Shown: positions 1-64,000 of the stretch, one piece after another | Position numbering within the stretch: position 1 is the stretch's first letter | How the letters are laid out: every line of letters begins with the position of its first letter | NCBI RefSeq assembly: GCF_004134905.2 | Contig: NZ_SDPQ02000002.1 | Location: 930,001-994,000 of the forward strand | Direction of reading: 5' to 3' | DNA from: Aeromicrobium ginsengisoli | GTDB taxonomy: Bacteria > Actinomycetota > Actinomycetes > Propionibacteriales > Nocardioidaceae | Length of the DNA stretch: 64,000 nucleotides | The notes under the pieces: model-generated | The model's input: only the letters and a program-made list of their open reading frames with translations | Database searches by the model: none | What the model was told of the DNA's origin: nothing | Translations under genes and position numbers: made by a program

Positions 1-1
1 T

Positions 2-244
2 ACGCGCGAAGGCGAGCTGCTCGCGGATCATTCCTGGCTGCTGCTGATGCACGCGGGCGCCGACCCGATCGACGTCGTGCTGCCCGGCGTGGAGTTCGGC
101 GAGACGTTCGAGCCAACGCTCGACACCACTGCGGCTGACGGTGGACCGGCGTCGACCGAGCCGCTGTCGGCCGGCAGCTCGCTGACCCTGCCCAGCCGCT
201 CCCTGCTGCTCCTGAAAGCACCCCGCGAGCTCAACGCTAGTTGA
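2..244 (+). CDS. glgX: Glycogen debranching enzyme GlgX, C-terminal end (partial)
   Basis: Only the last 80 codons are inside the window; the gene enters from the left edge. The visible peptide has the C-terminal beta-sandwich pattern of GlgX-type isoamylases: a strand resembling the family's 'dD(S)fLLLlNAh' (here DHSWLLLMHAG), then a 'VLPG...W/F...LDT' stretch and a final 'L.SRSLLLLK' strand. GlgX removes alpha-1,6 branches from glycogen limit dextrins in the cytoplasm. Its position just upstream of glgE-treS-mak-glgB fits a storage-glucan role. No catalytic residue is visible, so TreY/TreZ-type relatives cannot be fully excluded. Confidence 0.7.
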   Translation, partial: TREGELLADHSWLLLMHAGADPIDVVLPGVEFGETFEPTLDTTAADGGPASTEPLSAGSSLTLPSRSLLLLKAPRELNAS

Positions 245-261
245 CGACCAGTCTGACGTCG

Positions 262-267
262 TAGCGT
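262..267 (+). promoter_or_regulatory. Candidate -10 element of a leaderless promoter for the VOC gene
   Basis: TAGCGT lies 6 nt before the ATG at 274, so transcription would start on or next to the start codon. No Shine-Dalgarno sequence is visible between it and the ATG. No convincing -35 was found. Confidence 0.4.
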
Positions 268-273
268 CTTGCC

Positions 274-756
274 ATGACTGAGCAGACATCTTCTGAGACC
301 GGCCCCATCGTCCAGCTGCGACTCGTCGTGGAGGCGGATGACTACGAGCAGGCCGTGCAGTTCTATCGCGACGTGCTGGGCCTCAAGGAGCAAGAGGCGT
401 TCGAGGCTGAAGGTGAGGGCGCCAAGGTGACGATCCTCCACGCGGGCTACGCGACGCTCGAGATCGCCAACCCGGCGCAGCGGCGGATGATCGACGAGGT
501 CGAGGTCGGACACCCGACGACGCCGCGGCTGCGGGTCGCGTTCGAGGTGCCGGACGCGGAGGAGCGTACGCAGAAGCTGGTCGACGCTGGTGCCTCACTC
601 GTCGCCCCGCCGACCGAGACCCCGTGGCAGTCGCTCAACTCGCGGCTCGACGCGCCGGCGGGCCTGCACATCACGCTGTTCCAGGAGCTCATGACGCTGG
701 AGGAGCGTACGAAGCTCGAAGGCTTCGGCACCGACGCCGACCGCCACAGCGACTGA
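274..756 (+). CDS. VOC (glyoxalase/bleomycin-resistance fold) family protein
   Basis: 160 aa, one vicinal-oxygen-chelate domain. Residues about 12-60 carry the typical 'L.V.a.D...a..FYrdvLGL.e' opening with 'GyatLEI', and residues about 85-135 the second beta-alpha-beta-beta-beta half ending 'DPAG..i.lfQ' (here DAPAGLHITLFQE). Family members are metal-dependent lyases, dioxygenases or drug-binding proteins, and the substrate cannot be read from the sequence. The start at 274 is preceded by a -10-like TAGCGT and no ribosome site, suggesting a leaderless mRNA. It sits alone between glgX and glgE, and nothing links it to glucan metabolism except position. Confidence 0.8.
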   Translation: MTEQTSSETGPIVQLRLVVEADDYEQAVQFYRDVLGLKEQEAFEAEGEGAKVTILHAGYATLEIANPAQRRMIDEVEVGHPTTPRLRVAFEVPDAEERTQKLVDAGASLVAPPTETPWQSLNSRLDAPAGLHITLFQELMTLEERTKLEGFGTDADRHSD

Positions 757-770
757 GCAGGACTGGTTTC

Positions 771-797
771 GAGGCTTCGGCCGCGGGCGGCCTCCTC
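771..797 (+). terminator. Hairpin after the VOC gene
   Basis: GAGG and CCTC flank a GGCCGC/GCGGCC stem with a 2-nt centre, 15 nt after the VOC stop codon. There is no U-tract, as is common for GC-rich actinobacterial terminators. The flanking ggtttcgaggc also resembles dispersed repeats of high-GC genomes, so this could instead be a repeat remnant. Confidence 0.4.
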
Positions 798-903
798 AGG
801 GGCCGTGAGGGCAGGGCCCCGTTTCGCCGGAATGCGCTTGGGTAGGTCCACCCAGTAGGTTCGAAGGGGACTGCACCGCACTCGACGTACGAGGGAGCAC
901 TGC

Positions 904-2910
904 ATGACGGGTCGACTCGGAATTGACGATGTCAGACCTGTGTCCGGAGACGGCACCCATCCCTCCAAGGCCGTGGCCGGCGAGCACGTGCCGGTCACCG
1001 CCACCGTGTGGCGCGAGGGCCACGACGCCGTCGGCGCGACCGTCGTCTGGCGCGGCCCGGGGGAGCGCCGCGAGCGCGAGACCCGCATGCACGAGACGGG
1101 CAAGGACACCGACCTCTTCACCGCCACGATCGTCCCCGACGCCACCGGCCTCTGGACGTTCCGCGTCGACGCTTGGGGCGATCCGTGGGCGACGGTGCTC
1201 CACGCGATCGAGGTGAAGCTCGCCGCCGGCCAGACCGCGGCCGAGCTCGCCAACGACCTCGAGCTGGCCGCCCGCCTGCTCGACGAGGTGGCCGGCCGCA
1301 AGGAGCGCAAGGCACACCGCCCGGCGCTCGAGGGCGCCGCGACCGCTCTGCGCGCCGACAAGCTGCCGCTGGGCGCTCGGACGGGCCCGGCGCTGTCAGC
1401 CGACATCCGCGGGATCATGCACGACTTCCCCGTGCGCCAGGTCGTCACGAAGGGCCCGGTCCGCACAATCTGGGTCGACCGTCAGCGCGCTGCGTACGGC
1501 TCCTGGTACGAGTTCTTCCCCCGCTCGACCGGCGGCACCGACAAGAAGGGCCGGCCGGTCCACGGCACGTTCGCCACTGCCGCCAAAGAGCTCGACCGCG
1601 TCGCCGACATGGGCTTCGACGTCGTCTACCTGCCGCCGATCCACCCGATCGGCCGGGTCAACCGCAAGGGTCCCAACAACTCCCTGACGCCGGGCAAGAC
1701 CGATCCCGGCTCGCCGTGGGCCATCGGCGCCAAGGAGGGCGGCCACGACGCGATCCATCCCGAGCTCGGCAGCGACAAGGACTTCGCCGCGTTCGTGCAG
1801 CGCGCCAACGACCTCGGCATGGAGGTCGCCCTCGACCTCGCACTGCAGGTCGCACCCGATCATCCCTGGGTCAAGAAGCACCCCGAGTTCTTCACGACGC
1901 TGCCCGACGGCACGATCGCGTACGCCGAGAACCCGCCGAAGAAGTACCAGGACATCTACCCCCTCAACTTCGACAACGATCGCGACGCGATCTATGCCGA
2001 GATGCTGCGTGTGACGCTGCACTGGGTCGAGCGCGGCATCCGCATCTTCCGCGTCGACAACCCCCACACCAAGCCGCCGGACTTCTGGGCGTGGCTCATC
2101 GCGCAGGTCAAGGCCGAGCACCCTGACGTGCTGTTCCTCGCCGAGGCGTTCACCCGCCCGGCGCGGCTGTGGGGGCTGGCCAGGCTCGGCTTCACGCAGA
2201 GCTACACCTACTTCACCTGGCGCACGACCAAGCAGGAGCTGACCGAGTTCGCCGAGGATCACCGCGACCAGTGGGACATCGGCCGGCCCAACCTGTTCGT
2301 CAACACCCCCGACATCCTGCCCGAGCACCTGCAGATCGGCGGCCCGAGCATGTTCGCGATCCGGGCCGCCCTCGCCGCGACGCTCGCGCCGACGTGGGGC
2401 GTCTACTCCGGCTTCGAGCTCTACGAGCACAAGGCGGTCAAGCCCGGCAGCGAGGAGTATCTCGACTCCGAGAAGTACGAGCTGCGCCCCCGCGACTTCG
2501 ACAAGGCGCTCGCGGACGGCGAGTCCCTGCAGCCGTGGCTGACCCGGCTCAACGAGATCCGCCGTGCGCACCCAGCCCTGCAGCAGATGCGCACGCTCCA
2601 CTTCCATCACATCGACCACGACGCGCTGATGGTCTACTCCAAGCAGGACCCGGCCACCGGCGACACGGTCCTGGTCGTGGTCTCCCTCGACCCGCACGAG
2701 TCTCGCGAGGGCACGATGTGGCTCGACCTCCCCGCGCTCGGCTTCGCCCCCGGCGACCGGCTGATCGCGCACGACGAGGTCACCGGGGAGACCTACGACT
2801 GGGGCGAGTCCAACTACGTACGCCTCGACCCGTTGCGAGCCGTCGCCCACATCGTGACCCTGACCAGGCGTACGGACGCCGACGCCGACGACACGACCCT
2901 GAATGCCTGA
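904..2910 (+). CDS. glgE: GlgE: alpha-1,4-glucan:maltose-1-phosphate maltosyltransferase
   Basis: 668 aa, the usual GlgE length. It transfers maltose from alpha-maltose-1-phosphate to the non-reducing end of alpha-1,4-glucans in the cytoplasm. It is a GH13_3 enzyme: an N-terminal beta-sandwich (about 1-110), then the (beta/alpha)8 barrel. The nucleophile is Asp385 in [10 protein letters not shown] and the acid is Glu414 in FLAEAFTRP. The phosphate/maltose pocket segments '[11 protein letters not shown]' and '[17 protein letters not shown]' are also typical. GGGAG precedes the ATG. It is first in the operon glgE-treS-mak-glgB, whose products supply its substrate (TreS plus Mak) and branch its product (GlgB). 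Confidence 0.96.
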
Positions 2911-2926
2911 CCAAGGAGTGACGCGC

Positions 2927-4747
2927 ATGCCGCAGGACACCGCCCCCGACGCCGGCCTTGTGGGGTTGGAGGAGACGCCGCACACCGGAGAGGCGATCGC
3001 CGAGGACGGCACGCTCGTCGAGCCGCAGGCCGACGACTTCGGCCACGCCGAACAGGCCACGAGCGACCCCGAGTGGTTCAAGCGTGCCGTGTTCTACGAG
3101 GTGCTCGTCCGCGCGTTCTCCGACTCCAACGGCGACGGCACCGGCGACCTGCGAGGACTCGCCGACAAGCTCGACTACCTCCAGTGGCTCGGCGTCGACT
3201 GCCTGTGGCTGCCACCGTTCTACGCCTCGCCGCTGCGCGACGGCGGCTACGACATCAGCGACTTTCGCGCCGTGCTGCCCGAGTTCGGCACGGTCGAGGA
3301 CTTCGTCCACCTCCTTGAGGAGGCGCACAAGCGCGACATCCGCGTCATCACCGACCTCGTCCTCAACCACACCTCCGACGCGCACCCGTGGTTCCAGCAG
3401 TCCCGCAACGATCCCGACGGGCCCTACGGCGACTACTACGTGTGGGGCGACGACGACCAGCGCTACGCCGACGCGCGCATCATCTTCGTCGACACCGAGA
3501 CGTCCAACTGGACCTACGACCCCGTGCGCGGCCAGTTCTACTGGCACCGCTTCTTCAGCCACCAGCCCGACCTCAACTTCGAGAACGAAGAGGTCCAGGA
3601 GGCGATGCTCGACGTCCTGCGCTTCTGGCTCGACCTCGGCATCGACGGCTTCCGGCTCGACGCCGTGCCCTACCTGTTCGAGGAGGAGGGCACCAACTGC
3701 GAGAACCTCCCGCGTACGCACGAATACCTTCGCAAGTGCCGCGAGACCGTCGACCGGGAGTATCCCGGCCGCATCCTGCTCGCCGAGGCCAACCAGTGGC
3801 CGTCCGACGTGGTCGAGTACTTCGGCGATCCCAAGGTCGGCGGCGACGAGTGCCACATGGCGTTCCACTTCCCGCTCATGCCGCGCATCTTCATGGCCGT
3901 ACGCCGGGAGTCGCGGTTCCCGATCTCGGAGATCCTGGCCCAGACGCCGGAGATCCCGTCGGGCACCCAGTGGGGCATCTTCCTGCGCAACCACGACGAG
4001 CTGACGCTCGAGATGGTGACCGACGACGAGCGCGACTACATGTATCGCGAGTACGCCAGCGATCCGCGCATGAAGGCCAACATCGGCATCCGCCGGAGGC
4101 TCGCGCCCCTGCTCGACAACGACCGCAACCAGCTCGAGCTGTTCACCGCGATGCTGCTCAGCCTGCCGGGATCGCCCGTCCTCTACTACGGCGATGAGAT
4201 CGGGATGGGCGACAACATCTGGCTCGGCGACCGAGATGCCGTACGTACGCCGATGCAGTGGTCGCCCGACCGCAACGCCGGCTTCTCCAGGTCGGATCCC
4301 GGCCGCATCTACCTCCCGCCGATCATGGACCCGACCTACGGCTACGAGGCGATCAACGTCGAGGCGCAGCAGAGCAACGCGATGTCGCTGCTCAACTGGA
4401 CCCGCCGCATGATCGAGGTGCGCAAGCAGCACAACGCGTTCGCCGAGGGGGAGTTCGTCGACCTCGGCGGCTCGAACCCGAGCGTGCTGGCCTACAAGCG
4501 GGTCTGGGAACGGCCCGACGGCGAGAAGGACGTGGTCCTCTGCGTCAACAACCTCTCGAGGTTCCCGCAGCCCGTCGAGCTGGATCTGTCCGAGCACCTG
4601 ACCTACACGCCGGTCGAGCTGACCGGCAGCGTGCGCTTCCCGCGCATCGGCGAGCTGCCCTATCTGCTGACCCTGCCGGGCCACGGCTTCTACTGGTTCC
4701 AGCTGTCCGAGCTCGGCGACGAGGGCGAGAGGAGGAGCCAGGCATGA
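2927..4747 (+). CDS. treS: Trehalose synthase TreS (maltose alpha-D-glucosyltransferase)
   Basis: 606 aa GH13_16 enzyme interconverting trehalose and maltose. Its barrel opens with '[26 protein letters not shown]'-type residues near 45-70. The catalytic triad is visible: Asp245 (FRLDAVPY), Glu287 (LAEANQW) and Asp357 (RNHDELT). The start at 2927 is chosen because AAGGAG lies 8 nt upstream (2913-2918); an in-frame ATG at 2903 lies inside glgE and has no ribosome site. The stop overlaps the mak start (ATGA), so translation is probably coupled. The N-terminal 40 residues are acidic and poorly conserved. There is no fused maltokinase domain; that gene is separate here. Confidence 0.96.
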
Positions 4748-6153
4748 GTGGACCCGTTGAGGCCAACGAAGCGGTGACGTCACGCGACGAGCTCGTCGAG
4801 CACCTCGCCGCCGCGCTGCCCGAGTGGCTGCCGACCCAGCGCTGGTTCGGCGGCAAGGATCGCGAGATCACGGCCGTACGCCCGGTGTCGTGGACGACGC
4901 TGCTCGACGGCGACCCGTTGCTCATCCACCTCATCGTCGAGGTCGAGCAGGGTGATCGCACCGAGCCCTACCAGCTCCTGATCGGCAGTCGGCAGAGCCA
5001 GGTGCCCGACGTTGCGGCCTCGGCATCGATCGGGCTCGAGAACGGGCTGACCTGCTACGAGGCCAGCGGCGATGCTGATCTCACGGCCTGCCTGCTCGAG
5101 CTGATCATCGCCGGTGAGCCGGTCGACGAGCTGCGGTTCGAGCGCGAGCCCGACGTCGAGCTGACCGCGGGGCTCCGTGCGCACCCCATCACGTCCGAGC
5201 AGAGCAACACCTCGCTGGTCTACGGCAACCAGTACATCCTCAAGCTGTTCCGCAAGCTCACGCCCGGGCTCAACAAGGACCTCATGTTGCACCGCGCGCT
5301 CCGCGACGTGGACTGCCAGCACATCGCCGACCCGCTCGGCTCGATCTCGGGTGAGCTCCACGGGGAGGAGCTGACGATCGGGATGCTGCAGCGCTTCATG
5401 CCCGACGCCGCCGACGGCTGGGTCATGGCCACCACGAGCGTCCGCGACTTCATGGCCGATCCGTCAGGGCTGCCGCCGGAGGAGCTCGGCGGCGACTTCG
5501 CCGGCGAGGCATACCGGCTCGGCAAGGCCGTTGCCACGGTGCACGCCGACCTCGCGACGGCGCTCGGCACCGAGCTCGCCGATTCCGCCGAGCTCGAACG
5601 CACGGTCGCCGCCATGACGGAACGGCTCGACCGGGTCACCGCCGAGCTGCCGGCGCTGGCCGACCACGGCCCCGGGCTCCGCGAGGCGTTCGGCAAGGTC
5701 GCGGCGCTCCAGGACCCAGTGTCGATGCAGTACGTCCACGGCGATCTGCACCTCGGACAGGTCCTGCGGACGATCAACGGCTGGCTGTTGCTCGACTTCG
5801 AGGGTGAGCCGGCCGCGACGCTCGCCGAACGCTCCGCGCTGCGATCGCCGCTGCGCGATGTCGCCGGCATGCTGCGCTCGTTCGACTACGCCGCCCAGCA
5901 GCTGCTGGTCGGCCAGCCCGAGGACGCCGAACGCACCGCCCGCGCCATGCAGTGGGCGCGGCGCAACCGTGCCGCGTTCTGCGACGGCTATGCCCACGTC
6001 GCCGAGCACGACCCGCGCGACAGCGCGGACCTGCTGCGAGCCCTCGAGCTCGACAAGGCGGTCTACGAGGTCTCCTACGAGCACGCCAACCGGCCAGACT
6101 GGCTCACCGTGCCGCTGGCGTCAATCGACCGGATCATGACCGAAGGTGAGTGA
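4744..6153 (+). CDS. mak: Maltokinase (Pep2/Mak)
   Basis: 469 aa. It phosphorylates maltose at the anomeric carbon with ATP, giving the maltose-1-phosphate used by GlgE. The N-terminal cap has the signature '[14 protein letters not shown]' (about 29-42). The aminoglycoside-phosphotransferase-like C-lobe shows the catalytic loop '[13 protein letters not shown]' and the metal site 'LLLDFEGEP' near residues 335-360. The ATG at 4744 overlaps the treS stop and has GGAGG about 8 nt upstream. Separate TreS and Mak proteins are known to form a complex in mycobacteria, and the 4-nt overlap fits that. Confidence 0.95.
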
Positions 6154-6154
6154 G

Positions 6155-8086
<1,932 letters not shown>

Positions 8087-8089
8087 CAC

Positions 8090-8135
8090 GATCAGCCGCC
8101 AGCACATGACTTTCGACCGGTGCTGGTCGTTGATC
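8090..8135 (+). terminator. Terminator-like hairpin after glgB
   Basis: GATCA (8090) pairs with TGATC (8131-8135) and CCAGCAC (8099-8105) with GTGCTGG (8120-8126), starting 4 nt after the glgB stop. There is no U-tract. It probably ends the glgE-treS-mak-glgB transcript. Confidence 0.55.
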
Positions 8136-8272
8136 CTGCAGTGACTCGATCGAGGCGCGAATTCGGCAAGTCCGACGCGTCTCGCCGCGTCGCCGGAAGC
8201 AATGTGACACACGGTACGCATGGGGCATACTGAGCACGAAGTGCCACCCAGCGGTGTAGATGAAAGGGAGTC

Positions 8273-10924
8273 ATGACCGACTCAGAGTCCAACCAGCCGG
8301 TCGAGCGTCGGCGCGCCGACCCGTTGCAGGTCGCGGCCGACATGCTCGCGGACGAGGACGCGGAGAACACTCCCGCGCCGCGCCGGGACTCCGGTGCGAG
8401 CAAGGACGACTCAGCTCACCGAACCAGCCCCGACGACGTTCTGTCGCAGGCCGCCGCCAGCATCGACGAGAACACGACGTCCGAGGGCGACGACGATGAC
8501 AGCCCGCGTGCCCGCAGGGCAGCCGCACGTGCTGCGCGTCAGGCCGCGGCCGACAAGCGCAAGGCCGAGCGTGCTGCTGCCAAGGCGTTCGCAGCCTCCA
8601 AGCGTCATGCCGTACGCCGCGACGAACCGCAGGCTGAATCGGCTCCGCAGGAGAAGACTCTCGCCGAGAAGCTCGACGCCGCACGTCAGGCCGTGTCGAC
8701 GCCTCCCGACCAGGTCGACAACGAGACCGAGCGCACCGCGGCGTTCGACGCGGTGACCGAGAGCCCTGCCCAGGAAGCGCCCGTGGCCGAGCAGGCCGAG
8801 CCGGCGCAGGTCGAAGCGCCGGCCGAGACGACCGTTGAGCGGCCCGCCGCCGACGACACCGTGCACGGCTCGCCGTTCTCCGGCCTCGGTGGAGCGCAGA
8901 CGGCAGGAGAGCTTACGGGCGACGAGACCCCACAGCCCGAGCAGCCCCAGGTCGTCGAGGAGCCCGTCGTCGAGACGATCGAGAACGAAGCCCCCGCAGC
9001 GCCGGTCGAGGAGCCCCGGCCCGTCGAAGAGACCCAGCCCGTCGAGGAGCCAGCGCCCGTCGAAGAGACCCAGCCCGTCGAGGAGCCGGCAGCCGTCGAG
9101 ACTCCTCAAGCGGCGCCAGCGCCCGCCCAGGCCACGTTCGCGGAGAAGCTTGCTGCGGCCAGCGCCGCTGCACAGCAGCGGGTTGCACAGGCCCGCGCTG
9201 AGGCTGCGCGCCTGATGGAGGAGGCGGCTCGAGAGCGCGCCGAGGTCTCCGCACGACTGCAGTCCGACGAAGCCGCCCAGCGCGAGATCGCGGCACAGAA
9301 GCTCAAGGCCGCCGAGCAGGCTGCTGCCGAGCGCGTCAGCGCCGCCCAGCAGGAGGCCGACCGCGTCACCGCCGAGATCGAGCGCGAGCGCGCTGCCGCA
9401 GCGGCCAAGATCGCCGAGCTCCAGAAGGCCGCCGACGAGCGGGTCGCGGCTGCCAAGGCCGAGGCCGAGCGCCAGGCGCAGCAGCGCATCCAGCAGGCCA
9501 ACGCCGAGGCACTCCGCCTCGCCGAAGAGGCCGAGGCCGAAGCCAAGCGCGTCGCCGAGCGGCGCCTCGCCGAGTCCGAGCTGGCCGCCGAGGAGGCTGC
9601 CAACCGCCGCCTCCAGGCTGCCGAGCAGGACGCGCAGCGTCGCATCGAGGCCGCTCGTGCCGAGGCGGAGAACGTCGCCGCCCAGGCTGCCGCCGACCGT
9701 GAGGCTGCCCTGACGCAGCTCGCCAAGGAGCGCGAGGCCGCCGACGCCCGCCTCGTCGAGGTCAAGGCCGAGGCCGAGCGCATCGTCGCGGAGGCAGACC
9801 GTACGTCCGCCAGCCACGTCGCCGCGGCCCAGGCCGAGGCCGAGAAGGTCGCACAGCAGGCTGCCGCCGACCGCGAGGCCGCCCTCGCTCAACTCGCCAA
9901 GGAGCGCGAGGAGGCCGACGCCCGTCTGGCCGAGGTCAAGGCTGAGGCGGAGCGCACGGTCCGGGAGGCTGAGGAGTCCGCAGGCTCGCACGTCGCGGCC
10001 GCCAAGGCAGAGGCAGAGAAATACGCCCAGGAGACCGCCGCCGAGCGCGTCGCCATCGCCGTACGCGTGTCCGATGCGGAGCGTGCCGCCGAGGAGAAGC
10101 TCGTCGCCGCCAAGGTGCAAGCCGATCGCCTGGCCGCCGAGGCCGCACAGCGCCACGCCGAAGCCGCTGCCGAGCTCGCCCGTGAGCGTGACGAGGCCAA
10201 GGCCCTCGTCGAGCGCGCCAACGAAGAGGCCGACAAGCTGGCCAAGGAGGCCGAGGCAGAACGCGCTGAGGCCGCGGCGAAGCTCGCCGAGGCAGAGCGC
10301 ATGGCGGCCGAGAAGATCCGCGCGGCCCAGGCTGAGGCCGAGCGGGTCGCTGCCGAGGCCAACGAGGCCGCTCGGCAGGCCAGCGATGCTCGTGAGAAGG
10401 CCGAGCGCAAGCTCGCCGAGGACGTCGAGGCGGCTCGCCTCGATGCCGAGCGCAAGGTGGCCCAGGCCGAGAAGGATGCCGCCGAACGGATCGCCCAGGC
10501 ACAGGCCGAGGCCCGCCGCCTCGCGGAGAAGTCTGAGCAGGACGCGCGCGAGCGTGTCGCTGCTGCGCAGGCCGAGGCCGAGCGGGTCACGGTCCAGTCC
10601 AAGCGCGACGCGCAGGAACGCCTGAGCCAGGCCGTCGCTGCGGCACGCTCCGCAGCGGAGGAGAAGCTGCAGGAGGCCGAGCGCACGGCTCTGGAGTGGG
10701 TCGCTGCCGCTGAGGCCGAGGCCGAACGGGTCGCGCAGGAACACATCGTGATGGCCAACCACTCGTCGGCATCCACACCCCTGACGGCACCTGAGCCACT
10801 GGTTGACGAGTACGTCGACGAGGCACCCGACGCTGACACCGATGAACATTCGCCCGAGGAGGTGAATGACGACTCCGGGCAGGTCGCCCCCAAGATCAAA
10901 AAAAGGGTCGTCCGACGCAAGTGA
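8273..10924 (+). CDS. Large Ala/Glu-rich coiled-coil protein, function unknown
   Basis: 883 aa. I do not recognise a named family. Residues about 1-275 are acidic and disordered, with PVEE/PVEET repeats near 240-280. Residues about 285-825 are an almost continuous heptad/hendecad coiled coil of the type 'AEAERVAAEA...', with no membrane segment or signal peptide. The C-terminus is acidic, then ends in a basic KIKKRVVRRK tail. A 58-residue unit is duplicated in tandem. An AAAGGGAG ribosome site precedes the ATG. Composition recalls DivIVA/FilP/Scy-type cytoskeletal scaffolds, but no DivIVA N-terminal motif is present. It overlaps the next gene by 59 nt, so the two products probably act together. 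Confidence 0.8.
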   Translation: MTDSESNQPVERRRADPLQVAADMLADEDAENTPAPRRDSGASKDDSAHRTSPDDVLSQAAASIDENTTSEGDDDDSPRARRAAARAARQAAADKRKAERAAAKAFAASKRHAVRRDEPQAESAPQEKTLAEKLDAARQAVSTPPDQVDNETERTAAFDAVTESPAQEAPVAEQAEPAQVEAPAETTVERPAADDTVHGSPFSGLGGAQTAGELTGDETPQPEQPQVVEEPVVETIENEAPAAPVEEPRPVEETQPVEEPAPVEETQPVEEPAAVETPQAAPAPAQATFAEKLAAASAAAQQRVAQARAEAARLMEEAARERAEVSARLQSDEAAQREIAAQKLKAAEQAAAERVSAAQQEADRVTAEIERERAAAAAKIAELQKAADERVAAAKAEAERQAQQRIQQANAEALRLAEEAEAEAKRVAERRLAESELAAEEAANRRLQAAEQDAQRRIEAARAEAENVAAQAAADREAALTQLAKEREAADARLVEVKAEAERIVAEADRTSASHVAAAQAEAEKVAQQAAADREAALAQLAKEREEADARLAEVKAEAERTVREAEESAGSHVAAAKAEAEKYAQETAAERVAIAVRVSDAERAAEEKLVAAKVQADRLAAEAAQRHAEAAAELARERDEAKALVERANEEADKLAKEAEAERAEAAAKLAEAERMAAEKIRAAQAEAERVAAEANEAARQASDAREKAERKLAEDVEAARLDAERKVAQAEKDAAERIAQAQAEARRLAEKSEQDARERVAAAQAEAERVTVQSKRDAQERLSQAVAAARSAAEEKLQEAERTALEWVAAAEAEAERVAQEHIVMANHSSASTPLTAPEPLVDEYVDEAPDADTDEHSPEEVNDDSGQVAPKIKKRVVRRK
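9659..10006 (+). repeat. 174-bp tandem duplication inside the coiled-coil gene
   Basis: Two consecutive 58-codon units (9659-9832 and 9833-10006), both beginning AEAE(N/K)V and ending SHVAAA(Q/K), are identical at about 45 of 58 residues. The length is not a multiple of seven but fits mixed heptad/hendecad packing, and it suggests growth of the rod by unequal exchange. Confidence 0.8.
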
Positions 10925-13262
10925 GGTCCTGACTGCCGGTTCCATCGCCGCTGATCTCGTCGACGACGACACGTCTGACGAGATCACCTCGGGTACGTCC
11001 GGGGTTTCGGCGACGTTCGACCTGCCCCAGGCGATCAACCGGGTCGAGCCGATCGAGGACCCTCCGGCACGGGAGATCGCTGCTCCGGAGCCCGAGCCTG
11101 CTCCCAGCCGGAGCGAGCTCAAGGCTGCCCGGCGTGAGGAGCGCGCGGAAGCCAAGGCCGCTCGCCGCCGTGAGCACGAGGAAGCTGTTCAGGCCAAGGT
11201 CGAGGCCAAGCGTCAGGCACGCGAGGAACGCGAGCAGGCGAAGCAACGCGAGCACGAGGAACGCGAGCAGGCGAAGCAGCGCGAACGCGAGGAACGCGAG
11301 CAGGCGAAGCAGCGCGAACGCGAGGAACGCGAGCAGGCGAAGCAGGCCGAGCGTGAGCAGGCCGAGCAACGGGCCCACGAGGAGCGTGAGCAGGCCGAGC
11401 AACGGGCCCACGAGGAGCGTGAGCAGGCCGAGCAACGGGCCCGCGAGGAACGCGAGCAGGCCGAGCGACAGGCTGCCGCCGCTCGCGAGCAGGAGGCCGC
11501 CGATCAGGCTGCTCGTGAGCAGGAAGCCGCCGACGAGGCCGCCCGCGAGCAGGAAGCGGCCGAGTCCGATGAGTCCCAGGACGTTGCGGAGCCCGTCGTC
11601 ACCGAGGCTGAGCCGCTGGTCGAGCCTGAGCCGCAACCCGTCGCTCCCACCCAGGCGACCATCGGGCTGACCAAGCGACTCGAGGCCGAGCGGCTGAGGC
11701 TCGCCGCCGAGCGGGAGAAGCGCGAGGCCGAGGAGCAGGCACGCGTCGAGCAGGAAAAGGCAGACGCCGCTGCGGAGGAGGCGAAGCTCGCCGCTCGCCG
11801 CGAGCGTGACGAGGCCAAGTCGGCCTCTCGCCAGGCGCGCGTCGACGCCAAGCTCGAGCGCAAGCGCGCCAAGGAGGCCCGACTCGACGCCAAGCACGCG
11901 GCACGCCAGCAACGCAACGAGGACCGCGAGCGGGCCGCCGCAGCCAAGATCCAGGCGCGTGCCGAGGCCGCCGCGGCGAAGGCAGCCGAGCGCGTCGACA
12001 CGCGTACCGCTGAGATGGAGGCCCCCGAGATCACCCAGCCGGCTGTGGCCGCCGAGGCCGAGATGCCGGCAGCCGCGCTCCGGGACATCGAGGTCGAGTC
12101 GGTCGAGACCGTCATCGACGCGCCCGACGAGCCGGGCCAGACTGCCCCCGACGTCGAGGCCGAACCGTCCACCGACGAGATGGCCGCCGCTGGTGACGCC
12201 AGGGCCGAGGTCAGGGAAGCCAAGCGCGCCGCGCGCCGCGAACGCAACGAAGCGAAGCAAGCCGCCCGTCAGGCACGCGTCGATGCCAAGGAGTCGGCCC
12301 GGCAGGAGCGCCTCGAAGCCAAGGACGCGCTGCGTCGCGAGAGGCAGGAAGCCGAGGACGCCGTACGCCGCGAGCGCGAGGAAGCCAAGGAAGCTGCGCG
12401 TCGCGAGCGTGAAGAGGCTGAGAAGGCCGAGCAGCTGGCTCGTGAGGACGCTGAGCGTCGTGAGCGCGAGGAGGCTGAGAAGGCCGAGCAGCTGGCTCGT
12501 GAGGACGCTGAGCGTCGTGAGCGCGAGGAGGCCGAGAAGGCCGCGCCGGTCGAGGAGCCTGAGCAGGCGGACGAAGATCTGCCAGAACAGGTCGAGGCTG
12601 AAGCTGCCGACGAGCCGTTGGACGCCGACGAACAGGTCGATGTCGACGAGTCCACCGACGAGCCGGTGGACGCGGACGAACAGGTCGACGACAGCGACGA
12701 CGTCGAGGACGAGAAGCAGATCGCCGCTCGCGTGGCCGCTGAGGCCCGCGAGGCCCAGCGCCTCGAGCGCCAGCAGGCCAAGGAGGCCGCCCGCCGCGAG
12801 CGCGAGGAGTCCAAGGCCGCTGCCCGCGACGCCAAGGCCGCGCACCGCGCCGAGAAGAAGGCCGACCGCGTCGTCGAGGCGCCCCGTGAGCCCAAGGTCT
12901 CGTTCCTGGAGCGCCGCCGCAAGAAGGCGGCCGAACGCGATCCGAGCAAGGCTTCGGGCGGCCGCAACGTCATCGCGGTGCTCGCCGTGACGGTCGGGGC
13001 CCTGGGCCTGGTCTGTTCGCTCGTCCTGGCGATCGGCGCCTTCATGGCGGCGCTCGGCACGACGGACAGCAACAGTGCCTACGACACGCTTTCGTCACTG
13101 TGCGACACGCTCGTGGGGCCACTGCGGGACGTCTTCTCGTTCTCCGGCACCAACGCCGAGATGAAGGAGGCCGTGGTCTCCTGGGGCGGCGGTTCGATGA
13201 TCTACGTGCTCGTCGGGATGTTCGCGCAGTCCTACCTGCGGTCCCGCATCGACGACGACTGA
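10866..13262 (+). CDS. Membrane-anchored charged single-helix protein, function unknown
   Basis: 798 aa; not recognised. Residues about 75-215 are tandem 11-residue units of the type EEREQAKQRER, an E/R/K/Q pattern typical of isolated single alpha-helices. Further charged helix segments (about 275-380, 440-560, 615-690) are separated by acidic linkers. A hydrophobic segment at about 701-731 and another near 778-792 form a C-terminal anchor, enclosing a short loop with a cysteine. The bulk is therefore probably cytoplasmic. AGGAGG ends 3 nt before the ATG, inside the previous gene, so translation is likely coupled. Similar composition and overlap with the preceding coiled-coil gene suggest a two-part scaffold. 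Confidence 0.78.
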   Translation: MTTPGRSPPRSKKGSSDASEVLTAGSIAADLVDDDTSDEITSGTSGVSATFDLPQAINRVEPIEDPPAREIAAPEPEPAPSRSELKAARREERAEAKAARRREHEEAVQAKVEAKRQAREEREQAKQREHEEREQAKQREREEREQAKQREREEREQAKQAEREQAEQRAHEEREQAEQRAHEEREQAEQRAREEREQAERQAAAAREQEAADQAAREQEAADEAAREQEAAESDESQDVAEPVVTEAEPLVEPEPQPVAPTQATIGLTKRLEAERLRLAAEREKREAEEQARVEQEKADAAAEEAKLAARRERDEAKSASRQARVDAKLERKRAKEARLDAKHAARQQRNEDRERAAAAKIQARAEAAAAKAAERVDTRTAEMEAPEITQPAVAAEAEMPAAALRDIEVESVETVIDAPDEPGQTAPDVEAEPSTDEMAAAGDARAEVREAKRAARRERNEAKQAARQARVDAKESARQERLEAKDALRRERQEAEDAVRREREEAKEAARREREEAEKAEQLAREDAERREREEAEKAEQLAREDAERREREEAEKAAPVEEPEQADEDLPEQVEAEAADEPLDADEQVDVDESTDEPVDADEQVDDSDDVEDEKQIAARVAAEAREAQRLERQQAKEAARREREESKAAARDAKAAHRAEKKADRVVEAPREPKVSFLERRRKKAAERDPSKASGGRNVIAVLAVTVGALGLVCSLVLAIGAFMAALGTTDSNSAYDTLSSLCDTLVGPLRDVFSFSGTNAEMKEAVVSWGGGSMIYVLVGMFAQSYLRSRIDDD
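11223..11321 (+). repeat. 33-bp tandem repeats encoding the single-helix units
   Basis: Three consecutive 33-bp units start at 11223, 11256 and 11289, each beginning GAGGAACGCGAGCAGGCGAA. They differ at only a few bases. A diverged second family of 33-bp units (GAGGAGCGTGAGCAGGCCGA) follows to about 11460. Such near-identical units predict length variation between strains. Confidence 0.85.
12414..12527 (+). repeat. Perfect 57-bp tandem duplication
   Basis: 12414-12470 and 12471-12527 are identical, each beginning GAGGCTGAGAAGG and encoding a 19-residue helix unit EAEKAEQ...RERE. Perfect identity in a gene otherwise full of diverged repeats indicates a recent duplication. Confidence 0.9.
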
Positions 13263-13312
13263 GCGCGGCGGGTGTGACCTAACCCATGCCCGTGACGTGT
13301 CGCCCGCATTGC

Positions 13313-13324
13313 TACCTCTAGGTA
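13313..13324 (+). promoter_or_regulatory. TACC-N4-GGTA palindrome upstream of etfB
   Basis: TACCTCTAGGTA, followed by ACATT, lies 126 nt before the etfB start. The same arms with the same following AACA occur upstream of the peptide-binding lipoprotein gene (15349-15360). It is a candidate operator shared by the two transcription units; the cognate regulator is not identifiable here. Confidence 0.45.
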
Positions 13325-13450
13325 ACATTCAGATGACGAAGGGCCGCCTCATTTCAGCGCCACAGGCGTGGGATGGTGGCTCTTGCACAGTCCAGAGACT
13401 GCCGTGACGGCTGTTCGGTCGTCGCGTCCCAGATTCACAGGAGGGTCCTC

Positions 13451-14230
13451 GTGACCAAAATCGTTGTCGCTGTGAAGTACGTTCCGGATGCCACGGCTGA
13501 CCGGACCTTCAGCGCCGATAACACCGTCGACCGTGTTGGTGTTGATGGTTTGCTGTCCGAGCTTGATGAGTACGCGGTGGAGCAGGCGCTCCAGGTCGTC
13601 GAGGCCGGCGAGGGTGAGGTCACCGTCCTGACGGTGGGCCCCGAGCAGGCTTCCGATGCGGTGCGCAAGGCCCTGCAGATGGGCGCCGACGCGGGCGTGC
13701 ACGTGCAGGACGACGCGATTCACGGTTCGGACGCGTTCGCGACGTCGCTGGTGCTGGCTGAGGCGATCAAGAAGCTCGACTACGACCTGGTGTTCTTCGG
13801 CATGGCGTCGACCGACGGTGGTCTGGGTGTCGTTCCGACCCTCGTCGCCGAGCGTCTGGGCCTGCCGGCAGTCACGTTCGCGTCGGAGGTCAGCGTTGAC
13901 GGTGACACGGTCAAGATCCGCCGCGACGGCGATGTCGCCACGCAGGAGATCGAGGCGTCCGGCAAGGTCGTCGTCTCGGTGACGGACCAGTCCGGTGAGG
14001 CTCGTTATCCGTCGTTCAAGGGCATCATGGCCGCCAAGAAGAAGGACGTCCAGGAGTGGACGCTCGCCGATCTCGGCCTCGACGCCGGCTCGGTCGGCCT
14101 CGACAACGCGTGGACCAAGGTCGAGTCGTTCGAGCCCCGCCCGCCGCGCACTGCCGGTGAGATCGTCACGGACGAGGGAGACGGCGGCGCCAAGCTCGTC
14201 GAGTTCCTCGCCTCCAAGAAGTTCGTCTGA
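13451..14230 (+). CDS. etfB: Electron transfer flavoprotein beta subunit
   Basis: 259 aa from the GTG at 13451 (AGGAGG 6 nt upstream; protein begins VTKIVVAVKYVPD). The open frame extends 26 codons further upstream, but that part is not family-like. The heterodimer EtfAB carries electrons from acyl-CoA and related dehydrogenases to ETF:quinone oxidoreductase. Visible family features are the N-terminal 'KxVPD' strand, the adenine-nucleotide fold 'EVTVLTVGPEQASDAVRKALQMGAD', 'G..a.D.g.GvVp..vAe.Lg.P' and the C-terminal 'ARYPSFKGIMAAKKK' membrane/partner-recognition loop. etfA follows after 15 nt. Confidence 0.96.
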   Translation: MTKIVVAVKYVPDATADRTFSADNTVDRVGVDGLLSELDEYAVEQALQVVEAGEGEVTVLTVGPEQASDAVRKALQMGADAGVHVQDDAIHGSDAFATSLVLAEAIKKLDYDLVFFGMASTDGGLGVVPTLVAERLGLPAVTFASEVSVDGDTVKIRRDGDVATQEIEASGKVVVSVTDQSGEARYPSFKGIMAAKKKDVQEWTLADLGLDAGSVGLDNAWTKVESFEPRPPRTAGEIVTDEGDGGAKLVEFLASKKFV

Positions 14231-14245
14231 GAAGGGCACTGACAC

Positions 14246-15193
14246 ATGACTGAAGTACTCGTTCTGATCGACGCCCCTGACGGCAAGGTCACCAAGCCTT
14301 CGCTCGAGCTGCTCACGATCGCCCGCCGCATCGGCGAGCCGTCCGCGGTGGTCTTCGGGTCGGCCGACAACGCCACGCTCACCGAATACGGTGCGGAGAA
14401 GATCTACACGTACGACGACGCCGCCTACGCCGAGTTCCTGGTCGGCCCCAAGGCCGAGGCGCTCGCGCAGCTCGTCGCCGACAAGTCCCCGGCTGCCGTG
14501 CTCGTCGGCGCCAGCACCGAGGGCAAGGAGATCAGCGCCCGGGTGGCGCTCAAGACAGAGTCCGGCTGGATCAGCGACGCGGTCGACGTGCAGGCCGATG
14601 GTGGCACCATCACCACGACCCAGTCGGTGTTCGCCGGCAACTTCACCGTGAAGTCCAACGTGACCAAGGGCGCGCCGGTCATCACGGTCAAGCCCAACTC
14701 GACCGCTCCGGAGGCTGCACCGGCTGCAGGTGCTGTCGAAGCGGTCACGGCTGACATCTCCGACGCTGCCAAGACGGCCAAGATCACGTCGTCCAAGCCC
14801 AAGGAGGCTTCGGGTCGTCCGGAGCTGACCGAGGCCGCGATCGTGGTGTCGGGTGGACGTGGCACCGGTGGCGACTTCTCCGAGGTCGAGGCGTTCGCCG
14901 ACTCGCTCGGTGCTGCTGTTGGGGCGTCCCGTGCGGCGGTCGACTCGGGTTGGTACCCGCACTCGTTCCAGGTCGGCCAGACCGGCAAGACCGTTTCGCC
15001 GCAGCTGTATGTCGCCAACGGCATCTCCGGTGCGATCCAGCACAGGGCCGGCATGCAGACGTCCAAGACGATCATCGCGGTCAACAAGGACGACGAGGCA
15101 CCGATCTTCGAGCTCGTCGACTTCGGCGTCGTGGGCGACCTCAAGGCCGTCCTCCCGCAGGCCACCGAAGAGATCAAGAAGCGCAAGGGCTGA
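14246..15193 (+). CDS. etfA: Electron transfer flavoprotein alpha subunit
   Basis: 315 aa. It provides the FAD-binding domain of the ETF heterodimer. The C-terminal half (about 190-315) has the classic signature '[32 protein letters not shown]', then '[27 protein letters not shown]' and '[24 protein letters not shown]', which cradles FAD. The N-terminal half is the diverged Rossmann-like domain that pairs with EtfB. It is separated from etfB by 15 nt and followed by a strong hairpin, so etfBA is a two-gene operon. Confidence 0.97.
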
Positions 15194-15213
15194 CCACCAG
15201 ATCAGCTCGACAC

Positions 15214-15245
15214 GACGGCCGGCTCACCACGGTGAGCCGGCCGTC
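15214..15245 (+). terminator. Terminator hairpin after etfA
   Basis: GACGGCCGGCTCACC (15214-15228) and its perfect complement GGTGAGCCGGCCGTC (15231-15245) are separated by 2 nt, so the actual loop uses a few stem bases. It lies 21 nt after the etfA stop, with no U-tract. Confidence 0.8.
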
Positions 15246-15348
15246 GGCGTTCGCGGCACGTACCAGCATGTGAAACGGCGGTCTGACCCGTGAGAACCAG
15301 CGTGGATGAGTCCGCAGGACTATTGACTTCACCGTGTCGGCCGCCGTC

Positions 15349-15360
15349 TACCTTTTGGTA
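15349..15360 (+). promoter_or_regulatory. TACC-N4-GGTA palindrome upstream of the peptide-binding gene
   Basis: TACCTTTTGGTA followed by ACACT lies 104 nt before the lipoprotein start. A TTGACT at 15323-15328 could be a -35, which would place the palindrome over the -10 region. It matches the site at 13313-13324 upstream of etfB. Confidence 0.45.
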
Positions 15361-15464
15361 ACACTTTGATTAAGCAGCCCTGCAATGCTGTCCCGTGAGC
15401 CGGTCGCAGTGATAGTCATAGGGGGCGCGCGCCAGCGTGCACCAGACAATCACAGGAGGAATCC

Positions 15465-17117
15465 ATGCGACTCTCTCGGCGTACCCGCCTTGCGGGTGTG
15501 GCGTTGATCGCGGCCGGCAGCCTTACCCTGGCGGCTTGTGGCGGCGGCAGCGACGACAAGAGCGAGGGCGGCGGTGGCAGCAAGTCCGTCATCACGGTCT
15601 ACGGCACCAACCCCCAGAACCCGCTGATCCCGACCGCTACCAACGAGGTCGGTGGCGGAGACCCGATCGACAACCTCTTCTCCGGTCTGGTGGCCTACAA
15701 CACCGACGGTTCGGTGACCAACGAGGTTGCCAAGTCCATCGAGCCCGACGCGGCCAAGAAGGTGTGGACCGTCACCCTCAAGGACGGCCAGAAGTTCACC
15801 GACGGCTCGGCCGTCACGGCTGAGTCGTTCGTCAAGGCGTGGAACTACGGCGCCAACCCGGACAACAAGCAGCTCAACAACTACTTCTTCTACCCGATCG
15901 AGGGCACCGACGACATCGGCAACACCGTCAAGGGTGCCAAGACGGTGTCGGGCCTCAAGGTCATCGACGACAAGAAATTCACGATCACGCTGAAGTCGGC
16001 GGAGTCGGACTTCCCGCTTCGTCTCGGCTACTCGGCCTACTTCCCGGTCCCAGACTCGGCCTACGACTCCGCGGGCAAGATCACCAAGGAGTACGGCGAG
16101 CACCCGATCGGCAACGGCCCCTACAAGCTCACGAAGTCGGGCTGGGAGCGCAACAAGCAGATCTCGCTTGAGCCGAACCCGGACTACCAGGGTGTCCACA
16201 AGCCGAAGAACGGCGGACTGATCTTCAAGTTCTACGCCGGTGGCGGCACGGACGCGGCTTACACCGACGTCCAGTCGGGCAACCTCGACGTCCTCGACCA
16301 GGTCCCGCCGAGCGCGCTGACCACGTTCGAGAGCGACGACAAGGTCAAGGCCTACAACGAGCCCGGCTCGAGCTTCTCCTCCCTGACGATCCCGGAGCGC
16401 CTTGCGCACTTCGGCAACGACGAGGAAGGCGACCTGCGTCGCGCGGCCATCTCCGAGGCGATCAACCGTCCCGAGATCACCGAGAAGATCTTCAACAACG
16501 CTCGTACGCCTGCCAGCGACTTCACGTCGCCGGTGCTCGACGGCTGGACCGACAAGGTTGCCGGCAACGAGGTGCTGAAGTTCAACGCCGAGGACGCCAA
16601 GGCCAAGTGGGCCGCGGCTGACAAGATCGCCAAGTGGGACGGCAAGTTCGTCGTCGCCTACAACAACGACGGTGCCGGCAACAAGGAGTTCACCGAGGCG
16701 ATGACCAACCAGCTCAAGAACACGCTGGGGATCGACGCCGAGCCGAAGGTCTACGCGACGTTCGACGAGCTCCGCAAGGACGTCACCGACCGTACGATCA
16801 AGACCGCGTTCCGCACCGGTTGGCAGGCGGACTACCCGTCGATGCTCAACTACCTCGGACCGATCTACGCCACGGGCGCCGGCTCGAACGACGGCGACTA
16901 CAGCAACAAGGACTTCGACAAGTTGATCCAGGAAGCCTCCGCTGCTGAAGGCGCTGCGCGTTACAAGCTCATCGGCGAGGCGCAGGCCATCTTGATGAAG
17001 GACCTGCCGGCCATCCCGCTGTGGTACCAGAACGCCACCGCAGTGACGGCCAAGGACCTCAAGGGGTTCGTGTTCAACTGGAAGCAGAAGCCGGACTACT
17101 ACGCACTGACGAAGTAG
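15465..17117 (+). CDS. Peptide ABC transporter substrate-binding lipoprotein (SBP family 5)
   Basis: 550 aa. A lipoprotein signal (MRLSRRTRLAGVALIAAGSL then lipobox LAAC, Cys25) is followed by a Gly/Ser linker. The mature domain is of OppA/DppA type: 'ENPLIPTATNEVGGG'-like start, 'VTNEVAKSIEPDAAKKVWTVTLKDGQKFTDGSAVTA' class motif near 90-125, and the C-terminal 'DLPAIPLWYQNATAVTAKDLKGF'. It is anchored outside the membrane and delivers oligopeptides to the permeases encoded just downstream. AGGAGG precedes the ATG. A hairpin separates it from the permease genes, which would give more binding protein than permease. Confidence 0.93.
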   Translation: MRLSRRTRLAGVALIAAGSLTLAACGGGSDDKSEGGGGSKSVITVYGTNPQNPLIPTATNEVGGGDPIDNLFSGLVAYNTDGSVTNEVAKSIEPDAAKKVWTVTLKDGQKFTDGSAVTAESFVKAWNYGANPDNKQLNNYFFYPIEGTDDIGNTVKGAKTVSGLKVIDDKKFTITLKSAESDFPLRLGYSAYFPVPDSAYDSAGKITKEYGEHPIGNGPYKLTKSGWERNKQISLEPNPDYQGVHKPKNGGLIFKFYAGGGTDAAYTDVQSGNLDVLDQVPPSALTTFESDDKVKAYNEPGSSFSSLTIPERLAHFGNDEEGDLRRAAISEAINRPEITEKIFNNARTPASDFTSPVLDGWTDKVAGNEVLKFNAEDAKAKWAAADKIAKWDGKFVVAYNNDGAGNKEFTEAMTNQLKNTLGIDAEPKVYATFDELRKDVTDRTIKTAFRTGWQADYPSMLNYLGPIYATGAGSNDGDYSNKDFDKLIQEASAAEGAARYKLIGEAQAILMKDLPAIPLWYQNATAVTAKDLKGFVFNWKQKPDYYALTK

Positions 17118-17129
17118 TACCGCCGGTGT

Positions 17130-17169
17130 GACGGACGGAGGCGGCCCGCTGGGCTGCCTCCGTTCCGTC
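17130..17169 (+). terminator. Hairpin between binding-protein and permease genes
   Basis: GACGGACGGAGGCGGCCC pairs with GGGCTGCCTCCGTTCCGTC with one bulge and one G-U pair. It lies 12 nt after the lipoprotein stop codon, with no U-tract. It is probably a partial terminator or a 3'-end stabiliser that sets expression of the binding protein above that of the permeases. Confidence 0.6.
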
Positions 17170-17281
17170 CGCCATGTCCAGGCCGGCACCAGCTGGCCCA
17201 ACCCCCGGGTGTTGTGCTTTCGGAGTACCGTGAAGCCGGACCGCGTGGGTCCACGCTTCCACGACCTTCAGGAGATCAACC

Positions 17282-18208
17282 ATGTGGTGGTACGTCGCCA
17301 AACGGTTGTTGCAAACCATCCCGGTGTTCATCGGCGCCGTGGCCATCCTCTTCCTCCTGTTGCAGTTGCGACAGGGCGACCCCGTACTCAACCTCGCCGG
17401 CAACAAACCGGTGTCGCAGGAAGTACGCAACGCGATCGCAGCGCAGTACCACCTGGACGATCCGTGGTACTCCCAGATGTTCTACTTCATCAAGGGTGCC
17501 TTGACCCTTGACTTCGGCAACACCTTCTCCGGTCAGCCCGTCATGGACCTGATCAAGGAGACGTTCCCCGTCACCGTGACGCTGGCCTTCATGGCCCTCC
17601 TGATCGACGCGATCCTCGGCATCACGATCGGTACGATCGCCGGCCTCAACCGCAACGGCTTCTTCGACTCGACCGCACTGGTCATCTCGCTGCTGCTCAT
17701 CTCGATCCCGATCTTCGTGCTCGGCTTCGTGATGCAGTTGATCTTCGGTGTCAAGCTCGGCTGGACGTCTCCAACGGTGGGCGGTGACTGGACTGTGACC
17801 GACCTGATCCTGCCGGCCATCGTGCTGGCGATCGCCAACTTCGCCTATACGATCCGCCTGACGCGCACCTCGGTCGCCGAGAACCTCAGCGCCGACCACG
17901 TGCGAACCGCACGCGCCAAGGGCCTGTCCAACCGGGCTGTGGTGCGCAACCACGTGCTGCGCAACTCGCTGGTCCCGGTCGTCACCTACATCGGCATCAA
18001 CCTCGGCTCGCTCATGGCCGGTGCCGTCATCACCGAGACAATTTTCAACGTGCCGGGCATCGGCAACGCCGCCTACCAGGCGATCCAGCAGGGACAGACA
18101 GCCACGGTCGTGGCCATCGTGACGTTCATGGTCATGGTCTACGTGCTGATGAGCCTGCTGGTCGACCTGATCTACGCCGTACTCGACCCGAGGATCCGCT
18201 ATGCATGA
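17282..18208 (+). CDS. Peptide ABC transporter permease (DppB/OppB type)
   Basis: 308 aa, six predicted membrane helices starting MWWYVAKRLLQTIPVFIGAVAIL. The BPD permease motif is visible in the C-terminal half: 'RTARAKGLSNRAVVRNHVLRNSLVPVVT', the EAA loop that contacts the ATPase. Typical OppB ends follow ('ETIFNVPGIGNAAYQAIQQ', 'LVDLIYAVLDPRIRYA'). It has its own AGGAG site and overlaps the next permease gene by 8 nt. It forms the inner-membrane channel with the following gene product. Confidence 0.93.
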   Translation: MWWYVAKRLLQTIPVFIGAVAILFLLLQLRQGDPVLNLAGNKPVSQEVRNAIAAQYHLDDPWYSQMFYFIKGALTLDFGNTFSGQPVMDLIKETFPVTVTLAFMALLIDAILGITIGTIAGLNRNGFFDSTALVISLLLISIPIFVLGFVMQLIFGVKLGWTSPTVGGDWTVTDLILPAIVLAIANFAYTIRLTRTSVAENLSADHVRTARAKGLSNRAVVRNHVLRNSLVPVVTYIGINLGSLMAGAVITETIFNVPGIGNAAYQAIQQGQTATVVAIVTFMVMVYVLMSLLVDLIYAVLDPRIRYA

Positions 18209-19184
18209 GACCCAACCGGGGACCCGCCCTGGCCAGGAACGTTTTGTCGCGCCGGTCGACGAGACCCCGTTGCGCGAGATCGACGCCGTCGACATCGACG
18301 CCGTCCCCGCCAACCAGTGGAAAGAGGCGTGGAAGCGCCTGCGCGTCTCGATCCTGTTCTGGCTCTCGGTGGTGATCCTCGGTGTGATCGCGGCGATGAT
18401 CTTCTTCCCGACGCTGTTCACCGACGTCAAGCCGACCACGGTGGACCTGGGCAAGAGCTTCGACCCGGCATCCGACGGACACCCGTTCGGCTACAACCAG
18501 CAGGGCTACGACGTCTGGTCGCGAACGGTCTACGGTGCCCGCGCCTCGGTCGCGGTCGGCTTCTTCACCACGATCTTGACGACGATCCTCGGTGTCGTGA
18601 CCGGCGCCGTCGCCGGCTACTACGGCAAGTTCGCCGACACGATCATCTCGCGCCTGAGCGACATCTTCTTCTCGATCCCGCTGCTGCTGGCCTGCATCGT
18701 CACCGTCTCGGTCCTCAACAACCGGTTCCCTGATCGCGGCTTCTGGCTCTCCGTCCTCGTGGTCGTGCTGGCATTGGCGTTGTTCGCCTGGCCACAGATC
18801 ACCCGGCAGATGCGTGGCGCGGTGCTCGAGACCAAGAACCTCGAGTTCGTCGACGCCGCCACCGCGATCGGTGCGTCCAGGATGAAGAACCTGTGGCGGC
18901 ACATCGTCCCCAACGCCCTTGCACCCGTCATCGTGACGGCCACGATCTCGCTCGGCGTGTTCATCGTCGCCGAGACCTCGCTGTCGTTCCTGGGTCTCGG
19001 CCTGCCGCCCAGCGTCGCCTCGTGGGGCAACGACCTGTCGGCCGCCCAGTCGCAGGTCCGGTCGGGCCAGCACCTGAGGGTCATGTACGTCCCGGCGGCC
19101 GCTCTCGCGCTCACCGTCCTCGGCTTCATCCTGCTGGGTGAGGCCGTTCGAGAAGCACTCGACCCGAAGGCGAGGAAGAAGTGA
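18201..19184 (+). CDS. Peptide ABC transporter permease (DppC/OppC type)
   Basis: 327 aa. A hydrophilic N-terminus of about 45 residues precedes the first helix, as in OppC/DppC proteins. The extracytoplasmic 'HPFGYNQQGYDVWSRTVYGARASVAVGF' is the family hallmark (HPFGTDxxGRDVxSRxxyGaR). The EAA loop is 'EFVDAATAIGASRMKNLWRHIVPNALAPVIV'. The C-terminus has 'ETSLSFLGLGLPPSVASWGNDL'. It overlaps the upstream permease by 8 nt and the ATPase gene by 4 nt, indicating coupled translation. Confidence 0.94.
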   Translation: MHETQPGTRPGQERFVAPVDETPLREIDAVDIDAVPANQWKEAWKRLRVSILFWLSVVILGVIAAMIFFPTLFTDVKPTTVDLGKSFDPASDGHPFGYNQQGYDVWSRTVYGARASVAVGFFTTILTTILGVVTGAVAGYYGKFADTIISRLSDIFFSIPLLLACIVTVSVLNNRFPDRGFWLSVLVVVLALALFAWPQITRQMRGAVLETKNLEFVDAATAIGASRMKNLWRHIVPNALAPVIVTATISLGVFIVAETSLSFLGLGLPPSVASWGNDLSAAQSQVRSGQHLRVMYVPAAALALTVLGFILLGEAVREALDPKARKK

Positions 19185-20893
19185 AGGGCACCGAGCCTCT
19201 GCTCAAGGTCGAGAACCTCAGCGTCGGCTTCACCGCCGGCAAGCAGGTCCTCACGGCCGTCGACCAGGCCAACCTGACCATCTATCCCGGCCAGACCATT
19301 GCGATCGTGGGGGAGTCCGGATCCGGCAAGTCCACGCTGGCGCACGCGGTCATCGGCCTGCTGCCCGGCACCGGCAGGGTCCTGGGTGGCGAGATCCAAT
19401 TCGAGGGCACAGACATCAGTCGCTCCTCGCGCAGCAAGATCCTGGCGCTGCGCGGATCCGAGATCGGCCTAGTGCCGCAGGACCCGATGTCCAACCTCAA
19501 CCCGTTGTGGAAGGTCGGCTTCCAGATCAAGGAAGCCCTCGTCGCCAACGGCGTTGCCAGCGGCCACGCGGCTGACAAGCGAGTCATCGAGCTGCTCGAG
19601 GAGGCCGGTCTGCCGGACGCCGAGCGCCGGGCTCGCCAGTATCCCCACGAGTTCTCCGGCGGCATGCGCCAACGTGCGCTCATCGCGATGGGCCTCGCCG
19701 CACGTCCGAAGCTCTTGATCGCCGACGAGCCCACCTCGGCGCTCGACGTGACGGTTCAGAAGCAGATCTTGGACCACCTCGACCAGCTGACCGACACGCT
19801 GGGCGTCGCCGTCATGCTGATCACCCACGATCTCGGCCTCGCCGCCGAACGGGCCGACCACCTCGTCGTGATGTATCGCGGCCGGATCGTCGAGTCCGGA
19901 CCGGCGCGGGACATCCTGCAGAGCCCGGAACACCCCTACACCAAGCGTCTTGTCTCCAAGGCGCCTTCGCTGGCGTCGCAGCGGCTGTCGTCCGTACGGG
20001 CGAGGGCCGAGGTGCGTGAGCAGGCTGTGCAGACCGCCGCGGAGATCGCCGAAGAGGTGGCACAGAGCGACGCGGAGTTCGGCGAGGGGCGCAACGACAT
20101 CATCGTGGCGGAGAACCTCACCAAGATCTTCAAGCTGCGCGGCGCCAAGCCGTGGCAGAAGGTCGACTTCGCGGCAGTGGACGACGTGTCGTTCAGCCTG
20201 CGTCGTGGCACCACGACCGCGATCGTGGGCGAGTCCGGATCGGGCAAGTCGACCGTCGCCCGCATGGTGCTCGACCTGCTCCCGCCGTCGTCGGGTCGCG
20301 TACTGTTCGACGGCCGCGACGTCAATGAGCTCAAGTCCAAGTCGGAACGGCTCAGGCTGCGCCGGCAGATGCAGCCGGTGTTCCAGAACCCGTACGCGTC
20401 GCTCGACCCGCTCTACTCGATCTACCAGTCGATCGAGGAGCCGCTTCGCACCCACGACGTGGGCACGAAGAAGGAGCGCGAGACGCGGGTGCGTGACCTG
20501 CTCGACAAGGTCTCGCTGCCGACCACCGTCATGTCCCGCTATCCGGGCGAGCTGTCCGGCGGCCAGCGGCAACGCGTCGCGATCGCCCGGGCCCTCGCGC
20601 TCGAGCCGGAGGTCGTGATCTGCGACGAGGCGGTCTCGGCGCTCGACGTCCTGGTCCAGGCGCAGATCCTCGAGCTGCTCAACGACCTGCAGGCCGAGCT
20701 CGGCCTGAGCTACCTGTTCATCACCCACGACCTCGCGGTCGTGCGGCAGATCGCCGACAACGTGATCGTGATGCAGGACGGCAAGGTCGTGGAGTCGGCG
20801 GCGGTCTCTGAGGTCTTCGACAACCCGCAGAAGGACTACACGCGCAAGCTGCTGGATGCCATCCCGGGTGCGTCGATCGAGCTCGGGGCCTGA
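19181..20893 (+). CDS. Peptide ABC transporter fused double ATP-binding protein (DppD-DppF type)
   Basis: 570 aa with two complete ATPase domains in one chain. Each has a Walker A (GESGSGKST), a signature (FSGGMRQR in the first, LSGGQRQR in the second), a Walker B ([24 protein letters not shown]) and an oligopeptide-type C-terminal extension ([28 protein letters not shown]). It powers the two permeases encoded upstream. The start is a GTG overlapping the dppC-type stop. Fused DppDF is common in actinobacteria. Note Ala for Pro in the second Walker B (DEAVSALD), a usual variant. Confidence 0.94.
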
Positions 20894-20973
20894 TTTCTGC
20901 TCTGATCCTGCGCCGCTTCTTGACTGCCTGCCGTACGCTGTCGTCTGGGAGCGGGCGCTAGCGAAGGGTCGGC

Positions 20974-22974
20974 ATGAGGCGTTGGGTGCTCTCCTTGGCG
21001 ATGGTTGCCGGCTGTCTGATGCTGCCGTCGGTCGCGGAGGCTGGCACCACCGGCACCGCTGACGTACAGCCGTCGTCGTCCTACGGGGCGCATGACGCCA
21101 CGGGCCTGATCGTCTCGACCGACGGGTTGTTGCCCGAGGCGGTGCTGCGGCGGATCTCGTTGCTGCTGGGGCGCGATGTCGTCGGCCAGACACCGATGGG
21201 CGGCTCGGCCGTGGCGTTGCGCCTGGACCACACCCTGCCGGCGTCGAGCGTACGGCTGCTGAGCAAGCTCCTGAACCTCCTGCCCGGTGTCGCCCACGTC
21301 AGTCCCGACCTCGTGGCGACGAGCGACTCGGTGCCCAACGACTCGTACTTCCCGCAGCAGACCAACCTCTGGACGCCCGTGCCGGTGTCATCGGACTCCG
21401 GCGGCGAGGACCCGCCGGTCGGACCGGACTTCAGCATGGACGCGCCGACGATGTGGGACGCCACGCGGGGCAGCAAGTCGGTCGTCGTGGCACTCGTCGA
21501 CGGCGGACTCGTCGCGCATCCCGACCTGGCGAAGCAGGCCGTGCCGGGCTACGACCTGATCGCCGACCCCCGCAACTCCAAGGACGGCGACGGCCGGGAC
21601 CCGAATGCAGCAGATCCCGGCAACGCCTCCAACGGCAGGTACTGCGCCGCCCATCCCAGCACGTGGCACGGCACGCACGTGGCCGGCATTGTCGCGGCTC
21701 TGCGCAACAACGGCATCGGCATCTCCGGCATCGCGCCGGGTGTGGCCATCCAGCCCGTGCGGGTGGTGGGCCAGTGCGGCGCGACGATGTCGGACATCAT
21801 CGCCGGCATCCGCTGGGCCTCCGGCGGGGACGTTCCCGGAGTCCCGCGCAACAAGACCCCGGCCGACGTCATCAACGTCTCGCTGTCGAGCAGCGTCACC
21901 GACCTGAAGTGCCCGGCGGCGTACCAGGACGTCATCGACGAGGCCCGGTCCCGCGGCGCGATCGTCGTCGTGTCGGCCGGCAACCAGAGCGAGTCGCTCC
22001 TCAACCGCACGCCGGCCAACTGCCAGGGCGTGCTGTCGGTGGGCGCCACCGACATCGACGGCAGCCTCACGTCGTACACGAACGCCGGGCGCACGATCGG
22101 CATCATGGCGCAAGGCGGCGAGGTCGGGCCGAACGAGGGCATCTGGTCGACCGTCGATGCCGGGACCGCCGGTCCGGTGCGGCCGACGTACGGACAGAAC
22201 TCGGGCACCTCGATGGCAGCGCCGGCCGTGTCCGCCGCCGCAGCGCTGGTGCTCTCGCTGGGTCACTTCACGAATGACCAGGTCGTCCAGGTGCTCAAGG
22301 CGGCCGCGCTCAAGCCGCCGGAGTTCGACAGCTACTACACGTGCATCTCGCACGACCCCACGACCGGTGTGGAGCGGAACGTGTGCGGTGCCGGCATCCT
22401 CAACCTGGCGAGCATCCCGGCGCCGGTCGGGCACCCGGTCCTGCAGGGTGGCTCGACGGTCGGCAGCACCCTGTCGTTCACGCCGGGGCGGTGGAACGGT
22501 CATCCGGACTCGGTGACGTACCAGTGGCTGCGGGACGGGACGCCGATCGCCGGGGCCACCACGACGTCGTACGTGCTGGCGGGTGCCGACCTGGGTCGGA
22601 CGCTGACGGTGCGGTCGACGGCGCACACGCAGGGCTATCCGGACTTCTCCGGACTCTCGGCCGCCAAGGCGGTGCCCAAGGCCACGGCATCGGTGACGCT
22701 GCGCCTGTCGGCGACCCGTGCGCGCGTCAACACGACTCGGCTGTACGCGTACGTGACCGTCACTGCGGCTCAGGGGCAGTCGCCGACCGGGAGCGTCGAG
22801 GCATACGTGGATGGTCGCCGGGTGGCGCTCGTGGCGCTGAGCTCGGGCCGTGCGCAGGTGCGGCTGCCGGTCTTCTCGACGACCGGGTCGCACAAGGTGC
22901 AGATGCGTTATGGCGGCAATTCCCGGGTGTCCTACAAGTGGTCGCCGTCGGTCTGGGTGAGTGTGTCGAAGTAG
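20974..22974 (+). CDS. Secreted S8 subtilisin-like serine protease with C-terminal Ig-like modules
   Basis: 666 aa. A Sec signal peptide (about 1-23, cut near AEAG) is followed by a propeptide-like region (about 30-120) and the S8 catalytic domain. The triad is Asp176 (VALVDGGLVAHPDL), His232 (WHGTHVAGI) and Ser413 (NSGTSMAAP), with oxyanion Asn337 (VSAGN). DGG replaces the commoner DTG/DSG. From about 490, a module of the 'G.tL..t.G.W.G.p.sv.YqWlrdG..I.GAt..sY.l...D.G..l.v' type is followed by a second beta-sandwich ('ASVTLRLSATRARVNT...G.VEAYVDGRRV'). There is no sortase or membrane anchor, so it is probably released. It stands alone. The target is unknown. Confidence 0.9.
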   Translation: MRRWVLSLAMVAGCLMLPSVAEAGTTGTADVQPSSSYGAHDATGLIVSTDGLLPEAVLRRISLLLGRDVVGQTPMGGSAVALRLDHTLPASSVRLLSKLLNLLPGVAHVSPDLVATSDSVPNDSYFPQQTNLWTPVPVSSDSGGEDPPVGPDFSMDAPTMWDATRGSKSVVVALVDGGLVAHPDLAKQAVPGYDLIADPRNSKDGDGRDPNAADPGNASNGRYCAAHPSTWHGTHVAGIVAALRNNGIGISGIAPGVAIQPVRVVGQCGATMSDIIAGIRWASGGDVPGVPRNKTPADVINVSLSSSVTDLKCPAAYQDVIDEARSRGAIVVVSAGNQSESLLNRTPANCQGVLSVGATDIDGSLTSYTNAGRTIGIMAQGGEVGPNEGIWSTVDAGTAGPVRPTYGQNSGTSMAAPAVSAAAALVLSLGHFTNDQVVQVLKAAALKPPEFDSYYTCISHDPTTGVERNVCGAGILNLASIPAPVGHPVLQGGSTVGSTLSFTPGRWNGHPDSVTYQWLRDGTPIAGATTTSYVLAGADLGRTLTVRSTAHTQGYPDFSGLSAAKAVPKATASVTLRLSATRARVNTTRLYAYVTVTAAQGQSPTGSVEAYVDGRRVALVALSSGRAQVRLPVFSTTGSHKVQMRYGGNSRVSYKWSPSVWVSVSK

Positions 22975-22987
22975 TCCCTGAGGCGGA

Positions 22988-23016
22988 TTGACTCCTTCGA
23001 ACACATGTTCGAAGAT
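22988..23016 (+). promoter_or_regulatory. SOS promoter of the mutasome operon (probably leaderless)
   Basis: TTGACT (22988-22993) and GAAGAT (23011-23016) are 17 nt apart. The ATG at 23023 begins 7 nt after the -10, so the mRNA would start at the start codon. The LexA box fills the spacer, giving direct promoter occlusion. Confidence 0.6.
22998..23011 (+). promoter_or_regulatory. LexA (SOS) box
   Basis: CGAACACATGTTCG matches the Gram-positive/actinobacterial LexA consensus CGAAC-N4-GTTCG exactly, and the arms extend to TTCGAAC/GTTCGAA (22996-23013). It lies upstream of imuA'-imuB-dnaE2, a known SOS regulon in mycobacteria and relatives. Confidence 0.9.
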
Positions 23017-23022
23017 GAGTGA

Positions 23023-23673
23023 ATGACCGTAGCTCCTGCCCCGACCCTGGACGAGCTGCGAGCCCGCGTCGACCAGATGCAGGGCCGCCCCGCAGCCCAG
23101 CCCGTCGCGACGCACCCCGCGTTCGCAGGGCTGCTGCAATTGCAGACCGGATCGAGCTATGCGGTCGACTCGGCGAGCCTCGCGATGGCGCTGATGGCGG
23201 GCCCCTCGGCCGATGGCGCGTGGTGCGGGGTCGTGGGGTCGGCGGAGTTCGGGCTCGAGGCGGCCGCTGCGGCCGGGGTCGAGCTGCGCCGGACGATCCT
23301 GGTGCCGGATCCGGGGGAGGCGTGGCTCGAGGTCACGGCTGCGCTGATCGACGTGCTGGGCGTCGTCGTGGTGGCCGCGCCCGCAGAGATCTCGGGCAAG
23401 GACGTCAGCCGCATCAGCGCCCGCCTGCGACAGCGCGGTGCCGTCCTCATCACCTACGGTGACTGGCCGCGGTGCGACGCCCGGCTGTCGTTGCGTGACG
23501 CCGAATGGGTCGGGCTGGGGCGCGGGCACGGGCACCTGCAGGGCCGCCGGGTCACGGTCGAGGTCCAGCGCGGCACGGCTCCGGTCCGCACGGGACAGCT
23601 GTGGCTGCCCGATCGCGCCCAGGTCATCCGTCGCGCCGAGCAGGAGCCGACCCAGCTGCGGAGCGTGAGCTAG
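23023..23673 (+). CDS. imuA': ImuA-like (RecA-fold) SOS mutasome accessory protein
   Basis: 216 aa. It is the small first gene of the actinobacterial mutasome cassette. It is RecA-like in layout but has no intact Walker A; the region that would hold it ('AVDSASLAMALMAGPSADGAWCGVVG') lacks GxxxxGKT. ImuA-type proteins bind ImuB and are needed for DnaE2-dependent translesion synthesis after DNA damage. The ATG at 23023 immediately follows the promoter, with no ribosome site. The next gene starts directly after the stop codon. The identification rests largely on context plus the weak RecA-like pattern. Confidence 0.75.
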   Translation: MTVAPAPTLDELRARVDQMQGRPAAQPVATHPAFAGLLQLQTGSSYAVDSASLAMALMAGPSADGAWCGVVGSAEFGLEAAAAAGVELRRTILVPDPGEAWLEVTAALIDVLGVVVVAAPAEISGKDVSRISARLRQRGAVLITYGDWPRCDARLSLRDAEWVGLGRGHGHLQGRRVTVEVQRGTAPVRTGQLWLPDRAQVIRRAEQEPTQLRSVS

Positions 23674-25182
23674 GTGTCTCGCACGATGGTGCTGTGGGCG
23701 CCGGACTGGCCGATCGTCGCGGTCGAGAGCTCGGCCTCGACGCCTGCAGCGGTGCTCCACAAGGGTCATGTGCTGGCCTGCTCGCAGGCGGCGCGGGCCG
23801 AAGGCGTACGCCGGGGCATGCGGCGGCGCGATGCCCAGTCGCGGTGTCCGGGGCTGGCCCTGCACGACTACAACCCCGACGCCGATGCCCGGGCCTTCGA
23901 GACGGTGCTGACCGCGATCGAGGAGCTCAGCCCCGGCGTGGCGCCGCTGCGGCCCGGGCTCTGCGCGATCAATGTGCCGGCCCGGTTCTACGGCGGTGAG
24001 GCCGAGGCGGCGGCGGTCATCGCCGAGCGGCTCGTACGCCTGGGGGTGTGGGACGTCCGGGCCGGCATCGCCGACGGGCTCTTCGCCGCCGAGCAGGCCG
24101 CTCGCCGCGCGCTCGCCCAGGACAGCCTCGTCGTACCTCCCGGTGGGTCGGCGCAGTTCCTGCGGGACCTGCCCGTCGACGCCCTCGACGACGAGTCCAT
24201 CGTGGGGTTGCTGCGCCGCATGGGGTTGCTGACCCTCGGCGACTTCGCCGCCTTGGCGCCCGCTGACGTGCACACCCGGTTCGGCACGCACGGCGAGCTG
24301 CTGCACCGCATGGCGCGCGGCCTCAATCCGCAGCCGATCAGCCGGCGACAGGTGCCGCCGGAGTTCGAGGCGACGTTGATGCTGGAGCCGCCGCTCGACC
24401 TGGCGGAGCAGATCGCGTTCAGCGTACGCACGACGGCCGAGAAGTTCGTCACCGATCTCGCGGGTCACGGGCTGGTGTGCACGACGGTCCTGATCGAGGT
24501 CGACACCGACGGTTCGCTGGCGACGTCCCGGCGGTGGATGCATCCGCGCTGGTTCGGCCCGACCGACCTGGTCGACCGGGTGCGTTGGCAGCTGTCGGTC
24601 GACGGGGTGATTCGGGCACCGGTCGATGCCGTACGCCTGATTCCCGAGGTCACCGAGCCGCTCGGCGACCACGCCGACAGCCTCTTCGGCGGTGGACCGG
24701 ACGAACGGGTCGAGCGCGGGGTGGCGCGGGTGCAGAGCATCGTCGGGCACGAGGCGGTCGTGTCGGTCTCGGTGCAGGGCGGTCGCGGGCCGGCCGAGCG
24801 TCAGCTGCTCGCTCCGTGGGGGGAGCGACCCGTCGCCGCCCGGGCGGTGGGGCTGCCGTGGCCGGGCAGCCTGCCGCCTCCTGCGCCGGCGACGGTCTAT
24901 CTCGAGCCGCAGCAGGCGATGGTCGTCGGTGCCGAGGGGCAGGCCATCGGGGTCACCGGGCGCGGCATGGTCACGGGGGAGCCGGCGCGGTTCCGGGCGG
25001 CCGCCGGTCAGGACTGGCAGCCCGTGGCGTCGTGGGCCGGACCGTGGCCGGTCGACGACCAGTGGTGGGACGAGGTCGCGGCCCGCCGCATCGCCCGGTT
25101 CCAGGTCGTCGGTGTCGACGGCAGTGCCTATCTCATGATCGTCGAGGGCGGCTCCTGGTGGACGGAGGCCCGCTATGACTGA
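23674..25182 (+). CDS. imuB: ImuB, catalytically inactive Y-family polymerase-like protein
   Basis: 502 aa with Y-family (DinB) architecture. The first catalytic motif DxD is reduced (MVLWAPDWPIVAVES), and the palm 'SxDE' acids are absent ('ELSPGVAPLRPGLCAINVP'), so it should not polymerise. That is typical of ImuB, which acts as a hub bridging DnaE2, ImuA' and the sliding clamp. Helix-hairpin-helix and little-finger segments follow ('VGLLRRMGLLTLGDFAAL'). The GTG start directly abuts the imuA' stop. The C-terminal 130 residues form the ImuB-specific interaction region. Confidence 0.92.
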   Translation: MSRTMVLWAPDWPIVAVESSASTPAAVLHKGHVLACSQAARAEGVRRGMRRRDAQSRCPGLALHDYNPDADARAFETVLTAIEELSPGVAPLRPGLCAINVPARFYGGEAEAAAVIAERLVRLGVWDVRAGIADGLFAAEQAARRALAQDSLVVPPGGSAQFLRDLPVDALDDESIVGLLRRMGLLTLGDFAALAPADVHTRFGTHGELLHRMARGLNPQPISRRQVPPEFEATLMLEPPLDLAEQIAFSVRTTAEKFVTDLAGHGLVCTTVLIEVDTDGSLATSRRWMHPRWFGPTDLVDRVRWQLSVDGVIRAPVDAVRLIPEVTEPLGDHADSLFGGGPDERVERGVARVQSIVGHEAVVSVSVQGGRGPAERQLLAPWGERPVAARAVGLPWPGSLPPPAPATVYLEPQQAMVVGAEGQAIGVTGRGMVTGEPARFRAAAGQDWQPVASWAGPWPVDDQWWDEVAARRIARFQVVGVDGSAYLMIVEGGSWWTEARYD

Positions 25183-25194
25183 CGGGGGTTGCTG

Positions 25195-28100
25195 ATGGGG
25201 TGGAACAACCCGGACGTCTCGTGGCGTGAGCTCGAACGGCGGTTGTCCGGCAGGCCCGAGCCGGACGGCGGTGACGCACCGGGCTGGTCGCGCAAGCGGG
25301 CCAAGACCCAGCCCAAGGAGCTCACGCGTCCCGACGGCCCCGTCGTGCCCTATGCCGAGCTGCACTGCCACAGCAACTTCAGCTTCCTCGACGGCGCCAG
25401 CGGTCCCGACCAGCTGGTCGAGGAAGCGATCGCCTTGGGCTTGCACGGCCTGGCGCTGACCGACCACGACGGGTTCTACGGTGCGCCGCGGTTCGCCGAG
25501 GAGGCGGTCAAGTACGAGGAGCTGGGCCTCAAGACGATCTTCGGCGCCGAGCTGTCCCTCGGGCTCAGCAAGCCGCAGAACGGCGCCGCCGACCCCGAGG
25601 GCAGCCACCTGTTGGTGCTCGCACGCGGGGTCGAGGGCTATCACCGGCTCGCCGCCGCCATGACCGACGCGCACTTCCGCGGCGACGAGAAGGGCCGGCC
25701 CGTCTATGACCTCGAGGAGCTCGCCGAGAGGGGCCGCGACCACTGGCTGATCCTCACCGGGTGCCGCAAGGGTCACGTACGCCAGAGGCTCGCGGCGGGC
25801 GGGCTCGACGAGGCGGCGACCGCGCTCGACCGGCTCACCGCGCTGTTCGGTCTCGACAACGTCGTCGTCGAGCTGATCGACCACGGCTTCCCCGCCGACA
25901 GCACGACCAACGACGCGCTCGCCGAGCTCGCCGCGATGCACGGCCTGCCGACGGTCGCGACCAACAACGTGCACTTCGCCCGGCCCGGCACCCGCCAGCT
26001 CGCGGCCGCGATGGCGGCAGTCCGGGCGCGTCGCAGCCTCACCGACATGGACGGCTGGCTGCCGGCCACGGGCGCGGCGCACCTGCGGTCCGGCGCCGAG
26101 ATGATGGCTCTTTTTGCGAGATTCCCGGGGGCGGTCGAACGTACGGTCGCGATCGCCGACGAGCTGGCCTTCGACCTGCGCGCGGCGACGCCTCGGCTGC
26201 CTCACCGCGGCATCCCCGAGGGACATACCGCCATGAGCTATCTGCGTGAGCTCGCCGATCAGGGCATCCGCGATCGCTACGCCCACAACCCCGACGAGGC
26301 GCGCAGGCGCATCGACCGCGAGCTCCAGGTCATCGAGGAGAAGGACTTCCCGGGCTACTTCCTGATCGTCCGCGACATCGTCATGGAGGCCCGGCGTCGC
26401 AAGATCCTCTGCCAGGGCCGGGGCTCGTCGGCCAACTCCGCGCTCTGCTATGCCCTGGGCATCACGGCGGTCGACTCGATCTTCTACAACCTGCCGTTCG
26501 AGCGGTTCCTCGCCACGACACGCGAGGAGGAGCCCGACATCGATGTCGACTTCGACTCCGACCGGCGCGAGGAGATCATCCAGTGGGTCTACGAGACCTA
26601 CGGCCGGCACAACGCCGCGCAGGTCGCCAACGTCATCAGCTATCGGCCACGCTCAGCCGTACGCGATGCGGCCAAGGCGCTCGGCTACTCGCCGGGCCAG
26701 CAGGATGCGTGGTCCAAGCAGATCGACGCGTGGAGCGCGATCTCGGCCGAGGACACGAACGACGTACCCCCACAGGTCGTCTCGCTGGCGCAGCAGCTGC
26801 TCGGCGGCCCGCGGCACCTGGGCATCCATTCGGGCGGCATGATCCTCGCCGAGCGGCCCATCGGTGAGGTCTGCCCCATTGAGCGGGGCCGCATGGACAA
26901 CCGCACGGTGCTGCAGTGGGACAAGGACGCGTGCGAGTGGATGGGGCTGGTCAAGTTCGACCTGCTGGGCCTCGGCATGCTCGGCGCGCTCGACCACACG
27001 ATGCGGATCGTCGCGGAGCACCTGGGCGAGGAGTGGGACCTCGCCTCGATGCCCAAGGAGGAGGCCGCGGTCTACGACATGTTGTGCCGGGCCGACTCGA
27101 TCGGGGTGTTCCAGGTCGAGAGTCGCGCCCAGATCGGCACGCTGCCGCGGCTGCAGCCTCGGTCCTACTACGACCTCGCGATCGAGATCGCCTTGATCCG
27201 CCCCGGCCCGATCCAGGGTGGCGCGGTGCACCCCTACATCCGGCGGGCCACGGGCCGGGAGCCCGTCACGTACGCGCATCCGGCGCTCAAGGAGGTGCTC
27301 GAACGTACGCTCGGCGTCCCGCTGTTCCAGGAGCAGCTGATGCAGGTGGCGATCAAGCTTGGTGGGTGCACCGGCGACGAGGCCGACCTGCTGCGCCGGG
27401 CGATGGGCTCCAAACGCGGCATCGAGCGCATCGAGTCGTTGCGGCTCAAGCTCTACGAGGGCATGGCCGCCCACGGCATCACGGGGGAGGAGGCCGACAC
27501 GATCTATCTCAAGATCCAGTCGTTCGCCAACTTCGGCTTCGCCGAGAGCCATGCGTTGAGCTTCGCGCTGCTGGTCTATGCCAGCTCGTGGCTCAAGCTG
27601 CACTATCCCGCGGCGTTCCTCGCGGCGCTGCTGCGCAACCAGCCGATGGGCTTCTACTCGCCGCAGTCGCTCGTGACCGATGCGCGCCACCACGGCGTCA
27701 CGATCCTGCGGCCCGACATCATGCACTCGCAGGCGCAGGCCGACCTGGAGGTCATCGAGAGTGCCGAGGCGACCGGCCTCGACACCTGTCTCGAGCGCGA
27801 GCAGCCACCCGTCCCGACGTTCGTCCGCGGCACGCCGGACCCGACCCCCGAGCATCGTCGCGACGGGGGCTTCGCCGTACGTCTGGGGCTCGACGAGGTG
27901 CAAGGGGTGGGCCTCGATGTCGCCCGCCGCATCGTCGCCGAGCGCGACCGTCAGTCGTTCAAGGACATGGCCGATGTGTCGCGCCGGGCCGAGCTGACCG
28001 TCGCGCAGATGGAGTCGCTGGCCACGGCGGGGGCGTTCGACGGGTTCGGCCTGTCGCGCCGGCAGGCGCTGTGGAACGCCGGTTATGTCGAGAACCTCGA

Positions 28101-28590
28101 TCAGCTCGAGGGCACCTCGGTCCAGTCGCCACCGCCGATGCTGCCGGGCATGTCCGAGGTCGAGGAGACCATGGCCGACCTCTGGGCGACCCGCATCTCG
28201 CCGGAGAAGCATCCCGTCGAGTTCCTCCGCCCGCTGCTGACGTCCGAGGGCATCCACTCCGTCGCCGGGCTGGCCGACGCCGAGTCGGGCCGCCGGGTCA
28301 GGGTCGCCGGCCTGATCACCCACCGGCAGCGTCCTGCGACGGCCGTGGGGGTGACGTTCCTCAACGTCGAGGACGAGACCGGGATGCTCAACGTCGTGTG
28401 CTCGCAGGCGCTGTGGAACCGCTATCGCCGGGTCGGCCGCAACTCAGCCGGCTTGATCATCCGCGGCAAGCTCGAACGCTTCGACGGCGTCACCAACCTT
28501 GTCGCCGACAAGCTCGAGCGCATCGAGACGGTCTATCCCGAGGCCGCCGCCGCGATCCCCGCCAAGCACCAAGGCCGCAACTTCCGCTGA
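25195..28590 (+). CDS. dnaE2: Error-prone DNA polymerase III alpha subunit DnaE2
   Basis: 1131 aa. The N-terminal PHP domain ('YAELHCHSNFSFLDGAS', 'ALTDHDGFYG') is followed by the C-family palm, with catalytic acids in PDIDVDFD (Asp448/Asp450) and 'CQGRGSSANSALCYALGI'. Finger, HhH and OB ('VRVAGLITHRQRPATAVGVTFLNVEDETG') domains follow. The short C-terminus without a replicative tail and the cassette position identify DnaE2 rather than DnaE1. It carries out translesion synthesis in the SOS response. ATG 25195 is chosen over TTG 25189 because it is better spaced from the GGGGG stretch. It converges on ligB with an 11-nt gap. Confidence 0.95.
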   Translation: MGWNNPDVSWRELERRLSGRPEPDGGDAPGWSRKRAKTQPKELTRPDGPVVPYAELHCHSNFSFLDGASGPDQLVEEAIALGLHGLALTDHDGFYGAPRFAEEAVKYEELGLKTIFGAELSLGLSKPQNGAADPEGSHLLVLARGVEGYHRLAAAMTDAHFRGDEKGRPVYDLEELAERGRDHWLILTGCRKGHVRQRLAAGGLDEAATALDRLTALFGLDNVVVELIDHGFPADSTTNDALAELAAMHGLPTVATNNVHFARPGTRQLAAAMAAVRARRSLTDMDGWLPATGAAHLRSGAEMMALFARFPGAVERTVAIADELAFDLRAATPRLPHRGIPEGHTAMSYLRELADQGIRDRYAHNPDEARRRIDRELQVIEEKDFPGYFLIVRDIVMEARRRKILCQGRGSSANSALCYALGITAVDSIFYNLPFERFLATTREEEPDIDVDFDSDRREEIIQWVYETYGRHNAAQVANVISYRPRSAVRDAAKALGYSPGQQDAWSKQIDAWSAISAEDTNDVPPQVVSLAQQLLGGPRHLGIHSGGMILAERPIGEVCPIERGRMDNRTVLQWDKDACEWMGLVKFDLLGLGMLGALDHTMRIVAEHLGEEWDLASMPKEEAAVYDMLCRADSIGVFQVESRAQIGTLPRLQPRSYYDLAIEIALIRPGPIQGGAVHPYIRRATGREPVTYAHPALKEVLERTLGVPLFQEQLMQVAIKLGGCTGDEADLLRRAMGSKRGIERIESLRLKLYEGMAAHGITGEEADTIYLKIQSFANFGFAESHALSFALLVYASSWLKLHYPAAFLAALLRNQPMGFYSPQSLVTDARHHGVTILRPDIMHSQAQADLEVIESAEATGLDTCLEREQPPVPTFVRGTPDPTPEHRRDGGFAVRLGLDEVQGVGLDVARRIVAERDRQSFKDMADVSRRAELTVAQMESLATAGAFDGFGLSRRQALWNAGYVENLDQLEGTSVQSPPPMLPGMSEVEETMADLWATRISPEKHPVEFLRPLLTSEGIHSVAGLADAESGRRVRVAGLITHRQRPATAVGVTFLNVEDETGMLNVVCSQALWNRYRRVGRNSAGLIIRGKLERFDGVTNLVADKLERIETVYPEAAAAIPAKHQGRNFR

Positions 28591-28601
28591 GGCCCCTCTG
28601 C

Positions 28602-30113
28602 TCAGCCGGGGAGGAATGCGCGGACGGTGTCGATCGTGTCGGCCTCTGCCGGGGGCTTGTCGTCGCGATAGCGGATCACGCGGGCGAAGCGCAGGGCGAC
28701 GCCACCGGGGTATCGGGTCGACCTTTGCACGCCGTCGAACGCGATCTCGACAACTTGCTCGGGCTGGACCGTGACGACATAGCCGTCGTCGCCCGTCTGC
28801 AGGTCGCGGAACCGCTCGGTCTGCCACGCGAGGATCTCGTCGGTCATGCCCTTGAACGTCTTTCCGAGCATGACGAACTGATCGCCGTCGCGAGCGCCGA
28901 GGTGGATGTTGGACAGCCAACCGCTGCGCCGGCCGGAACCACGCTCGACCGCCAGCACGACCAGGTCGAGCGTGTGGACGGGCTTGACCTTGACCCAGTT
29001 GGCACCCCGCCGACCAGCGGCATAGGTCGCTGTCAGGCTCTTGACGACCACGCCCTCGTGCCCGGACGCCAGCACCTGGGCGGCGAACGCCTCGGCCTCG
29101 GCCGGGTCGGCGGTGACGATGCGCCGGACGCGGTATGCCTCAGGGACCACGGACTCGAGCGCGGCGAGACGGTCAGCGGTCGGCGCGTCGACGAGGTCAC
29201 GACCGTCGAGGTGGAGGACGTCGAAGAACGCAGGAGTCAGCACGACCTTGCCGGCCGCCGTCGTGCGGGACGCAGTCTCCTGGAACGGGCGGGGGCGGCC
29301 GTCGGGGCCGAGGGCGAGGACCTCGCCGTCGAGCACGACGTCGCGGCAGGGCAGCGTACGGGCGAGAGCGACGAGGTCGGGGTGGCGGTCGGTCACGTCG
29401 TCGAGGGATCGCGTGACCACGAGGACGTCATCGCCGCGACGATGCACCTGGACGCGAATGCCGTCGAGCTTGGTGTCGATCGCCACCTCACCGCCGCCGG
29501 CCTTGGCCATGGCCGCCTCGACGGTGGGGGCGGTCGAGGCCAGCATCGGCAGCACCGGCCGGCCCACCTCGAGCGTGAACAACGCAAGGGCATCCACACC
29601 CTCGGTCAGGGCGGCGACCGCGATGTCGATCGTGGAGCCGGCCATCATCGCGGCTCGTCGGACGGCCGCAACCGGTATGCCGCCGGCCAGGGCGAGTCCT
29701 TCCTGCACCAGCGAGTCGAGCGCACCCTGACGGACCTCGCCCGTGACGATGCCACGCAGCCACCGCTGCTCGTCAGCCGTGGCGCGGGCGAACAGGCTGC
29801 GCGTCGCATCGGCGCGAGCGACCTGCGAGCCTGCCCCGGCAAGTGCGGCGATGCGTTCGAACTCGGCGTCGACCTCCGCGACTTCGAGGGTGGCGGCTTC
29901 CGCCGGCTCGGGCAGGTCCTGCAGCGACCGCCAGCCCAGCCCCGTGCGGCGTGGGCGCAGAGCTCCCGCGAGATAGGACGTGACGACCGGGATGACGTCG
30001 ACACCCTCATCGGCGGCCCGACCCAGCAGGTCGGCGATCGCGGCGGCCTTGGCCGTTCGTGAACGTGTGGCGGCGACGGCTGTGGACGTGGCGACGACGT
30101 CGGCAAGCAGCAT
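28602..30113 (-). CDS. ligB: ATP-dependent DNA ligase (LigB type)
   Basis: 503 aa. The N-terminal DNA-binding domain (about 1-190) resembles eukaryotic ligase I-type DBDs ('LGLAWRSLQDLP'-like, 'LRGIVTGEVRQGALDSLVQEGLALA'). It is followed by the nucleotidyltransferase domain with adenylated Lys215 in motif I (IDTKLDGIRVQVHR), motif III/IIIa ('VVLDGEVLAL', 'FFDVLHLDG'), motif IV (GHEGVVVKS) and motif V (WVKVKP), then the OB fold. It seals nicks using ATP. LigB is accessory to the NAD-dependent LigA, also in this window (53913). It reads towards dnaE2, and no SOS box is seen upstream of it. Confidence 0.93.
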   Translation of the reverse strand: MLLADVVATSTAVAATRSRTAKAAAIADLLGRAADEGVDVIPVVTSYLAGALRPRRTGLGWRSLQDLPEPAEAATLEVAEVDAEFERIAALAGAGSQVARADATRSLFARATADEQRWLRGIVTGEVRQGALDSLVQEGLALAGGIPVAAVRRAAMMAGSTIDIAVAALTEGVDALALFTLEVGRPVLPMLASTAPTVEAAMAKAGGGEVAIDTKLDGIRVQVHRRGDDVLVVTRSLDDVTDRHPDLVALARTLPCRDVVLDGEVLALGPDGRPRPFQETASRTTAAGKVVLTPAFFDVLHLDGRDLVDAPTADRLAALESVVPEAYRVRRIVTADPAEAEAFAAQVLASGHEGVVVKSLTATYAAGRRGANWVKVKPVHTLDLVVLAVERGSGRRSGWLSNIHLGARDGDQFVMLGKTFKGMTDEILAWQTERFRDLQTGDDGYVVTVQPEQVVEIAFDGVQRSTRYPGGVALRFARVIRYRDDKPPAEADTIDTVRAFLPG

Positions 30114-30160
30114 GCACCCATCATCGGCGCCGCCACCGACACCGCAAGGCGACGTTCCGC

Positions 30161-30231
30161 TGAGGAGTCACTCCCATCGCACTGAGGAGTCACTCCGAGT
30201 GACTCCTCACGGCACCGTGAGTGACTCCTCA
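30161..30231. repeat. Four-copy nested inverted repeat of a 13-mer
   Basis: TGAGGAGTCACTC occurs at 30161-30173 and 30183-30195, and its complement GAGTGACTCCTCA at 30197-30209 and 30219-30231. The copies within each pair are separated by 9 nt, so the block is symmetric about 30196. It lies in the divergent ligB/nrtR region upstream of the NrtR boxes. It can fold into one long or two short hairpins, or serve as a multi-site operator. Confidence 0.85.
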
Positions 30232-30236
30232 CCGTA

Positions 30237-30259
30237 CTTAGGGTTGACATGACTTTAAG
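30237..30259 (+). promoter_or_regulatory. NrtR-like operator, box 1
   Basis: 23-bp imperfect palindrome starting CTTAGGGTTGACA and ending GACTTTAAG. It matches the reverse complement of box 2 at most positions (shared pattern CTTARGGTTGA...TGACTYTAAG). It overlaps the -35 hexamer TTGACA (30244-30249). NrtR is known to bind upstream of NAD genes and often autoregulates. Confidence 0.75.
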
Positions 30260-30273
30260 GGGCGCACTACAGT
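30244..30273 (+). promoter_or_regulatory. Promoter of the nrtR-nadABC operon
   Basis: The -35 TTGACA (30244-30249) and -10 TACAGT (30268-30273) are 18 nt apart. The predicted start near 30280 falls inside the second NrtR box, so bound repressor would block both RNA polymerase binding and initiation. Confidence 0.65.
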
Positions 30274-30276
30274 GAC

Positions 30277-30299
30277 CTTAGAGTCAACTCAACCTTAAG
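30277..30299 (+). promoter_or_regulatory. NrtR-like operator, box 2
   Basis: 23-bp imperfect palindrome starting CTTAGAGTCAAC and ending AACCTTAAG, centre-to-centre 40 bp from box 1 and in inverted orientation. It covers the predicted transcription start, 30 nt before the nrtR GTG. Confidence 0.75.
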
Positions 30300-30328
30300 T
30301 ACGACTGAGAGCCGGAAGGACCCAGCCC

Positions 30329-31021
30329 GTGACGATGCAGTCGGCGATCGACCAGCGGGTCTCCCTCGCGGTCTCGACCGTGATCTTCGCGCTCCGGCCG
30401 CACCCCGAGAGCGGACTCATGACGCTGTGGCTGCCCCTCGTGCGCCGCATCCGCGAGCCCTACGAGGGCCAGTGGGCCCTGCCCGGCGGACCGCTCGAGG
30501 CCGACGAGGACCTCGCGGCCAGCGCCCGCCACACCCTCGAACGTACGACCGGGCTCACCCCCAACTACCTCGAGCAGCTCTACGCCTTCGGCAGCCTCGA
30601 CCGGTCGCCCGACGACCGGGTCGTGTCGATCGTCTACTGGGCGCTCGTGCAGCCCGACGAAGTCGCCCGCGCGGTCGACGGCGAGAACGTCGAGTGGTTC
30701 GTCGCCGACGAGCTGCCCCCGCTGGCGTTCGACCACACCGAGATCGTCGACTACGCCCTCGCCCGGCTGCGCGCCAAGATCACCTACACCCCGATCGCGC
30801 ACGCGTTCCTGCCGCTCGAGTTCACCCTCGCCGAGCTGCGCGCGGTGCACGAAGCCGTCCTGCGTACGCATCTCGACCCGGCCAACTTCCGCCGTCAGGC
30901 GCTGGCCAGCAAGACCCTCGTCCCCACGGGCACCTGCCTGCAGGGCACGAGCCACCGACCACCGGCCCTGTTCCGTTTTGAGGCAGGACCCCCGTCACAC
31001 GCCCCTGAGGAGCGCAGATGA
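30329..31021 (+). CDS. nrtR: NrtR, Nudix-related transcriptional regulator of NAD synthesis
   Basis: 230 aa. The N-terminal Nudix-like domain (about 10-140) has the fold markers 'WALPGGPLEADEDLAASARHTLERTTGL', but the catalytic REUxEE acids of the Nudix box are lost. It should therefore sense a nucleotide (ADP-ribose in characterised NrtR) rather than hydrolyse it. The C-terminal winged helix (about 145-215, 'EFTLAELRAVHEAVLRTHLDPANFRRQAL') binds DNA. The GTG start at 30329 has GGAAGGA 9 nt upstream. The stop overlaps the nadA start (ATGA). With the two boxes upstream, it is an autoregulated repressor of nadABC. Confidence 0.93.
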   Translation: MTMQSAIDQRVSLAVSTVIFALRPHPESGLMTLWLPLVRRIREPYEGQWALPGGPLEADEDLAASARHTLERTTGLTPNYLEQLYAFGSLDRSPDDRVVSIVYWALVQPDEVARAVDGENVEWFVADELPPLAFDHTEIVDYALARLRAKITYTPIAHAFLPLEFTLAELRAVHEAVLRTHLDPANFRRQALASKTLVPTGTCLQGTSHRPPALFRFEAGPPSHAPEERR

Positions 31022-32277
31022 CCACCTCCATCAACGACCTGATTGTCGCGGCACCCGACACCAGCTGCGATGTCGAGCTGGCCAAGGGCCCGTGGGAGTT
31101 CGACACGTTCCCCGGATACGGCCCCGGCGCGTCCGAGAACGACGTCATCCCCGAGCCGGTCGTACGACCCGGACAGCTGCCTGCCGAGTACCAGCGCATG
31201 ACGGACGACGAGCTGCACGCCCGCATCCGCGCCGCCAAGGACAAGCTGGGCAGCCGCCTCGTGATCCTCGGCCACTTCTACCAGCGCGACGAGGTCATCC
31301 AGTACGCCGACTTCGTCGGTGACTCGTTCCAGCTCGCCAACGCGGCGCTGACCAAGCCCGACTCCGACACCATCGTGTTCTGCGGCGTGCACTTCATGGC
31401 CGAGACCGCCGACATCCTGGCCCGTCCCGAGCAGCACGTGATCCTGCCCAACCTCGCCGCCGGCTGCTCGATGGCCGACATGGCCGACGAGGACTCGGTC
31501 GAGGCGTGCTGGGAGGACCTCATGGCCGTCTACGGCGAGGAGCCCGACGCCGACGGCAAGCAGCCGGTCATCCCGGTGACCTACATGAACTCCTCGGCCG
31601 CACTCAAGGCGTTCTGCGGTCGTCACGGTGGCATCGTCTGCACGTCGTCCAACGCCGCGACGGTCCTCGAATGGGCCTTCGAACGTGGTCAGCGCGTGCT
31701 GTTCTTCCCCGACCAGCACCTCGGCCGCAACACCGCCAAGGCCATGGGCATCCCGCTCGAGCAGATGCCGATGTGGAGCCCGCGCAAGGAGCTCGGCGGC
31801 AACACCGTCGAAGAGCTCAACGACGCCAAGGTCATCCTCTGGCACGGCTTCTGCTCGGTGCACAAGCGCTTCTCGGTCGCCCAGATCGAGAAGGCGCGTG
31901 CCGAGTTCCCTGGCGTCAAGGTCATCGTCCACCCCGAGAGCCCGATGCCCGTCGTCGACGCGGCGGACGCCGCCGGCTCGACCGACGCGATCCGCAAGTA
32001 CGTCATCGCGTCCGAGCCGGGTGACGTCATCGCGATCGGCACCGAGGTCAACATGGTCAACCGGCTCGCCGCCGAGTTCCCCGACCGGACGATCTTCTGC
32101 CTCGATCCCGTCGTGTGCCCGTGCTCCACGATGTACCGCATCCACCCCGGCTACCTCGCCTGGACGCTCGACGGCCTCGTCGCCGGAGAGCTCCGCAACG
32201 AGATCGTCGTGCCCGACGACATTGCCACCGACGCCAAGGTCGCGCTCGAGCGCATGCTCGCGGCGCTCCCGAAGTAA
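31018..32277 (+). CDS. nadA: Quinolinate synthase NadA ([4Fe-4S] enzyme)
   Basis: 419 aa, the long actinobacterial form. It condenses iminoaspartate with dihydroxyacetone phosphate to quinolinate. The N-terminal motif 'ILGHFYQRDEV' holds substrate. Candidate cluster cysteines are Cys122 (FCGVHFMAE), Cys208 (GIVCTSSNA) or Cys279 (HGFCSVHKRF), and the C-terminal VVCPCSTMYRIHP (Cys367, Cys369). Its cluster is probably supplied by the cysteine desulfurase encoded last in the operon. It is coupled to nrtR by a 4-nt overlap and followed by nadB after 10 nt. Confidence 0.97.
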   Translation: MTTSINDLIVAAPDTSCDVELAKGPWEFDTFPGYGPGASENDVIPEPVVRPGQLPAEYQRMTDDELHARIRAAKDKLGSRLVILGHFYQRDEVIQYADFVGDSFQLANAALTKPDSDTIVFCGVHFMAETADILARPEQHVILPNLAAGCSMADMADEDSVEACWEDLMAVYGEEPDADGKQPVIPVTYMNSSAALKAFCGRHGGIVCTSSNAATVLEWAFERGQRVLFFPDQHLGRNTAKAMGIPLEQMPMWSPRKELGGNTVEELNDAKVILWHGFCSVHKRFSVAQIEKARAEFPGVKVIVHPESPMPVVDAADAAGSTDAIRKYVIASEPGDVIAIGTEVNMVNRLAAEFPDRTIFCLDPVVCPCSTMYRIHPGYLAWTLDGLVAGELRNEIVVPDDIATDAKVALERMLAALPK

Positions 32278-32287
32278 GGACATCGCC

Positions 32288-33826
32288 ATGCGCAAGAGCA
32301 TCATCGTCGTCGGCAGCGGGGTGGCCGGCATGACCGCGGCGCTCGAAGCCGCCGACGCGTACGACGTCACGCTGTTCACCAAGGCCGACCTCGCCCAGAG
32401 CAACACGCGCTATGCGCAGGGCGGCGTTGCCGTGGTGATCGACGCGATGAGCGATCCGGGCGCGCCGCACCTCGGCGACACGATCGAGTCGCACGTCGGC
32501 GACACGCTGGTCGCCGGTGCCGGGCTCAGCGACGAGGACACCGTGCGCATCCTGTGCGCCGAGGGCCCCGAGGCGATCGATGAGCTCATCGCCCGCGGCG
32601 TGCCGTTCGACCGCCACGACGGCGAGCTGTCCCACGGGCTCGAGGCCGCGCACACCTACGCCCGCATCCTGCACGCCGGGGGAGACGCCACCGGGGCCGG
32701 CATCGCGTACGCCCTGATCGATCGTCTCCGCGAGAGCACCGTGACGATCCGCGAGCGTACGACCGTGGTCGACGTGATCGTCGAGGCGGGCCAGGCCGTT
32801 GGCGTACGCCTGCTCGACGGCGAGGACGTGCGGGCCGACTCCGTGATCCTCGCGACCGGGGGCGCCGGCCAGCTGTTCCCCTACACGACCAACCCCGAGG
32901 TGGCGACCGCCGACGGTCTCGGCATGGCGCTGCGGGCCGGCGCTGTCGCCGCGGACCTGGAGTTCTACCAGTTCCACCCGACGTCGCTCGACGCTCCCGG
33001 CAACTTCCTGATCTCCGAAGCCGTACGCGGTGAGGGCGCGACCCTGATCGACGTCGACGGCAAGCGCTTCATGCTCGACGTGCACCCCGACGCGGAGCTC
33101 GCACCCCGCGATGTCGTCGCGAGAGGCATCGCCGCGCAGATGGCCAAACAGCCGGGCATCCCCGTACGCCTCGACGCCACCGCGCTCGGCGCGGAGTTCC
33201 TCGCCAAGCGGTTCCCCAACATCGATGCTGCATGCCGCGCGCAGGGCTTCGACTGGGGCGAGGTGCCGATCCCGGTGACGCCAGCTGCGCACTACTACAT
33301 GGGCGGCATCCGCACCGACGAGTGGGGACGCACCTCGATCCCCGGCCTCTACGCCGTCGGCGAAGCCGCGTGCAACGGGTTGCACGGCGCCAACCGGCTC
33401 GCGTCCAACTCGCTGCTCGAAGGCGCTGTCTATGGCACGCGGGTCATCGAAGGGCTCAACGACCCGGCGCCGCTCGCCGAGTTCGACTCCGATTGGACCG
33501 CACCGATCGCGCTCGACCTCGCCGACGATCCCGACGGCGACGACGTCAACCGCAGCGACCTGCAGCAGCTCATGTGGGACGCCGCCGGCCTGTCGCGCAA
33601 CGGCGAGGACCTCGAGCGTGCCCTCGCGACGCTCAGCGAGTGGCGGGCACCCGTGGCCACGGACGCCAAGTCGGCCGAGGACGCCAACCTGCTCGTCGTG
33701 GCGCGCGCTGTCGTCGCAAGTGCGATGGCACGCCGTGAATCGCGGGGCGGCCACTACCGCACTGACTTCCCCGAGAGCGATCCCGCTCAGGCCAAGCACT
33801 CCTCGATCGCGCCGCAGCATGCTTGA
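32288..33826 (+). CDS. nadB: L-aspartate oxidase NadB
   Basis: 512 aa flavoprotein of the succinate dehydrogenase/fumarate reductase family. It oxidises aspartate to iminoaspartate for NadA. The FAD dinucleotide-binding motif is 'IIVVGSGVAGMTAALEA' at 5-21, with the 'SNTRYAQGGVA' flavin loop, the active-site region 'DLEFYQFHPTSL', 'ISEAVRGEGATL', and the family end 'PVTPAAHYYMGGIRTDEWGRTSIPGLYAVGEAACNGLHGANRLASNSLLE'-type block (about 338-380). The ATG start is 10 nt after nadA. It overlaps nadC by 8 nt. Confidence 0.97.
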   Translation: MRKSIIVVGSGVAGMTAALEAADAYDVTLFTKADLAQSNTRYAQGGVAVVIDAMSDPGAPHLGDTIESHVGDTLVAGAGLSDEDTVRILCAEGPEAIDELIARGVPFDRHDGELSHGLEAAHTYARILHAGGDATGAGIAYALIDRLRESTVTIRERTTVVDVIVEAGQAVGVRLLDGEDVRADSVILATGGAGQLFPYTTNPEVATADGLGMALRAGAVAADLEFYQFHPTSLDAPGNFLISEAVRGEGATLIDVDGKRFMLDVHPDAELAPRDVVARGIAAQMAKQPGIPVRLDATALGAEFLAKRFPNIDAACRAQGFDWGEVPIPVTPAAHYYMGGIRTDEWGRTSIPGLYAVGEAACNGLHGANRLASNSLLEGAVYGTRVIEGLNDPAPLAEFDSDWTAPIALDLADDPDGDDVNRSDLQQLMWDAAGLSRNGEDLERALATLSEWRAPVATDAKSAEDANLLVVARAVVASAMARRESRGGHYRTDFPESDPAQAKHSSIAPQHA

Positions 33827-34661
33827 GCGCAGGCAGATCCAGCGCGTCGTCGACATGGCGCTCGACGAGGACGCGCCGTTCGGCGACCTGACGTCGCAGA
33901 CCCTCGTACCTGCGACGGCCGTGGCCCGCGCCGACCTGGTGGCGCGCGAACCGGGTGTGTTCGCGGGCGCCGAGGTGTTCGAGATCGCGATGACGACGCT
34001 CGACCCGACGGTCAAGGTCACGCTCGAGGCCGCCGACGGTGACCGGTTCGACGCCGGCGCCGTGCTCGCTCATGTCGAGGGGTCCGCGCGGGCGGTCCTG
34101 CAGGCCGAGCGGGTCGCACTCAACCTCGTGCAGCGCATGACGGGCATCGCGACACTCACCGCGACGTACGTCGACGCGGTCGCCGGCACCCAGGCGCGGG
34201 TCGTCGACACCCGCAAGACGACTCCGGGGCTCCGCGCCCTCGAGCGCCACGCCGTACGCTGCGGCGGCGGCCACAACCACCGCTACTCGCTGTCCGACGC
34301 CGTGATGGCCAAGGACAACCACCTCGCGGTCATCCCCGACATCACCGCTGCGCTGCGGCAGGCCAAGGCCGATCTGCCGCACACGACGCACATCGAGGTC
34401 GAGGTCGACCGGCTCGAGCAGCTCGACGCGGTGCTCGACTCCGGCGCAGCCGGCACGATCATGCTCGACAACTTCAGCCTGGACGACCTGCGGGCCGGGG
34501 TCGCCGAGATCGCCGGCCGGGCCCTCGTCGAGGCCAGCGGCGGCATCACGCTCGACACCATCGCGGACGTCGCGCGTACGGGCGTCGACGTCATCTCGGT
34601 CGGCGCGCTGACGCACAGCGTGCGCGCACTCGACCTGGGTCTCGACATCTCCGTCTCATGA
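33819..34661 (+). CDS. nadC: Nicotinate-nucleotide pyrophosphorylase (carboxylating) NadC
   Basis: 280 aa. It converts quinolinate and PRPP to nicotinate mononucleotide, CO2 and PPi. Family signatures are 'EDAPFGDLTSQTL' (about 16-28), 'NLVQRMTGIATLT', 'DTRKTTPGLRALERHAVRCGGGHNHR' (quinolinate/PRPP pocket), 'MAKDNHL', 'IEVEVDRLEQLDAVL' and 'MLDNFSLDDLR', ending 'VEASGGITLDTI'. ATG 33819 overlaps the end of nadB, and the stop overlaps the next start (ATGA). Confidence 0.97.
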   Translation: MLERRQIQRVVDMALDEDAPFGDLTSQTLVPATAVARADLVAREPGVFAGAEVFEIAMTTLDPTVKVTLEAADGDRFDAGAVLAHVEGSARAVLQAERVALNLVQRMTGIATLTATYVDAVAGTQARVVDTRKTTPGLRALERHAVRCGGGHNHRYSLSDAVMAKDNHLAVIPDITAALRQAKADLPHTTHIEVEVDRLEQLDAVLDSGAAGTIMLDNFSLDDLRAGVAEIAGRALVEASGGITLDTIADVARTGVDVISVGALTHSVRALDLGLDISVS

Positions 34662-35782
34662 TCTATCTCGACGAGGCCGCCACCACTCCGCTCAAGCGGG
34701 AGGTTCTAGAGGCGATGTGGCCCTACTTCGGGCCTGACTTCGGCAACCCGTCGAGCCACCACGAGGTCGGCGAGTCGGCCAGCCGGGCGCTCGAGCAGGC
34801 GCGCGCCGACGTGGCGCAGGCACTCGGCGCCCGGGCCTCGGAGATCACCTTCACCTCCGGCGGCACTGAGTCCGACAACGCCGCGATCAAGGGCATCGCC
34901 CTCGCGGCTCCGCGCGGCAAGCACGTCATCGTGTCGTCGATCGAGCATCCCGCGGTGCTCGAGTCGGCGGAGTTCCTCGGCCGCCTGGGCTACGAGGTGA
35001 CGATCCTCGACGTCGACCACGACGGCATGGTGCAGCCGGCCGCGCTGGCTGCCGCCCTCCGCGACGACACGACGCTCGTGAGCGTCCAGTACGCCAACAA
35101 CGAGGTCGGCACCGTCCAGCAGATCGAGACCCTGTCGAGACTCGCCGCCGACCAGGGCGTGCCGTTCCACACCGACGCCGTGCAGGCCGCCGGGTGGCTC
35201 GACCTCGACGTCGAGCGGCTGGGCGTGCAGGCGATGAGCATCTCGGGGCACAAGGTCGGCGCGCCCAAGGGCATCGGCGTCCTCCACGTCAGGCGCGGCA
35301 CCCGCTTCGAGCCGCTGATCCATGGCGGGGGACAGGAGTCGGGTCGGCGCTCCGGCACCGAGAACGTCGCGGCGGCGGTCGGCATGGCCACCGCGCTTCG
35401 GCTGGCCGGTGGCGACAACGACGAGACCGTCGCCCGTCGGGACGCGTTCATCGACCGGGTGCTGGCCGACGTGCCCGGAGCTGAGCTCACAGGGCACCGC
35501 AACCACCGGCTGCCCGGCAGCGCGTCGTTCGTGTTCCCCGGCACCAACGGCGAGACGATCCTGCTCGAGCTCGAGGCGCGCGGCATCGTGTGCTCGAGCG
35601 GCTCGGCGTGCGCCGCGGGCAGCGACGAGCCGTCGCACGTGCTCACCGCGATGGGCTACGACGGCCCGGTCGCCCAGACCGCGGTGCGGTTCACCTTCGG
35701 GCGTACGACGACAGCTGAGGACCTCGACACCGCCGCGACCGAGCTCACGCGCGCCGTCGCGGCAGTGTCGTCGCTCGGCTAG
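34658..35782 (+). CDS. Cysteine desulfurase (NifS/IscS type) of the nad operon
   Basis: 374 aa, PLP-dependent. The start 'MIYLDEAATTPLKREVLEAMWPYFGPDFGNPSS' is typical of NifS. The Schiff-base lysine is in SISGHKVGAPKG, and the catalytic cysteine loop is CSSGSACAAGSDEPSHVL. It yields sulfur for Fe-S clusters. As the last gene of nrtR-nadABC, translationally coupled to nadC, it is most simply explained as a dedicated sulfur donor for the NadA cluster, as proposed for nadA-linked NifS homologues. It shares a palindromic CTAG at its end with the convergent next gene. A second desulfurase (50082) serves mnmA. Confidence 0.93.
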   Translation: MIYLDEAATTPLKREVLEAMWPYFGPDFGNPSSHHEVGESASRALEQARADVAQALGARASEITFTSGGTESDNAAIKGIALAAPRGKHVIVSSIEHPAVLESAEFLGRLGYEVTILDVDHDGMVQPAALAAALRDDTTLVSVQYANNEVGTVQQIETLSRLAADQGVPFHTDAVQAAGWLDLDVERLGVQAMSISGHKVGAPKGIGVLHVRRGTRFEPLIHGGGQESGRRSGTENVAAAVGMATALRLAGGDNDETVARRDAFIDRVLADVPGAELTGHRNHRLPGSASFVFPGTNGETILLELEARGIVCSSGSACAAGSDEPSHVLTAMGYDGPVAQTAVRFTFGRTTTAEDLDTAATELTRAVAAVSSLG

Positions 35783-36204
35783 AGCGCCAGTCCGCCGTAG
35801 ACGTACGTGCCGGGCTGCGACGGGTTGGGGATGAGGCTGACGGTGTCGCCGACGCGGGGGATCTGCAGCTTGGAGACGAGGGTCTGCATCTCGATGACCT
35901 GGCCGCTCTCCAGCGTCGCGGTGAGGTTGACGACAGGGTCGTAGTTGATGAGCTGGCCTGTGTCACTGAGAGCCGTGACCTTGGCCGGCACGCCCGGGAT
36001 GCCAGACGCGGCGATCGCGGCCGATGCCTGTGCGTCACGAGCGGCGTCGAGGCCCTGGCCGAACTTGGCCATCGTGTCGGCGCCCATGAATCCCTTGGCC
36101 AGCTTGCCCGTCAGCCCTTTGCCGCCGACGATCTTCTCGGCCTGCTGCATCGCGTCTTCGGTGCGCTCTTCGTCGCTTCGCTTGTCTTTTCCGAACAGTC
36201 CCAT
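35779..36204 (-). CDS. Small conserved-type protein of unknown function
   Basis: 141 aa, soluble. A charged N-terminal helix (about 1-65, 'MGLFGKDKRSDEERTEDAMQQAEKIV') is followed by a beta-rich domain (about 75-141: 'AKVTALSDTGQLINYDPVVNLTATLESGQVIEMQTLVSKLQIPRVGDTVSLI'-type pattern). That domain resembles the C-terminal half of the small membrane protein at 53490-53846. I do not recognise a named family. Its stop codon shares the CTAG with the convergent cysteine desulfurase. GGATTC-like weak ribosome site. Confidence 0.75.
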   Translation of the reverse strand: MGLFGKDKRSDEERTEDAMQQAEKIVGGKGLTGKLAKGFMGADTMAKFGQGLDAARDAQASAAIAASGIPGVPAKVTALSDTGQLINYDPVVNLTATLESGQVIEMQTLVSKLQIPRVGDTVSLIPNPSQPGTYVYGGLAL

Positions 36205-36317
36205 GGTGAATCCTTGTCTTGGGGTGACTTCGGCTCAGACTAGCGCCGGAAACATGTACGGTGCACCGATTTTCGGCGACCGGGAGGTGATCGTCGGGCG
36301 CCGGTGGATGCAAGGCG

Positions 36318-36854
36318 TCAGTCCTTGGACTTGGCGGCGGACGGATCGGGGTCCTGTGCCTCGACGTGGAGCGTCATCTTCCGCAGCAGGCGGTTGATCG
36401 TGGCGCGCTCCTTGGCGCTGAGCACGTCCACCATCTGCTGCTCCTGCGAGCCGCGAAGGGCCATCGCGCGGCGCCAGATGTCGGCGCCGGCCTTGGTGAT
36501 CTCGACGACGACGCGGCGGCGGTCGTCGGGCGCGACGGTGCGCTGCACCCAGCCGGCCTGCTCGAGCTTGTCGAGCCGGCCGGTCATGCCCGCGCCCGAG
36601 ATGCCCAGCTCGTCGGCGAGGTCGGTGGGGGAGGCGGTGCCGGGGGTGTCGCGGATCATCAGCGAGTGCAGCGTGTCGTACTCGAAGTCCTGCAGCCCGG
36701 TCTCGGTGACGGCGCGCTGCTTCGTGCCCTTGAGGTAGCGCTGCAGCCGGCCGATGCGCACCACCACGCCCTCGACGTCGTCGTCGAACGGGACGTCGAC
36801 CCAGTGATCGCGCCACCTGGCGACGTGCCTGTCGGTCCAGTCGGTCTCGGCCAT
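36318..36854 (-). CDS. MarR-family transcriptional regulator
   Basis: 178 aa winged-helix regulator. The helix-turn-helix is at about 75-125: 'FEYDTLHSLMIRD' then 'SPTDLADELGISGAGMTGRLDKLEQAGWVQRTVAPDDRRRVVVEITKAG' features (wing with DxRR). Terminal helices form the dimer interface. It is divergent from the MFS exporter gene, with tandem 15-bp repeats between them, so it probably represses that exporter and responds to an aromatic or drug-like ligand. The C-terminus is polar and variable (DPDPSAAKSKD). Confidence 0.92.
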   Translation of the reverse strand: MAETDWTDRHVARWRDHWVDVPFDDDVEGVVVRIGRLQRYLKGTKQRAVTETGLQDFEYDTLHSLMIRDTPGTASPTDLADELGISGAGMTGRLDKLEQAGWVQRTVAPDDRRRVVVEITKAGADIWRRAMALRGSQEQQMVDVLSAKERATINRLLRKMTLHVEAQDPDPSAAKSKD

Positions 36855-36884
36855 GACGTGATGGTATCGCGAGCGGCGGCAAAG

Positions 36885-36914
36885 TAGTTTGTTGACGAAT
36901 AGTTCGCTGACGAA
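36885..36914. promoter_or_regulatory. Two adjacent 15-bp direct repeats, candidate MarR operator
   Basis: TAGTTTGTTGACGAA (36885-36899) and TAGTTCGCTGACGAA (36900-36914) abut exactly and differ at two bases. They span the -35 and spacer of the exporter promoter, in the gap between the divergent MarR and MFS genes. Confidence 0.65.
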
Positions 36915-36920
36915 TTACCT
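36892..36920 (+). promoter_or_regulatory. Promoter of the MFS gene, probably leaderless
   Basis: TTGACG (36892-36897) and TTACCT (36915-36920) are 17 nt apart. The ATG at 36928 lies 7 nt after the -10, with no ribosome site between. Confidence 0.45.
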
Positions 36921-36927
36921 TGTACGC

Positions 36928-38166
36928 ATGAACGCTCGACTCGCCCTCAGCAGCGGTCCGCTCGCGCATGCGGACTATCGCTACCTGGTCTCCGGTGCCA
37001 CCGTCAGTGCGCTGGGCAACGCCATCACACCGGTGGCTCTGGCGTTCGCGGTGCTCGACCTCGGAGGATCGGCAACGGACCTCGGCCTCGTGGTCTCGGC
37101 ATTCGCGGCTGCGGAGGTGCTGACCGTCCTCGCCGGGGGCGTCCTCGGCGATCGGCTGCCGCGCCAGCTCATGCTGCAAGGGTCGGCGGCCGCCGCGGCG
37201 GTGTTCCAGGCGTTGATCGCGGTCGCGCTCATCGCCGGCTGGGCAACGATCCCGTTGCTCGCCGTCGGGGGCGTCCTCAACGGCTGCCTGGGTGCCCTCA
37301 GCGGCCCTTCGTCCTCGGCGCTGACCCGGCAGACCGTACCGGCCGATGAGCTGGCCAAGGCTGTCGCCATACGTCGTCTGGCGCAGAACGGCTCCATGGT
37401 GATCGGCTTCTCCGGCGCCGGTTCGCTCGTCGCCGCGTTCGGGTCGGGATGGGCGATCGCGGTCGACGCGGCAACGTTCGCTGTCGCCGCACTGTGCTTC
37501 GGGCTGATCCGCGTGCCACGAGCGGTCCATCTGGACAAGGCGCCGTCCCTCATCGGTGACCTGCGGGCAGGCGCTGCCGAGGTGTTCCGCCACACGTGGC
37601 TCTGGCTGTTGATCGGTCAGGCGCTGCTCTACCACCTGTTCTACGGGGGAGTGCAGGGCGTGCTCGGCCCGATCGTGGTCGGCGACTCGCTGGGTCGCTC
37701 GGCGTGGGGCTGGGCACTCGGGGCGCTGATGCTGGGATTCATCATCGGCGGCCTCCTGACGCTGCGGTGGCGACCCCGACGGGGGCTGTTCGTCGGCACC
37801 GCGCTGCTGGCCCTGACCGCGGCGTTCCCTCTGGCGATGGCGCTGTCCGACCACCTGCCGTTGCTGCTGCTCGGCGCCTTCCTGCACGGCTTCGGGCTCG
37901 AGATCTTCAGCGTCAACTGGGACCTGTCGATCCAGCAGAACATTCCCGAGGACAAGCTCGCCCGGATCTATTCGTTCGACATCGTCGGGTCGTACGTCGC
38001 TCGCCCGCTCGGCCTCGTCGTCACCGGACCGATCGCCACGGTGGTGGGCTTCGACCGTTGGCTCCTGGTCGTCGCCGCTGTCATGGGCGGCTCGGCTCTG
38101 CTGTCCCTGATGTCCCCGGCCGTACGCCGCCTGGAACGACGCTCCGAGGTCGCGGCGATGGTCTGA
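36928..38166 (+). CDS. MFS transporter (probable drug exporter)
   Basis: 412 aa, about 12 hydrophobic segments. An MFS motif A-like loop is seen between helices 2 and 3 ('GGVLGDRLPRQLMLQG', about 75-90), and 'NGCLGALSGPSSSALTRQTVPADELAKAVAI' follows, as in MFS_3/enterobactin-exporter-like proteins. The upstream in-frame TTG at 36889 is rejected because it lies in the operator and promoter. It is controlled by the divergent MarR gene, by inference. It converges on the aminotransferase gene with a 3-nt gap. Substrate unknown. Confidence 0.9.
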   Translation: MNARLALSSGPLAHADYRYLVSGATVSALGNAITPVALAFAVLDLGGSATDLGLVVSAFAAAEVLTVLAGGVLGDRLPRQLMLQGSAAAAAVFQALIAVALIAGWATIPLLAVGGVLNGCLGALSGPSSSALTRQTVPADELAKAVAIRRLAQNGSMVIGFSGAGSLVAAFGSGWAIAVDAATFAVAALCFGLIRVPRAVHLDKAPSLIGDLRAGAAEVFRHTWLWLLIGQALLYHLFYGGVQGVLGPIVVGDSLGRSAWGWALGALMLGFIIGGLLTLRWRPRRGLFVGTALLALTAAFPLAMALSDHLPLLLLGAFLHGFGLEIFSVNWDLSIQQNIPEDKLARIYSFDIVGSYVARPLGLVVTGPIATVVGFDRWLLVVAAVMGGSALLSLMSPAVRRLERRSEVAAMV

Positions 38167-38169
38167 CTC

Positions 38170-39489
38170 TCAGGCGACGACGGCGTCGCCGATCGCCAGT
38201 GCCTCGTCGATGATCGCCAGGCCGCGGCGGGCCTCGTCGTCGCTGATGATGCACGGCGGTACGACGTGGATGCGGTTGAAGTTGGCGAACGGCAGCATGC
38301 CGGCCTTCTTGCACGCGGCGATGATGTCGTTCATCGCCGGACTGCTGCCGCCGTAAGGCGCGAGCGGCTCACGAGTCTCCGGGTCGGCAACGAGCTCGAT
38401 GGCCCAGAACGCGCCGAGGCCGCGCACCTCGCCGACGCAGGCGTGCCGGTCGGCGATCTCGGCGAGGCCTGGTCCGAAGACGTCGGTGCCCAGGCGCGCC
38501 GCGTTCTCGACGATGCCCTCTTCGGCCATCGTGGTGATCGTGGCGACGGCGGCGGCCGCGGCCAGGGGGTGGCCGGAGTAGGTCAGCCCGCCCGGGTAGG
38601 CGCGGTGCGCGAACGTCTCGACGATCGCCTCGCTGATGATGACGCCGCCGAGCGGCACGTAGCCGGAGTTGACCCCCTTGGCGAACGTGATGAGGTCCGG
38701 CACGACGTCGAAGTGGTCGATCGCGAACCAGGCGCCCGTACGTCCGAAACCGCTCATGACCTCGTCGGCGATCAGCATGATGCCGTGCTCGTCGCAGAGC
38801 TGACGCACGCCGGCGAGGTAGCCCGGCGGCGGCACCATGATGCCGGCGGTGCCCGGGATCGTCTCGAGGATGATGGCGGCGATCGTCGCGGGTCCCTCGT
38901 TGCGGATCACGTGGTCGAGGTGCTGCAAGGCGCGCTCGCACTCCTCGGCCTCGGTCGTCGCGTGGAACTCCGAGCGGTAGAGGAACGGCCCGAAGAAGTG
39001 CACCGTGCCGGTCGACGCGGTGTCGCTGGCCCAGCGGCGCGGATCACCCGTCACGTTGATCGCGGTCTGCGTGCCACCGTGGTACGACCGGTAGGTCGAC
39101 AGGACCTTGTGCCGGCCGGTGTGCAGGCGGGCCATGCGGATCGCGTGCTCGTTGGCGTCGGCGCCGCCGTTGGTGAAGAACACCCGCTCCATGCCGTCCG
39201 GAGCGCGCTCGGCGATGAGCCGGGCGGCCTCCGAGCGAGCTGCGTTGGCGAGCGGCGGGCCGATCGTGCACAGCGTGGCGGCCTGCTCCTGGATCGCCGC
39301 GACGACCTTGGGGTGCTGGTGCCCGATGTTGGTGAACACGAGCTGGCTCGAGAAGTCGAGGTAGCGCGTGCCGTCCTCGTCCCACACCTCGCTGCCGGAT
39401 GCGCCGGCGATGACCATGGGGGAGAGCTCGGCCTGCGCGGACCAGGAGTGGAACACGTGGGCGCGGTCGAGGTCGTACGTCCTGCTCAT
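38170..39489 (-). CDS. Class III PLP aminotransferase (omega-amino acid:pyruvate type)
   Basis: 439 aa, fold-type I. Features are 'FFTNGGADANEHAIRMARLHTGRHKV' (about 104-130), 'LIADEVMSGFGRTGAW' with PLP-binding Asp242, and Schiff-base Lys271 (ITFAKGVNSGYVPLGG). By context it would deaminate beta-alanine or beta-aminoisobutyrate, the end products of reductive pyrimidine degradation, to the semialdehydes used by the adjacent dehydrogenase. ATG 39489 is preferred over the 8-codon-longer start at 39513 because GGAGG lies 7 nt upstream. That GGAGG and the ATG are both buried in a 15-bp hairpin. It lies 111 nt downstream of mmsA in the same direction. Confidence 0.93.
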   Translation of the reverse strand: MSRTYDLDRAHVFHSWSAQAELSPMVIAGASGSEVWDEDGTRYLDFSSQLVFTNIGHQHPKVVAAIQEQAATLCTIGPPLANAARSEAARLIAERAPDGMERVFFTNGGADANEHAIRMARLHTGRHKVLSTYRSYHGGTQTAINVTGDPRRWASDTASTGTVHFFGPFLYRSEFHATTEAEECERALQHLDHVIRNEGPATIAAIILETIPGTAGIMVPPPGYLAGVRQLCDEHGIMLIADEVMSGFGRTGAWFAIDHFDVVPDLITFAKGVNSGYVPLGGVIISEAIVETFAHRAYPGGLTYSGHPLAAAAAVATITTMAEEGIVENAARLGTDVFGPGLAEIADRHACVGEVRGLGAFWAIELVADPETREPLAPYGGSSPAMNDIIAACKKAGMLPFANFNRIHVVPPCIISDDEARRGLAIIDEALAIGDAVVA

Positions 39490-39572
39490 GCCGCTACCTC
39501 CATCAAGAAACAACGGTACGGAGGCAGCGGCATGGACCCTGCCTCATGATTCGCTCGCTGGCGCTCGCTCAT
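39486..39572 (-). CDS. Possible 28-codon leader ORF overlapping the aminotransferase start
   Basis: The ORF starts at the ATG in the 23-bp repeat (39572), with GGAG 6 nt upstream. It encodes [13 protein letters not shown]... and stops at a TGA that overlaps the aminotransferase ATG (ATGA). Its last third runs through the hairpin that hides the aminotransferase ribosome site. A translating ribosome would melt that hairpin. Whether it is translated is unknown; it may be only a repeat-derived frame. Confidence 0.4.
   Translation of the reverse strand: MSERQRANHEAGSMPLPPYRCFLMEVAA
39487..39534 (-). promoter_or_regulatory. mRNA hairpin sequestering the aminotransferase SD and start codon
   Basis: In the minus-strand RNA, CATGCCGCTGCCTCC (39534 to 39520) pairs with GGAGGTAGCGGCATG (39501 to 39487): 15 continuous pairs with one G-U, and an 18-nt loop. 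The 3' arm contains both the GGAGG ribosome site and the ATG of the aminotransferase, so the folded form should block initiation. Confidence 0.7.
39550..39572 (-). repeat. 23-bp dispersed repeat, copy 2
   Basis: Identical over 23 bases to 6155-6177, in the opposite orientation. Read on the minus strand it begins with ATG and encodes MSERQRAN, here between mmsA and the aminotransferase gene. Confidence 0.75.
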
Positions 39573-39600
39573 GCGGTCTCCATCAACTCGGTCGGGAGGG

Positions 39601-41109
39601 TCAATCGTGCGTGGGGAAGGCGAGCTCGAGGCCGCCGGTCGGTGAGACCGCCGGATCGGCCCAGCGGCTCGTGATCACCTTGCCACGCGTGAAGAAGTGG
39701 ATGCCCTCGACGCCGTGCGCGTGCGTGTCGCCGAACAGCGAGTTCTTCCAGCCGCCGAACGAGTAGTAGGCCATCGGGACGGGGATCGGCACGTTGACGC
39801 CGATCATGCCGACCTCGACGTCGACCTCGAACTTGCGGGCGGCGCCGCCGTTGTTGGTGAAGATCGCGACGCCGTTGCCGTACGGGTTGGCGTTGATCAG
39901 CTCGACCGCCTCGTCGTACGTCTCGGCGCGGACGACGCTGAGCACGGGGCCGAAGATCTCCTCGGTGTAGATGCTCATGTCGGGCGTGACGTGGTCGAAC
40001 AGGGTCGGGCCGAGCCAGAAGCCGTTGTCCTCGCCGTCGACGGGCGACTCGCGACCGTCGATCACGAGCTTGGCGCCGGCGGCGTCGCCGGCCTCGACGA
40101 ACGAGGCGACGCGGTCGCGATGCGCCAGCGTGACGAGCGGGCCCATGTCGGTGCCACGCGTGCCGTCGCCGATGCGCAGGGTCTTGGTGCGCGACGCGAT
40201 CCGGTCGACCAGGTCGTCGGCGATCGGGCCGACGGCGACGACGACGCTGATCGCCATGCAGCGCTCGCCGGCGGAGCCGTATCCGGCGTTGACCGCGGCG
40301 TCGGCCGCGAGGTCGAGGTCGGCGTCGGGCAGCACCAGCATGTGGTTCTTGGCGCCGCCGAGGGCCTGCACGCGCTTGCCGGCCTGGCTGGCGCGCTCGA
40401 AGACGTAGCGGGCGATCGGGGTCGAGCCGACGAAGCTGATCGACTTGACGTCAGGGGAGTCCAGGAGCGCGTCGACGGCGACCTTGTCGCCCTGGAGGAC
40501 GTTGAACACGCCGTCGGGCAGCCCGGCCTCCTTCCACAGCTCAGCGGTCCACAGCACCGCCGACGGGTCCTTCTCGCTGGGCTTGACGACAACGGTGTTG
40601 CCCGCGCCGATCGCGATCGGGTAGAACCACATCGGCACCATGGCCGGGAAGTTGAACGGGCTGATGATGCCGACGACACCGAGCGGCTGGCGCTTGGAGT
40701 GCAGGTCGACGCCGGTCGAGACGCCCTCGGAGTGCGAGCCCTTGAGCAGGTGCGGCATGCCGCACGCGAACTCGACGACCTCGAGCCCACGGGAGACCTC
40801 GCCAAGCGCGTCCGAGAGCACCTTGCCGTGCTCGGACGTGATGATCGCGGCGAGCTCTTCCTTGCGCTCGTTGAGCAGCTCGCGGAAGCGGAACAGCACC
40901 TTGGTGCGGGTCGTCAGCGACGCTGCGGCCCAGCCAGGCGCGGCAGCCTTGGCCGCGGCGATGACGCGCGCGGCGTCGGCCTCGTCGGCGAAGGCGACCT
41001 GTGCGGTGACCTCGCCGGTGGCCGGGTTGGTCACGTCGCCGAAGCGTCCGGAGCCGCCGATGTGGATGCTGTTGTCGAGCCAGTGCCCGATCGTGGTCTT
41101 CTCGGTCAT
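39601..41109 (-). CDS. mmsA: CoA-acylating (methyl)malonate-semialdehyde dehydrogenase
   Basis: 502 aa aldehyde dehydrogenase of the MMSDH subfamily. It oxidises malonate or methylmalonate semialdehyde to acetyl- or propionyl-CoA with NAD+ and CoA. The subfamily motif 'LGGAKNHMLVLPDADLD' has Asn255 where ordinary ALDHs have the general-base Glu, and the catalytic Cys284 is in GERCMA. The end 'GVEGIHFFTRGKVITSRW' is diagnostic of MmsA. A GGAGG site precedes the ATG. It is divergent from pucR. With the aminotransferase it forms the lower part of uracil/thymine (or beta-alanine, valine, inositol) catabolism. Confidence 0.94.
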   Translation of the reverse strand: MTEKTTIGHWLDNSIHIGGSGRFGDVTNPATGEVTAQVAFADEADAARVIAAAKAAAPGWAAASLTTRTKVLFRFRELLNERKEELAAIITSEHGKVLSDALGEVSRGLEVVEFACGMPHLLKGSHSEGVSTGVDLHSKRQPLGVVGIISPFNFPAMVPMWFYPIAIGAGNTVVVKPSEKDPSAVLWTAELWKEAGLPDGVFNVLQGDKVAVDALLDSPDVKSISFVGSTPIARYVFERASQAGKRVQALGGAKNHMLVLPDADLDLAADAAVNAGYGSAGERCMAISVVVAVGPIADDLVDRIASRTKTLRIGDGTRGTDMGPLVTLAHRDRVASFVEAGDAAGAKLVIDGRESPVDGEDNGFWLGPTLFDHVTPDMSIYTEEIFGPVLSVVRAETYDEAVELINANPYGNGVAIFTNNGGAARKFEVDVEVGMIGVNVPIPVPMAYYSFGGWKNSLFGDTHAHGVEGIHFFTRGKVITSRWADPAVSPTGGLELAFPTHD

Positions 41110-41186
41110 GGTCCTGATCCTCCGCCTCGGAGGGGGCGCGGGGCAATGGACGAAGTGTCGCCGAATCTCTCGTACGCCTTACACAA

Positions 41187-41199
41187 TGTCAACTAGACT
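41187..41199. promoter_or_regulatory. Overlapping divergent promoter elements of mmsA and pucR
   Basis: On the minus strand TTGACA (41192-41187) is a good -35 for mmsA, with GAGATT 17 nt downstream as a weak -10. On the plus strand TAGACT (41194-41199) lies 6 nt before the pucR ATG, suggesting a leaderless pucR mRNA. The two promoters overlap head to head, so occupancy of one would affect the other. Confidence 0.4.
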
Positions 41200-41205
41200 C
41201 CGCGG

Positions 41206-42804
41206 ATGATCCCCACGATCCGCTCGATCCTCGCCGGCCCTGCTGTGCAGGCGGGGGAGCCCGAGGTGCTGACCGGCGCCGCCCGCCTCGATCGCCCCGT
41301 GCGCTGGGTGCACGTCAGCGAGGTGCGCGAGGTCGCCGACCTGCTCGAGGGCGATGAGCTGCTGCTGTCCACCGGCCTGGCGATGCGCGGCGCGGCAGGG
41401 GAAGCCGTGGACTACGTCTCGGCGCTGATCGAGGCCGGGGCGGCCGGCCTGATCGTCGAGCTCGGCGAGCACCTGCCCGCCGTGCCGCCAGCCGTGCTCG
41501 ACCTGGCCCGCGACCGCGACTTCCCCCTCGTCGTGCTGCACCGACAGGCACGATTCGTGCTGATCACCGAGGAGGTCCATCGCGGCATCGTCGCGGACCG
41601 CTTCGACTTCGTACGCTTCGCGCAGGATGTGCACGAGACGTTCACGGGGCTGAGCCTCGACGGTGCCGGCGTCGACGAGCTCGTACGCGCTGGTGCCGAG
41701 ATGGCCGGGTCGTCGATGGTGCTCGAGGACCTCAACCGTCGCGTCGTCGCGTTCCACGCGCTTGGCCGGCCGGCCGAGGGACTGCTCGCGGACTGGGAGC
41801 GTCGGTCGCGGCTGTGCCCCCGGCGCGAGGGCACCGGCCTCGCTGGGCTCGAAGGCTGGTTGACGACCGGTGTCGGCACACATGGGCACGAGTGGGGTCG
41901 GTTGGTCGTCCCCAACCCGACCGCCGATCAGCAACGCCTCGGCATGCTCATCGAGCGGGTGGCCCAGGCGGTCGAGCTGTCCCGCATGATCGAGCGCGAC
42001 CAGCAGTCGGTGCAGCTGCAGGCGCAGGGTGGCTTCCTCACCGAGCTGCTGGAGGGTCGTTTGGCCGACGGGCCCACTGCGCTGACCCGCGCACGAGCGC
42101 TCGGCCTGACCCCGGGCACCGCATACGTGGGCGCTGCCGTCCAGGTCGACGTGCCCTCCGGTGAGGCCGCGACGAGGCATCGCGCCCAACGCCGGCTCGG
42201 TGAACGCGTCACGAGGGCGTTGACCGCGTCGCGGCAGTCGGCGATCGCCGGTGTCCTCGGCGACGACCAGATCGTGCTGCTGCTCTCGGTGCCGGCCCGT
42301 ACGTCGGACGATGTGGTCCTGAAGGCGTTCGCCGAGGCCATGCGGGCCGATCCCGGCCACGACCCGGTGACGATCGGTGTCGGCAGCGCCGAGCCGGAGC
42401 TGCTCTCCACCGGTCGCTCGCTGCGGACCGCCCAGCACGCGGCGCGCGTCGCGCACGAGGCGCTCGCCGCCGGCCCGGCGTACTTCCGGCAGTCCGACAT
42501 CCGGCTGCACGGTCTCATCGCTCAGCTGCACGACGACCCACGGGTCCAGGCCTTCGTCGAGGCCGAGCTCGACCCGCTGCTGGCGTACGAGGCGCGGCAC
42601 GGAGGCGGACTGCTCGACCTGTTGCGCCAGTTCCTCGCCGCGGGTGGCAACAAGTCGCGCCTGGCGCGGACCGCTCATCGCAGCCGGCCGGCGCTCTACG
42701 CCAAGCTCGCCCAGATCGAGAACGTGCTCGGCGTACGCCTCGACGATCCCTCGTCGCAGCTGTCCCTCGGCGTCGCGATGCTCGCGCACGACCACGCTCG
42801 CTGA
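41206..42804 (+). CDS. PucR-family transcriptional regulator
   Basis: 532 aa. The N-terminal PucR domain (about 1-125, 'RSILAGPAVQAGEPEVLTGAARLDRPVRWVHVSEVREVADLLEGDELLLSTGLAM') is followed by a GGDEF-like/CdaR central region and the C-terminal PucR helix-turn-helix (about 460-525, 'LLDLLRQFLAAGGNKSRLARTAHRSRPALYAKLAQIENVLGVRLDDP'). PucR proteins activate purine, allantoin and related nitrogen-scavenging genes. It lies between the divergent mmsA and the catabolic/transport operon, so it is the likely local activator, sensing a pathway metabolite. Confidence 0.93.
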   Translation: MIPTIRSILAGPAVQAGEPEVLTGAARLDRPVRWVHVSEVREVADLLEGDELLLSTGLAMRGAAGEAVDYVSALIEAGAAGLIVELGEHLPAVPPAVLDLARDRDFPLVVLHRQARFVLITEEVHRGIVADRFDFVRFAQDVHETFTGLSLDGAGVDELVRAGAEMAGSSMVLEDLNRRVVAFHALGRPAEGLLADWERRSRLCPRREGTGLAGLEGWLTTGVGTHGHEWGRLVVPNPTADQQRLGMLIERVAQAVELSRMIERDQQSVQLQAQGGFLTELLEGRLADGPTALTRARALGLTPGTAYVGAAVQVDVPSGEAATRHRAQRRLGERVTRALTASRQSAIAGVLGDDQIVLLLSVPARTSDDVVLKAFAEAMRADPGHDPVTIGVGSAEPELLSTGRSLRTAQHAARVAHEALAAGPAYFRQSDIRLHGLIAQLHDDPRVQAFVEAELDPLLAYEARHGGGLLDLLRQFLAAGGNKSRLARTAHRSRPALYAKLAQIENVLGVRLDDPSSQLSLGVAMLAHDHAR

Positions 42805-42873
42805 GCCCCGGAGCACGTTCATACGATCGTTACAAAGAATCACCTTCGTGAAACGTTTGTGCCATTGAATGTC

Positions 42874-42902
42874 TGGACGGGCCGCCGCCACGTGCTTAGA
42901 GT
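42874..42902 (+). promoter_or_regulatory. Promoter of the beta-ureidopropionase operon
   Basis: TGGACG (42874-42879) and TAGAGT (42897-42902) are 17 nt apart, giving a leader of about 45 nt. Candidate regulator sites are AAACGTTT (42851-42858) just upstream and the dyad GTGATCTGGACCAC (42922-42935) in the leader. Neither can be assigned to PucR from sequence alone. Confidence 0.5.
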
Positions 42903-42953
42903 GAGCGCCTTACGACGGTCTGTGATCTGGACCACAAGCGAGAGGGAAGCCAA

Positions 42954-43802
42954 GTGACGGTCATCAGAGCCGCGATCACGCAGACGACGTGGACGGGCGA
43001 CAAGGAGTCGATGCTCGACAAGCACGAGCAGTTCGCACGCGACGCCAAGGCCGACGGGGCGCAGGTCATCTGCTTCCAGGAGCTGTTTTACGGGCCCTAC
43101 TTCGGCATCACCGAGGACAAGAAGTACTACCGCTACGCCGAGCCGGCCGACGGTCCCATCGTGCAGCGCTTCGCGGCGCTCGCCAAGGAGCTGTCGATGG
43201 TCATGATCCTGCCGATCTACGAGGAGGACATCACCGGCGTCTACTACAACACCTCGGTGATCGTCGAGGCTGACGGCACGATCCTCGGCAAGTACCGCAA
43301 GCACCATCTCCCGCACCTCGACCGGTTCTGGGAGAAGTTCTACTTCCGTCCCGGCAACCTCGGCTACCCGGTCTTCGACACGTCGGTCGGCAAGATCGGC
43401 ATGTACATCTGTTACGACCGGCACTTCCCCGAGGGCTGGCGCGAGCTCGGTCTCAACGGCGCCCACATGGTCTTCAACCCCAACGCCACCAAGCCGGGCC
43501 TGAGCAACCGCCTGTGGGAGGTCGAGGGCCCGTGCGCGGCCGTCGCCAACGGCTACTTCGTGCTCCAACCCAACCGGGTCGGCCGGGAGGACAACGAGTA
43601 CGGCGAGCTCGCGGTCGACTTCTACGGCACGAGCCAGGTCATCGACCCGCGTGGCAACTTCGTCGGTGAGCGGGGCTCGGGCACCGACGAGGAGATCCTG
43701 GTCCGCGACCTCGAGATGGACATGGTGCAGGAGATGCGCGACGACTGGCAGTTCTATCGCGACCGTCGGCCCGACTCCTACACCTTGATCGCGAAGCCGT
43801 GA
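42954..43802 (+). CDS. Beta-ureidopropionase / N-carbamoyl-beta-alanine amidohydrolase (nitrilase superfamily)
   Basis: 282 aa carbon-nitrogen hydrolase. The catalytic triad is Glu43 (CFQELFYGPYF), Lys116 (KYRKHHLPH) and Cys153 (MYICYDRHFPEGWR). The 'FYFRPGNLGYPVFDT' segment and the Glu/His-rich active-site surroundings match beta-ureidopropionases rather than D-carbamoylases. It hydrolyses N-carbamoyl-beta-alanine (or the beta-aminoisobutyrate analogue) to the beta-amino acid, NH3 and CO2. GTG start with a GAGGGAAG site. First gene of the plus-strand operon, 31 nt before the dihydropyrimidinase. A D-carbamoylase role cannot be excluded. Confidence 0.9.
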   Translation: MTVIRAAITQTTWTGDKESMLDKHEQFARDAKADGAQVICFQELFYGPYFGITEDKKYYRYAEPADGPIVQRFAALAKELSMVMILPIYEEDITGVYYNTSVIVEADGTILGKYRKHHLPHLDRFWEKFYFRPGNLGYPVFDTSVGKIGMYICYDRHFPEGWRELGLNGAHMVFNPNATKPGLSNRLWEVEGPCAAVANGYFVLQPNRVGREDNEYGELAVDFYGTSQVIDPRGNFVGERGSGTDEEILVRDLEMDMVQEMRDDWQFYRDRRPDSYTLIAKP

Positions 43803-43803
43803 T

Positions 43804-43824
43804 GTCGACAGGCTCAACCAGCGG
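43804..43824 (+). repeat. Dispersed repeat (TCGACAGGCTCA family), copy 1
   Basis: GTCGACAGGCTCAACCAGCGG lies between the two hydrolase genes. It shares the 12-bp core TCGACAGGCTCA with 52241-52252 in mnmA. The core belongs to a short repeat widespread in high-GC genomes, recognisable in translation as PEPVEG on the opposite strand. Confidence 0.6.
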
Positions 43825-43833
43825 AGGTACAGC

Positions 43834-45255
43834 GTGACAACCACACTCATCACCGGCGGGACGGTCGTCACCGCGACCGGGCGTTCGGCAGCCGACGTGC
43901 TGGTCGACGGCGAGGTCATCGTCGCCGTGCTCGCGCCCGGATCCACGCTGCTGGGCAGCGACCTCGCGCGCACCGTTGACACCGTGATCGATGCGACCGG
44001 CAAGTACGTCATCCCCGGCGGCATCGACGCGCACACCCACATGGAGCTGCCGTTCGGCGGCACCGCGGCGTCCGACACGTTCGAGACCGGCACCCGCGCC
44101 GCCGCGTGGGGTGGCACGACGATGATCATCGACTTCGCCGTGCAGACGTACGGGCAGCAGGTCATGGACGGGCTCGCGACGTGGCACGACAAGGCGCGCG
44201 GCAACTGTGCGATCGACTACGGCTTCCACCAGATCATCGGCGACGTCAACGCCGACTCGCTCAAGGCGATGGACGGCCTGGTCGACGAGGGCATCACGAG
44301 CTTCAAGCTGTTCATGGCCTATCCCGGGGTGTTCTACTCCGACGACGCGCAGATCCTGCGGGCCATGCAGACGTCGGCCGAGACCGGGCTCATGACGATG
44401 ATGCACGCCGAGAACGGGCCCGCGATCGACGTGCTCGTCGAGCAGCTGTTGGCCCAGGGCAAGACCGATCCCTACTACCACGGCATCGCCCGTGCGTGGC
44501 AGATGGAGGAGGAGGCGACGCACCGCGCGATCATGCTCGCCAACCTCACCGGCGCGCCGCTCTACGTCGTGCACGTCAGCGCCAAGCAGGCCGTCGAACA
44601 GCTCGCCGCGGCCCGCGACAACGGGCAGAACGTGTTCGGTGAGACGTGCCCGCAGTACCTCTACCTGTCGCTCGAGGAGCAGCTCGGCGCGCCGGGCTTC
44701 GAGGGCGCCAAGTGGGTGTGCTCGACACCGCTGCGGTCCCGTGCGGAGGGCCATCAGGACCACATGTGGCAGAGCCTGCGGACCAACGACATCCAGATGG
44801 TGTCGACCGACCACTGCCCGTTCTGCATGAAGGACCAGAAGGAGCTCGGCCTCGGCGACTTCTCCAAGATCCCCAACGGCATCGGCTCGGTCGAGCACCG
44901 CATGGACCTCATGTACCAAGGCGTCGTCACCGGCCAGATCACGCTCGAGCGGTGGGTCGAGATCACCTCGACGACACCGGCGCGGATGTTCGGCCTCTAC
45001 GGCAAGAAGGGCGTCATCGCGCCCGGTGCCGACGCCGACATCGTGATCTACGACCCCAACGGCCACACGTCGATCGGCTACGACAAGACACACCACATGA
45101 ACATGGACCACTCCGCGTGGGAGGGCTTCGAGATCGACGGGCACGTCGACACGGTCATGTCGCGCGGCACGGTCGTCGTGGACGACAACGCGTACGTCGG
45201 CACCAAGGGCCATGGCCAGTTCGTCAAGCGCGACCTGTCCCAGTACCTCATCTAG
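43834..45255 (+). CDS. Dihydropyrimidinase / D-hydantoinase
   Basis: 473 aa cyclic amidohydrolase. It opens 5,6-dihydropyrimidine (or hydantoin) rings to N-carbamoyl-beta-amino acids. All binuclear-metal ligands are visible: His67 and His69 (GGIDAHTHME), carboxylated Lys158 (SFKLFMAY), His191 (MMHAENG), His247 (VVHVSA) and Asp326 (STDHCPF). Length and the 'NGIGSVEHRM' substrate loop fit the family. GTG start with GGAGG 7 nt upstream. The neighbouring beta-ureidopropionase takes its product. Preference for dihydrouracil over hydantoin is inferred from the neighbouring beta-amino acid aminotransferase and MmsA. Confidence 0.93.
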   Translation: MTTTLITGGTVVTATGRSAADVLVDGEVIVAVLAPGSTLLGSDLARTVDTVIDATGKYVIPGGIDAHTHMELPFGGTAASDTFETGTRAAAWGGTTMIIDFAVQTYGQQVMDGLATWHDKARGNCAIDYGFHQIIGDVNADSLKAMDGLVDEGITSFKLFMAYPGVFYSDDAQILRAMQTSAETGLMTMMHAENGPAIDVLVEQLLAQGKTDPYYHGIARAWQMEEEATHRAIMLANLTGAPLYVVHVSAKQAVEQLAAARDNGQNVFGETCPQYLYLSLEEQLGAPGFEGAKWVCSTPLRSRAEGHQDHMWQSLRTNDIQMVSTDHCPFCMKDQKELGLGDFSKIPNGIGSVEHRMDLMYQGVVTGQITLERWVEITSTTPARMFGLYGKKGVIAPGADADIVIYDPNGHTSIGYDKTHHMNMDHSAWEGFEIDGHVDTVMSRGTVVVDDNAYVGTKGHGQFVKRDLSQYLI

Positions 45256-45268
45256 CAGAAGGCTGACC

Positions 45269-46285
45269 ATGGATTTCGGAGTCGTCCTCCAGACCAACCC
45301 GCCCGCGTGGCGCACCGTGCAGCTCGCGAAGCTCTCCGAGGCGCACGGCTTCGACTACGTGTGGACGTTCGACAGCCACATCCTGTGGCAGGAGCCGTAC
45401 GTCATCTACAGCGCGATCCTCGCCGAGACCAAGCGGATCATCGTCGGCCCGATGGTGACCAACCCGGCGACGCGTGACTGGACCGTCACGGCGTCGGTGT
45501 TCGCGACGCTCAACGAGATGTACGGCAACCGCACGGTCTGCGGCATCGGCCGGGGTGACTCGGCCGTACGCGTGACGAACGGCAAGCCGTCGACGCTCAA
45601 GGAGGTCCGCGAGGCGACGCACGTGATCCGCGAGCTCGGCAGCGGCCGCGCCGTCGACTACAAGGGCTCGACCCTGCGGTTCCCGTGGACGACCACCACG
45701 TCGCTCGAGGTGTGGATCGCGGCGTACGGGCCGCTGGCGCTCAAGGCGGCCGGCGAGGTCGGGGACGGGTTCATCCTGCAGCTCGCCGACGTCGACATCA
45801 CGAAGTGGATGATCCAGACCGTCCGCGATGCCGCGGCCAACGTCGGCCGTGATCCCGACTCTCTGGAGTTCTGCATCGCCGCGCCGATGTACGTCGGCGA
45901 CGACTGGGCGCACATGCGCGAGCAGTGCCGCTGGTTCGGCGGCATGGTCGGCAACCACGTCGCCGACATCGTCGAGAAGTACGGCGCCGACGGCTCGGTG
46001 CCGCAGGCGCTGACCGACTACATCAAGGGTCGTGAGGGCTACGACTACAACGAGCACGGTCGCGCCGGCAACAGCCACGCGGAGTTCGTGCCCGACGAGA
46101 TCGTCGACCGGTTCTGCCTCCTCGGCACCGTCGAGGACCACGTCGCCAAGCTCAAGGCACTCCAGGAGGTCGGCGTCACGCAGTTCGCGGGCTACCTCCA
46201 GCACGACAACAAGGAGGAGACCCTCCGGGTCTATGGCGAGTCGATCATTCCGCAGATCCGCGAGCACGTGACGGCCAAGGCCTAG
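45269..46285 (+). CDS. LLM-class (luciferase-like, probably F420-dependent) oxidoreductase
   Basis: 338 aa TIM-barrel of the luciferase-like family. The N-terminus 'MDFGVVLQTNPPAWRTVQLAKLSEAHGFDYVWTFDSH' and 'GPMVTNPATRDWTVTASVFATLNEMYGNRTVCGIGRGDSAV' match the F420-dependent subgroup near Mer-type reductases, not the FMN monooxygenase RutA, which is longer and different in its active site. ATG 45269 is 13 nt after the dihydropyrimidinase stop, with AGAAGG upstream; an earlier in-frame start lies inside that gene. By position it could perform the missing uracil/thymine reduction. That is a hypothesis; the substrate is unknown. Confidence 0.85.
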   Translation: MDFGVVLQTNPPAWRTVQLAKLSEAHGFDYVWTFDSHILWQEPYVIYSAILAETKRIIVGPMVTNPATRDWTVTASVFATLNEMYGNRTVCGIGRGDSAVRVTNGKPSTLKEVREATHVIRELGSGRAVDYKGSTLRFPWTTTTSLEVWIAAYGPLALKAAGEVGDGFILQLADVDITKWMIQTVRDAAANVGRDPDSLEFCIAAPMYVGDDWAHMREQCRWFGGMVGNHVADIVEKYGADGSVPQALTDYIKGREGYDYNEHGRAGNSHAEFVPDEIVDRFCLLGTVEDHVAKLKALQEVGVTQFAGYLQHDNKEETLRVYGESIIPQIREHVTAKA

Positions 46286-46287
46286 TC

Positions 46288-47166
46288 ATGAGTCGACGTA
46301 CCGCGCCTCTGGGGCGCTTGGCTCTCGGTGCCCTGGGCATCGCCGCGGTGATCGCGGTGTGGGAGGGCTACAAGGCGGTCGCCCCCGACACGGGCGTCGT
46401 CGTCGGCGGGACGACGGTACTACCGCGCTCGTCCGACATCGCGATGCCTCACGTCTGGGACATGTTCTCGAGGCTGTCCGACCCGGTCATCGGCACGATC
46501 GGCGACACGATGTGGCAGACCGTGCTCGACGCCGGGCTGTTCACGCTCCGGATCGCGGCGTTCGGCTGGATCATCGGTGTCGTCGTCGGCTTCGCCCTCG
46601 CCCTGGTCATGCAGCGGTTCACGATCGCGGAGGCTGCCGTGCTGCCGTGGATCGTGCTGAGCCAGACCGTGCCGCTCATCGCGATCGCCCCGCTCGTACG
46701 CCGTTGGGGCTCGCAGATCACGATCGGCGGGTTCGAGTGGCAGAGCGAGCACTCCGTCGCCGTCATCGCGGCCTACCTCGCCTTCTTCCCGGTCGCCGTC
46801 GGGGTGCTGCGCGGCCTCAAGGCGCCGGATGCGACCCACGTCGACCTCATGCACACGTACGGCATCGGCTGGTGGCGCACGCTGGTCAGCCTGCGGCTGC
46901 CGGCCAGCGTGCCGTTCCTGCTCCCGGCGCTGCGCCTCGCTGCGGCGTCGGCGGTCATCGGCACGGTCGTCGCCGAGGTCTCGATCGGCCTGCGCGGTGG
47001 TGTGGGTCGCCTGATCATCGAGTACGCCCAGTCCGCCAGCAGCGACCCGGCCAAGCCTTGGGCGCCGATCTTCGCGGCGATCGCCGTCGGCCTGGTGGCC
47101 GCCGCGTTCGTCGGCCTGCTCGGCCTCGCCCTCAAGCCCTACCGACGTTCGGAGATCCCAGCGTGA
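46288..47166 (+). CDS. NitT/TauT-type ABC transporter permease
   Basis: 292 aa, about six membrane segments. The BPD permease EAA loop 'DATHVDLMHTYGIGWWRTLVSLRLPASVPFLLPALR' is near 180-215. The start (ATG 46288) is 2 nt after the LLM gene stop, so it belongs to the same operon. It has a longer periplasmic segment after helix 1 (residues about 30-75) than the second permease. It pairs with the permease at 47975 in a heterodimeric channel. The importer type (with a THI5-like binding protein) carries pyrimidine-like or other small N-compounds. Confidence 0.9.
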   Translation: MSRRTAPLGRLALGALGIAAVIAVWEGYKAVAPDTGVVVGGTTVLPRSSDIAMPHVWDMFSRLSDPVIGTIGDTMWQTVLDAGLFTLRIAAFGWIIGVVVGFALALVMQRFTIAEAAVLPWIVLSQTVPLIAIAPLVRRWGSQITIGGFEWQSEHSVAVIAAYLAFFPVAVGVLRGLKAPDATHVDLMHTYGIGWWRTLVSLRLPASVPFLLPALRLAAASAVIGTVVAEVSIGLRGGVGRLIIEYAQSASSDPAKPWAPIFAAIAVGLVAAAFVGLLGLALKPYRRSEIPA

Positions 47167-47978
47167 ACGACATCAAGCCAGCAGTGGAAGTCCGTGCGGT
47201 CAGTCGTACGTTCGGGGGTCGCAAGGGCGCGTCCGTCACGGCTCTCGAGTCGGTCGACCTCAGCGTCGCGCCGGGGGAGTTCGTGTCGCTGATCGGCCCC
47301 AGCGGCTGCGGCAAGAGCACGCTGCTGCGGCTCATCGCCGACCTCGACACCCCGACCTCCGGCGAGCTCAGCGTTTTCGGCAAGCCGGCCCGCCAGGCGC
47401 GCGTCGACCAGGACTACGGCATCGCGTTCCAGCAGGCCGGTCTGCTGCCGTGGAAGACCGTGACCGGCAACATCGAGCTGCCACTGGCGCTGCACGGTGC
47501 TGGCCGTTCGGAGCGCCGCGCGCGGGTGTCCGAGCTGCTCGAGCTGATCGGCCTGACCGACTTCGCCGGGCACTATCCCGACCAGCTGTCGGGCGGCATG
47601 CAGCAACGCGTCGCGATCGCCCGGGCACTCGCCGAGAGCCCCAAGCTGCTGCTGATGGACGAGCCGTTCGGCGCCCTCGACGAGATGACCCGTGAGCGCA
47701 TGCAGAACGAGCTCGTCCGCATCTGCGCGGAGACCCAGGCCGCGGTCGTGTTCGTGACGCACTCGATCCCCGAGGCGGTGTTCCTGTCCGACCGCGTCGT
47801 CGTGATGTCACCGCGTCCGGGCCGGATCACCGACGTCATCGACGTCAGCCTGGGCGGCCCGGCCGAGCGCGACGACTCCCTTCGCGAGGACGAGGCGTTC
47901 TTCCGTGGCGTCGCGAAGGTGCGCGAGGCACTCCACGGCGTACCCGTCGCCGGTGCGCGAGGGGTCGACACCCGATGA
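47163..47978 (+). CDS. NitT/TauT-type ABC transporter ATP-binding protein
   Basis: 271 aa from the GTG at 47163, which overlaps the permease stop by 4 nt. Walker A is GPSGCGKST, Q-loop 'IAFQQAGLLPWKTV', signature [15 protein letters not shown], Walker B LLLMDEPFGALDEMTRERMQ, H-loop VFVTHSIPEA. 'LLPWKTV' and 'DEPFGALD' are hallmarks of the SsuB/TauB/ThiZ group. It energises the flanking permeases. The C-terminus overlaps the next permease gene by 4 nt. Confidence 0.94.
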   Translation: MNDIKPAVEVRAVSRTFGGRKGASVTALESVDLSVAPGEFVSLIGPSGCGKSTLLRLIADLDTPTSGELSVFGKPARQARVDQDYGIAFQQAGLLPWKTVTGNIELPLALHGAGRSERRARVSELLELIGLTDFAGHYPDQLSGGMQQRVAIARALAESPKLLLMDEPFGALDEMTRERMQNELVRICAETQAAVVFVTHSIPEAVFLSDRVVVMSPRPGRITDVIDVSLGGPAERDDSLREDEAFFRGVAKVREALHGVPVAGARGVDTR

Positions 47979-48778
47979 GCGCGACGACGGCCACGATCCC
48001 CGAGCGGGCGTTGGCGCGAGGATCGGCCTATCGCACGGTCGTCGCGCCGATCGTCCTCGGCGTCGCGATGCTCGGGCTGTGGCAGGGCGTCGTCGACGGC
48101 TTCGGCATCGAGCAGTACATCGTGCCGACCCCGACCGACATCTGGCACGAGATCACCGACAACCTCGGCTCGATCGTCGACGGCTCGGTCAGCACAGGCC
48201 TCAACGCGCTGATCGGGCTCGTCGTCGGCGCGCTGGTCGGCATCCTCGGCGCGATCATCGCCGGTGTGTGGCGCATCTTCGACACGATCGTGGCGCCGCT
48301 CGTCGCGGCCCTCGCGGTCATGCCGATCGTCGCGCTGGCGCCGGTGCTCTACACGATGTACGGCGCCGACAAGGAGACCGCGCGCCAGATCGTTGCCGCG
48401 GTCGCGGTCATCGTGCCGGTCTACATCAACACGCTGCGCGGCCTGCGCCAGGTGCGCCCGGTGCACCGCGACCTCATGCGGGTCTATGCGGCGTCCGCCC
48501 GCCAGCAACAGCTCGCGGTCACGCTGCCGACCGCCGCGCCATACGTCTTCACGGGCCTGCGGGTCGCCTCGTCGCTCGCGGTCATCTCGGCACTCATCGC
48601 GGAGTACTTCGGCGGTCCGATCGGTGGCCTCGGCAAGTCGATCACCTCGTCGGCGGCCAGCAGCAACTACGCCCTCGCCTGGGCGTACGTCTTCGGCGCG
48701 ATCGTGCTCGGCCTCGTGTTCTACTGCGCGGCACTCGCGGTCGAGATGTTCTTCACGCGACATCGTTCGACCCCCTGA
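47975..48778 (+). CDS. NitT/TauT-type ABC transporter permease (second)
   Basis: 267 aa, six predicted helices. It starts 'GSAYRTVVAPIVLGVAMLGLWQGVVDGFGIEQYIVPTPTDIWHEI', the typical opening of SsuC/ThiX-like permeases. The EAA loop is 'PVHRDLMRVYAASARQQQLAVTLPTAAPYVFTGLRVASS' (about 165-205). ATG overlaps the ATPase stop. Two different permeases in one cluster mean a heterodimer, as in several pyrimidine-precursor and riboflavin importers. Confidence 0.92.
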   Translation: MSATTATIPERALARGSAYRTVVAPIVLGVAMLGLWQGVVDGFGIEQYIVPTPTDIWHEITDNLGSIVDGSVSTGLNALIGLVVGALVGILGAIIAGVWRIFDTIVAPLVAALAVMPIVALAPVLYTMYGADKETARQIVAAVAVIVPVYINTLRGLRQVRPVHRDLMRVYAASARQQQLAVTLPTAAPYVFTGLRVASSLAVISALIAEYFGGPIGGLGKSITSSAASSNYALAWAYVFGAIVLGLVFYCAALAVEMFFTRHRSTP

Positions 48779-48831
48779 TCGTCCGCCCGTGACCCACGGG
48801 CGGCCTGCAGCACCACCAACAAGGAGAATCG

Positions 48832-49974
48832 ATGAAGCGCAACATGCGGAAGTGGGCAAGGGTCGCCGCCATGGTGGCTGCGGCATCGCTGGTCCTGAGC
48901 GCCTGCGGGGGCGGGAGCGACAGTGACGGCGACTCGGCGAGCGGTGACCTGAAGCAGGTCAAGCTCCAGCTGCAATGGGTGCCCCAGGCACAGTTCGCGG
49001 GCTACTACGCGGCCGTCGCCAAGGGCTATTACAAGGACGAGGGGCTCGACGTCCAGATCGTCGAGGGCGGCGCCGACATCGTGCCGCAGGACGTGCTGTC
49101 CGCCGGCGACGTGGACTACGCGATCTCGTGGGTCCCCAAGGTCCTGGGCTCGATCGAGAAGGGCGCCAAGATCACCGACGTCGCCCAGATCTTCGAGCGC
49201 AGCGCGACGACGCAGATCTCGTTCAAGGACAAGAACATCACGAGCCCGGCGGACCTCAAGGGCAAGAAGGTCGGCAGCTGGGGCTTCGGCAACGAGTGGG
49301 AGCTCTTCGCCGGCATGCAGAAGGCCGGCGTGGGCGTCAAGGACGTCAAGCTCGTGCAGCAGGCGTTCGACATGAACGGCTTCCTGGCCGGTGACATCGA
49401 CGCCGCCCAGGCCATGACCTACAACGAGTACGCCCAGGTGCTGGAGACCAAGAACCCCAAGACCGGCAAGCTCTACACGCCCGAGGACCTCAACGTCATC
49501 GACTGGAACGACGTCGGCACGGCGATGCTCCAGGACGCGATCTGGGCGCAGACCGACAAGCTGAAGGACAAGGCGTACGCGGACCAGACGACCAAGTTCA
49601 TCAAGGCGTCGATCAAGGGTTGGGTCTACGCCCGGGACAACCCGGAGGAAGCCGCCAAGATCGTCACGGCTGCGGGCTCGCAGCTCGGCGAGAGCCACCA
49701 GCTGTGGATGACCAACGAGGTCAACAAGCTGATCTGGCCCTCGACGCACGGCATCGGCGTGGTCGACGACGCGGCCTGGAAGCAGACCGTCGACATCGCT
49801 CTCGGCACCAAGAACGAGACCGGCGCGACGATCATCTCCAAGGCGCCCCCGGCGTCGGCGTACTCCAACACGTACGTGGAGGCCGCGCTCAAGGAGCTCA
49901 AGGCCGAAGGGGTCGACGTCGACGGCAAGGACTACAAGCCGATCGACGTGACGCTCAAGGAGGGCGGCAAGTAG
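48832..49974 (+). CDS. THI5/NMT1-like ABC substrate-binding lipoprotein
   Basis: 380 aa. Lipoprotein signal with lipobox LSAC (Cys25) and a Gly/Ser/Asp linker. The mature part begins 'KLQLQWVPQAQFAGYYAAVAKGYYKDEGLDVQIVEGG', the hallmark of NMT1/THI5-like binding proteins, followed by 'KGKKVGSWGFGNEWELFAGMQKAG'. Known relatives bind formylaminopyrimidine (ThiY), hydroxymethylpyrimidine or riboflavin. In this operon a pyrimidine, dihydropyrimidine or hydantoin ligand is likely, but this is inferred. GGAG site before the ATG. Last gene of the operon, followed by a strong hairpin. Confidence 0.92.
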   Translation: MKRNMRKWARVAAMVAAASLVLSACGGGSDSDGDSASGDLKQVKLQLQWVPQAQFAGYYAAVAKGYYKDEGLDVQIVEGGADIVPQDVLSAGDVDYAISWVPKVLGSIEKGAKITDVAQIFERSATTQISFKDKNITSPADLKGKKVGSWGFGNEWELFAGMQKAGVGVKDVKLVQQAFDMNGFLAGDIDAAQAMTYNEYAQVLETKNPKTGKLYTPEDLNVIDWNDVGTAMLQDAIWAQTDKLKDKAYADQTTKFIKASIKGWVYARDNPEEAAKIVTAAGSQLGESHQLWMTNEVNKLIWPSTHGIGVVDDAAWKQTVDIALGTKNETGATIISKAPPASAYSNTYVEAALKELKAEGVDVDGKDYKPIDVTLKEGGK

Positions 49975-49989
49975 CCGTCAGCACCTGAT

Positions 49990-50029
49990 CACGACCGGCG
50001 TCGCCCCTGAACGGGCGGCGCCGGTCGTG
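49990..50029 (+). terminator. Strong terminator hairpin after the importer operon
   Basis: CACGACCGGCGTCGCCC (49990-50006) pairs with GGGCGGCGCCGGTCGTG (50013-50029) around a 6-nt loop, with a single mismatch. It lies 15 nt after the binding-protein stop codon. Confidence 0.85.
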
Positions 50030-50081
50030 CGTCTGGACGGCGGGCACGGGACGTGTGGCACCGGGCTACGCTTGTTGAGCG

Positions 50082-51287
50082 ATGAACAACCTCCAGCGAG
50101 TGGCCTACCTCGACCATGCGGCGACGACGCCGATGGTCCCTGAGGCGATCGCCGTGATGGCCGAGGAGCTCGCGCGCACGGGCAATGCGTCGTCGCTGCA
50201 CGCCTCGGGCCGGGATGCCCGCCGTACGGTCGAGGAGGCGCGCGAGCTGATCGCCGAGCGGTTCGGCGCGCGACCCAGCGAGGTCGTGTTCTGCTCCGGC
50301 GGCACCGAGGCCAACAACCTCGCGATCAAGGGCCTCTACTGGTCGCGGCGAGCCCAGGACCCGGCCCGCAACCGCATCGTCTTCAGCTCGATCGAGCACC
50401 ACGCCCTGCTCGACCCCGTCACGTGGCTCGCCAAGCACGAGGGCGCCGAGATCGAGATGACCCCGGTCGACACGACCGGCCGCATCCTGATCGACGAGCT
50501 CCGCGCTGCCGTCGAGCGCGATCCGGCCTCGGTGTCGGCCGTCACGACGATGTGGGCCAACAACGAGATGGGCACGATCCAGCCCGTTTCCGAGGTCGTC
50601 GGCGTCGCCCGGGCGTACGACATCCCGGTGCACAGCGATGCCGTGCAGGCCGCCGGCTACGTGCCGCTCGACTTCGCCGCCAGCCAGCTCGACGCCATGA
50701 CGATCACGGCGCACAAGCTCGGTGGCCCCGTCGGCGTCGGCGCGCTGCTGATCCGCCGTGAGCTCGAGGCGACGCCGCTGCTGCACGGCGGCGGCCAGGA
50801 GCGCGACCTGCGGTCCGGCACGCTCAGCGTCCCGCTGATCGCCGCGTTCGCCGCTGCCGTCGACGTCACGGTCGGCCGCCAGGCGCAGACCGTCGAGGGC
50901 ATCGAGGCGCTGCGGCGCCGGCTCGTCGAGGGCATCGTGCGGGTCGTCCCCGACGCGATCGTCAACGGCGACCCCGAGCCCGGGCCCGATCACCGGCTGC
51001 CCAACATCGCCCACGTGACGTTCCCCGGTTGCGAGGGCGACGCGATGCTGATGCTGCTCGACGCCCAGGGCATCGAGTGCTCGACCGGCTCGGCGTGTGC
51101 CGCAGGCGTACCCCAGCCCAGTCACGTGCTGCTGGCGATGGGCTACGACGACGTCGCTGCGCGTGGGTCGCTGCGGTTCAGCCTCGGCCACACCTCGACG
51201 GAGGCCGATGTCGACCGGCTGCTCCAGGCACTGCCCGCGGTGCACGAGCGTGCTCAGCGGGCGTCGCTGGTCAGGGGCGGGTCATGA
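50082..51287 (+). CDS. Cysteine desulfurase (IscS-type) paired with mnmA
   Basis: 401 aa PLP enzyme. It starts '[39 protein letters not shown]'. The Schiff-base Lys is in [14 protein letters not shown] and the active-site Cys loop is [18 protein letters not shown]. It overlaps mnmA by 4 nt (ATGA), the arrangement of actinobacterial iscS-mnmA, so it is the sulfur donor for tRNA 2-thiolation and perhaps for general Fe-S assembly. The start codon is 9 nt after a TACGCT -10-like element, so the leader is very short. Confidence 0.94.
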
Positions 51288-52390
51288 GGGTCATCGCCGC
51301 GATGTCCGGCGGGGTCGACTCGGCCGTCGCCGCAGCGCGCGCCGTCGACGCAGGTCACGACGTCACGGGCGTGCACCTCGCGCTCAGCCGCAACCCCCGG
51401 TCCTACCGGTCAGGTGCCCGCGGCTGCTGCTCGATCGAGGACGCCGGCGACGCTCGCCGCGCCGCCGACCAGCTCGGCATCCCGTTCTACGTGTGGGACA
51501 TGGGCGAGGAGTTCGCCGACAACGTCGTCGACGACTTCATCGCCGAGTACACCGCCGGGCGTACGCCCAACCCGTGCCTGCGCTGCAACGAGAAGATCAA
51601 GTTCGCCGCGGTGCTCGACCGCGCGCTCGCGCTGGGATTCGACGCCGTCGCGACGGGGCATTACGCGCAACTCGAGAGCGCCCCGGACGGCACGATCGAG
51701 ATGCACCGCGCGATCGACATGGGCAAGGACCAGTCCTACGTGCTCGGCGTGCTGACGCAGGAGCAGCTCGCACACTCGCTGTTCCCCCTCGGCGACACGA
51801 CCAAGGACGTCGTACGCGCCGAGGCCGCCCGCCGCGGCATCCAGGTCGCGACCAAGCCCGACAGCCACGACATCTGCTTCATCCCCGACGGCGACAACGC
51901 CGGCTGGCTCGGCGAGAAGCTCGGGCCCAAGCCGGGCACGATCGTCGATGAGGACGGCACGGTGCTGCGCGAGCACGACGGGGCGTACGCGTTCACGATC
52001 GGCCAGCGGCGCGGGCTGCGACTCGGCATCCCCGCCGACGACGGCAAGCCCCGGTTCGTGCTCGACATCGAGCCGGTCAGCGGCACCGTCACGGTGGGTT
52101 CGCGGGAGTCGCTCGCGGTCGATGCACTCGAGTGCATCAAGCCCCTGTGGTGCGGCACGCCGCCGGCCGGGTCGCTCGACTGCACGGTGCAATTGCGGGC
52201 CCACGGCGACGAGCATCGCGCGACGGTGCACGTCGACCCCTCGACAGGCTCAGGACAAGCGGCCGTACGCGTCGAGCTGCACGACCCCGCGAGCGGCATC
52301 GCGCCGGGCCAGGCCTGCGTCATCTACGACGGCACGCGCGTCGTCGGCTCGGCCACCATCAGTCGTACCGCCCGCGTGGCGGTGGGTTAG
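51284..52390 (+). CDS. mnmA: tRNA-specific 2-thiouridylase MnmA
   Basis: 368 aa. It makes s2U34 in tRNA-Lys/Glu/Gln. PP-loop ATP motif '[17 protein letters not shown]' (5-21). Catalytic cysteines are in '[12 protein letters not shown]' (first Cys about 104) and '[11 protein letters not shown]'. 'TGHYAQ', 'GKDQSYVL' and the C-terminal beta-barrel with '[20 protein letters not shown]' complete the family. Residues about 318-325 (DPSTGSGQ) are encoded by a dispersed DNA repeat inserted in frame between two strands of the C-terminal domain. Followed by an unusual repeat block (52381-52490). Confidence 0.96.
52238..52260 (+). repeat. Dispersed repeat (TCGACAGGCTCA family), copy 2, inside mnmA
   Basis: The segment around the 12-bp core TCGACAGGCTCA (52241-52252) encodes STGSGQA in frame. 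On the opposite strand it reads CPEPVEG, the tell-tale peptide of a short repeat common in high-GC genomes. The same core occurs at 43805-43816. Confidence 0.7.
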
Positions 52391-52490
52391 CGTCCACCTT
52401 GCGCCCTCGGGCGGTGAGTTGGCGTCCATCTGCACCCTTGAACTGGACGCCAGGTCACCGCTCACAGCTACGACTGGACGCCACCTCACC
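52381..52490. repeat. Four-copy inverted-repeat block after mnmA
   Basis: GGTGGGTTAGCGTCCA (52381-52396, overlapping the mnmA end) and GGTGAGTTGGCGTCCA (52413-52428) are followed by two inverted copies, TGGACGCCAGGTCACC (52444-52459) and TGGACGCCACCTCACC (52475-52490). The inner pair can form a long hairpin. It may terminate iscS-mnmA transcription, or be a mobile REP-like unit. Confidence 0.75.
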
Positions 52491-52516
52491 GCTCCACCCT
52501 CGGACGAAGGAATCAC

Positions 52517-53482
52517 ATGAGCATCGCCACCGGCATCGGCTCGATGCCGGGCACCGACTTCGCCGAGTCGCTGCGCCTCGTCATGGGCGAGGTCGGCGAC
52601 TTCGTGTACGTTCCTGAGCTCCCCGCGCGAGGCGTGCACGCCGGCATGATCGGCCGCACCCTCGCGGTGCTCGACGGCCTCGACGCCGACCTGCAGCCCG
52701 ATGGCTGGCGCGTGGGCGTGGGGGAGGGCGTCGACCAGCGCCGGGCACGATCACTGCTGGCCCAGGACCTCGATGTTGCCGAAGAGCTCGCCGGTACGCA
52801 CGACGGCCCGCTCAAGCTGCAGGTCACCGGCCCGTTGACCCTCGCCGCATCGGTGGAGCGCCCGCGCGGCGACAAGATGCTCGCCGACCACGGTGCCCGC
52901 CGCGAGATCGCCGAGTCACTCGCCGAGGGCCTTCGCGCGCATGTCGCCGACGCGCGCAGGCGATTCCCGGACGCCGAGCTCGTCGTGCAGGTCGACGAGC
53001 CGTCGATCGTCCCCGTGCTCACGGGTGGCATCCCGACCGCGAGCGGCTTCTCCCGCCACCGCAGCGTCCACCCGCCGGAGGCCGACGCCCTGCTGCGGCT
53101 CGTCACCGAGGCGATCACCGGCGCCGGAGCACGCCCCGTCGTGCACTCGTGCGCGCCGGACGTACCCGTCGAGCTCCTCGCCGGCGCGGGCTTCAGTGCG
53201 ATCGCGTTCGACCTGTCGCTCGCCCGACCCGACGACATCTGGGCCGAGACGTTCGAGCAGGGCACCGACCTGTGGCTCGGCGTCGTCCCCTCGACCGACA
53301 CGACCGGCGTCACCAACACCGCCCTGGTCACCCGCATAGCGGCGTTCTTCGGCCGCTTCGGGTTCGACGAAGAGGCGTATGCCGCACGGCTCGTCGTCAC
53401 GCCGACCTGTGGCCTGGCGGGTGCCTCACCCGCATGGGCGCGCGAAGCCTTGGTGCTGGCGCAGCGCGTGGCGGCCGGCTGA
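52517..53482 (+). CDS. MetE-like (cobalamin-independent methionine synthase C-terminal-type) protein
   Basis: 321 aa, corresponding only to the catalytic C-terminal barrel of MetE (about 750 aa in full-length enzymes). Zinc/homocysteine-site residues appear conserved: 'VVHSCAPDV' (His and Cys) and 'VTPTCGLAGASPAW' (Cys). 'VDEPSIVP' matches the substrate-binding 'QIDEPALRE' of MetE. Actinobacteria keep this gene between mnmA and ligA. Its function as a methionine synthase is unproven, because the N-terminal domain needed for methyl-tetrahydrofolate triglutamate is absent. It may use another methyl donor such as methylcobalamin. ATG with GAAGGAA upstream. Confidence 0.85.
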   Translation: MSIATGIGSMPGTDFAESLRLVMGEVGDFVYVPELPARGVHAGMIGRTLAVLDGLDADLQPDGWRVGVGEGVDQRRARSLLAQDLDVAEELAGTHDGPLKLQVTGPLTLAASVERPRGDKMLADHGARREIAESLAEGLRAHVADARRRFPDAELVVQVDEPSIVPVLTGGIPTASGFSRHRSVHPPEADALLRLVTEAITGAGARPVVHSCAPDVPVELLAGAGFSAIAFDLSLARPDDIWAETFEQGTDLWLGVVPSTDTTGVTNTALVTRIAAFFGRFGFDEEAYAARLVVTPTCGLAGASPAWAREALVLAQRVAAG

Positions 53483-53489
53483 GGACCGC

Positions 53490-53846
53490 TCAGCGTACGG
53501 GCTGGTCCGTGGCGACGTCCTTGGTCGCGGGGTCGACCCGGACCTTGATGGTGTGGCCGATCGCGAAGTCCGGGAGCTTGACCGGGCTGATGGGCACGAC
53601 CGTCGTGGTCTCGAACCCGGGCACGCCCGCGGCCTCCTCGATCCGCAAGGTCAGACGGACCATGATGTAGATCGTGTTGACCCGGGTGCCGGTGTCATAC
53701 GTGTCGAGCACGACAGCCGTCGTCGGGTTGCCCTCGGCCCTGACGCGCTCGGTCATCTTCGCCTTGGTCGCGAGTCGCACGATGACCCGCTGGAGCACAA
53801 AGACGGCCACGACGGCGAGCACGGAGATGATCAGGACCTTTGTCAT
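53490..53846 (-). CDS. Small membrane protein with a beta-rich cytoplasmic or external domain
   Basis: 118 aa, unnamed. One N-terminal helix (about 3-22, VLIISVLAVVAVFVLQRVIV) is followed by a beta domain ('TAVVLDTYDTGTRVNTIYIMVRLTLRIE', 'FETTTVVPISPVKLPDFAIGHTIKVRVDP'). A much longer minus-strand frame continues upstream through the ligA region, but only this part is protein-like and does not overlap ligA. The pattern 'VNT...V.L.LRIE...lP....G..I.VRVDP' is seen in many actinobacterial membrane-anchored proteins of unknown role and resembles the domain in 35779-36204. No good ribosome site. Confidence 0.7.
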   Translation of the reverse strand: MTKVLIISVLAVVAVFVLQRVIVRLATKAKMTERVRAEGNPTTAVVLDTYDTGTRVNTIYIMVRLTLRIEEAAGVPGFETTTVVPISPVKLPDFAIGHTIKVRVDPATKDVATDQPVR

Positions 53847-53900
53847 GCGAAGAGCCAAGGCGACAGCCTCTCCGCTGCGCCGAGTGTCCCCCCGCGACGA

Positions 53901-56027
<2,127 letters not shown>

Positions 56028-56030
56028 GGC

Positions 56031-57368
56031 TCAGGGACGGATGTTGTGGTTGCCGGCGAACAGGTTGCCGGGGTCGTGCTCGCGCTTGACCGAGCTGAGC
56101 CGCTCGTACGTCTCAGCGGGATAGACCGCCTCGACATCCGCCTCAGACGCTGACGACAGGAAGTTCGCGTACGCGCCGCTGACATGCGGGGCAAGCCGCT
56201 CCCAGACAGCGTCGAACGCCGGCTGGGCGGCGGCGAGCGCGGGTGGCGGACCCGCCATCGTGGTCGCGAACATCAGGTCGGCCCGCCGGTGCGCGTACGC
56301 CGTGGCGTCCTCAGGAACGCGCGCCACGGCACCGCCGACGCTGCGGACCGCCATGATCGGGGATCCTTCCGTTGTGCCGACCTCCGCGAGGATCGCGAGC
56401 ACGTCCGACGCGGCCTCCTTGTCGACGAAGCCGCTCCGGGTCACGAACCGCAGCCCCGGAGGTGGCGTCATGCCTTCGACCAGCATGCTCGCCGCCGGGA
56501 CGCGTGCGACGTCATCGGCGATGACGGTGCCGAGCCGGCGGATCGGGTCGATCGCGCGGGCCGCCTGATCTGCGTCGTCGCCGTCGAAGGCCACATGGAC
56601 GACGACAGGCGCTTGGGGGCCACCCGCGAACGGGTTGGCGAACTCGACGCTCGACGTGAGGTCTTCCGTGGCCTCCCGAAGGTAGTCCGCCCACCCCTGG
56701 AGGACCGTTGCCAGCTCGGTCGCCGGGAACGCGACGTGGCCGAAGTAGACGTCCGTCGTCACGTGCGCCTCGAGCTCCAGCGCCGTCACGACGCCGAAGT
56801 TGCCGCCACCGCCGCGGATCGCCCAGAACAGGTCGGGGTTCCACTGTGCGCTCGCATGCACGATCTCACCGCTCGCGAGGACGACCTCCGCAGCGACCAG
56901 GTTGTCGAGCGCCAGGCCGTACTTCCTGACCTTCCAGCCGATGCCACCGGTGAGCGTCAGCCCGCCGACCCCGACGCTGCGGGTGTCGCCCGACGAGATC
57001 GACAGTCCGTACGGCGCCAGGGTGTCCACGACCTGGCCCCATGTGGCGCCACCGCCGACACGTATGACGTGGCGGTCCTCGTCGACCACCTCGACCTCCG
57101 AGAGCCGGCCGAGGTCGATGACCACACCGTCGTCGTTGGTGCCGAATCCGGCGAACGCGTGACCCCCGCCGCGAACCGACAGCGGAAGCCCGGTCGCGGC
57201 GGCGAACGTCACCGCGGCCTGGACGTCGGCGACGTTCGCCGGCCTCAGCACGTACGCCGGGCTGCCCTGTGTCAGGACCGTGCGACTGGCCAGCTCGTAT
57301 GCCGGGTCGCCGGGCTCGATGATGTCGCCGCTGAACTCGCGGCGGAGTGTGTCAAGGGTCGTGCTCAT
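56031..57368 (-). CDS. FAD-linked oxidoreductase of the berberine-bridge (BBE/PCMH) type
   Basis: 445 aa. The PCMH FAD domain (about 35-210) has 'LPLSVRGGGHAFAGFGTNDDGVVIDLGRL' with the His that usually carries 8-alpha-linked FAD, and 'GVGGLTLTGGIGWKVRKYGLALDNLVAAEVVLASG'. The second covalent Cys of BBE enzymes is absent, implying one covalent link. The C-terminal BBE motif is 'ANFLSSASEADVEAVYPAETYERLSSVKREHDPGNLFAGNHNI'. ATG 57368 has GGGAGG 6 nt upstream; 51 upstream in-frame codons are not family-like. No signal peptide, so cytoplasmic. Family members oxidise sugars, alcohols or alkaloid-like compounds; the substrate is unknown. Confidence 0.92.
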   Translation of the reverse strand: MSTTLDTLRREFSGDIIEPGDPAYELASRTVLTQGSPAYVLRPANVADVQAAVTFAAATGLPLSVRGGGHAFAGFGTNDDGVVIDLGRLSEVEVVDEDRHVIRVGGGATWGQVVDTLAPYGLSISSGDTRSVGVGGLTLTGGIGWKVRKYGLALDNLVAAEVVLASGEIVHASAQWNPDLFWAIRGGGGNFGVVTALELEAHVTTDVYFGHVAFPATELATVLQGWADYLREATEDLTSSVEFANPFAGGPQAPVVVHVAFDGDDADQAARAIDPIRRLGTVIADDVARVPAASMLVEGMTPPPGLRFVTRSGFVDKEAASDVLAILAEVGTTEGSPIMAVRSVGGAVARVPEDATAYAHRRADLMFATTMAGPPPALAAAQPAFDAVWERLAPHVSGAYANFLSSASEADVEAVYPAETYERLSSVKREHDPGNLFAGNHNIRP

Positions 57369-57436
57369 GAGATGCCTCCCGCAGAAATCTGGACTCGAAT
57401 GCACCTCTGACGTACGAGAACGCGCTCGTGTGACGG

Positions 57437-57883
57437 TCAGCCTGCGGCCTTCTCGACCAGTCCCGTCAGCGTCTTCTCGATGGTGGGGTTCATGGCGATC
57501 ACGGCGAATGCCGTCGGCCACATCTCGCCGTCATCGAGCTGCGCCCACTCGTTGAAGCCGACCTCGGCATAGCGGACCTTGAACTTCGCGGCGGGCTTGA
57601 AGAACACGACGACCTTGCCGTCCCGCGCCCACGCGGGCATGCCGTACCAGGTCTTGGGCGCCAGGTCCGGGGCCGTGTCGCGCACGATCGCGTAGAGCTT
57701 CTCGGCGATCACGCGATCGGCCTCGGGCATCTCGGCGATCTTGTCCAGCACGTCCTGGTCGTCGGCGGCGGCCTTCTTGGCTCCGGCGCCACCGCGGGAC
57801 GACTTCTTGAGCTCGGCCGCGCGCTCCTTCATCGCGTCGCGCTCCTCCTCGGTGAATCCTTCGTACGACTGGGTCTTCGTCAT
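57437..57883 (-). CDS. DUF1801 / YdhG-like protein
   Basis: 148 aa. An N-terminal charged region (about 1-45) is followed by the DUF1801 fold: 'PEADRVIAEKLYAIVRDTAPDLAPKTWYGMPAWARDGKVVVFFKPAAKFKVRYAEVGFNEWAQLDDGEMWPTAFAVIAM'-type core (about 55-135), with the typical 'WYGMPAW...gKVVvFF'. Relatives include the frataxin-like YdhG, but most members have no known role. ATG 57883 has GAGGAG 6 nt upstream; the frame continues 44 codons further without homology. Monocistronic. Confidence 0.88.
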   Translation of the reverse strand: MTKTQSYEGFTEEERDAMKERAAELKKSSRGGAGAKKAAADDQDVLDKIAEMPEADRVIAEKLYAIVRDTAPDLAPKTWYGMPAWARDGKVVVFFKPAAKFKVRYAEVGFNEWAQLDDGEMWPTAFAVIAMNPTIEKTLTGLVEKAAG

Positions 57884-57975
57884 GATGCTGCTCCTCTGGT
57901 GAGTGGGTGTACGGCGAGCGTAGGTTCGTCCGGGCGTCCCGCGCTTCTTGATTCCTGACCGGATCGAGTCACCCG

Positions 57976-57981
57976 TAGCAT
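57976..57981 (+). promoter_or_regulatory. -10 element of a leaderless promoter for the pseudouridine synthase gene
   Basis: TAGCAT ends 6 nt before the GTG start at 57988. GAGAGG overlaps the gap but is too close to act as a normal ribosome site. Confidence 0.4.
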
Positions 57982-57987
57982 CGAGAG

Positions 57988-58899
57988 GTGCCTCCCCGCT
58001 CACCGTTGCCGCCACGACATGGGCTCGGTGCTGCGTGGCTGCGCACCCCCGATCGCGGCCTGCCGACTCCGGATCGGTGGCCGACGATGGGCGCGTGGCT
58101 GCGCGACCGGCTCCCGGAGCGGGTCGACGTCGCCGGGATGCTCGCCGACGAGCGGTTCGTCTACGACACCGGCCGGGCGGTCGGCGAGGAGCACCCCTAC
58201 ACGCCGCACACGTTCGTGTGGTTCCACCGTGACCTGCCGGACGAGGCGGACGTGCCCGGCACGCTTCTCGTGATTCATCGGGACGAGCGGCTCGTCGTGG
58301 TCGACAAGCCGGCGTTCCTGTCGTCGATCCCGCGCGGGCGGCACGTGCGCCAGAGCGTGGTCGTACGTCTGAGGGACGAGCTCGGCCTGCCCGAGCTGTC
58401 GCCGCTGCACCGGCTCGACCGGGTCACCTCGGGCCTGTTGCTGCTCGCCACCGAGCGTCGGTGGCGCGGCGCCTATCAGACGCTGTTACAGGAGGGCGCG
58501 GTCCGCAAGACATACCGGGCACTGGCGCCCGTCCGGGCGGACCTCGAGCTGCCCGTGGTGGTCAGCAACCACATCACCAAGCGCCGCGGCACGTGGCAGG
58601 CCGAGGTCGTGCCGGACGCGCCGGTCAACGCCGAGACCCTCGTCGAGCTGGAGTCAGAGATCGGCGGCCACGGGGTCTACCGGCTGACGCCACGCACCGG
58701 GCGTACGCACCAGCTGCGGCTGCACCTGCACGGCCTGGGCATCCCGATCGTCGACGACCCGCTCTACCCGACCGTGCACGACATCGCCGTCGACGACTTC
58801 AGCCACCCGCTGCAGCTGCTCGCCGCCGAGCTCGAGCTGACCGACCCGTTCGACGGCACAAGCCGCCGGTTCGAGAGCGTACGGTCGCTGCCGCTCTGA
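57988..58899 (+). CDS. RluA-family RNA pseudouridine synthase
   Basis: 303 aa. The catalytic Asp is in 'LSPLHRLDRVTSGLLLLA' (HRLDxxTSG), followed by 'RKTYRALAPV' and the C-terminal 'GVYRLTPRTGRTHQLRLHLHGLGIPIVDDPLYP', all RluA hallmarks. The N-terminal about 90 residues, with 'EEHPYTPHTFVWFHRDLPDE', match the actinobacterial subgroup annotated as RluA-like that lacks an S4 domain. It isomerises uridine in rRNA or tRNA; the target base cannot be told. GTG start. Confidence 0.92.
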   Translation: MPPRSPLPPRHGLGAAWLRTPDRGLPTPDRWPTMGAWLRDRLPERVDVAGMLADERFVYDTGRAVGEEHPYTPHTFVWFHRDLPDEADVPGTLLVIHRDERLVVVDKPAFLSSIPRGRHVRQSVVVRLRDELGLPELSPLHRLDRVTSGLLLLATERRWRGAYQTLLQEGAVRKTYRALAPVRADLELPVVVSNHITKRRGTWQAEVVPDAPVNAETLVELESEIGGHGVYRLTPRTGRTHQLRLHLHGLGIPIVDDPLYPTVHDIAVDDFSHPLQLLAAELELTDPFDGTSRRFESVRSLPL

Positions 58900-58910
58900 C
58901 CTGTCTCGGC

Positions 58911-59258
58911 TCAGGGATCGGCGCGGATGCGGGCTGCGAACGCCGTGATCGACACGACGGCGAACGCGATGCCCCACCAGACGAGGCCACCGGCGGCGGC
59001 ATACAGGGCGACCGTCACGAACATCATGACCTGCACGATGAATCGTGTCGGGTTGACCAGCCGCTTGTCGGACGTCGGTGCCATCCACTGCGCCCAGATG
59101 CCGATCGCCACGAACGCGAGGAAGGCTCCGAGCGCCCAGCCCTTCCAGCCACCGGCCATGCCGTGGCCCGCGGCGACGAGCAGCACGATCATCGCGAGTT
59201 CGCACACGAACGCGATCAGGTCCCACGGGCCGACGTCCTGCGGTTTCTGCGGAGGCAT
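58911..59258 (-). CDS. YrdB/DUF2568-like small membrane protein
   Basis: 115 aa with four hydrophobic segments (about 13-30, 40-58, 73-92, 94-110) and 'LIAFVCELAMIVLLVAAGHGMAGGWKGWALGAFLAFVAIGIWAQWMAPTS'-type layout (about 14-63), the DUF2568 pattern seen in YrdB of Bacillus. Function unknown. It starts 10 nt after the stop of the upstream alpha/beta hydrolase on the same strand, so the two are probably co-transcribed. Confidence 0.82.
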   Translation of the reverse strand: MPPQKPQDVGPWDLIAFVCELAMIVLLVAAGHGMAGGWKGWALGAFLAFVAIGIWAQWMAPTSDKRLVNPTRFIVQVMMFVTVALYAAAGGLVWWGIAFAVVSITAFAARIRADP

Positions 59259-59268
59259 GCGGAGCAGC

Positions 59269-60105
59269 CTAGATGCCGACCCGCTTGATGATGCTGTTGG
59301 CCAGCTCGGCCGGGCGCTCGTCGAGCAGCCAGTGGGTCGCCCCCTGCACGATCTCGAGCTCGTACGGCCCGCTGACCCAGCGATGGTTGATCTCGGCGCC
59401 CTTGCGGCCGAGCGCCACGTCGTTGTCGCTCCACACGTACGTCGTCGGCACCGCGATCTTCTTGCCGAGCTGTCCGGGGTTCGCCCGGAGGATCGACCGG
59501 TAGTAGCCGAGCCCGCCGCGCAGCGCGCCGTGGTCGACGATCTCGGTGTGGAACTGCTCGACCATCTCGCGCGTCATCCCGCCGCCGCGCAGCATCGAGT
59601 CGGCGCGGCCGCTCGCCAGCATCCGCTCGGGCAGGACCGGCAGCTGGAACAGTGCCATGTAGTACGACTTCAGGGCCTGGCCGCTCGTGAACATCGACCG
59701 GATGAACGCGCCGGGATGCGGCACCGATGCGGCGGTCAACGAGGTGACCCGATCCGGGTGGTTGCCCGCGACGGACCAGGCGACGGCTGCGCCCCAGTCG
59801 TGGCCCACGAGGTGCACGGGACCAGGCCCGATCGCATCGATCAGCGCAACGATGTCCGAGGTCAGGGCCGCCATGCCGTACGCGAACCGTGACTTCGGCC
59901 GGGCGCCGGGGGAGTAGCCGCGCTGGTCGGGAGCGTACGTCCGAAGGCCGCGCGCGTGCAGGTGCTCGGCGACCTGGTTCCACGCCGATGCCCGCTGGGG
60001 GAACCCGTGGAGCAGGACCACGGGCGTCCCGTCCAGCGGGCCGCTGTCGATGACGTCGAACGTGTGGGGGCCGTTGCGGAACTGGGTCAGTCTGGGCTCG
60101 GTCAC
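59269..60105 (-). CDS. Alpha/beta hydrolase (epoxide hydrolase-like)
   Basis: 278 aa. The oxyanion motif HGFPQRASAW (about 34-43), the nucleophile elbow 'VHLVGHDWGAAVAWSVA' and the C-terminal His in 'VQGATHWLLDERP' are visible. Asp in GHDWG, rather than Ser, is the nucleophile class of epoxide hydrolases and haloalkane dehalogenases. The cap domain lies at about 130-200. No lid tyrosine can be assigned without alignment, so the substrate is open. GTG start; a CATGAT element 6 nt upstream again suggests a leaderless transcript. Confidence 0.88.
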   Translation of the reverse strand: MTEPRLTQFRNGPHTFDVIDSGPLDGTPVVLLHGFPQRASAWNQVAEHLHARGLRTYAPDQRGYSPGARPKSRFAYGMAALTSDIVALIDAIGPGPVHLVGHDWGAAVAWSVAGNHPDRVTSLTAASVPHPGAFIRSMFTSGQALKSYYMALFQLPVLPERMLASGRADSMLRGGGMTREMVEQFHTEIVDHGALRGGLGYYRSILRANPGQLGKKIAVPTTYVWSDNDVALGRKGAEINHRWVSGPYELEIVQGATHWLLDERPAELANSIIKRVGI

Positions 60106-60130
60106 CCCTGCATCATGTCAGAGAACGCGA

Positions 60131-60928
60131 TTATCTCGATGTGCGGCGTCCGAACAACCACGCCGACGCGGGGATCGACACGACCAGGAGGCCGAGGCAC
60201 CACGCGGCGGCGATCCACGCCTGGTTGTCGATCGGGGTGCCCATCCAGAGGCTGCGCAGCGTCTCGATGACCGGCGTGAGCGGCTGGTGCTCGGCGAACC
60301 CACGCATCCACGACGGCATCGTGTCGGCCGGCACGAACGCGGTGCTGACGTACGGCAGGAACATCAGGATCATCGAGAAGCCGTTGGCCGCCTCGGGGCT
60401 GCCGAGCAGGAGGCCGGCGGTCGCGGCGAGCCACGAGATCGCAAGGACGAACAGCAGCACCACGCCGATCGAGGCGATCCAGTCCATCGGCGAGGCATTC
60501 GGCCGCCACCCGACCAGCAGGGCGACGCCGATCACGAGCGCCGTGGCGATGAGGTTGCGGACCACGCTGGCCGCGATGTGCCCGACCATGACCGACGAGC
60601 CGTGGATCGGCATCGACCGGAACCGGTCGACGATGCCGTTGCTCATGTCCTGCGCGACGCTGACCGACGTCGTACCGGCGCCGAATCCCGCGCACAGCAG
60701 CAGCAGGCCGGGCACGACGTAGTTGACGTAGTCGCCGCCGGTGTTCATCGCGCCGCCGAAGACGTACACGAACAGCAGCATCAGGATCACCGGCAGCATC
60801 AGTGCCGTGAAGAACGCCTCGGGGTCGCGGAACGACCTGCGTACGCTGCGCGTCACCATGACGCGGGAGTCGAGGACTGCGGTGGAGATCGTCATGGCGG
60901 GCTTCCTTGTCGGGGTCGTGGTGGTCAT
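60131..60928 (-). CDS. ABC-2 type exporter permease (DrrB-like)
   Basis: 265 aa with about six membrane segments. 'SFRDPEAFFTALMLPVILMLLFVYVFGGAM' is the typical start, and the ABC-2 signature region is 'MPIHGSSVMVGHIAASVVRNLIATALVIGVALLVGWRP', followed by 'FLPYVSTAFVPADTMPSWMRGFAEHQPLTPVIETLRSL', which closely matches DrrB/daunorubicin-type exporters. It overlaps the ATPase stop by 4 nt (ATGA). With that ATPase it forms a drug or lipid exporter controlled by the divergent TetR gene. Confidence 0.93.
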   Translation of the reverse strand: MTTTTPTRKPAMTISTAVLDSRVMVTRSVRRSFRDPEAFFTALMLPVILMLLFVYVFGGAMNTGGDYVNYVVPGLLLLCAGFGAGTTSVSVAQDMSNGIVDRFRSMPIHGSSVMVGHIAASVVRNLIATALVIGVALLVGWRPNASPMDWIASIGVVLLFVLAISWLAATAGLLLGSPEAANGFSMILMFLPYVSTAFVPADTMPSWMRGFAEHQPLTPVIETLRSLWMGTPIDNQAWIAAAWCLGLLVVSIPASAWLFGRRTSR

Positions 60929-61851
60929 GCGGCGCGCCGCTCGGTGAGGGAGAAGAACACGTCGTCGAGGCTCGGGTGGACCGTCGTGACCTTGCGCACG
61001 ACGAGTCCCTCGCGCTCGAGCCGGGCGAGCAGCGCGACGATCTCGGCGGGGGAGCCGTCGGTGGGCACCTCGACGCTGAGCAGCCGCTCGTCCGTACGTT
61101 CGGGGGAGAGCTGGGTGACCGCGCGCCCGAACGACTCGGCGTCGCCGAGCTCGATGCGCAGCAGCTCGCCGCCGATCGTCGACTTGAGCTCGGCAGCGGT
61201 GCCCTCGGCGACGATCGCTCCGCCGTCGAGCACCGCGATGCGGTCGGCGAGCTGATCGGCCTCCTCGAGGTACTGCGTCGTCAGGAGGATCGTCACGCCG
61301 TCGTCGACGAGCTGCCGCACGGTGCCCCAGACCTGCTCGCGGCTGCGAGGGTCGAGGCCGGTCGTCGGCTCGTCGAGGAACAACAGCTCGGGTCGCTCGA
61401 TCATGCTGATCGCCAGGTCGAGGCGCCGGGTCATGCCGCCCGAGAACGTGCCGACGCGGCGGGAGCGGGCCTCGACGAGGTCGAACTCGACGAGGAGGTC
61501 CTCGACCCGCTGCCGGGCGACGCGTCGGGGGAGGTGCCGCAGCTGAGCCATCATCAAGAGGTTCTCCTCGGCGGTGAGCACCTCGTCGACGGCGGCGTAC
61601 TGCCCCGTGAGGCTGATGACCTCGCGGACGCCGAGCGGATCGGTGACGAGGTCGTGGCCGGCGATCGTGGCGGTGCCGGAGTCGGGCGCCAGCAGCGTGG
61701 CGAGGATGCGGACGAGAGTCGTCTTGCCGGCGCCGTTGGGCCCGAGCAGCGAGAACACGGATCCAGTGGCGACGGCGAGGTCGATGCCGTCGAGGACGAC
61801 GTGGTCCCCGTACGCCTTGTGCAGGCCCGTGGCGGTAACTGTGTATGTCAT
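60925..61851 (-). CDS. ABC-2 type exporter ATP-binding protein (DrrA-like)
   Basis: 308 aa from the ATG at 61851. Walker A GPNGAGKTT, signature FSGGMTRRLDLA, Walker B LLFLDEPTTGLDPRS, then 'LLTTQYLEEADQLADRIAVLDGG'. These and the C-terminal DUF4162-like tail ('VHPSLDDVFFSLTERRAA') are those of daunorubicin-resistance ATPases. The frame is open 85 codons further upstream, across the TetR gene, but that part is not homologous. The start codon sits inside a perfect TetR-type palindrome, 9 nt after the likely -10 TATACA, so the leader is tiny. Confidence 0.93.
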   Translation of the reverse strand: MTYTVTATGLHKAYGDHVVLDGIDLAVATGSVFSLLGPNGAGKTTLVRILATLLAPDSGTATIAGHDLVTDPLGVREVISLTGQYAAVDEVLTAEENLLMMAQLRHLPRRVARQRVEDLLVEFDLVEARSRRVGTFSGGMTRRLDLAISMIERPELLFLDEPTTGLDPRSREQVWGTVRQLVDDGVTILLTTQYLEEADQLADRIAVLDGGAIVAEGTAAELKSTIGGELLRIELGDAESFGRAVTQLSPERTDERLLSVEVPTDGSPAEIVALLARLEREGLVVRKVTTVHPSLDDVFFSLTERRAA

Positions 61852-61855
61852 ACAC
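61841..61855. promoter_or_regulatory. TetR-type operator 1
   Basis: GTGTATGTCATACAC is a perfect 15-bp palindrome with a single central base. It covers the ATPase start codon (61849-61851). Its centre is 20 bp from that of operator 2. Confidence 0.75.
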
Positions 61856-61860
61856 GGAAC

Positions 61861-61875
61861 TGTATATGGCATACA
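61861..61875. promoter_or_regulatory. TetR-type operator 2 over both promoters
   Basis: TGTATATGGCATACA has TGTAT/ATACA arms like operator 1. It covers the minus-strand -10 TATACA (61866-61861) and part of a plus-strand -10-like TACACT (61872-61877), so one repressor could shut both the exporter and its own gene. Confidence 0.7.
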
Positions 61876-61912
61876 CTGAATGTCGCAAGAGGTGATCTGG
61901 AAGGGTGTGGTC

Positions 61913-62662
61913 ATGGCTGAATCCGACGACCGAGCCGTCCTCCCGCCGAGCCTCGAGCTGCTCTGGGGACGGCGCGAGGTGGGCCGCCGCGGGCCCAAGC
62001 CCGGACTCAACGTCGACGCGATCGTCGCGGCCGCAGTCGAGATCGCGAACGCCGAGGGGCTCGACGCTGTCTCGATGGCACGCGTCGCCAAGGCCGTCGG
62101 ATTCACGACGATGTCGCTCTATCGCTACGTCACCAACAAGGACGAGCTGCTCCAGCTGATGTGGAACGCCAGCGCTGACGGCGTGATGGAGTTCGAGCTC
62201 GAGGGGGAGACCTGGCGCAGCCGCCTGCTCAGCTGGGCCATGGCGCAGCGTGAGGCCATCGCGCGCAACATCTGGATCGTCCAGATGCCGATGGCGACCC
62301 CGCCGCTGGCGCCCAACTCGCTGCGGTGGATGGAGGTCGGTCTCGAGGCGCTCGGCGACACCGAGCTGGGAGACGGCGAGAAGATGCGCGTCCTCGGCCT
62401 GATCTCCTCACACGCCCTGATCGATGCCCGGATGGCGTACGACGCGCAGCAGGCCAAGGGGGCCGGCGCCGTGCCGATCGACTACACCGCGATCCTGCGC
62501 GAGGTCGCCGAGGAGGAGCGGTTCCCGCATCTCCATCGCGTCGCCTGGTCGGGAGAGGCGGACGATCCGGAGCCCGGCGACGACCCGTTCGCGGAGTACC
62601 GCTTCGACCTCGAGGTCATGCTCGACGGCATCGAGGCACTGGTCGAACGCTCCCGCTCCTGA
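61913..62662 (+). CDS. TetR-family transcriptional regulator
   Basis: 249 aa. The helix-turn-helix is at about 30-75 ('VDAIVAAAVEIANAEGLDAVSMARVAKAVGFTTMSLYRYVTNKDELLQLM'), with a TetR C-terminal all-alpha domain (about 85-245, 'IWIVQMPMATPPLAPNSLRWMEVGLEAL'). ATG 61913 is chosen because GGAAGGG lies 7 nt upstream. The in-frame ATG at 61880 is only 2 nt beyond the -10-like TACACT and has no ribosome site. It is divergent from the exporter operon and probably represses it through the two palindromes between them. Confidence 0.92.
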   Translation: MAESDDRAVLPPSLELLWGRREVGRRGPKPGLNVDAIVAAAVEIANAEGLDAVSMARVAKAVGFTTMSLYRYVTNKDELLQLMWNASADGVMEFELEGETWRSRLLSWAMAQREAIARNIWIVQMPMATPPLAPNSLRWMEVGLEALGDTELGDGEKMRVLGLISSHALIDARMAYDAQQAKGAGAVPIDYTAILREVAEEERFPHLHRVAWSGEADDPEPGDDPFAEYRFDLEVMLDGIEALVERSRS

Positions 62663-62737
62663 GCGGCTCGCTGCGGTCACTAGGATGGATCGGTAGCCCC
62701 GACCCCACCGCACGACCACTCACCGCAAGGAAGTTGC

Positions 62738-63046
62738 ATGTCTGAGCCCGCCAAGGGTATTTCGCGCGCCGACGTCAGCCATCTGGCCGGCCTCGCCCGC
62801 ATCGACCTCAGCGAGGCCGAGCTCGACCACTTCGCCGCCGAGCTGCCCGCCATCCTCGAGCACGTCGCGGTCGTCCAGCAGGCCGCCGGCGACGACGTCG
62901 AGGCGATGAGCCACCCCGTGCCGGTCAACAACGTCTTCCGTGAGGACGTCGTCGTGCCGTGCCTGACGCCCGAGGAGGCGCTCGCGGGCGCCCCGGCGTC
63001 GGAGCAGCAGCGGTTCCTCGTCCCCAAGATCCTCGGGGAGGACTGA
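62738..63046 (+). CDS. gatC: Asp/Glu-tRNA amidotransferase subunit C
   Basis: 102 aa. '[40 protein letters not shown]' is the GatC N-terminal pattern, and '[37 protein letters not shown]' the conserved tail that wraps GatA. It stabilises the GatCAB complex, which amidates mischarged Glu-tRNA(Gln) and Asp-tRNA(Asn). AAGGAAG precedes the ATG. gatA follows after 1 nt. Confidence 0.96.
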
Positions 63047-63047
63047 C

Positions 63048-64000
63048 ATGACCGATCTGACTCGTCTGAGCGCTTCGGAGCTCGCCGCCAAGCTCGCCCG
63101 CAAGGAGGTCTCGAGCGTCGAGGCCACCCAGGCCCAGCTCGACCGCATCGCCGCGGTCGACGGCGACATCCATGCCTTCCTGCATGTCGACGCCGAGGGC
63201 GCACTCGCCACGGCCGCCGACATCGACTCCCGCCGGGCAGCAGGCGAGGGCCTGCACGGGCTCGCCGGCGTCCCGATCGCCGTCAAGGACATCGTCGCGA
63301 CCAAGGGCATGCCCACGACGTGCGGCTCGAAGATCCTCGACGGCTGGATCCCGCCCTACGACGCGACGATCACGCAGCGCATCAAGGCCGCCGGCCTGCC
63401 GATCCTCGGCAAGACCAACATGGACGAGTTCGCGATGGGCTCCTCGACGGAGCACTCGGCGTACGGCCCCACACGCAACCCCTGGGACCGCGATCGCATC
63501 CCCGGTGGCTCTGGAGGCGGCTCGGCCGCTGCCGTCGCCGCGTTCGAGGCCGCCCTCGCGATCGGCACCGACACCGGTGGGTCGATCCGCCAGCCGGGCG
63601 CGCTGACCGGCACCGTCGGGGTCAAGCCGACCTATGGCGGCATCAGCCGTTACGGCCTGGTGGCCCTGGCGAGCAGCCTCGACCAGGCCGGCCCCGTCAC
63701 GCGCACGGTCCTCGACGCCGCGCTGCTGCACGAGCTCATGGGCGGACACGACCCCATGGACTCCACCAGCATCGATGCGCCCGCGCCGCTGGTCGTCTCG
63801 GCCGCCCGCCGCGCCGACGTCAAGGGACTCAAGATCGGCATCGTCAAGGAGCTGGGCGGCGAAGGCTTCCAGGCCGGCGTCAGTGCCCGGTTCAACGAGG
63901 CCGTCGAGCTGCTGACGTCCGCGGGCGCCCAGGTCGTCGAGGTGTCGCTGCCGAGCCTCGAGTACGCCCTTGCGGCCTACTACCTCGTGATGCCGAGCGA
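63048..64000 (+). CDS. gatA: Asp/Glu-tRNA amidotransferase subunit A (5' part)
   Basis: The first 317 codons are in the window; the gene runs off the right edge. Amidase-signature features are '[24 protein letters not shown]' with the catalytic Lys (VKD), '[26 protein letters not shown]', the Gly/Ser-rich '[36 protein letters not shown]' with cis-Ser and nucleophile Ser, and '[26 protein letters not shown]'. GatA releases ammonia from glutamine for GatB. ATG 63048 is 1 nt after gatC. gatB is expected downstream, outside the window. Confidence 0.97.

Follow-up and report, generated by a model that had tools for sequence, protein, structure and literature searches.

A tentative +1 frameshift at a conserved AAA_AGR site that may set the ratio of free to membrane-tethered rods in Aeromicrobium and a sister genus

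Introduction

Do two large overlapping genes for rod-like proteins encode two separate proteins, or two forms of a single rod? The question is raised by a pair of ORFs, here called P1 and P2, in a 64-kb window (the whole stretch of DNA that was analysed, 64,000 nucleotides) of Aeromicrobium ginsengisoli. A preliminary description gave these as ORFs of 883 and 798 amino acids, with a 59-nt overlap and a perfect AGGAGG inside P1, all of which is exact in the sequence. It read the pair as a scaffold or tether made of a coiled-coil rod and a membrane-anchored charged partner, and the analysis below supports that reading. Its two components, however, may be one rod in a free and an anchored form, as the two frames are probably joined by frameshifting. 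Frameshifting is known from few chromosomal genes of bacteria.

The features discussed are as follows (window coordinates, strand, basis where recorded):

8204-8231, +, promoter-like site immediately 5' of P1 (consensus match only)
8273-10924, +, P1 ORF, 883-aa soluble protein (ORF list; coding by substitution pattern)
9137-10762, +, helical rod of P1 (residues 289-830), hendecad and rich in Ala (periodicity, AlphaFold2, pN/pS)
9659-10049, +, 174-bp (58-residue) tandem duplication within the P1 rod (sequence comparison)
10857-10862, +, Shine-Dalgarno AGGAGG of P2, inside P1, three bases 5' of the ATG at 10866 (sequence)
10866-13262, +, P2 ORF, 798 aa, frame +1 to P1, with an ATG start in this genome (ORF list)
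10898-10906, +, candidate shift site AAAAAAAGG, P1 codons AAA AAA AGG (conservation, codon bias, rarity)
10922-10924, +, P1 stop codon TGA (sequence)
10929-10958, +, conserved P2-frame motif LTAGSIAADL, just 3' of the P1 stop
11106-12905, +, fast-evolving charged part of P2 (residues 81-680), made of four helix-prone segments joined by acidic linkers
12963-13259, +, membrane domain of P2 (residues 700-798), with two helices and family-wide conservation
13451-15193, +, etfB and etfA, conserved downstream neighbours

P1 contains a strongly constrained rod

Both reading frames behaved as protein-coding sequence. Compared with three relatives, substitutions fell mostly at codon position 3, with dN/dS values of 0.09-0.13 for P1 and 0.25-0.35 for P2. 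Two promoter-like sites were found, against 0.1 expected in shuffled sequences. The high-GC codon bias of P1 and P2 probably accounts for two very long antisense ORFs on the minus strand, at 8411-11155 (914 aa) and 10896-12845 (649 aa).

P1 had been described as consisting almost entirely of heptad or hendecad repeats. This held for residues 289-830, where the repeat is hendecad rather than heptad, but not for residues 1-288, which are of low complexity, acidic and Pro-rich, and mostly predicted to be disordered; residues 78-111 form a short helix of basic character within this region. The rod is ~540 residues long and was modelled by AlphaFold2 as two helices (289-496 and 515-830). Its hydrophobic residues gave a Fourier peak at 3.67 residues and a spacing of 11, and Ala made up 34% of its residues; on this pattern the rod is a predicted hendecad coiled coil. 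The tandem duplication lengthens it by 58 residues in this genome compared to five aligned orthologues.

The rod changes very slowly. Its pN/pS was 0.012-0.033 over 540 residues when this genome was compared with three close relatives. EtfB had higher values than the rod in two of the close pairs (0.037 and 0.041) and a lower value in the third (0.017), and at the larger distance of genome G027 pN/pS was 0.108 for the rod and 0.092 for EtfB. FilP gave 0.16-0.18 in the close-relative comparison. As the constraint on the P1 rod is stronger than one would expect of a passive spacer, we infer that it packs against partners or against itself over its entire length.

P2 ends in a conserved membrane domain

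P2 begins with an 80-residue start region, followed by the four charged segments (62-152 residues each; 47-59% charged and 2-11% hydrophobic residues), which are split by acidic, Pro- and Val-rich linkers. This arrangement does not agree with the uninterrupted single alpha-helix initially proposed for P2. Charge pairing at i,i+3 and i,i+4 was not above that of shuffled sequence (z -1.7 to 0.3 across the four segments), and the E-R i+4 count alone reached z 1.9 in one segment. A single alpha-helix in P2 is therefore possible, but the charge pattern that defines one does not support it. Residues 1-680 had a pN/pS of 0.32-0.52 among close relatives, and this part of P2 varies greatly in length.

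The two hydrophobic segments noted earlier at the C-terminus of P2 are present. The last ~98 residues were modelled as two long helices flanking a shorter one (AlphaFold2 pLDDT 83). An Arg/Lys-rich flank precedes the first membrane helix, so that the charged part of P2 would lie on the cytoplasmic side by the positive-inside rule.

Neither P1 nor P2 had a credible match in Pfam, NCBIfam or PDB sequence searches, in line with the earlier failure to recognise a family. Borderline Pfam matches (DUF5671, IncE, SseC and RASSF) were all under the curated cut-offs and were set aside. The structural matches of the membrane domain were likewise rejected as generic helix hairpins, both with Foldseek (best E 0.94) and with VIA-align (best Z 8.0, in a range common for helical models).

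The overlap holds a rare and conserved AAA_AGR site

The 3' end of P1 reads CCC AAG ATC AAA AAA AGG GTC GTC CGA CGC AAG TGA, and the P2 frame opens at a TGA immediately 5' of the P2 start codon. The preliminary description overlooked a run of seven As (A7, 10898-10904) inside the overlap; nowhere else in the window do six or more As or Ts follow one another. The 4.0-Mb genome contains three A7 runs, and AAAAAAAGR occurs in it only once.

AAA followed by AG was present in all 31 orthologues and AAA_AGR (AGA or AGG) in 30 of them, while the full A7 was found in 24, the other seven having 4-5 As. For comparison, AAA accounts for 2% of Lys codons and AGR for 3.3% of Arg codons in the upstream regions of P1 and the genes of the window. 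The 31 orthologues are the 29 genomes of the de-duplicated codon table together with G016 and G071, and the binomial P values for both codon bias and start codons ignore shared ancestry. Since the overlap is read in two frames, KKR in P1 and KK[GE] in P2 together would also fix A-rich codons. RNA structure in the overlap was not above shuffled sequences in this genome, and an Rfam search gave no match.

Ten species have no P2 start codon before the A-run

In 10 of 30 Aeromicrobium genomes, the P2 frame has no ATG, GTG or TTG before the A-run, and the codon after the TGA is GCG or ACG. The table behind this count lists one genome twice (L124 is the same as G318) and misses G016. All ten have A7 and an open P2 frame. 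Their first ATG, GTG or TTG lies 12-196 codons past the P1 stop, and the 657 codons between these two points contained no stops in the P2 frame, compared to 12 and 15 in the other frames. The LTAG motif falls inside this start-less stretch in four genomes (G005, G019, G136 and G011); genomes with a P2 start have it too, and the sister genus has it as PTAG. For pairs of start-less genomes, a dN/dS estimate over the P2 codons that precede the first start was discarded, as that stretch was too short to inform.

The P2 start state changed at least eight times on the P1 tree, a quick tree with several long branches, and the shift site was kept throughout. AAT or AGT codons, which create a P2 start, were found in 16 of 30 rows, compared to a background of 5.6%. 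Most species keep a start codon and Shine-Dalgarno sequence under selection, so that P2 is probably made separately there: about two thirds of species can, as judged by these signals, also start P2 alone at the internal Shine-Dalgarno sequence and ATG or GTG. The Shine-Dalgarno sequence is weakened in some start-less species (G024 and G012). There thus appear to be two routes to the membrane domain, with AAA-then-AG common to all species.

Frameshifting and its alternatives

A conserved AAA_AGR, together with an open, start-less P2 frame in ten species, points to a +1 shift. We consider it reasonably likely that P1 shifts into the P2 frame to yield a membrane-anchored fusion beside free P1. 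The locus has two properties of recoded genes: a re-pairing site kept against codon bias, and a downstream frame that is open and, in the start-less third of Aeromicrobium genomes with P1, has no start of its own. P1 itself would act as a soluble scaffold built as a hendecad coiled coil. At the 3' end of its gene, a minority of ribosomes would slip by +1, since tRNA-Lys could pair again, perfectly, one base further along AAA_AGR while the A site holds a rare Arg codon; alternatively, a minority of transcripts might enter the P2 frame through the loss of one A of the A7 run by RNA polymerase. The fusion would comprise 1,662 aa, with P1 residues 1-877 followed by P2 from residue 14 and the two-helix membrane domain last. 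Free and anchored subunits would share one rod and could co-assemble, and the shift rate would then determine the density at which the scaffold is tethered on the cytoplasmic side of the membrane. The complete picture, in which a cytoskeleton-like rod of one actinobacterial genus and its sister genus has its free-to-tethered ratio set by the conserved AAA_AGR frameshift, is a more tentative proposal, and one that we hold as possible.

P1 and P2 could instead be two separate proteins of translationally coupled, overlapping genes, with P2 starting at the internal Shine-Dalgarno sequence (and at ACG where ATG or GTG is missing), and with the codons of the A-run fixed by KKR and KK[GE]. The retention and selection of these start signals in two thirds of species fits this, and in 24 of 24 distinct rows a conserved stretch further downstream is able to base-pair with the Shine-Dalgarno sequence, which is typical of coupling. 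In P1, the synonymous positions that precede the A-run are under constraint in start-less genomes too (GGG in 9/9 and CCC in 9/9), as expected if P2 starts upstream, perhaps at ACG; such constraint is also expected from an RNA element such as a weak GGGG/CCCC hairpin or a pairing that hides the Shine-Dalgarno sequence. However, ten species without ATG, GTG or TTG, which arose through several changes of state and in some cases have a weakened Shine-Dalgarno sequence, have kept both A7 and the open P2 frame. This argues against coupling, which we regard as rather unlikely.

Transcriptional slippage, in which A7 becomes A6, would be a sub-case of the fusion that replaces the ribosomal shift. A precedent is an insertion sequence of Roseiflexus, where a nascent stem-loop leads to the loss of one base in transcription (PMC5009743), and a weak GGGG/CCCC stem does lie 5' of the A-run in P1. 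The A-run itself is favoured as the active element by its lengths, as within Aeromicrobium every run of fewer than seven As is accompanied by a P2 start, and every start-less species has A7. Yet the association between run length and start was not significant (Fisher P 0.14, phylogeny uncorrected and with one duplicate row), and the seven orthologues with only 4-5 As still keep AAA_AGR. The universal presence of AAA-then-AG favours ribosomes, and slippage seems to us unlikely, somewhat more so than coupling.

It is very improbable that the charged part of P2 is a functionless, fast-drifting extension of low complexity and the pair dispensable, since the fast evolution and very variable length of P2 residues 1-680, and the lack of a P1 match in 19 of 49 Aeromicrobium genomes (some incomplete; several without both genes), are set against a rod pN/pS of 0.01-0.03 in three close pairs and a membrane domain conserved across the family and beyond.

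Comparison with known systems

The proposed +1 frameshift resembles that of Ty1, at CUU_AGG_C (PMC5009743), in that the P-site tRNA would pair anew one base on while the A site holds a rare Arg codon. Unlike Ty1, the P1 site is bacterial and would use tRNA-Lys on AAA, and its shift is a predicted one. Other recoded genes with a short and an extended product are dnaX, phage tail GT and Roseiflexus IS630 (PMC5009743). P1 shares with these an A-rich site, an open second frame and two potential products with a common N-terminus. It differs from them in its proposed +1 transition at AAA_AGR and in its setting, a gene for a coiled coil in an actinobacterium of high GC content; the extension, itself a predicted product, would add a membrane anchor.

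Among the cytoskeletal proteins of actinobacteria, Scy and FilP are coiled coils with a hendecad repeat (PMC9858780, PMC3718342), and P1 is similarly a long, Ala-rich hendecad rod that is cytoplasmic and actinobacterial. A GYDxxEVD motif at the N-terminus defines the DivIVA-like superfamily of DivIVA, GpsB, FilP, Scy and PolyDIV (PMC9858780). Unlike Scy and FilP, P1 has neither this motif nor a DivIVA domain, and its gene overlaps that of a membrane anchor. A pattern search for the motif was negative for both P1 and P2, as the preliminary description had it, and the DivIVA profile PF05103 matched neither protein. The DivIVA of this genome (G000:C1:593991) and its FilP-like gene (G000:C2:884013) lie elsewhere and match PF05103. 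P1 also evolves about ten times more slowly than the genome's own FilP and lies at a different locus. The FilP-like gene (G000:C2:884013-884396, minus strand, ~400 aa, with the GYD motif) is separate from P1. It adjoins a gene that reads as a crotonyl-CoA carboxylase/reductase, which is the context reported for FilP.

In TolA/TonB-type proteins, a long Ala/Glu/Lys-rich helical stretch is joined to a membrane segment. P2 also combines a long, charged, helix-prone stretch with a membrane segment, but its anchor is C-terminal and has two membrane helices, its charged part is predicted to be cytoplasmic, and it has no family match.

Our literature search, which left subscription journals mostly outside its coverage, returned no described frameshifting in a structural coiled coil, no paper on Aeromicrobium coiled coils and none on a bacterial AAA AGG shift site. 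If the proposal is true, P1 would have a simple genetic dial for the strength of the tie between scaffold and membrane, a chromosomal recoding signal in the service of cell architecture, and possibly a new kind of control for a bacterial scaffold.

Distribution and origin

Among 246 genomes of the family Nocardioidaceae, P1 was confined to Aeromicrobium (30 of 49 genomes) and one sister genus. Within the family, 107 of 150 genomes, from 16 of 26 genera, contained the membrane domain; relatives also turned up in further families, both in the order and in the class. At most of the Nocardioidaceae loci read it is a stand-alone protein of ~125-160 aa encoded directly upstream of etfBA, and an enoyl-CoA hydratase gene often precedes it. 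This small membrane domain, conserved next to etfBA across the family, has no match in Pfam or NCBIfam. A link of this unnamed two-helix family to ETF or fatty-acid oxidation is a possibility.

Some Aeromicrobium genomes (G031 and G009) have a P2 of ~311-319 aa without P1, and at least six (G006, G007, G018, G110, G129 and G169) matched neither P1 nor the membrane domain. In G169, etfB lies directly next to the enoyl-CoA hydratase gene. This distribution suggests an order of events: the small membrane protein probably came first, then the charged extension, and P1 was then inserted. The membrane domain is in this view an older, small protein that was later extended by the other parts. Two observations were dropped. 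A 1,741-aa ORF with the membrane domain in G142, considered as a natural fusion, reads as a high-GC open frame running through unrelated DNA into a short homologue, and a Spearman correlation between P1 and P2 lengths (0.44, P 0.05) was affected by several misassigned P2 starts.

The position of the pair between glgB and etfB was conserved on the etfB side, while glgB adjoins P1 only in the closest relatives. The suggestion that the proteins organise the adjacent glucan enzymes loses its footing with this restricted adjacency. The GlgE-pathway cluster itself (glgE, a treS-like amylase gene, the maltokinase gene and glgB) lies at 904-8086.

Nature provides variants for comparison, namely start-less species, species without A7 and species without both genes. 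The Aeromicrobium genomes without P1 and the membrane domain (L072 and L074-L078) are natural comparison strains.
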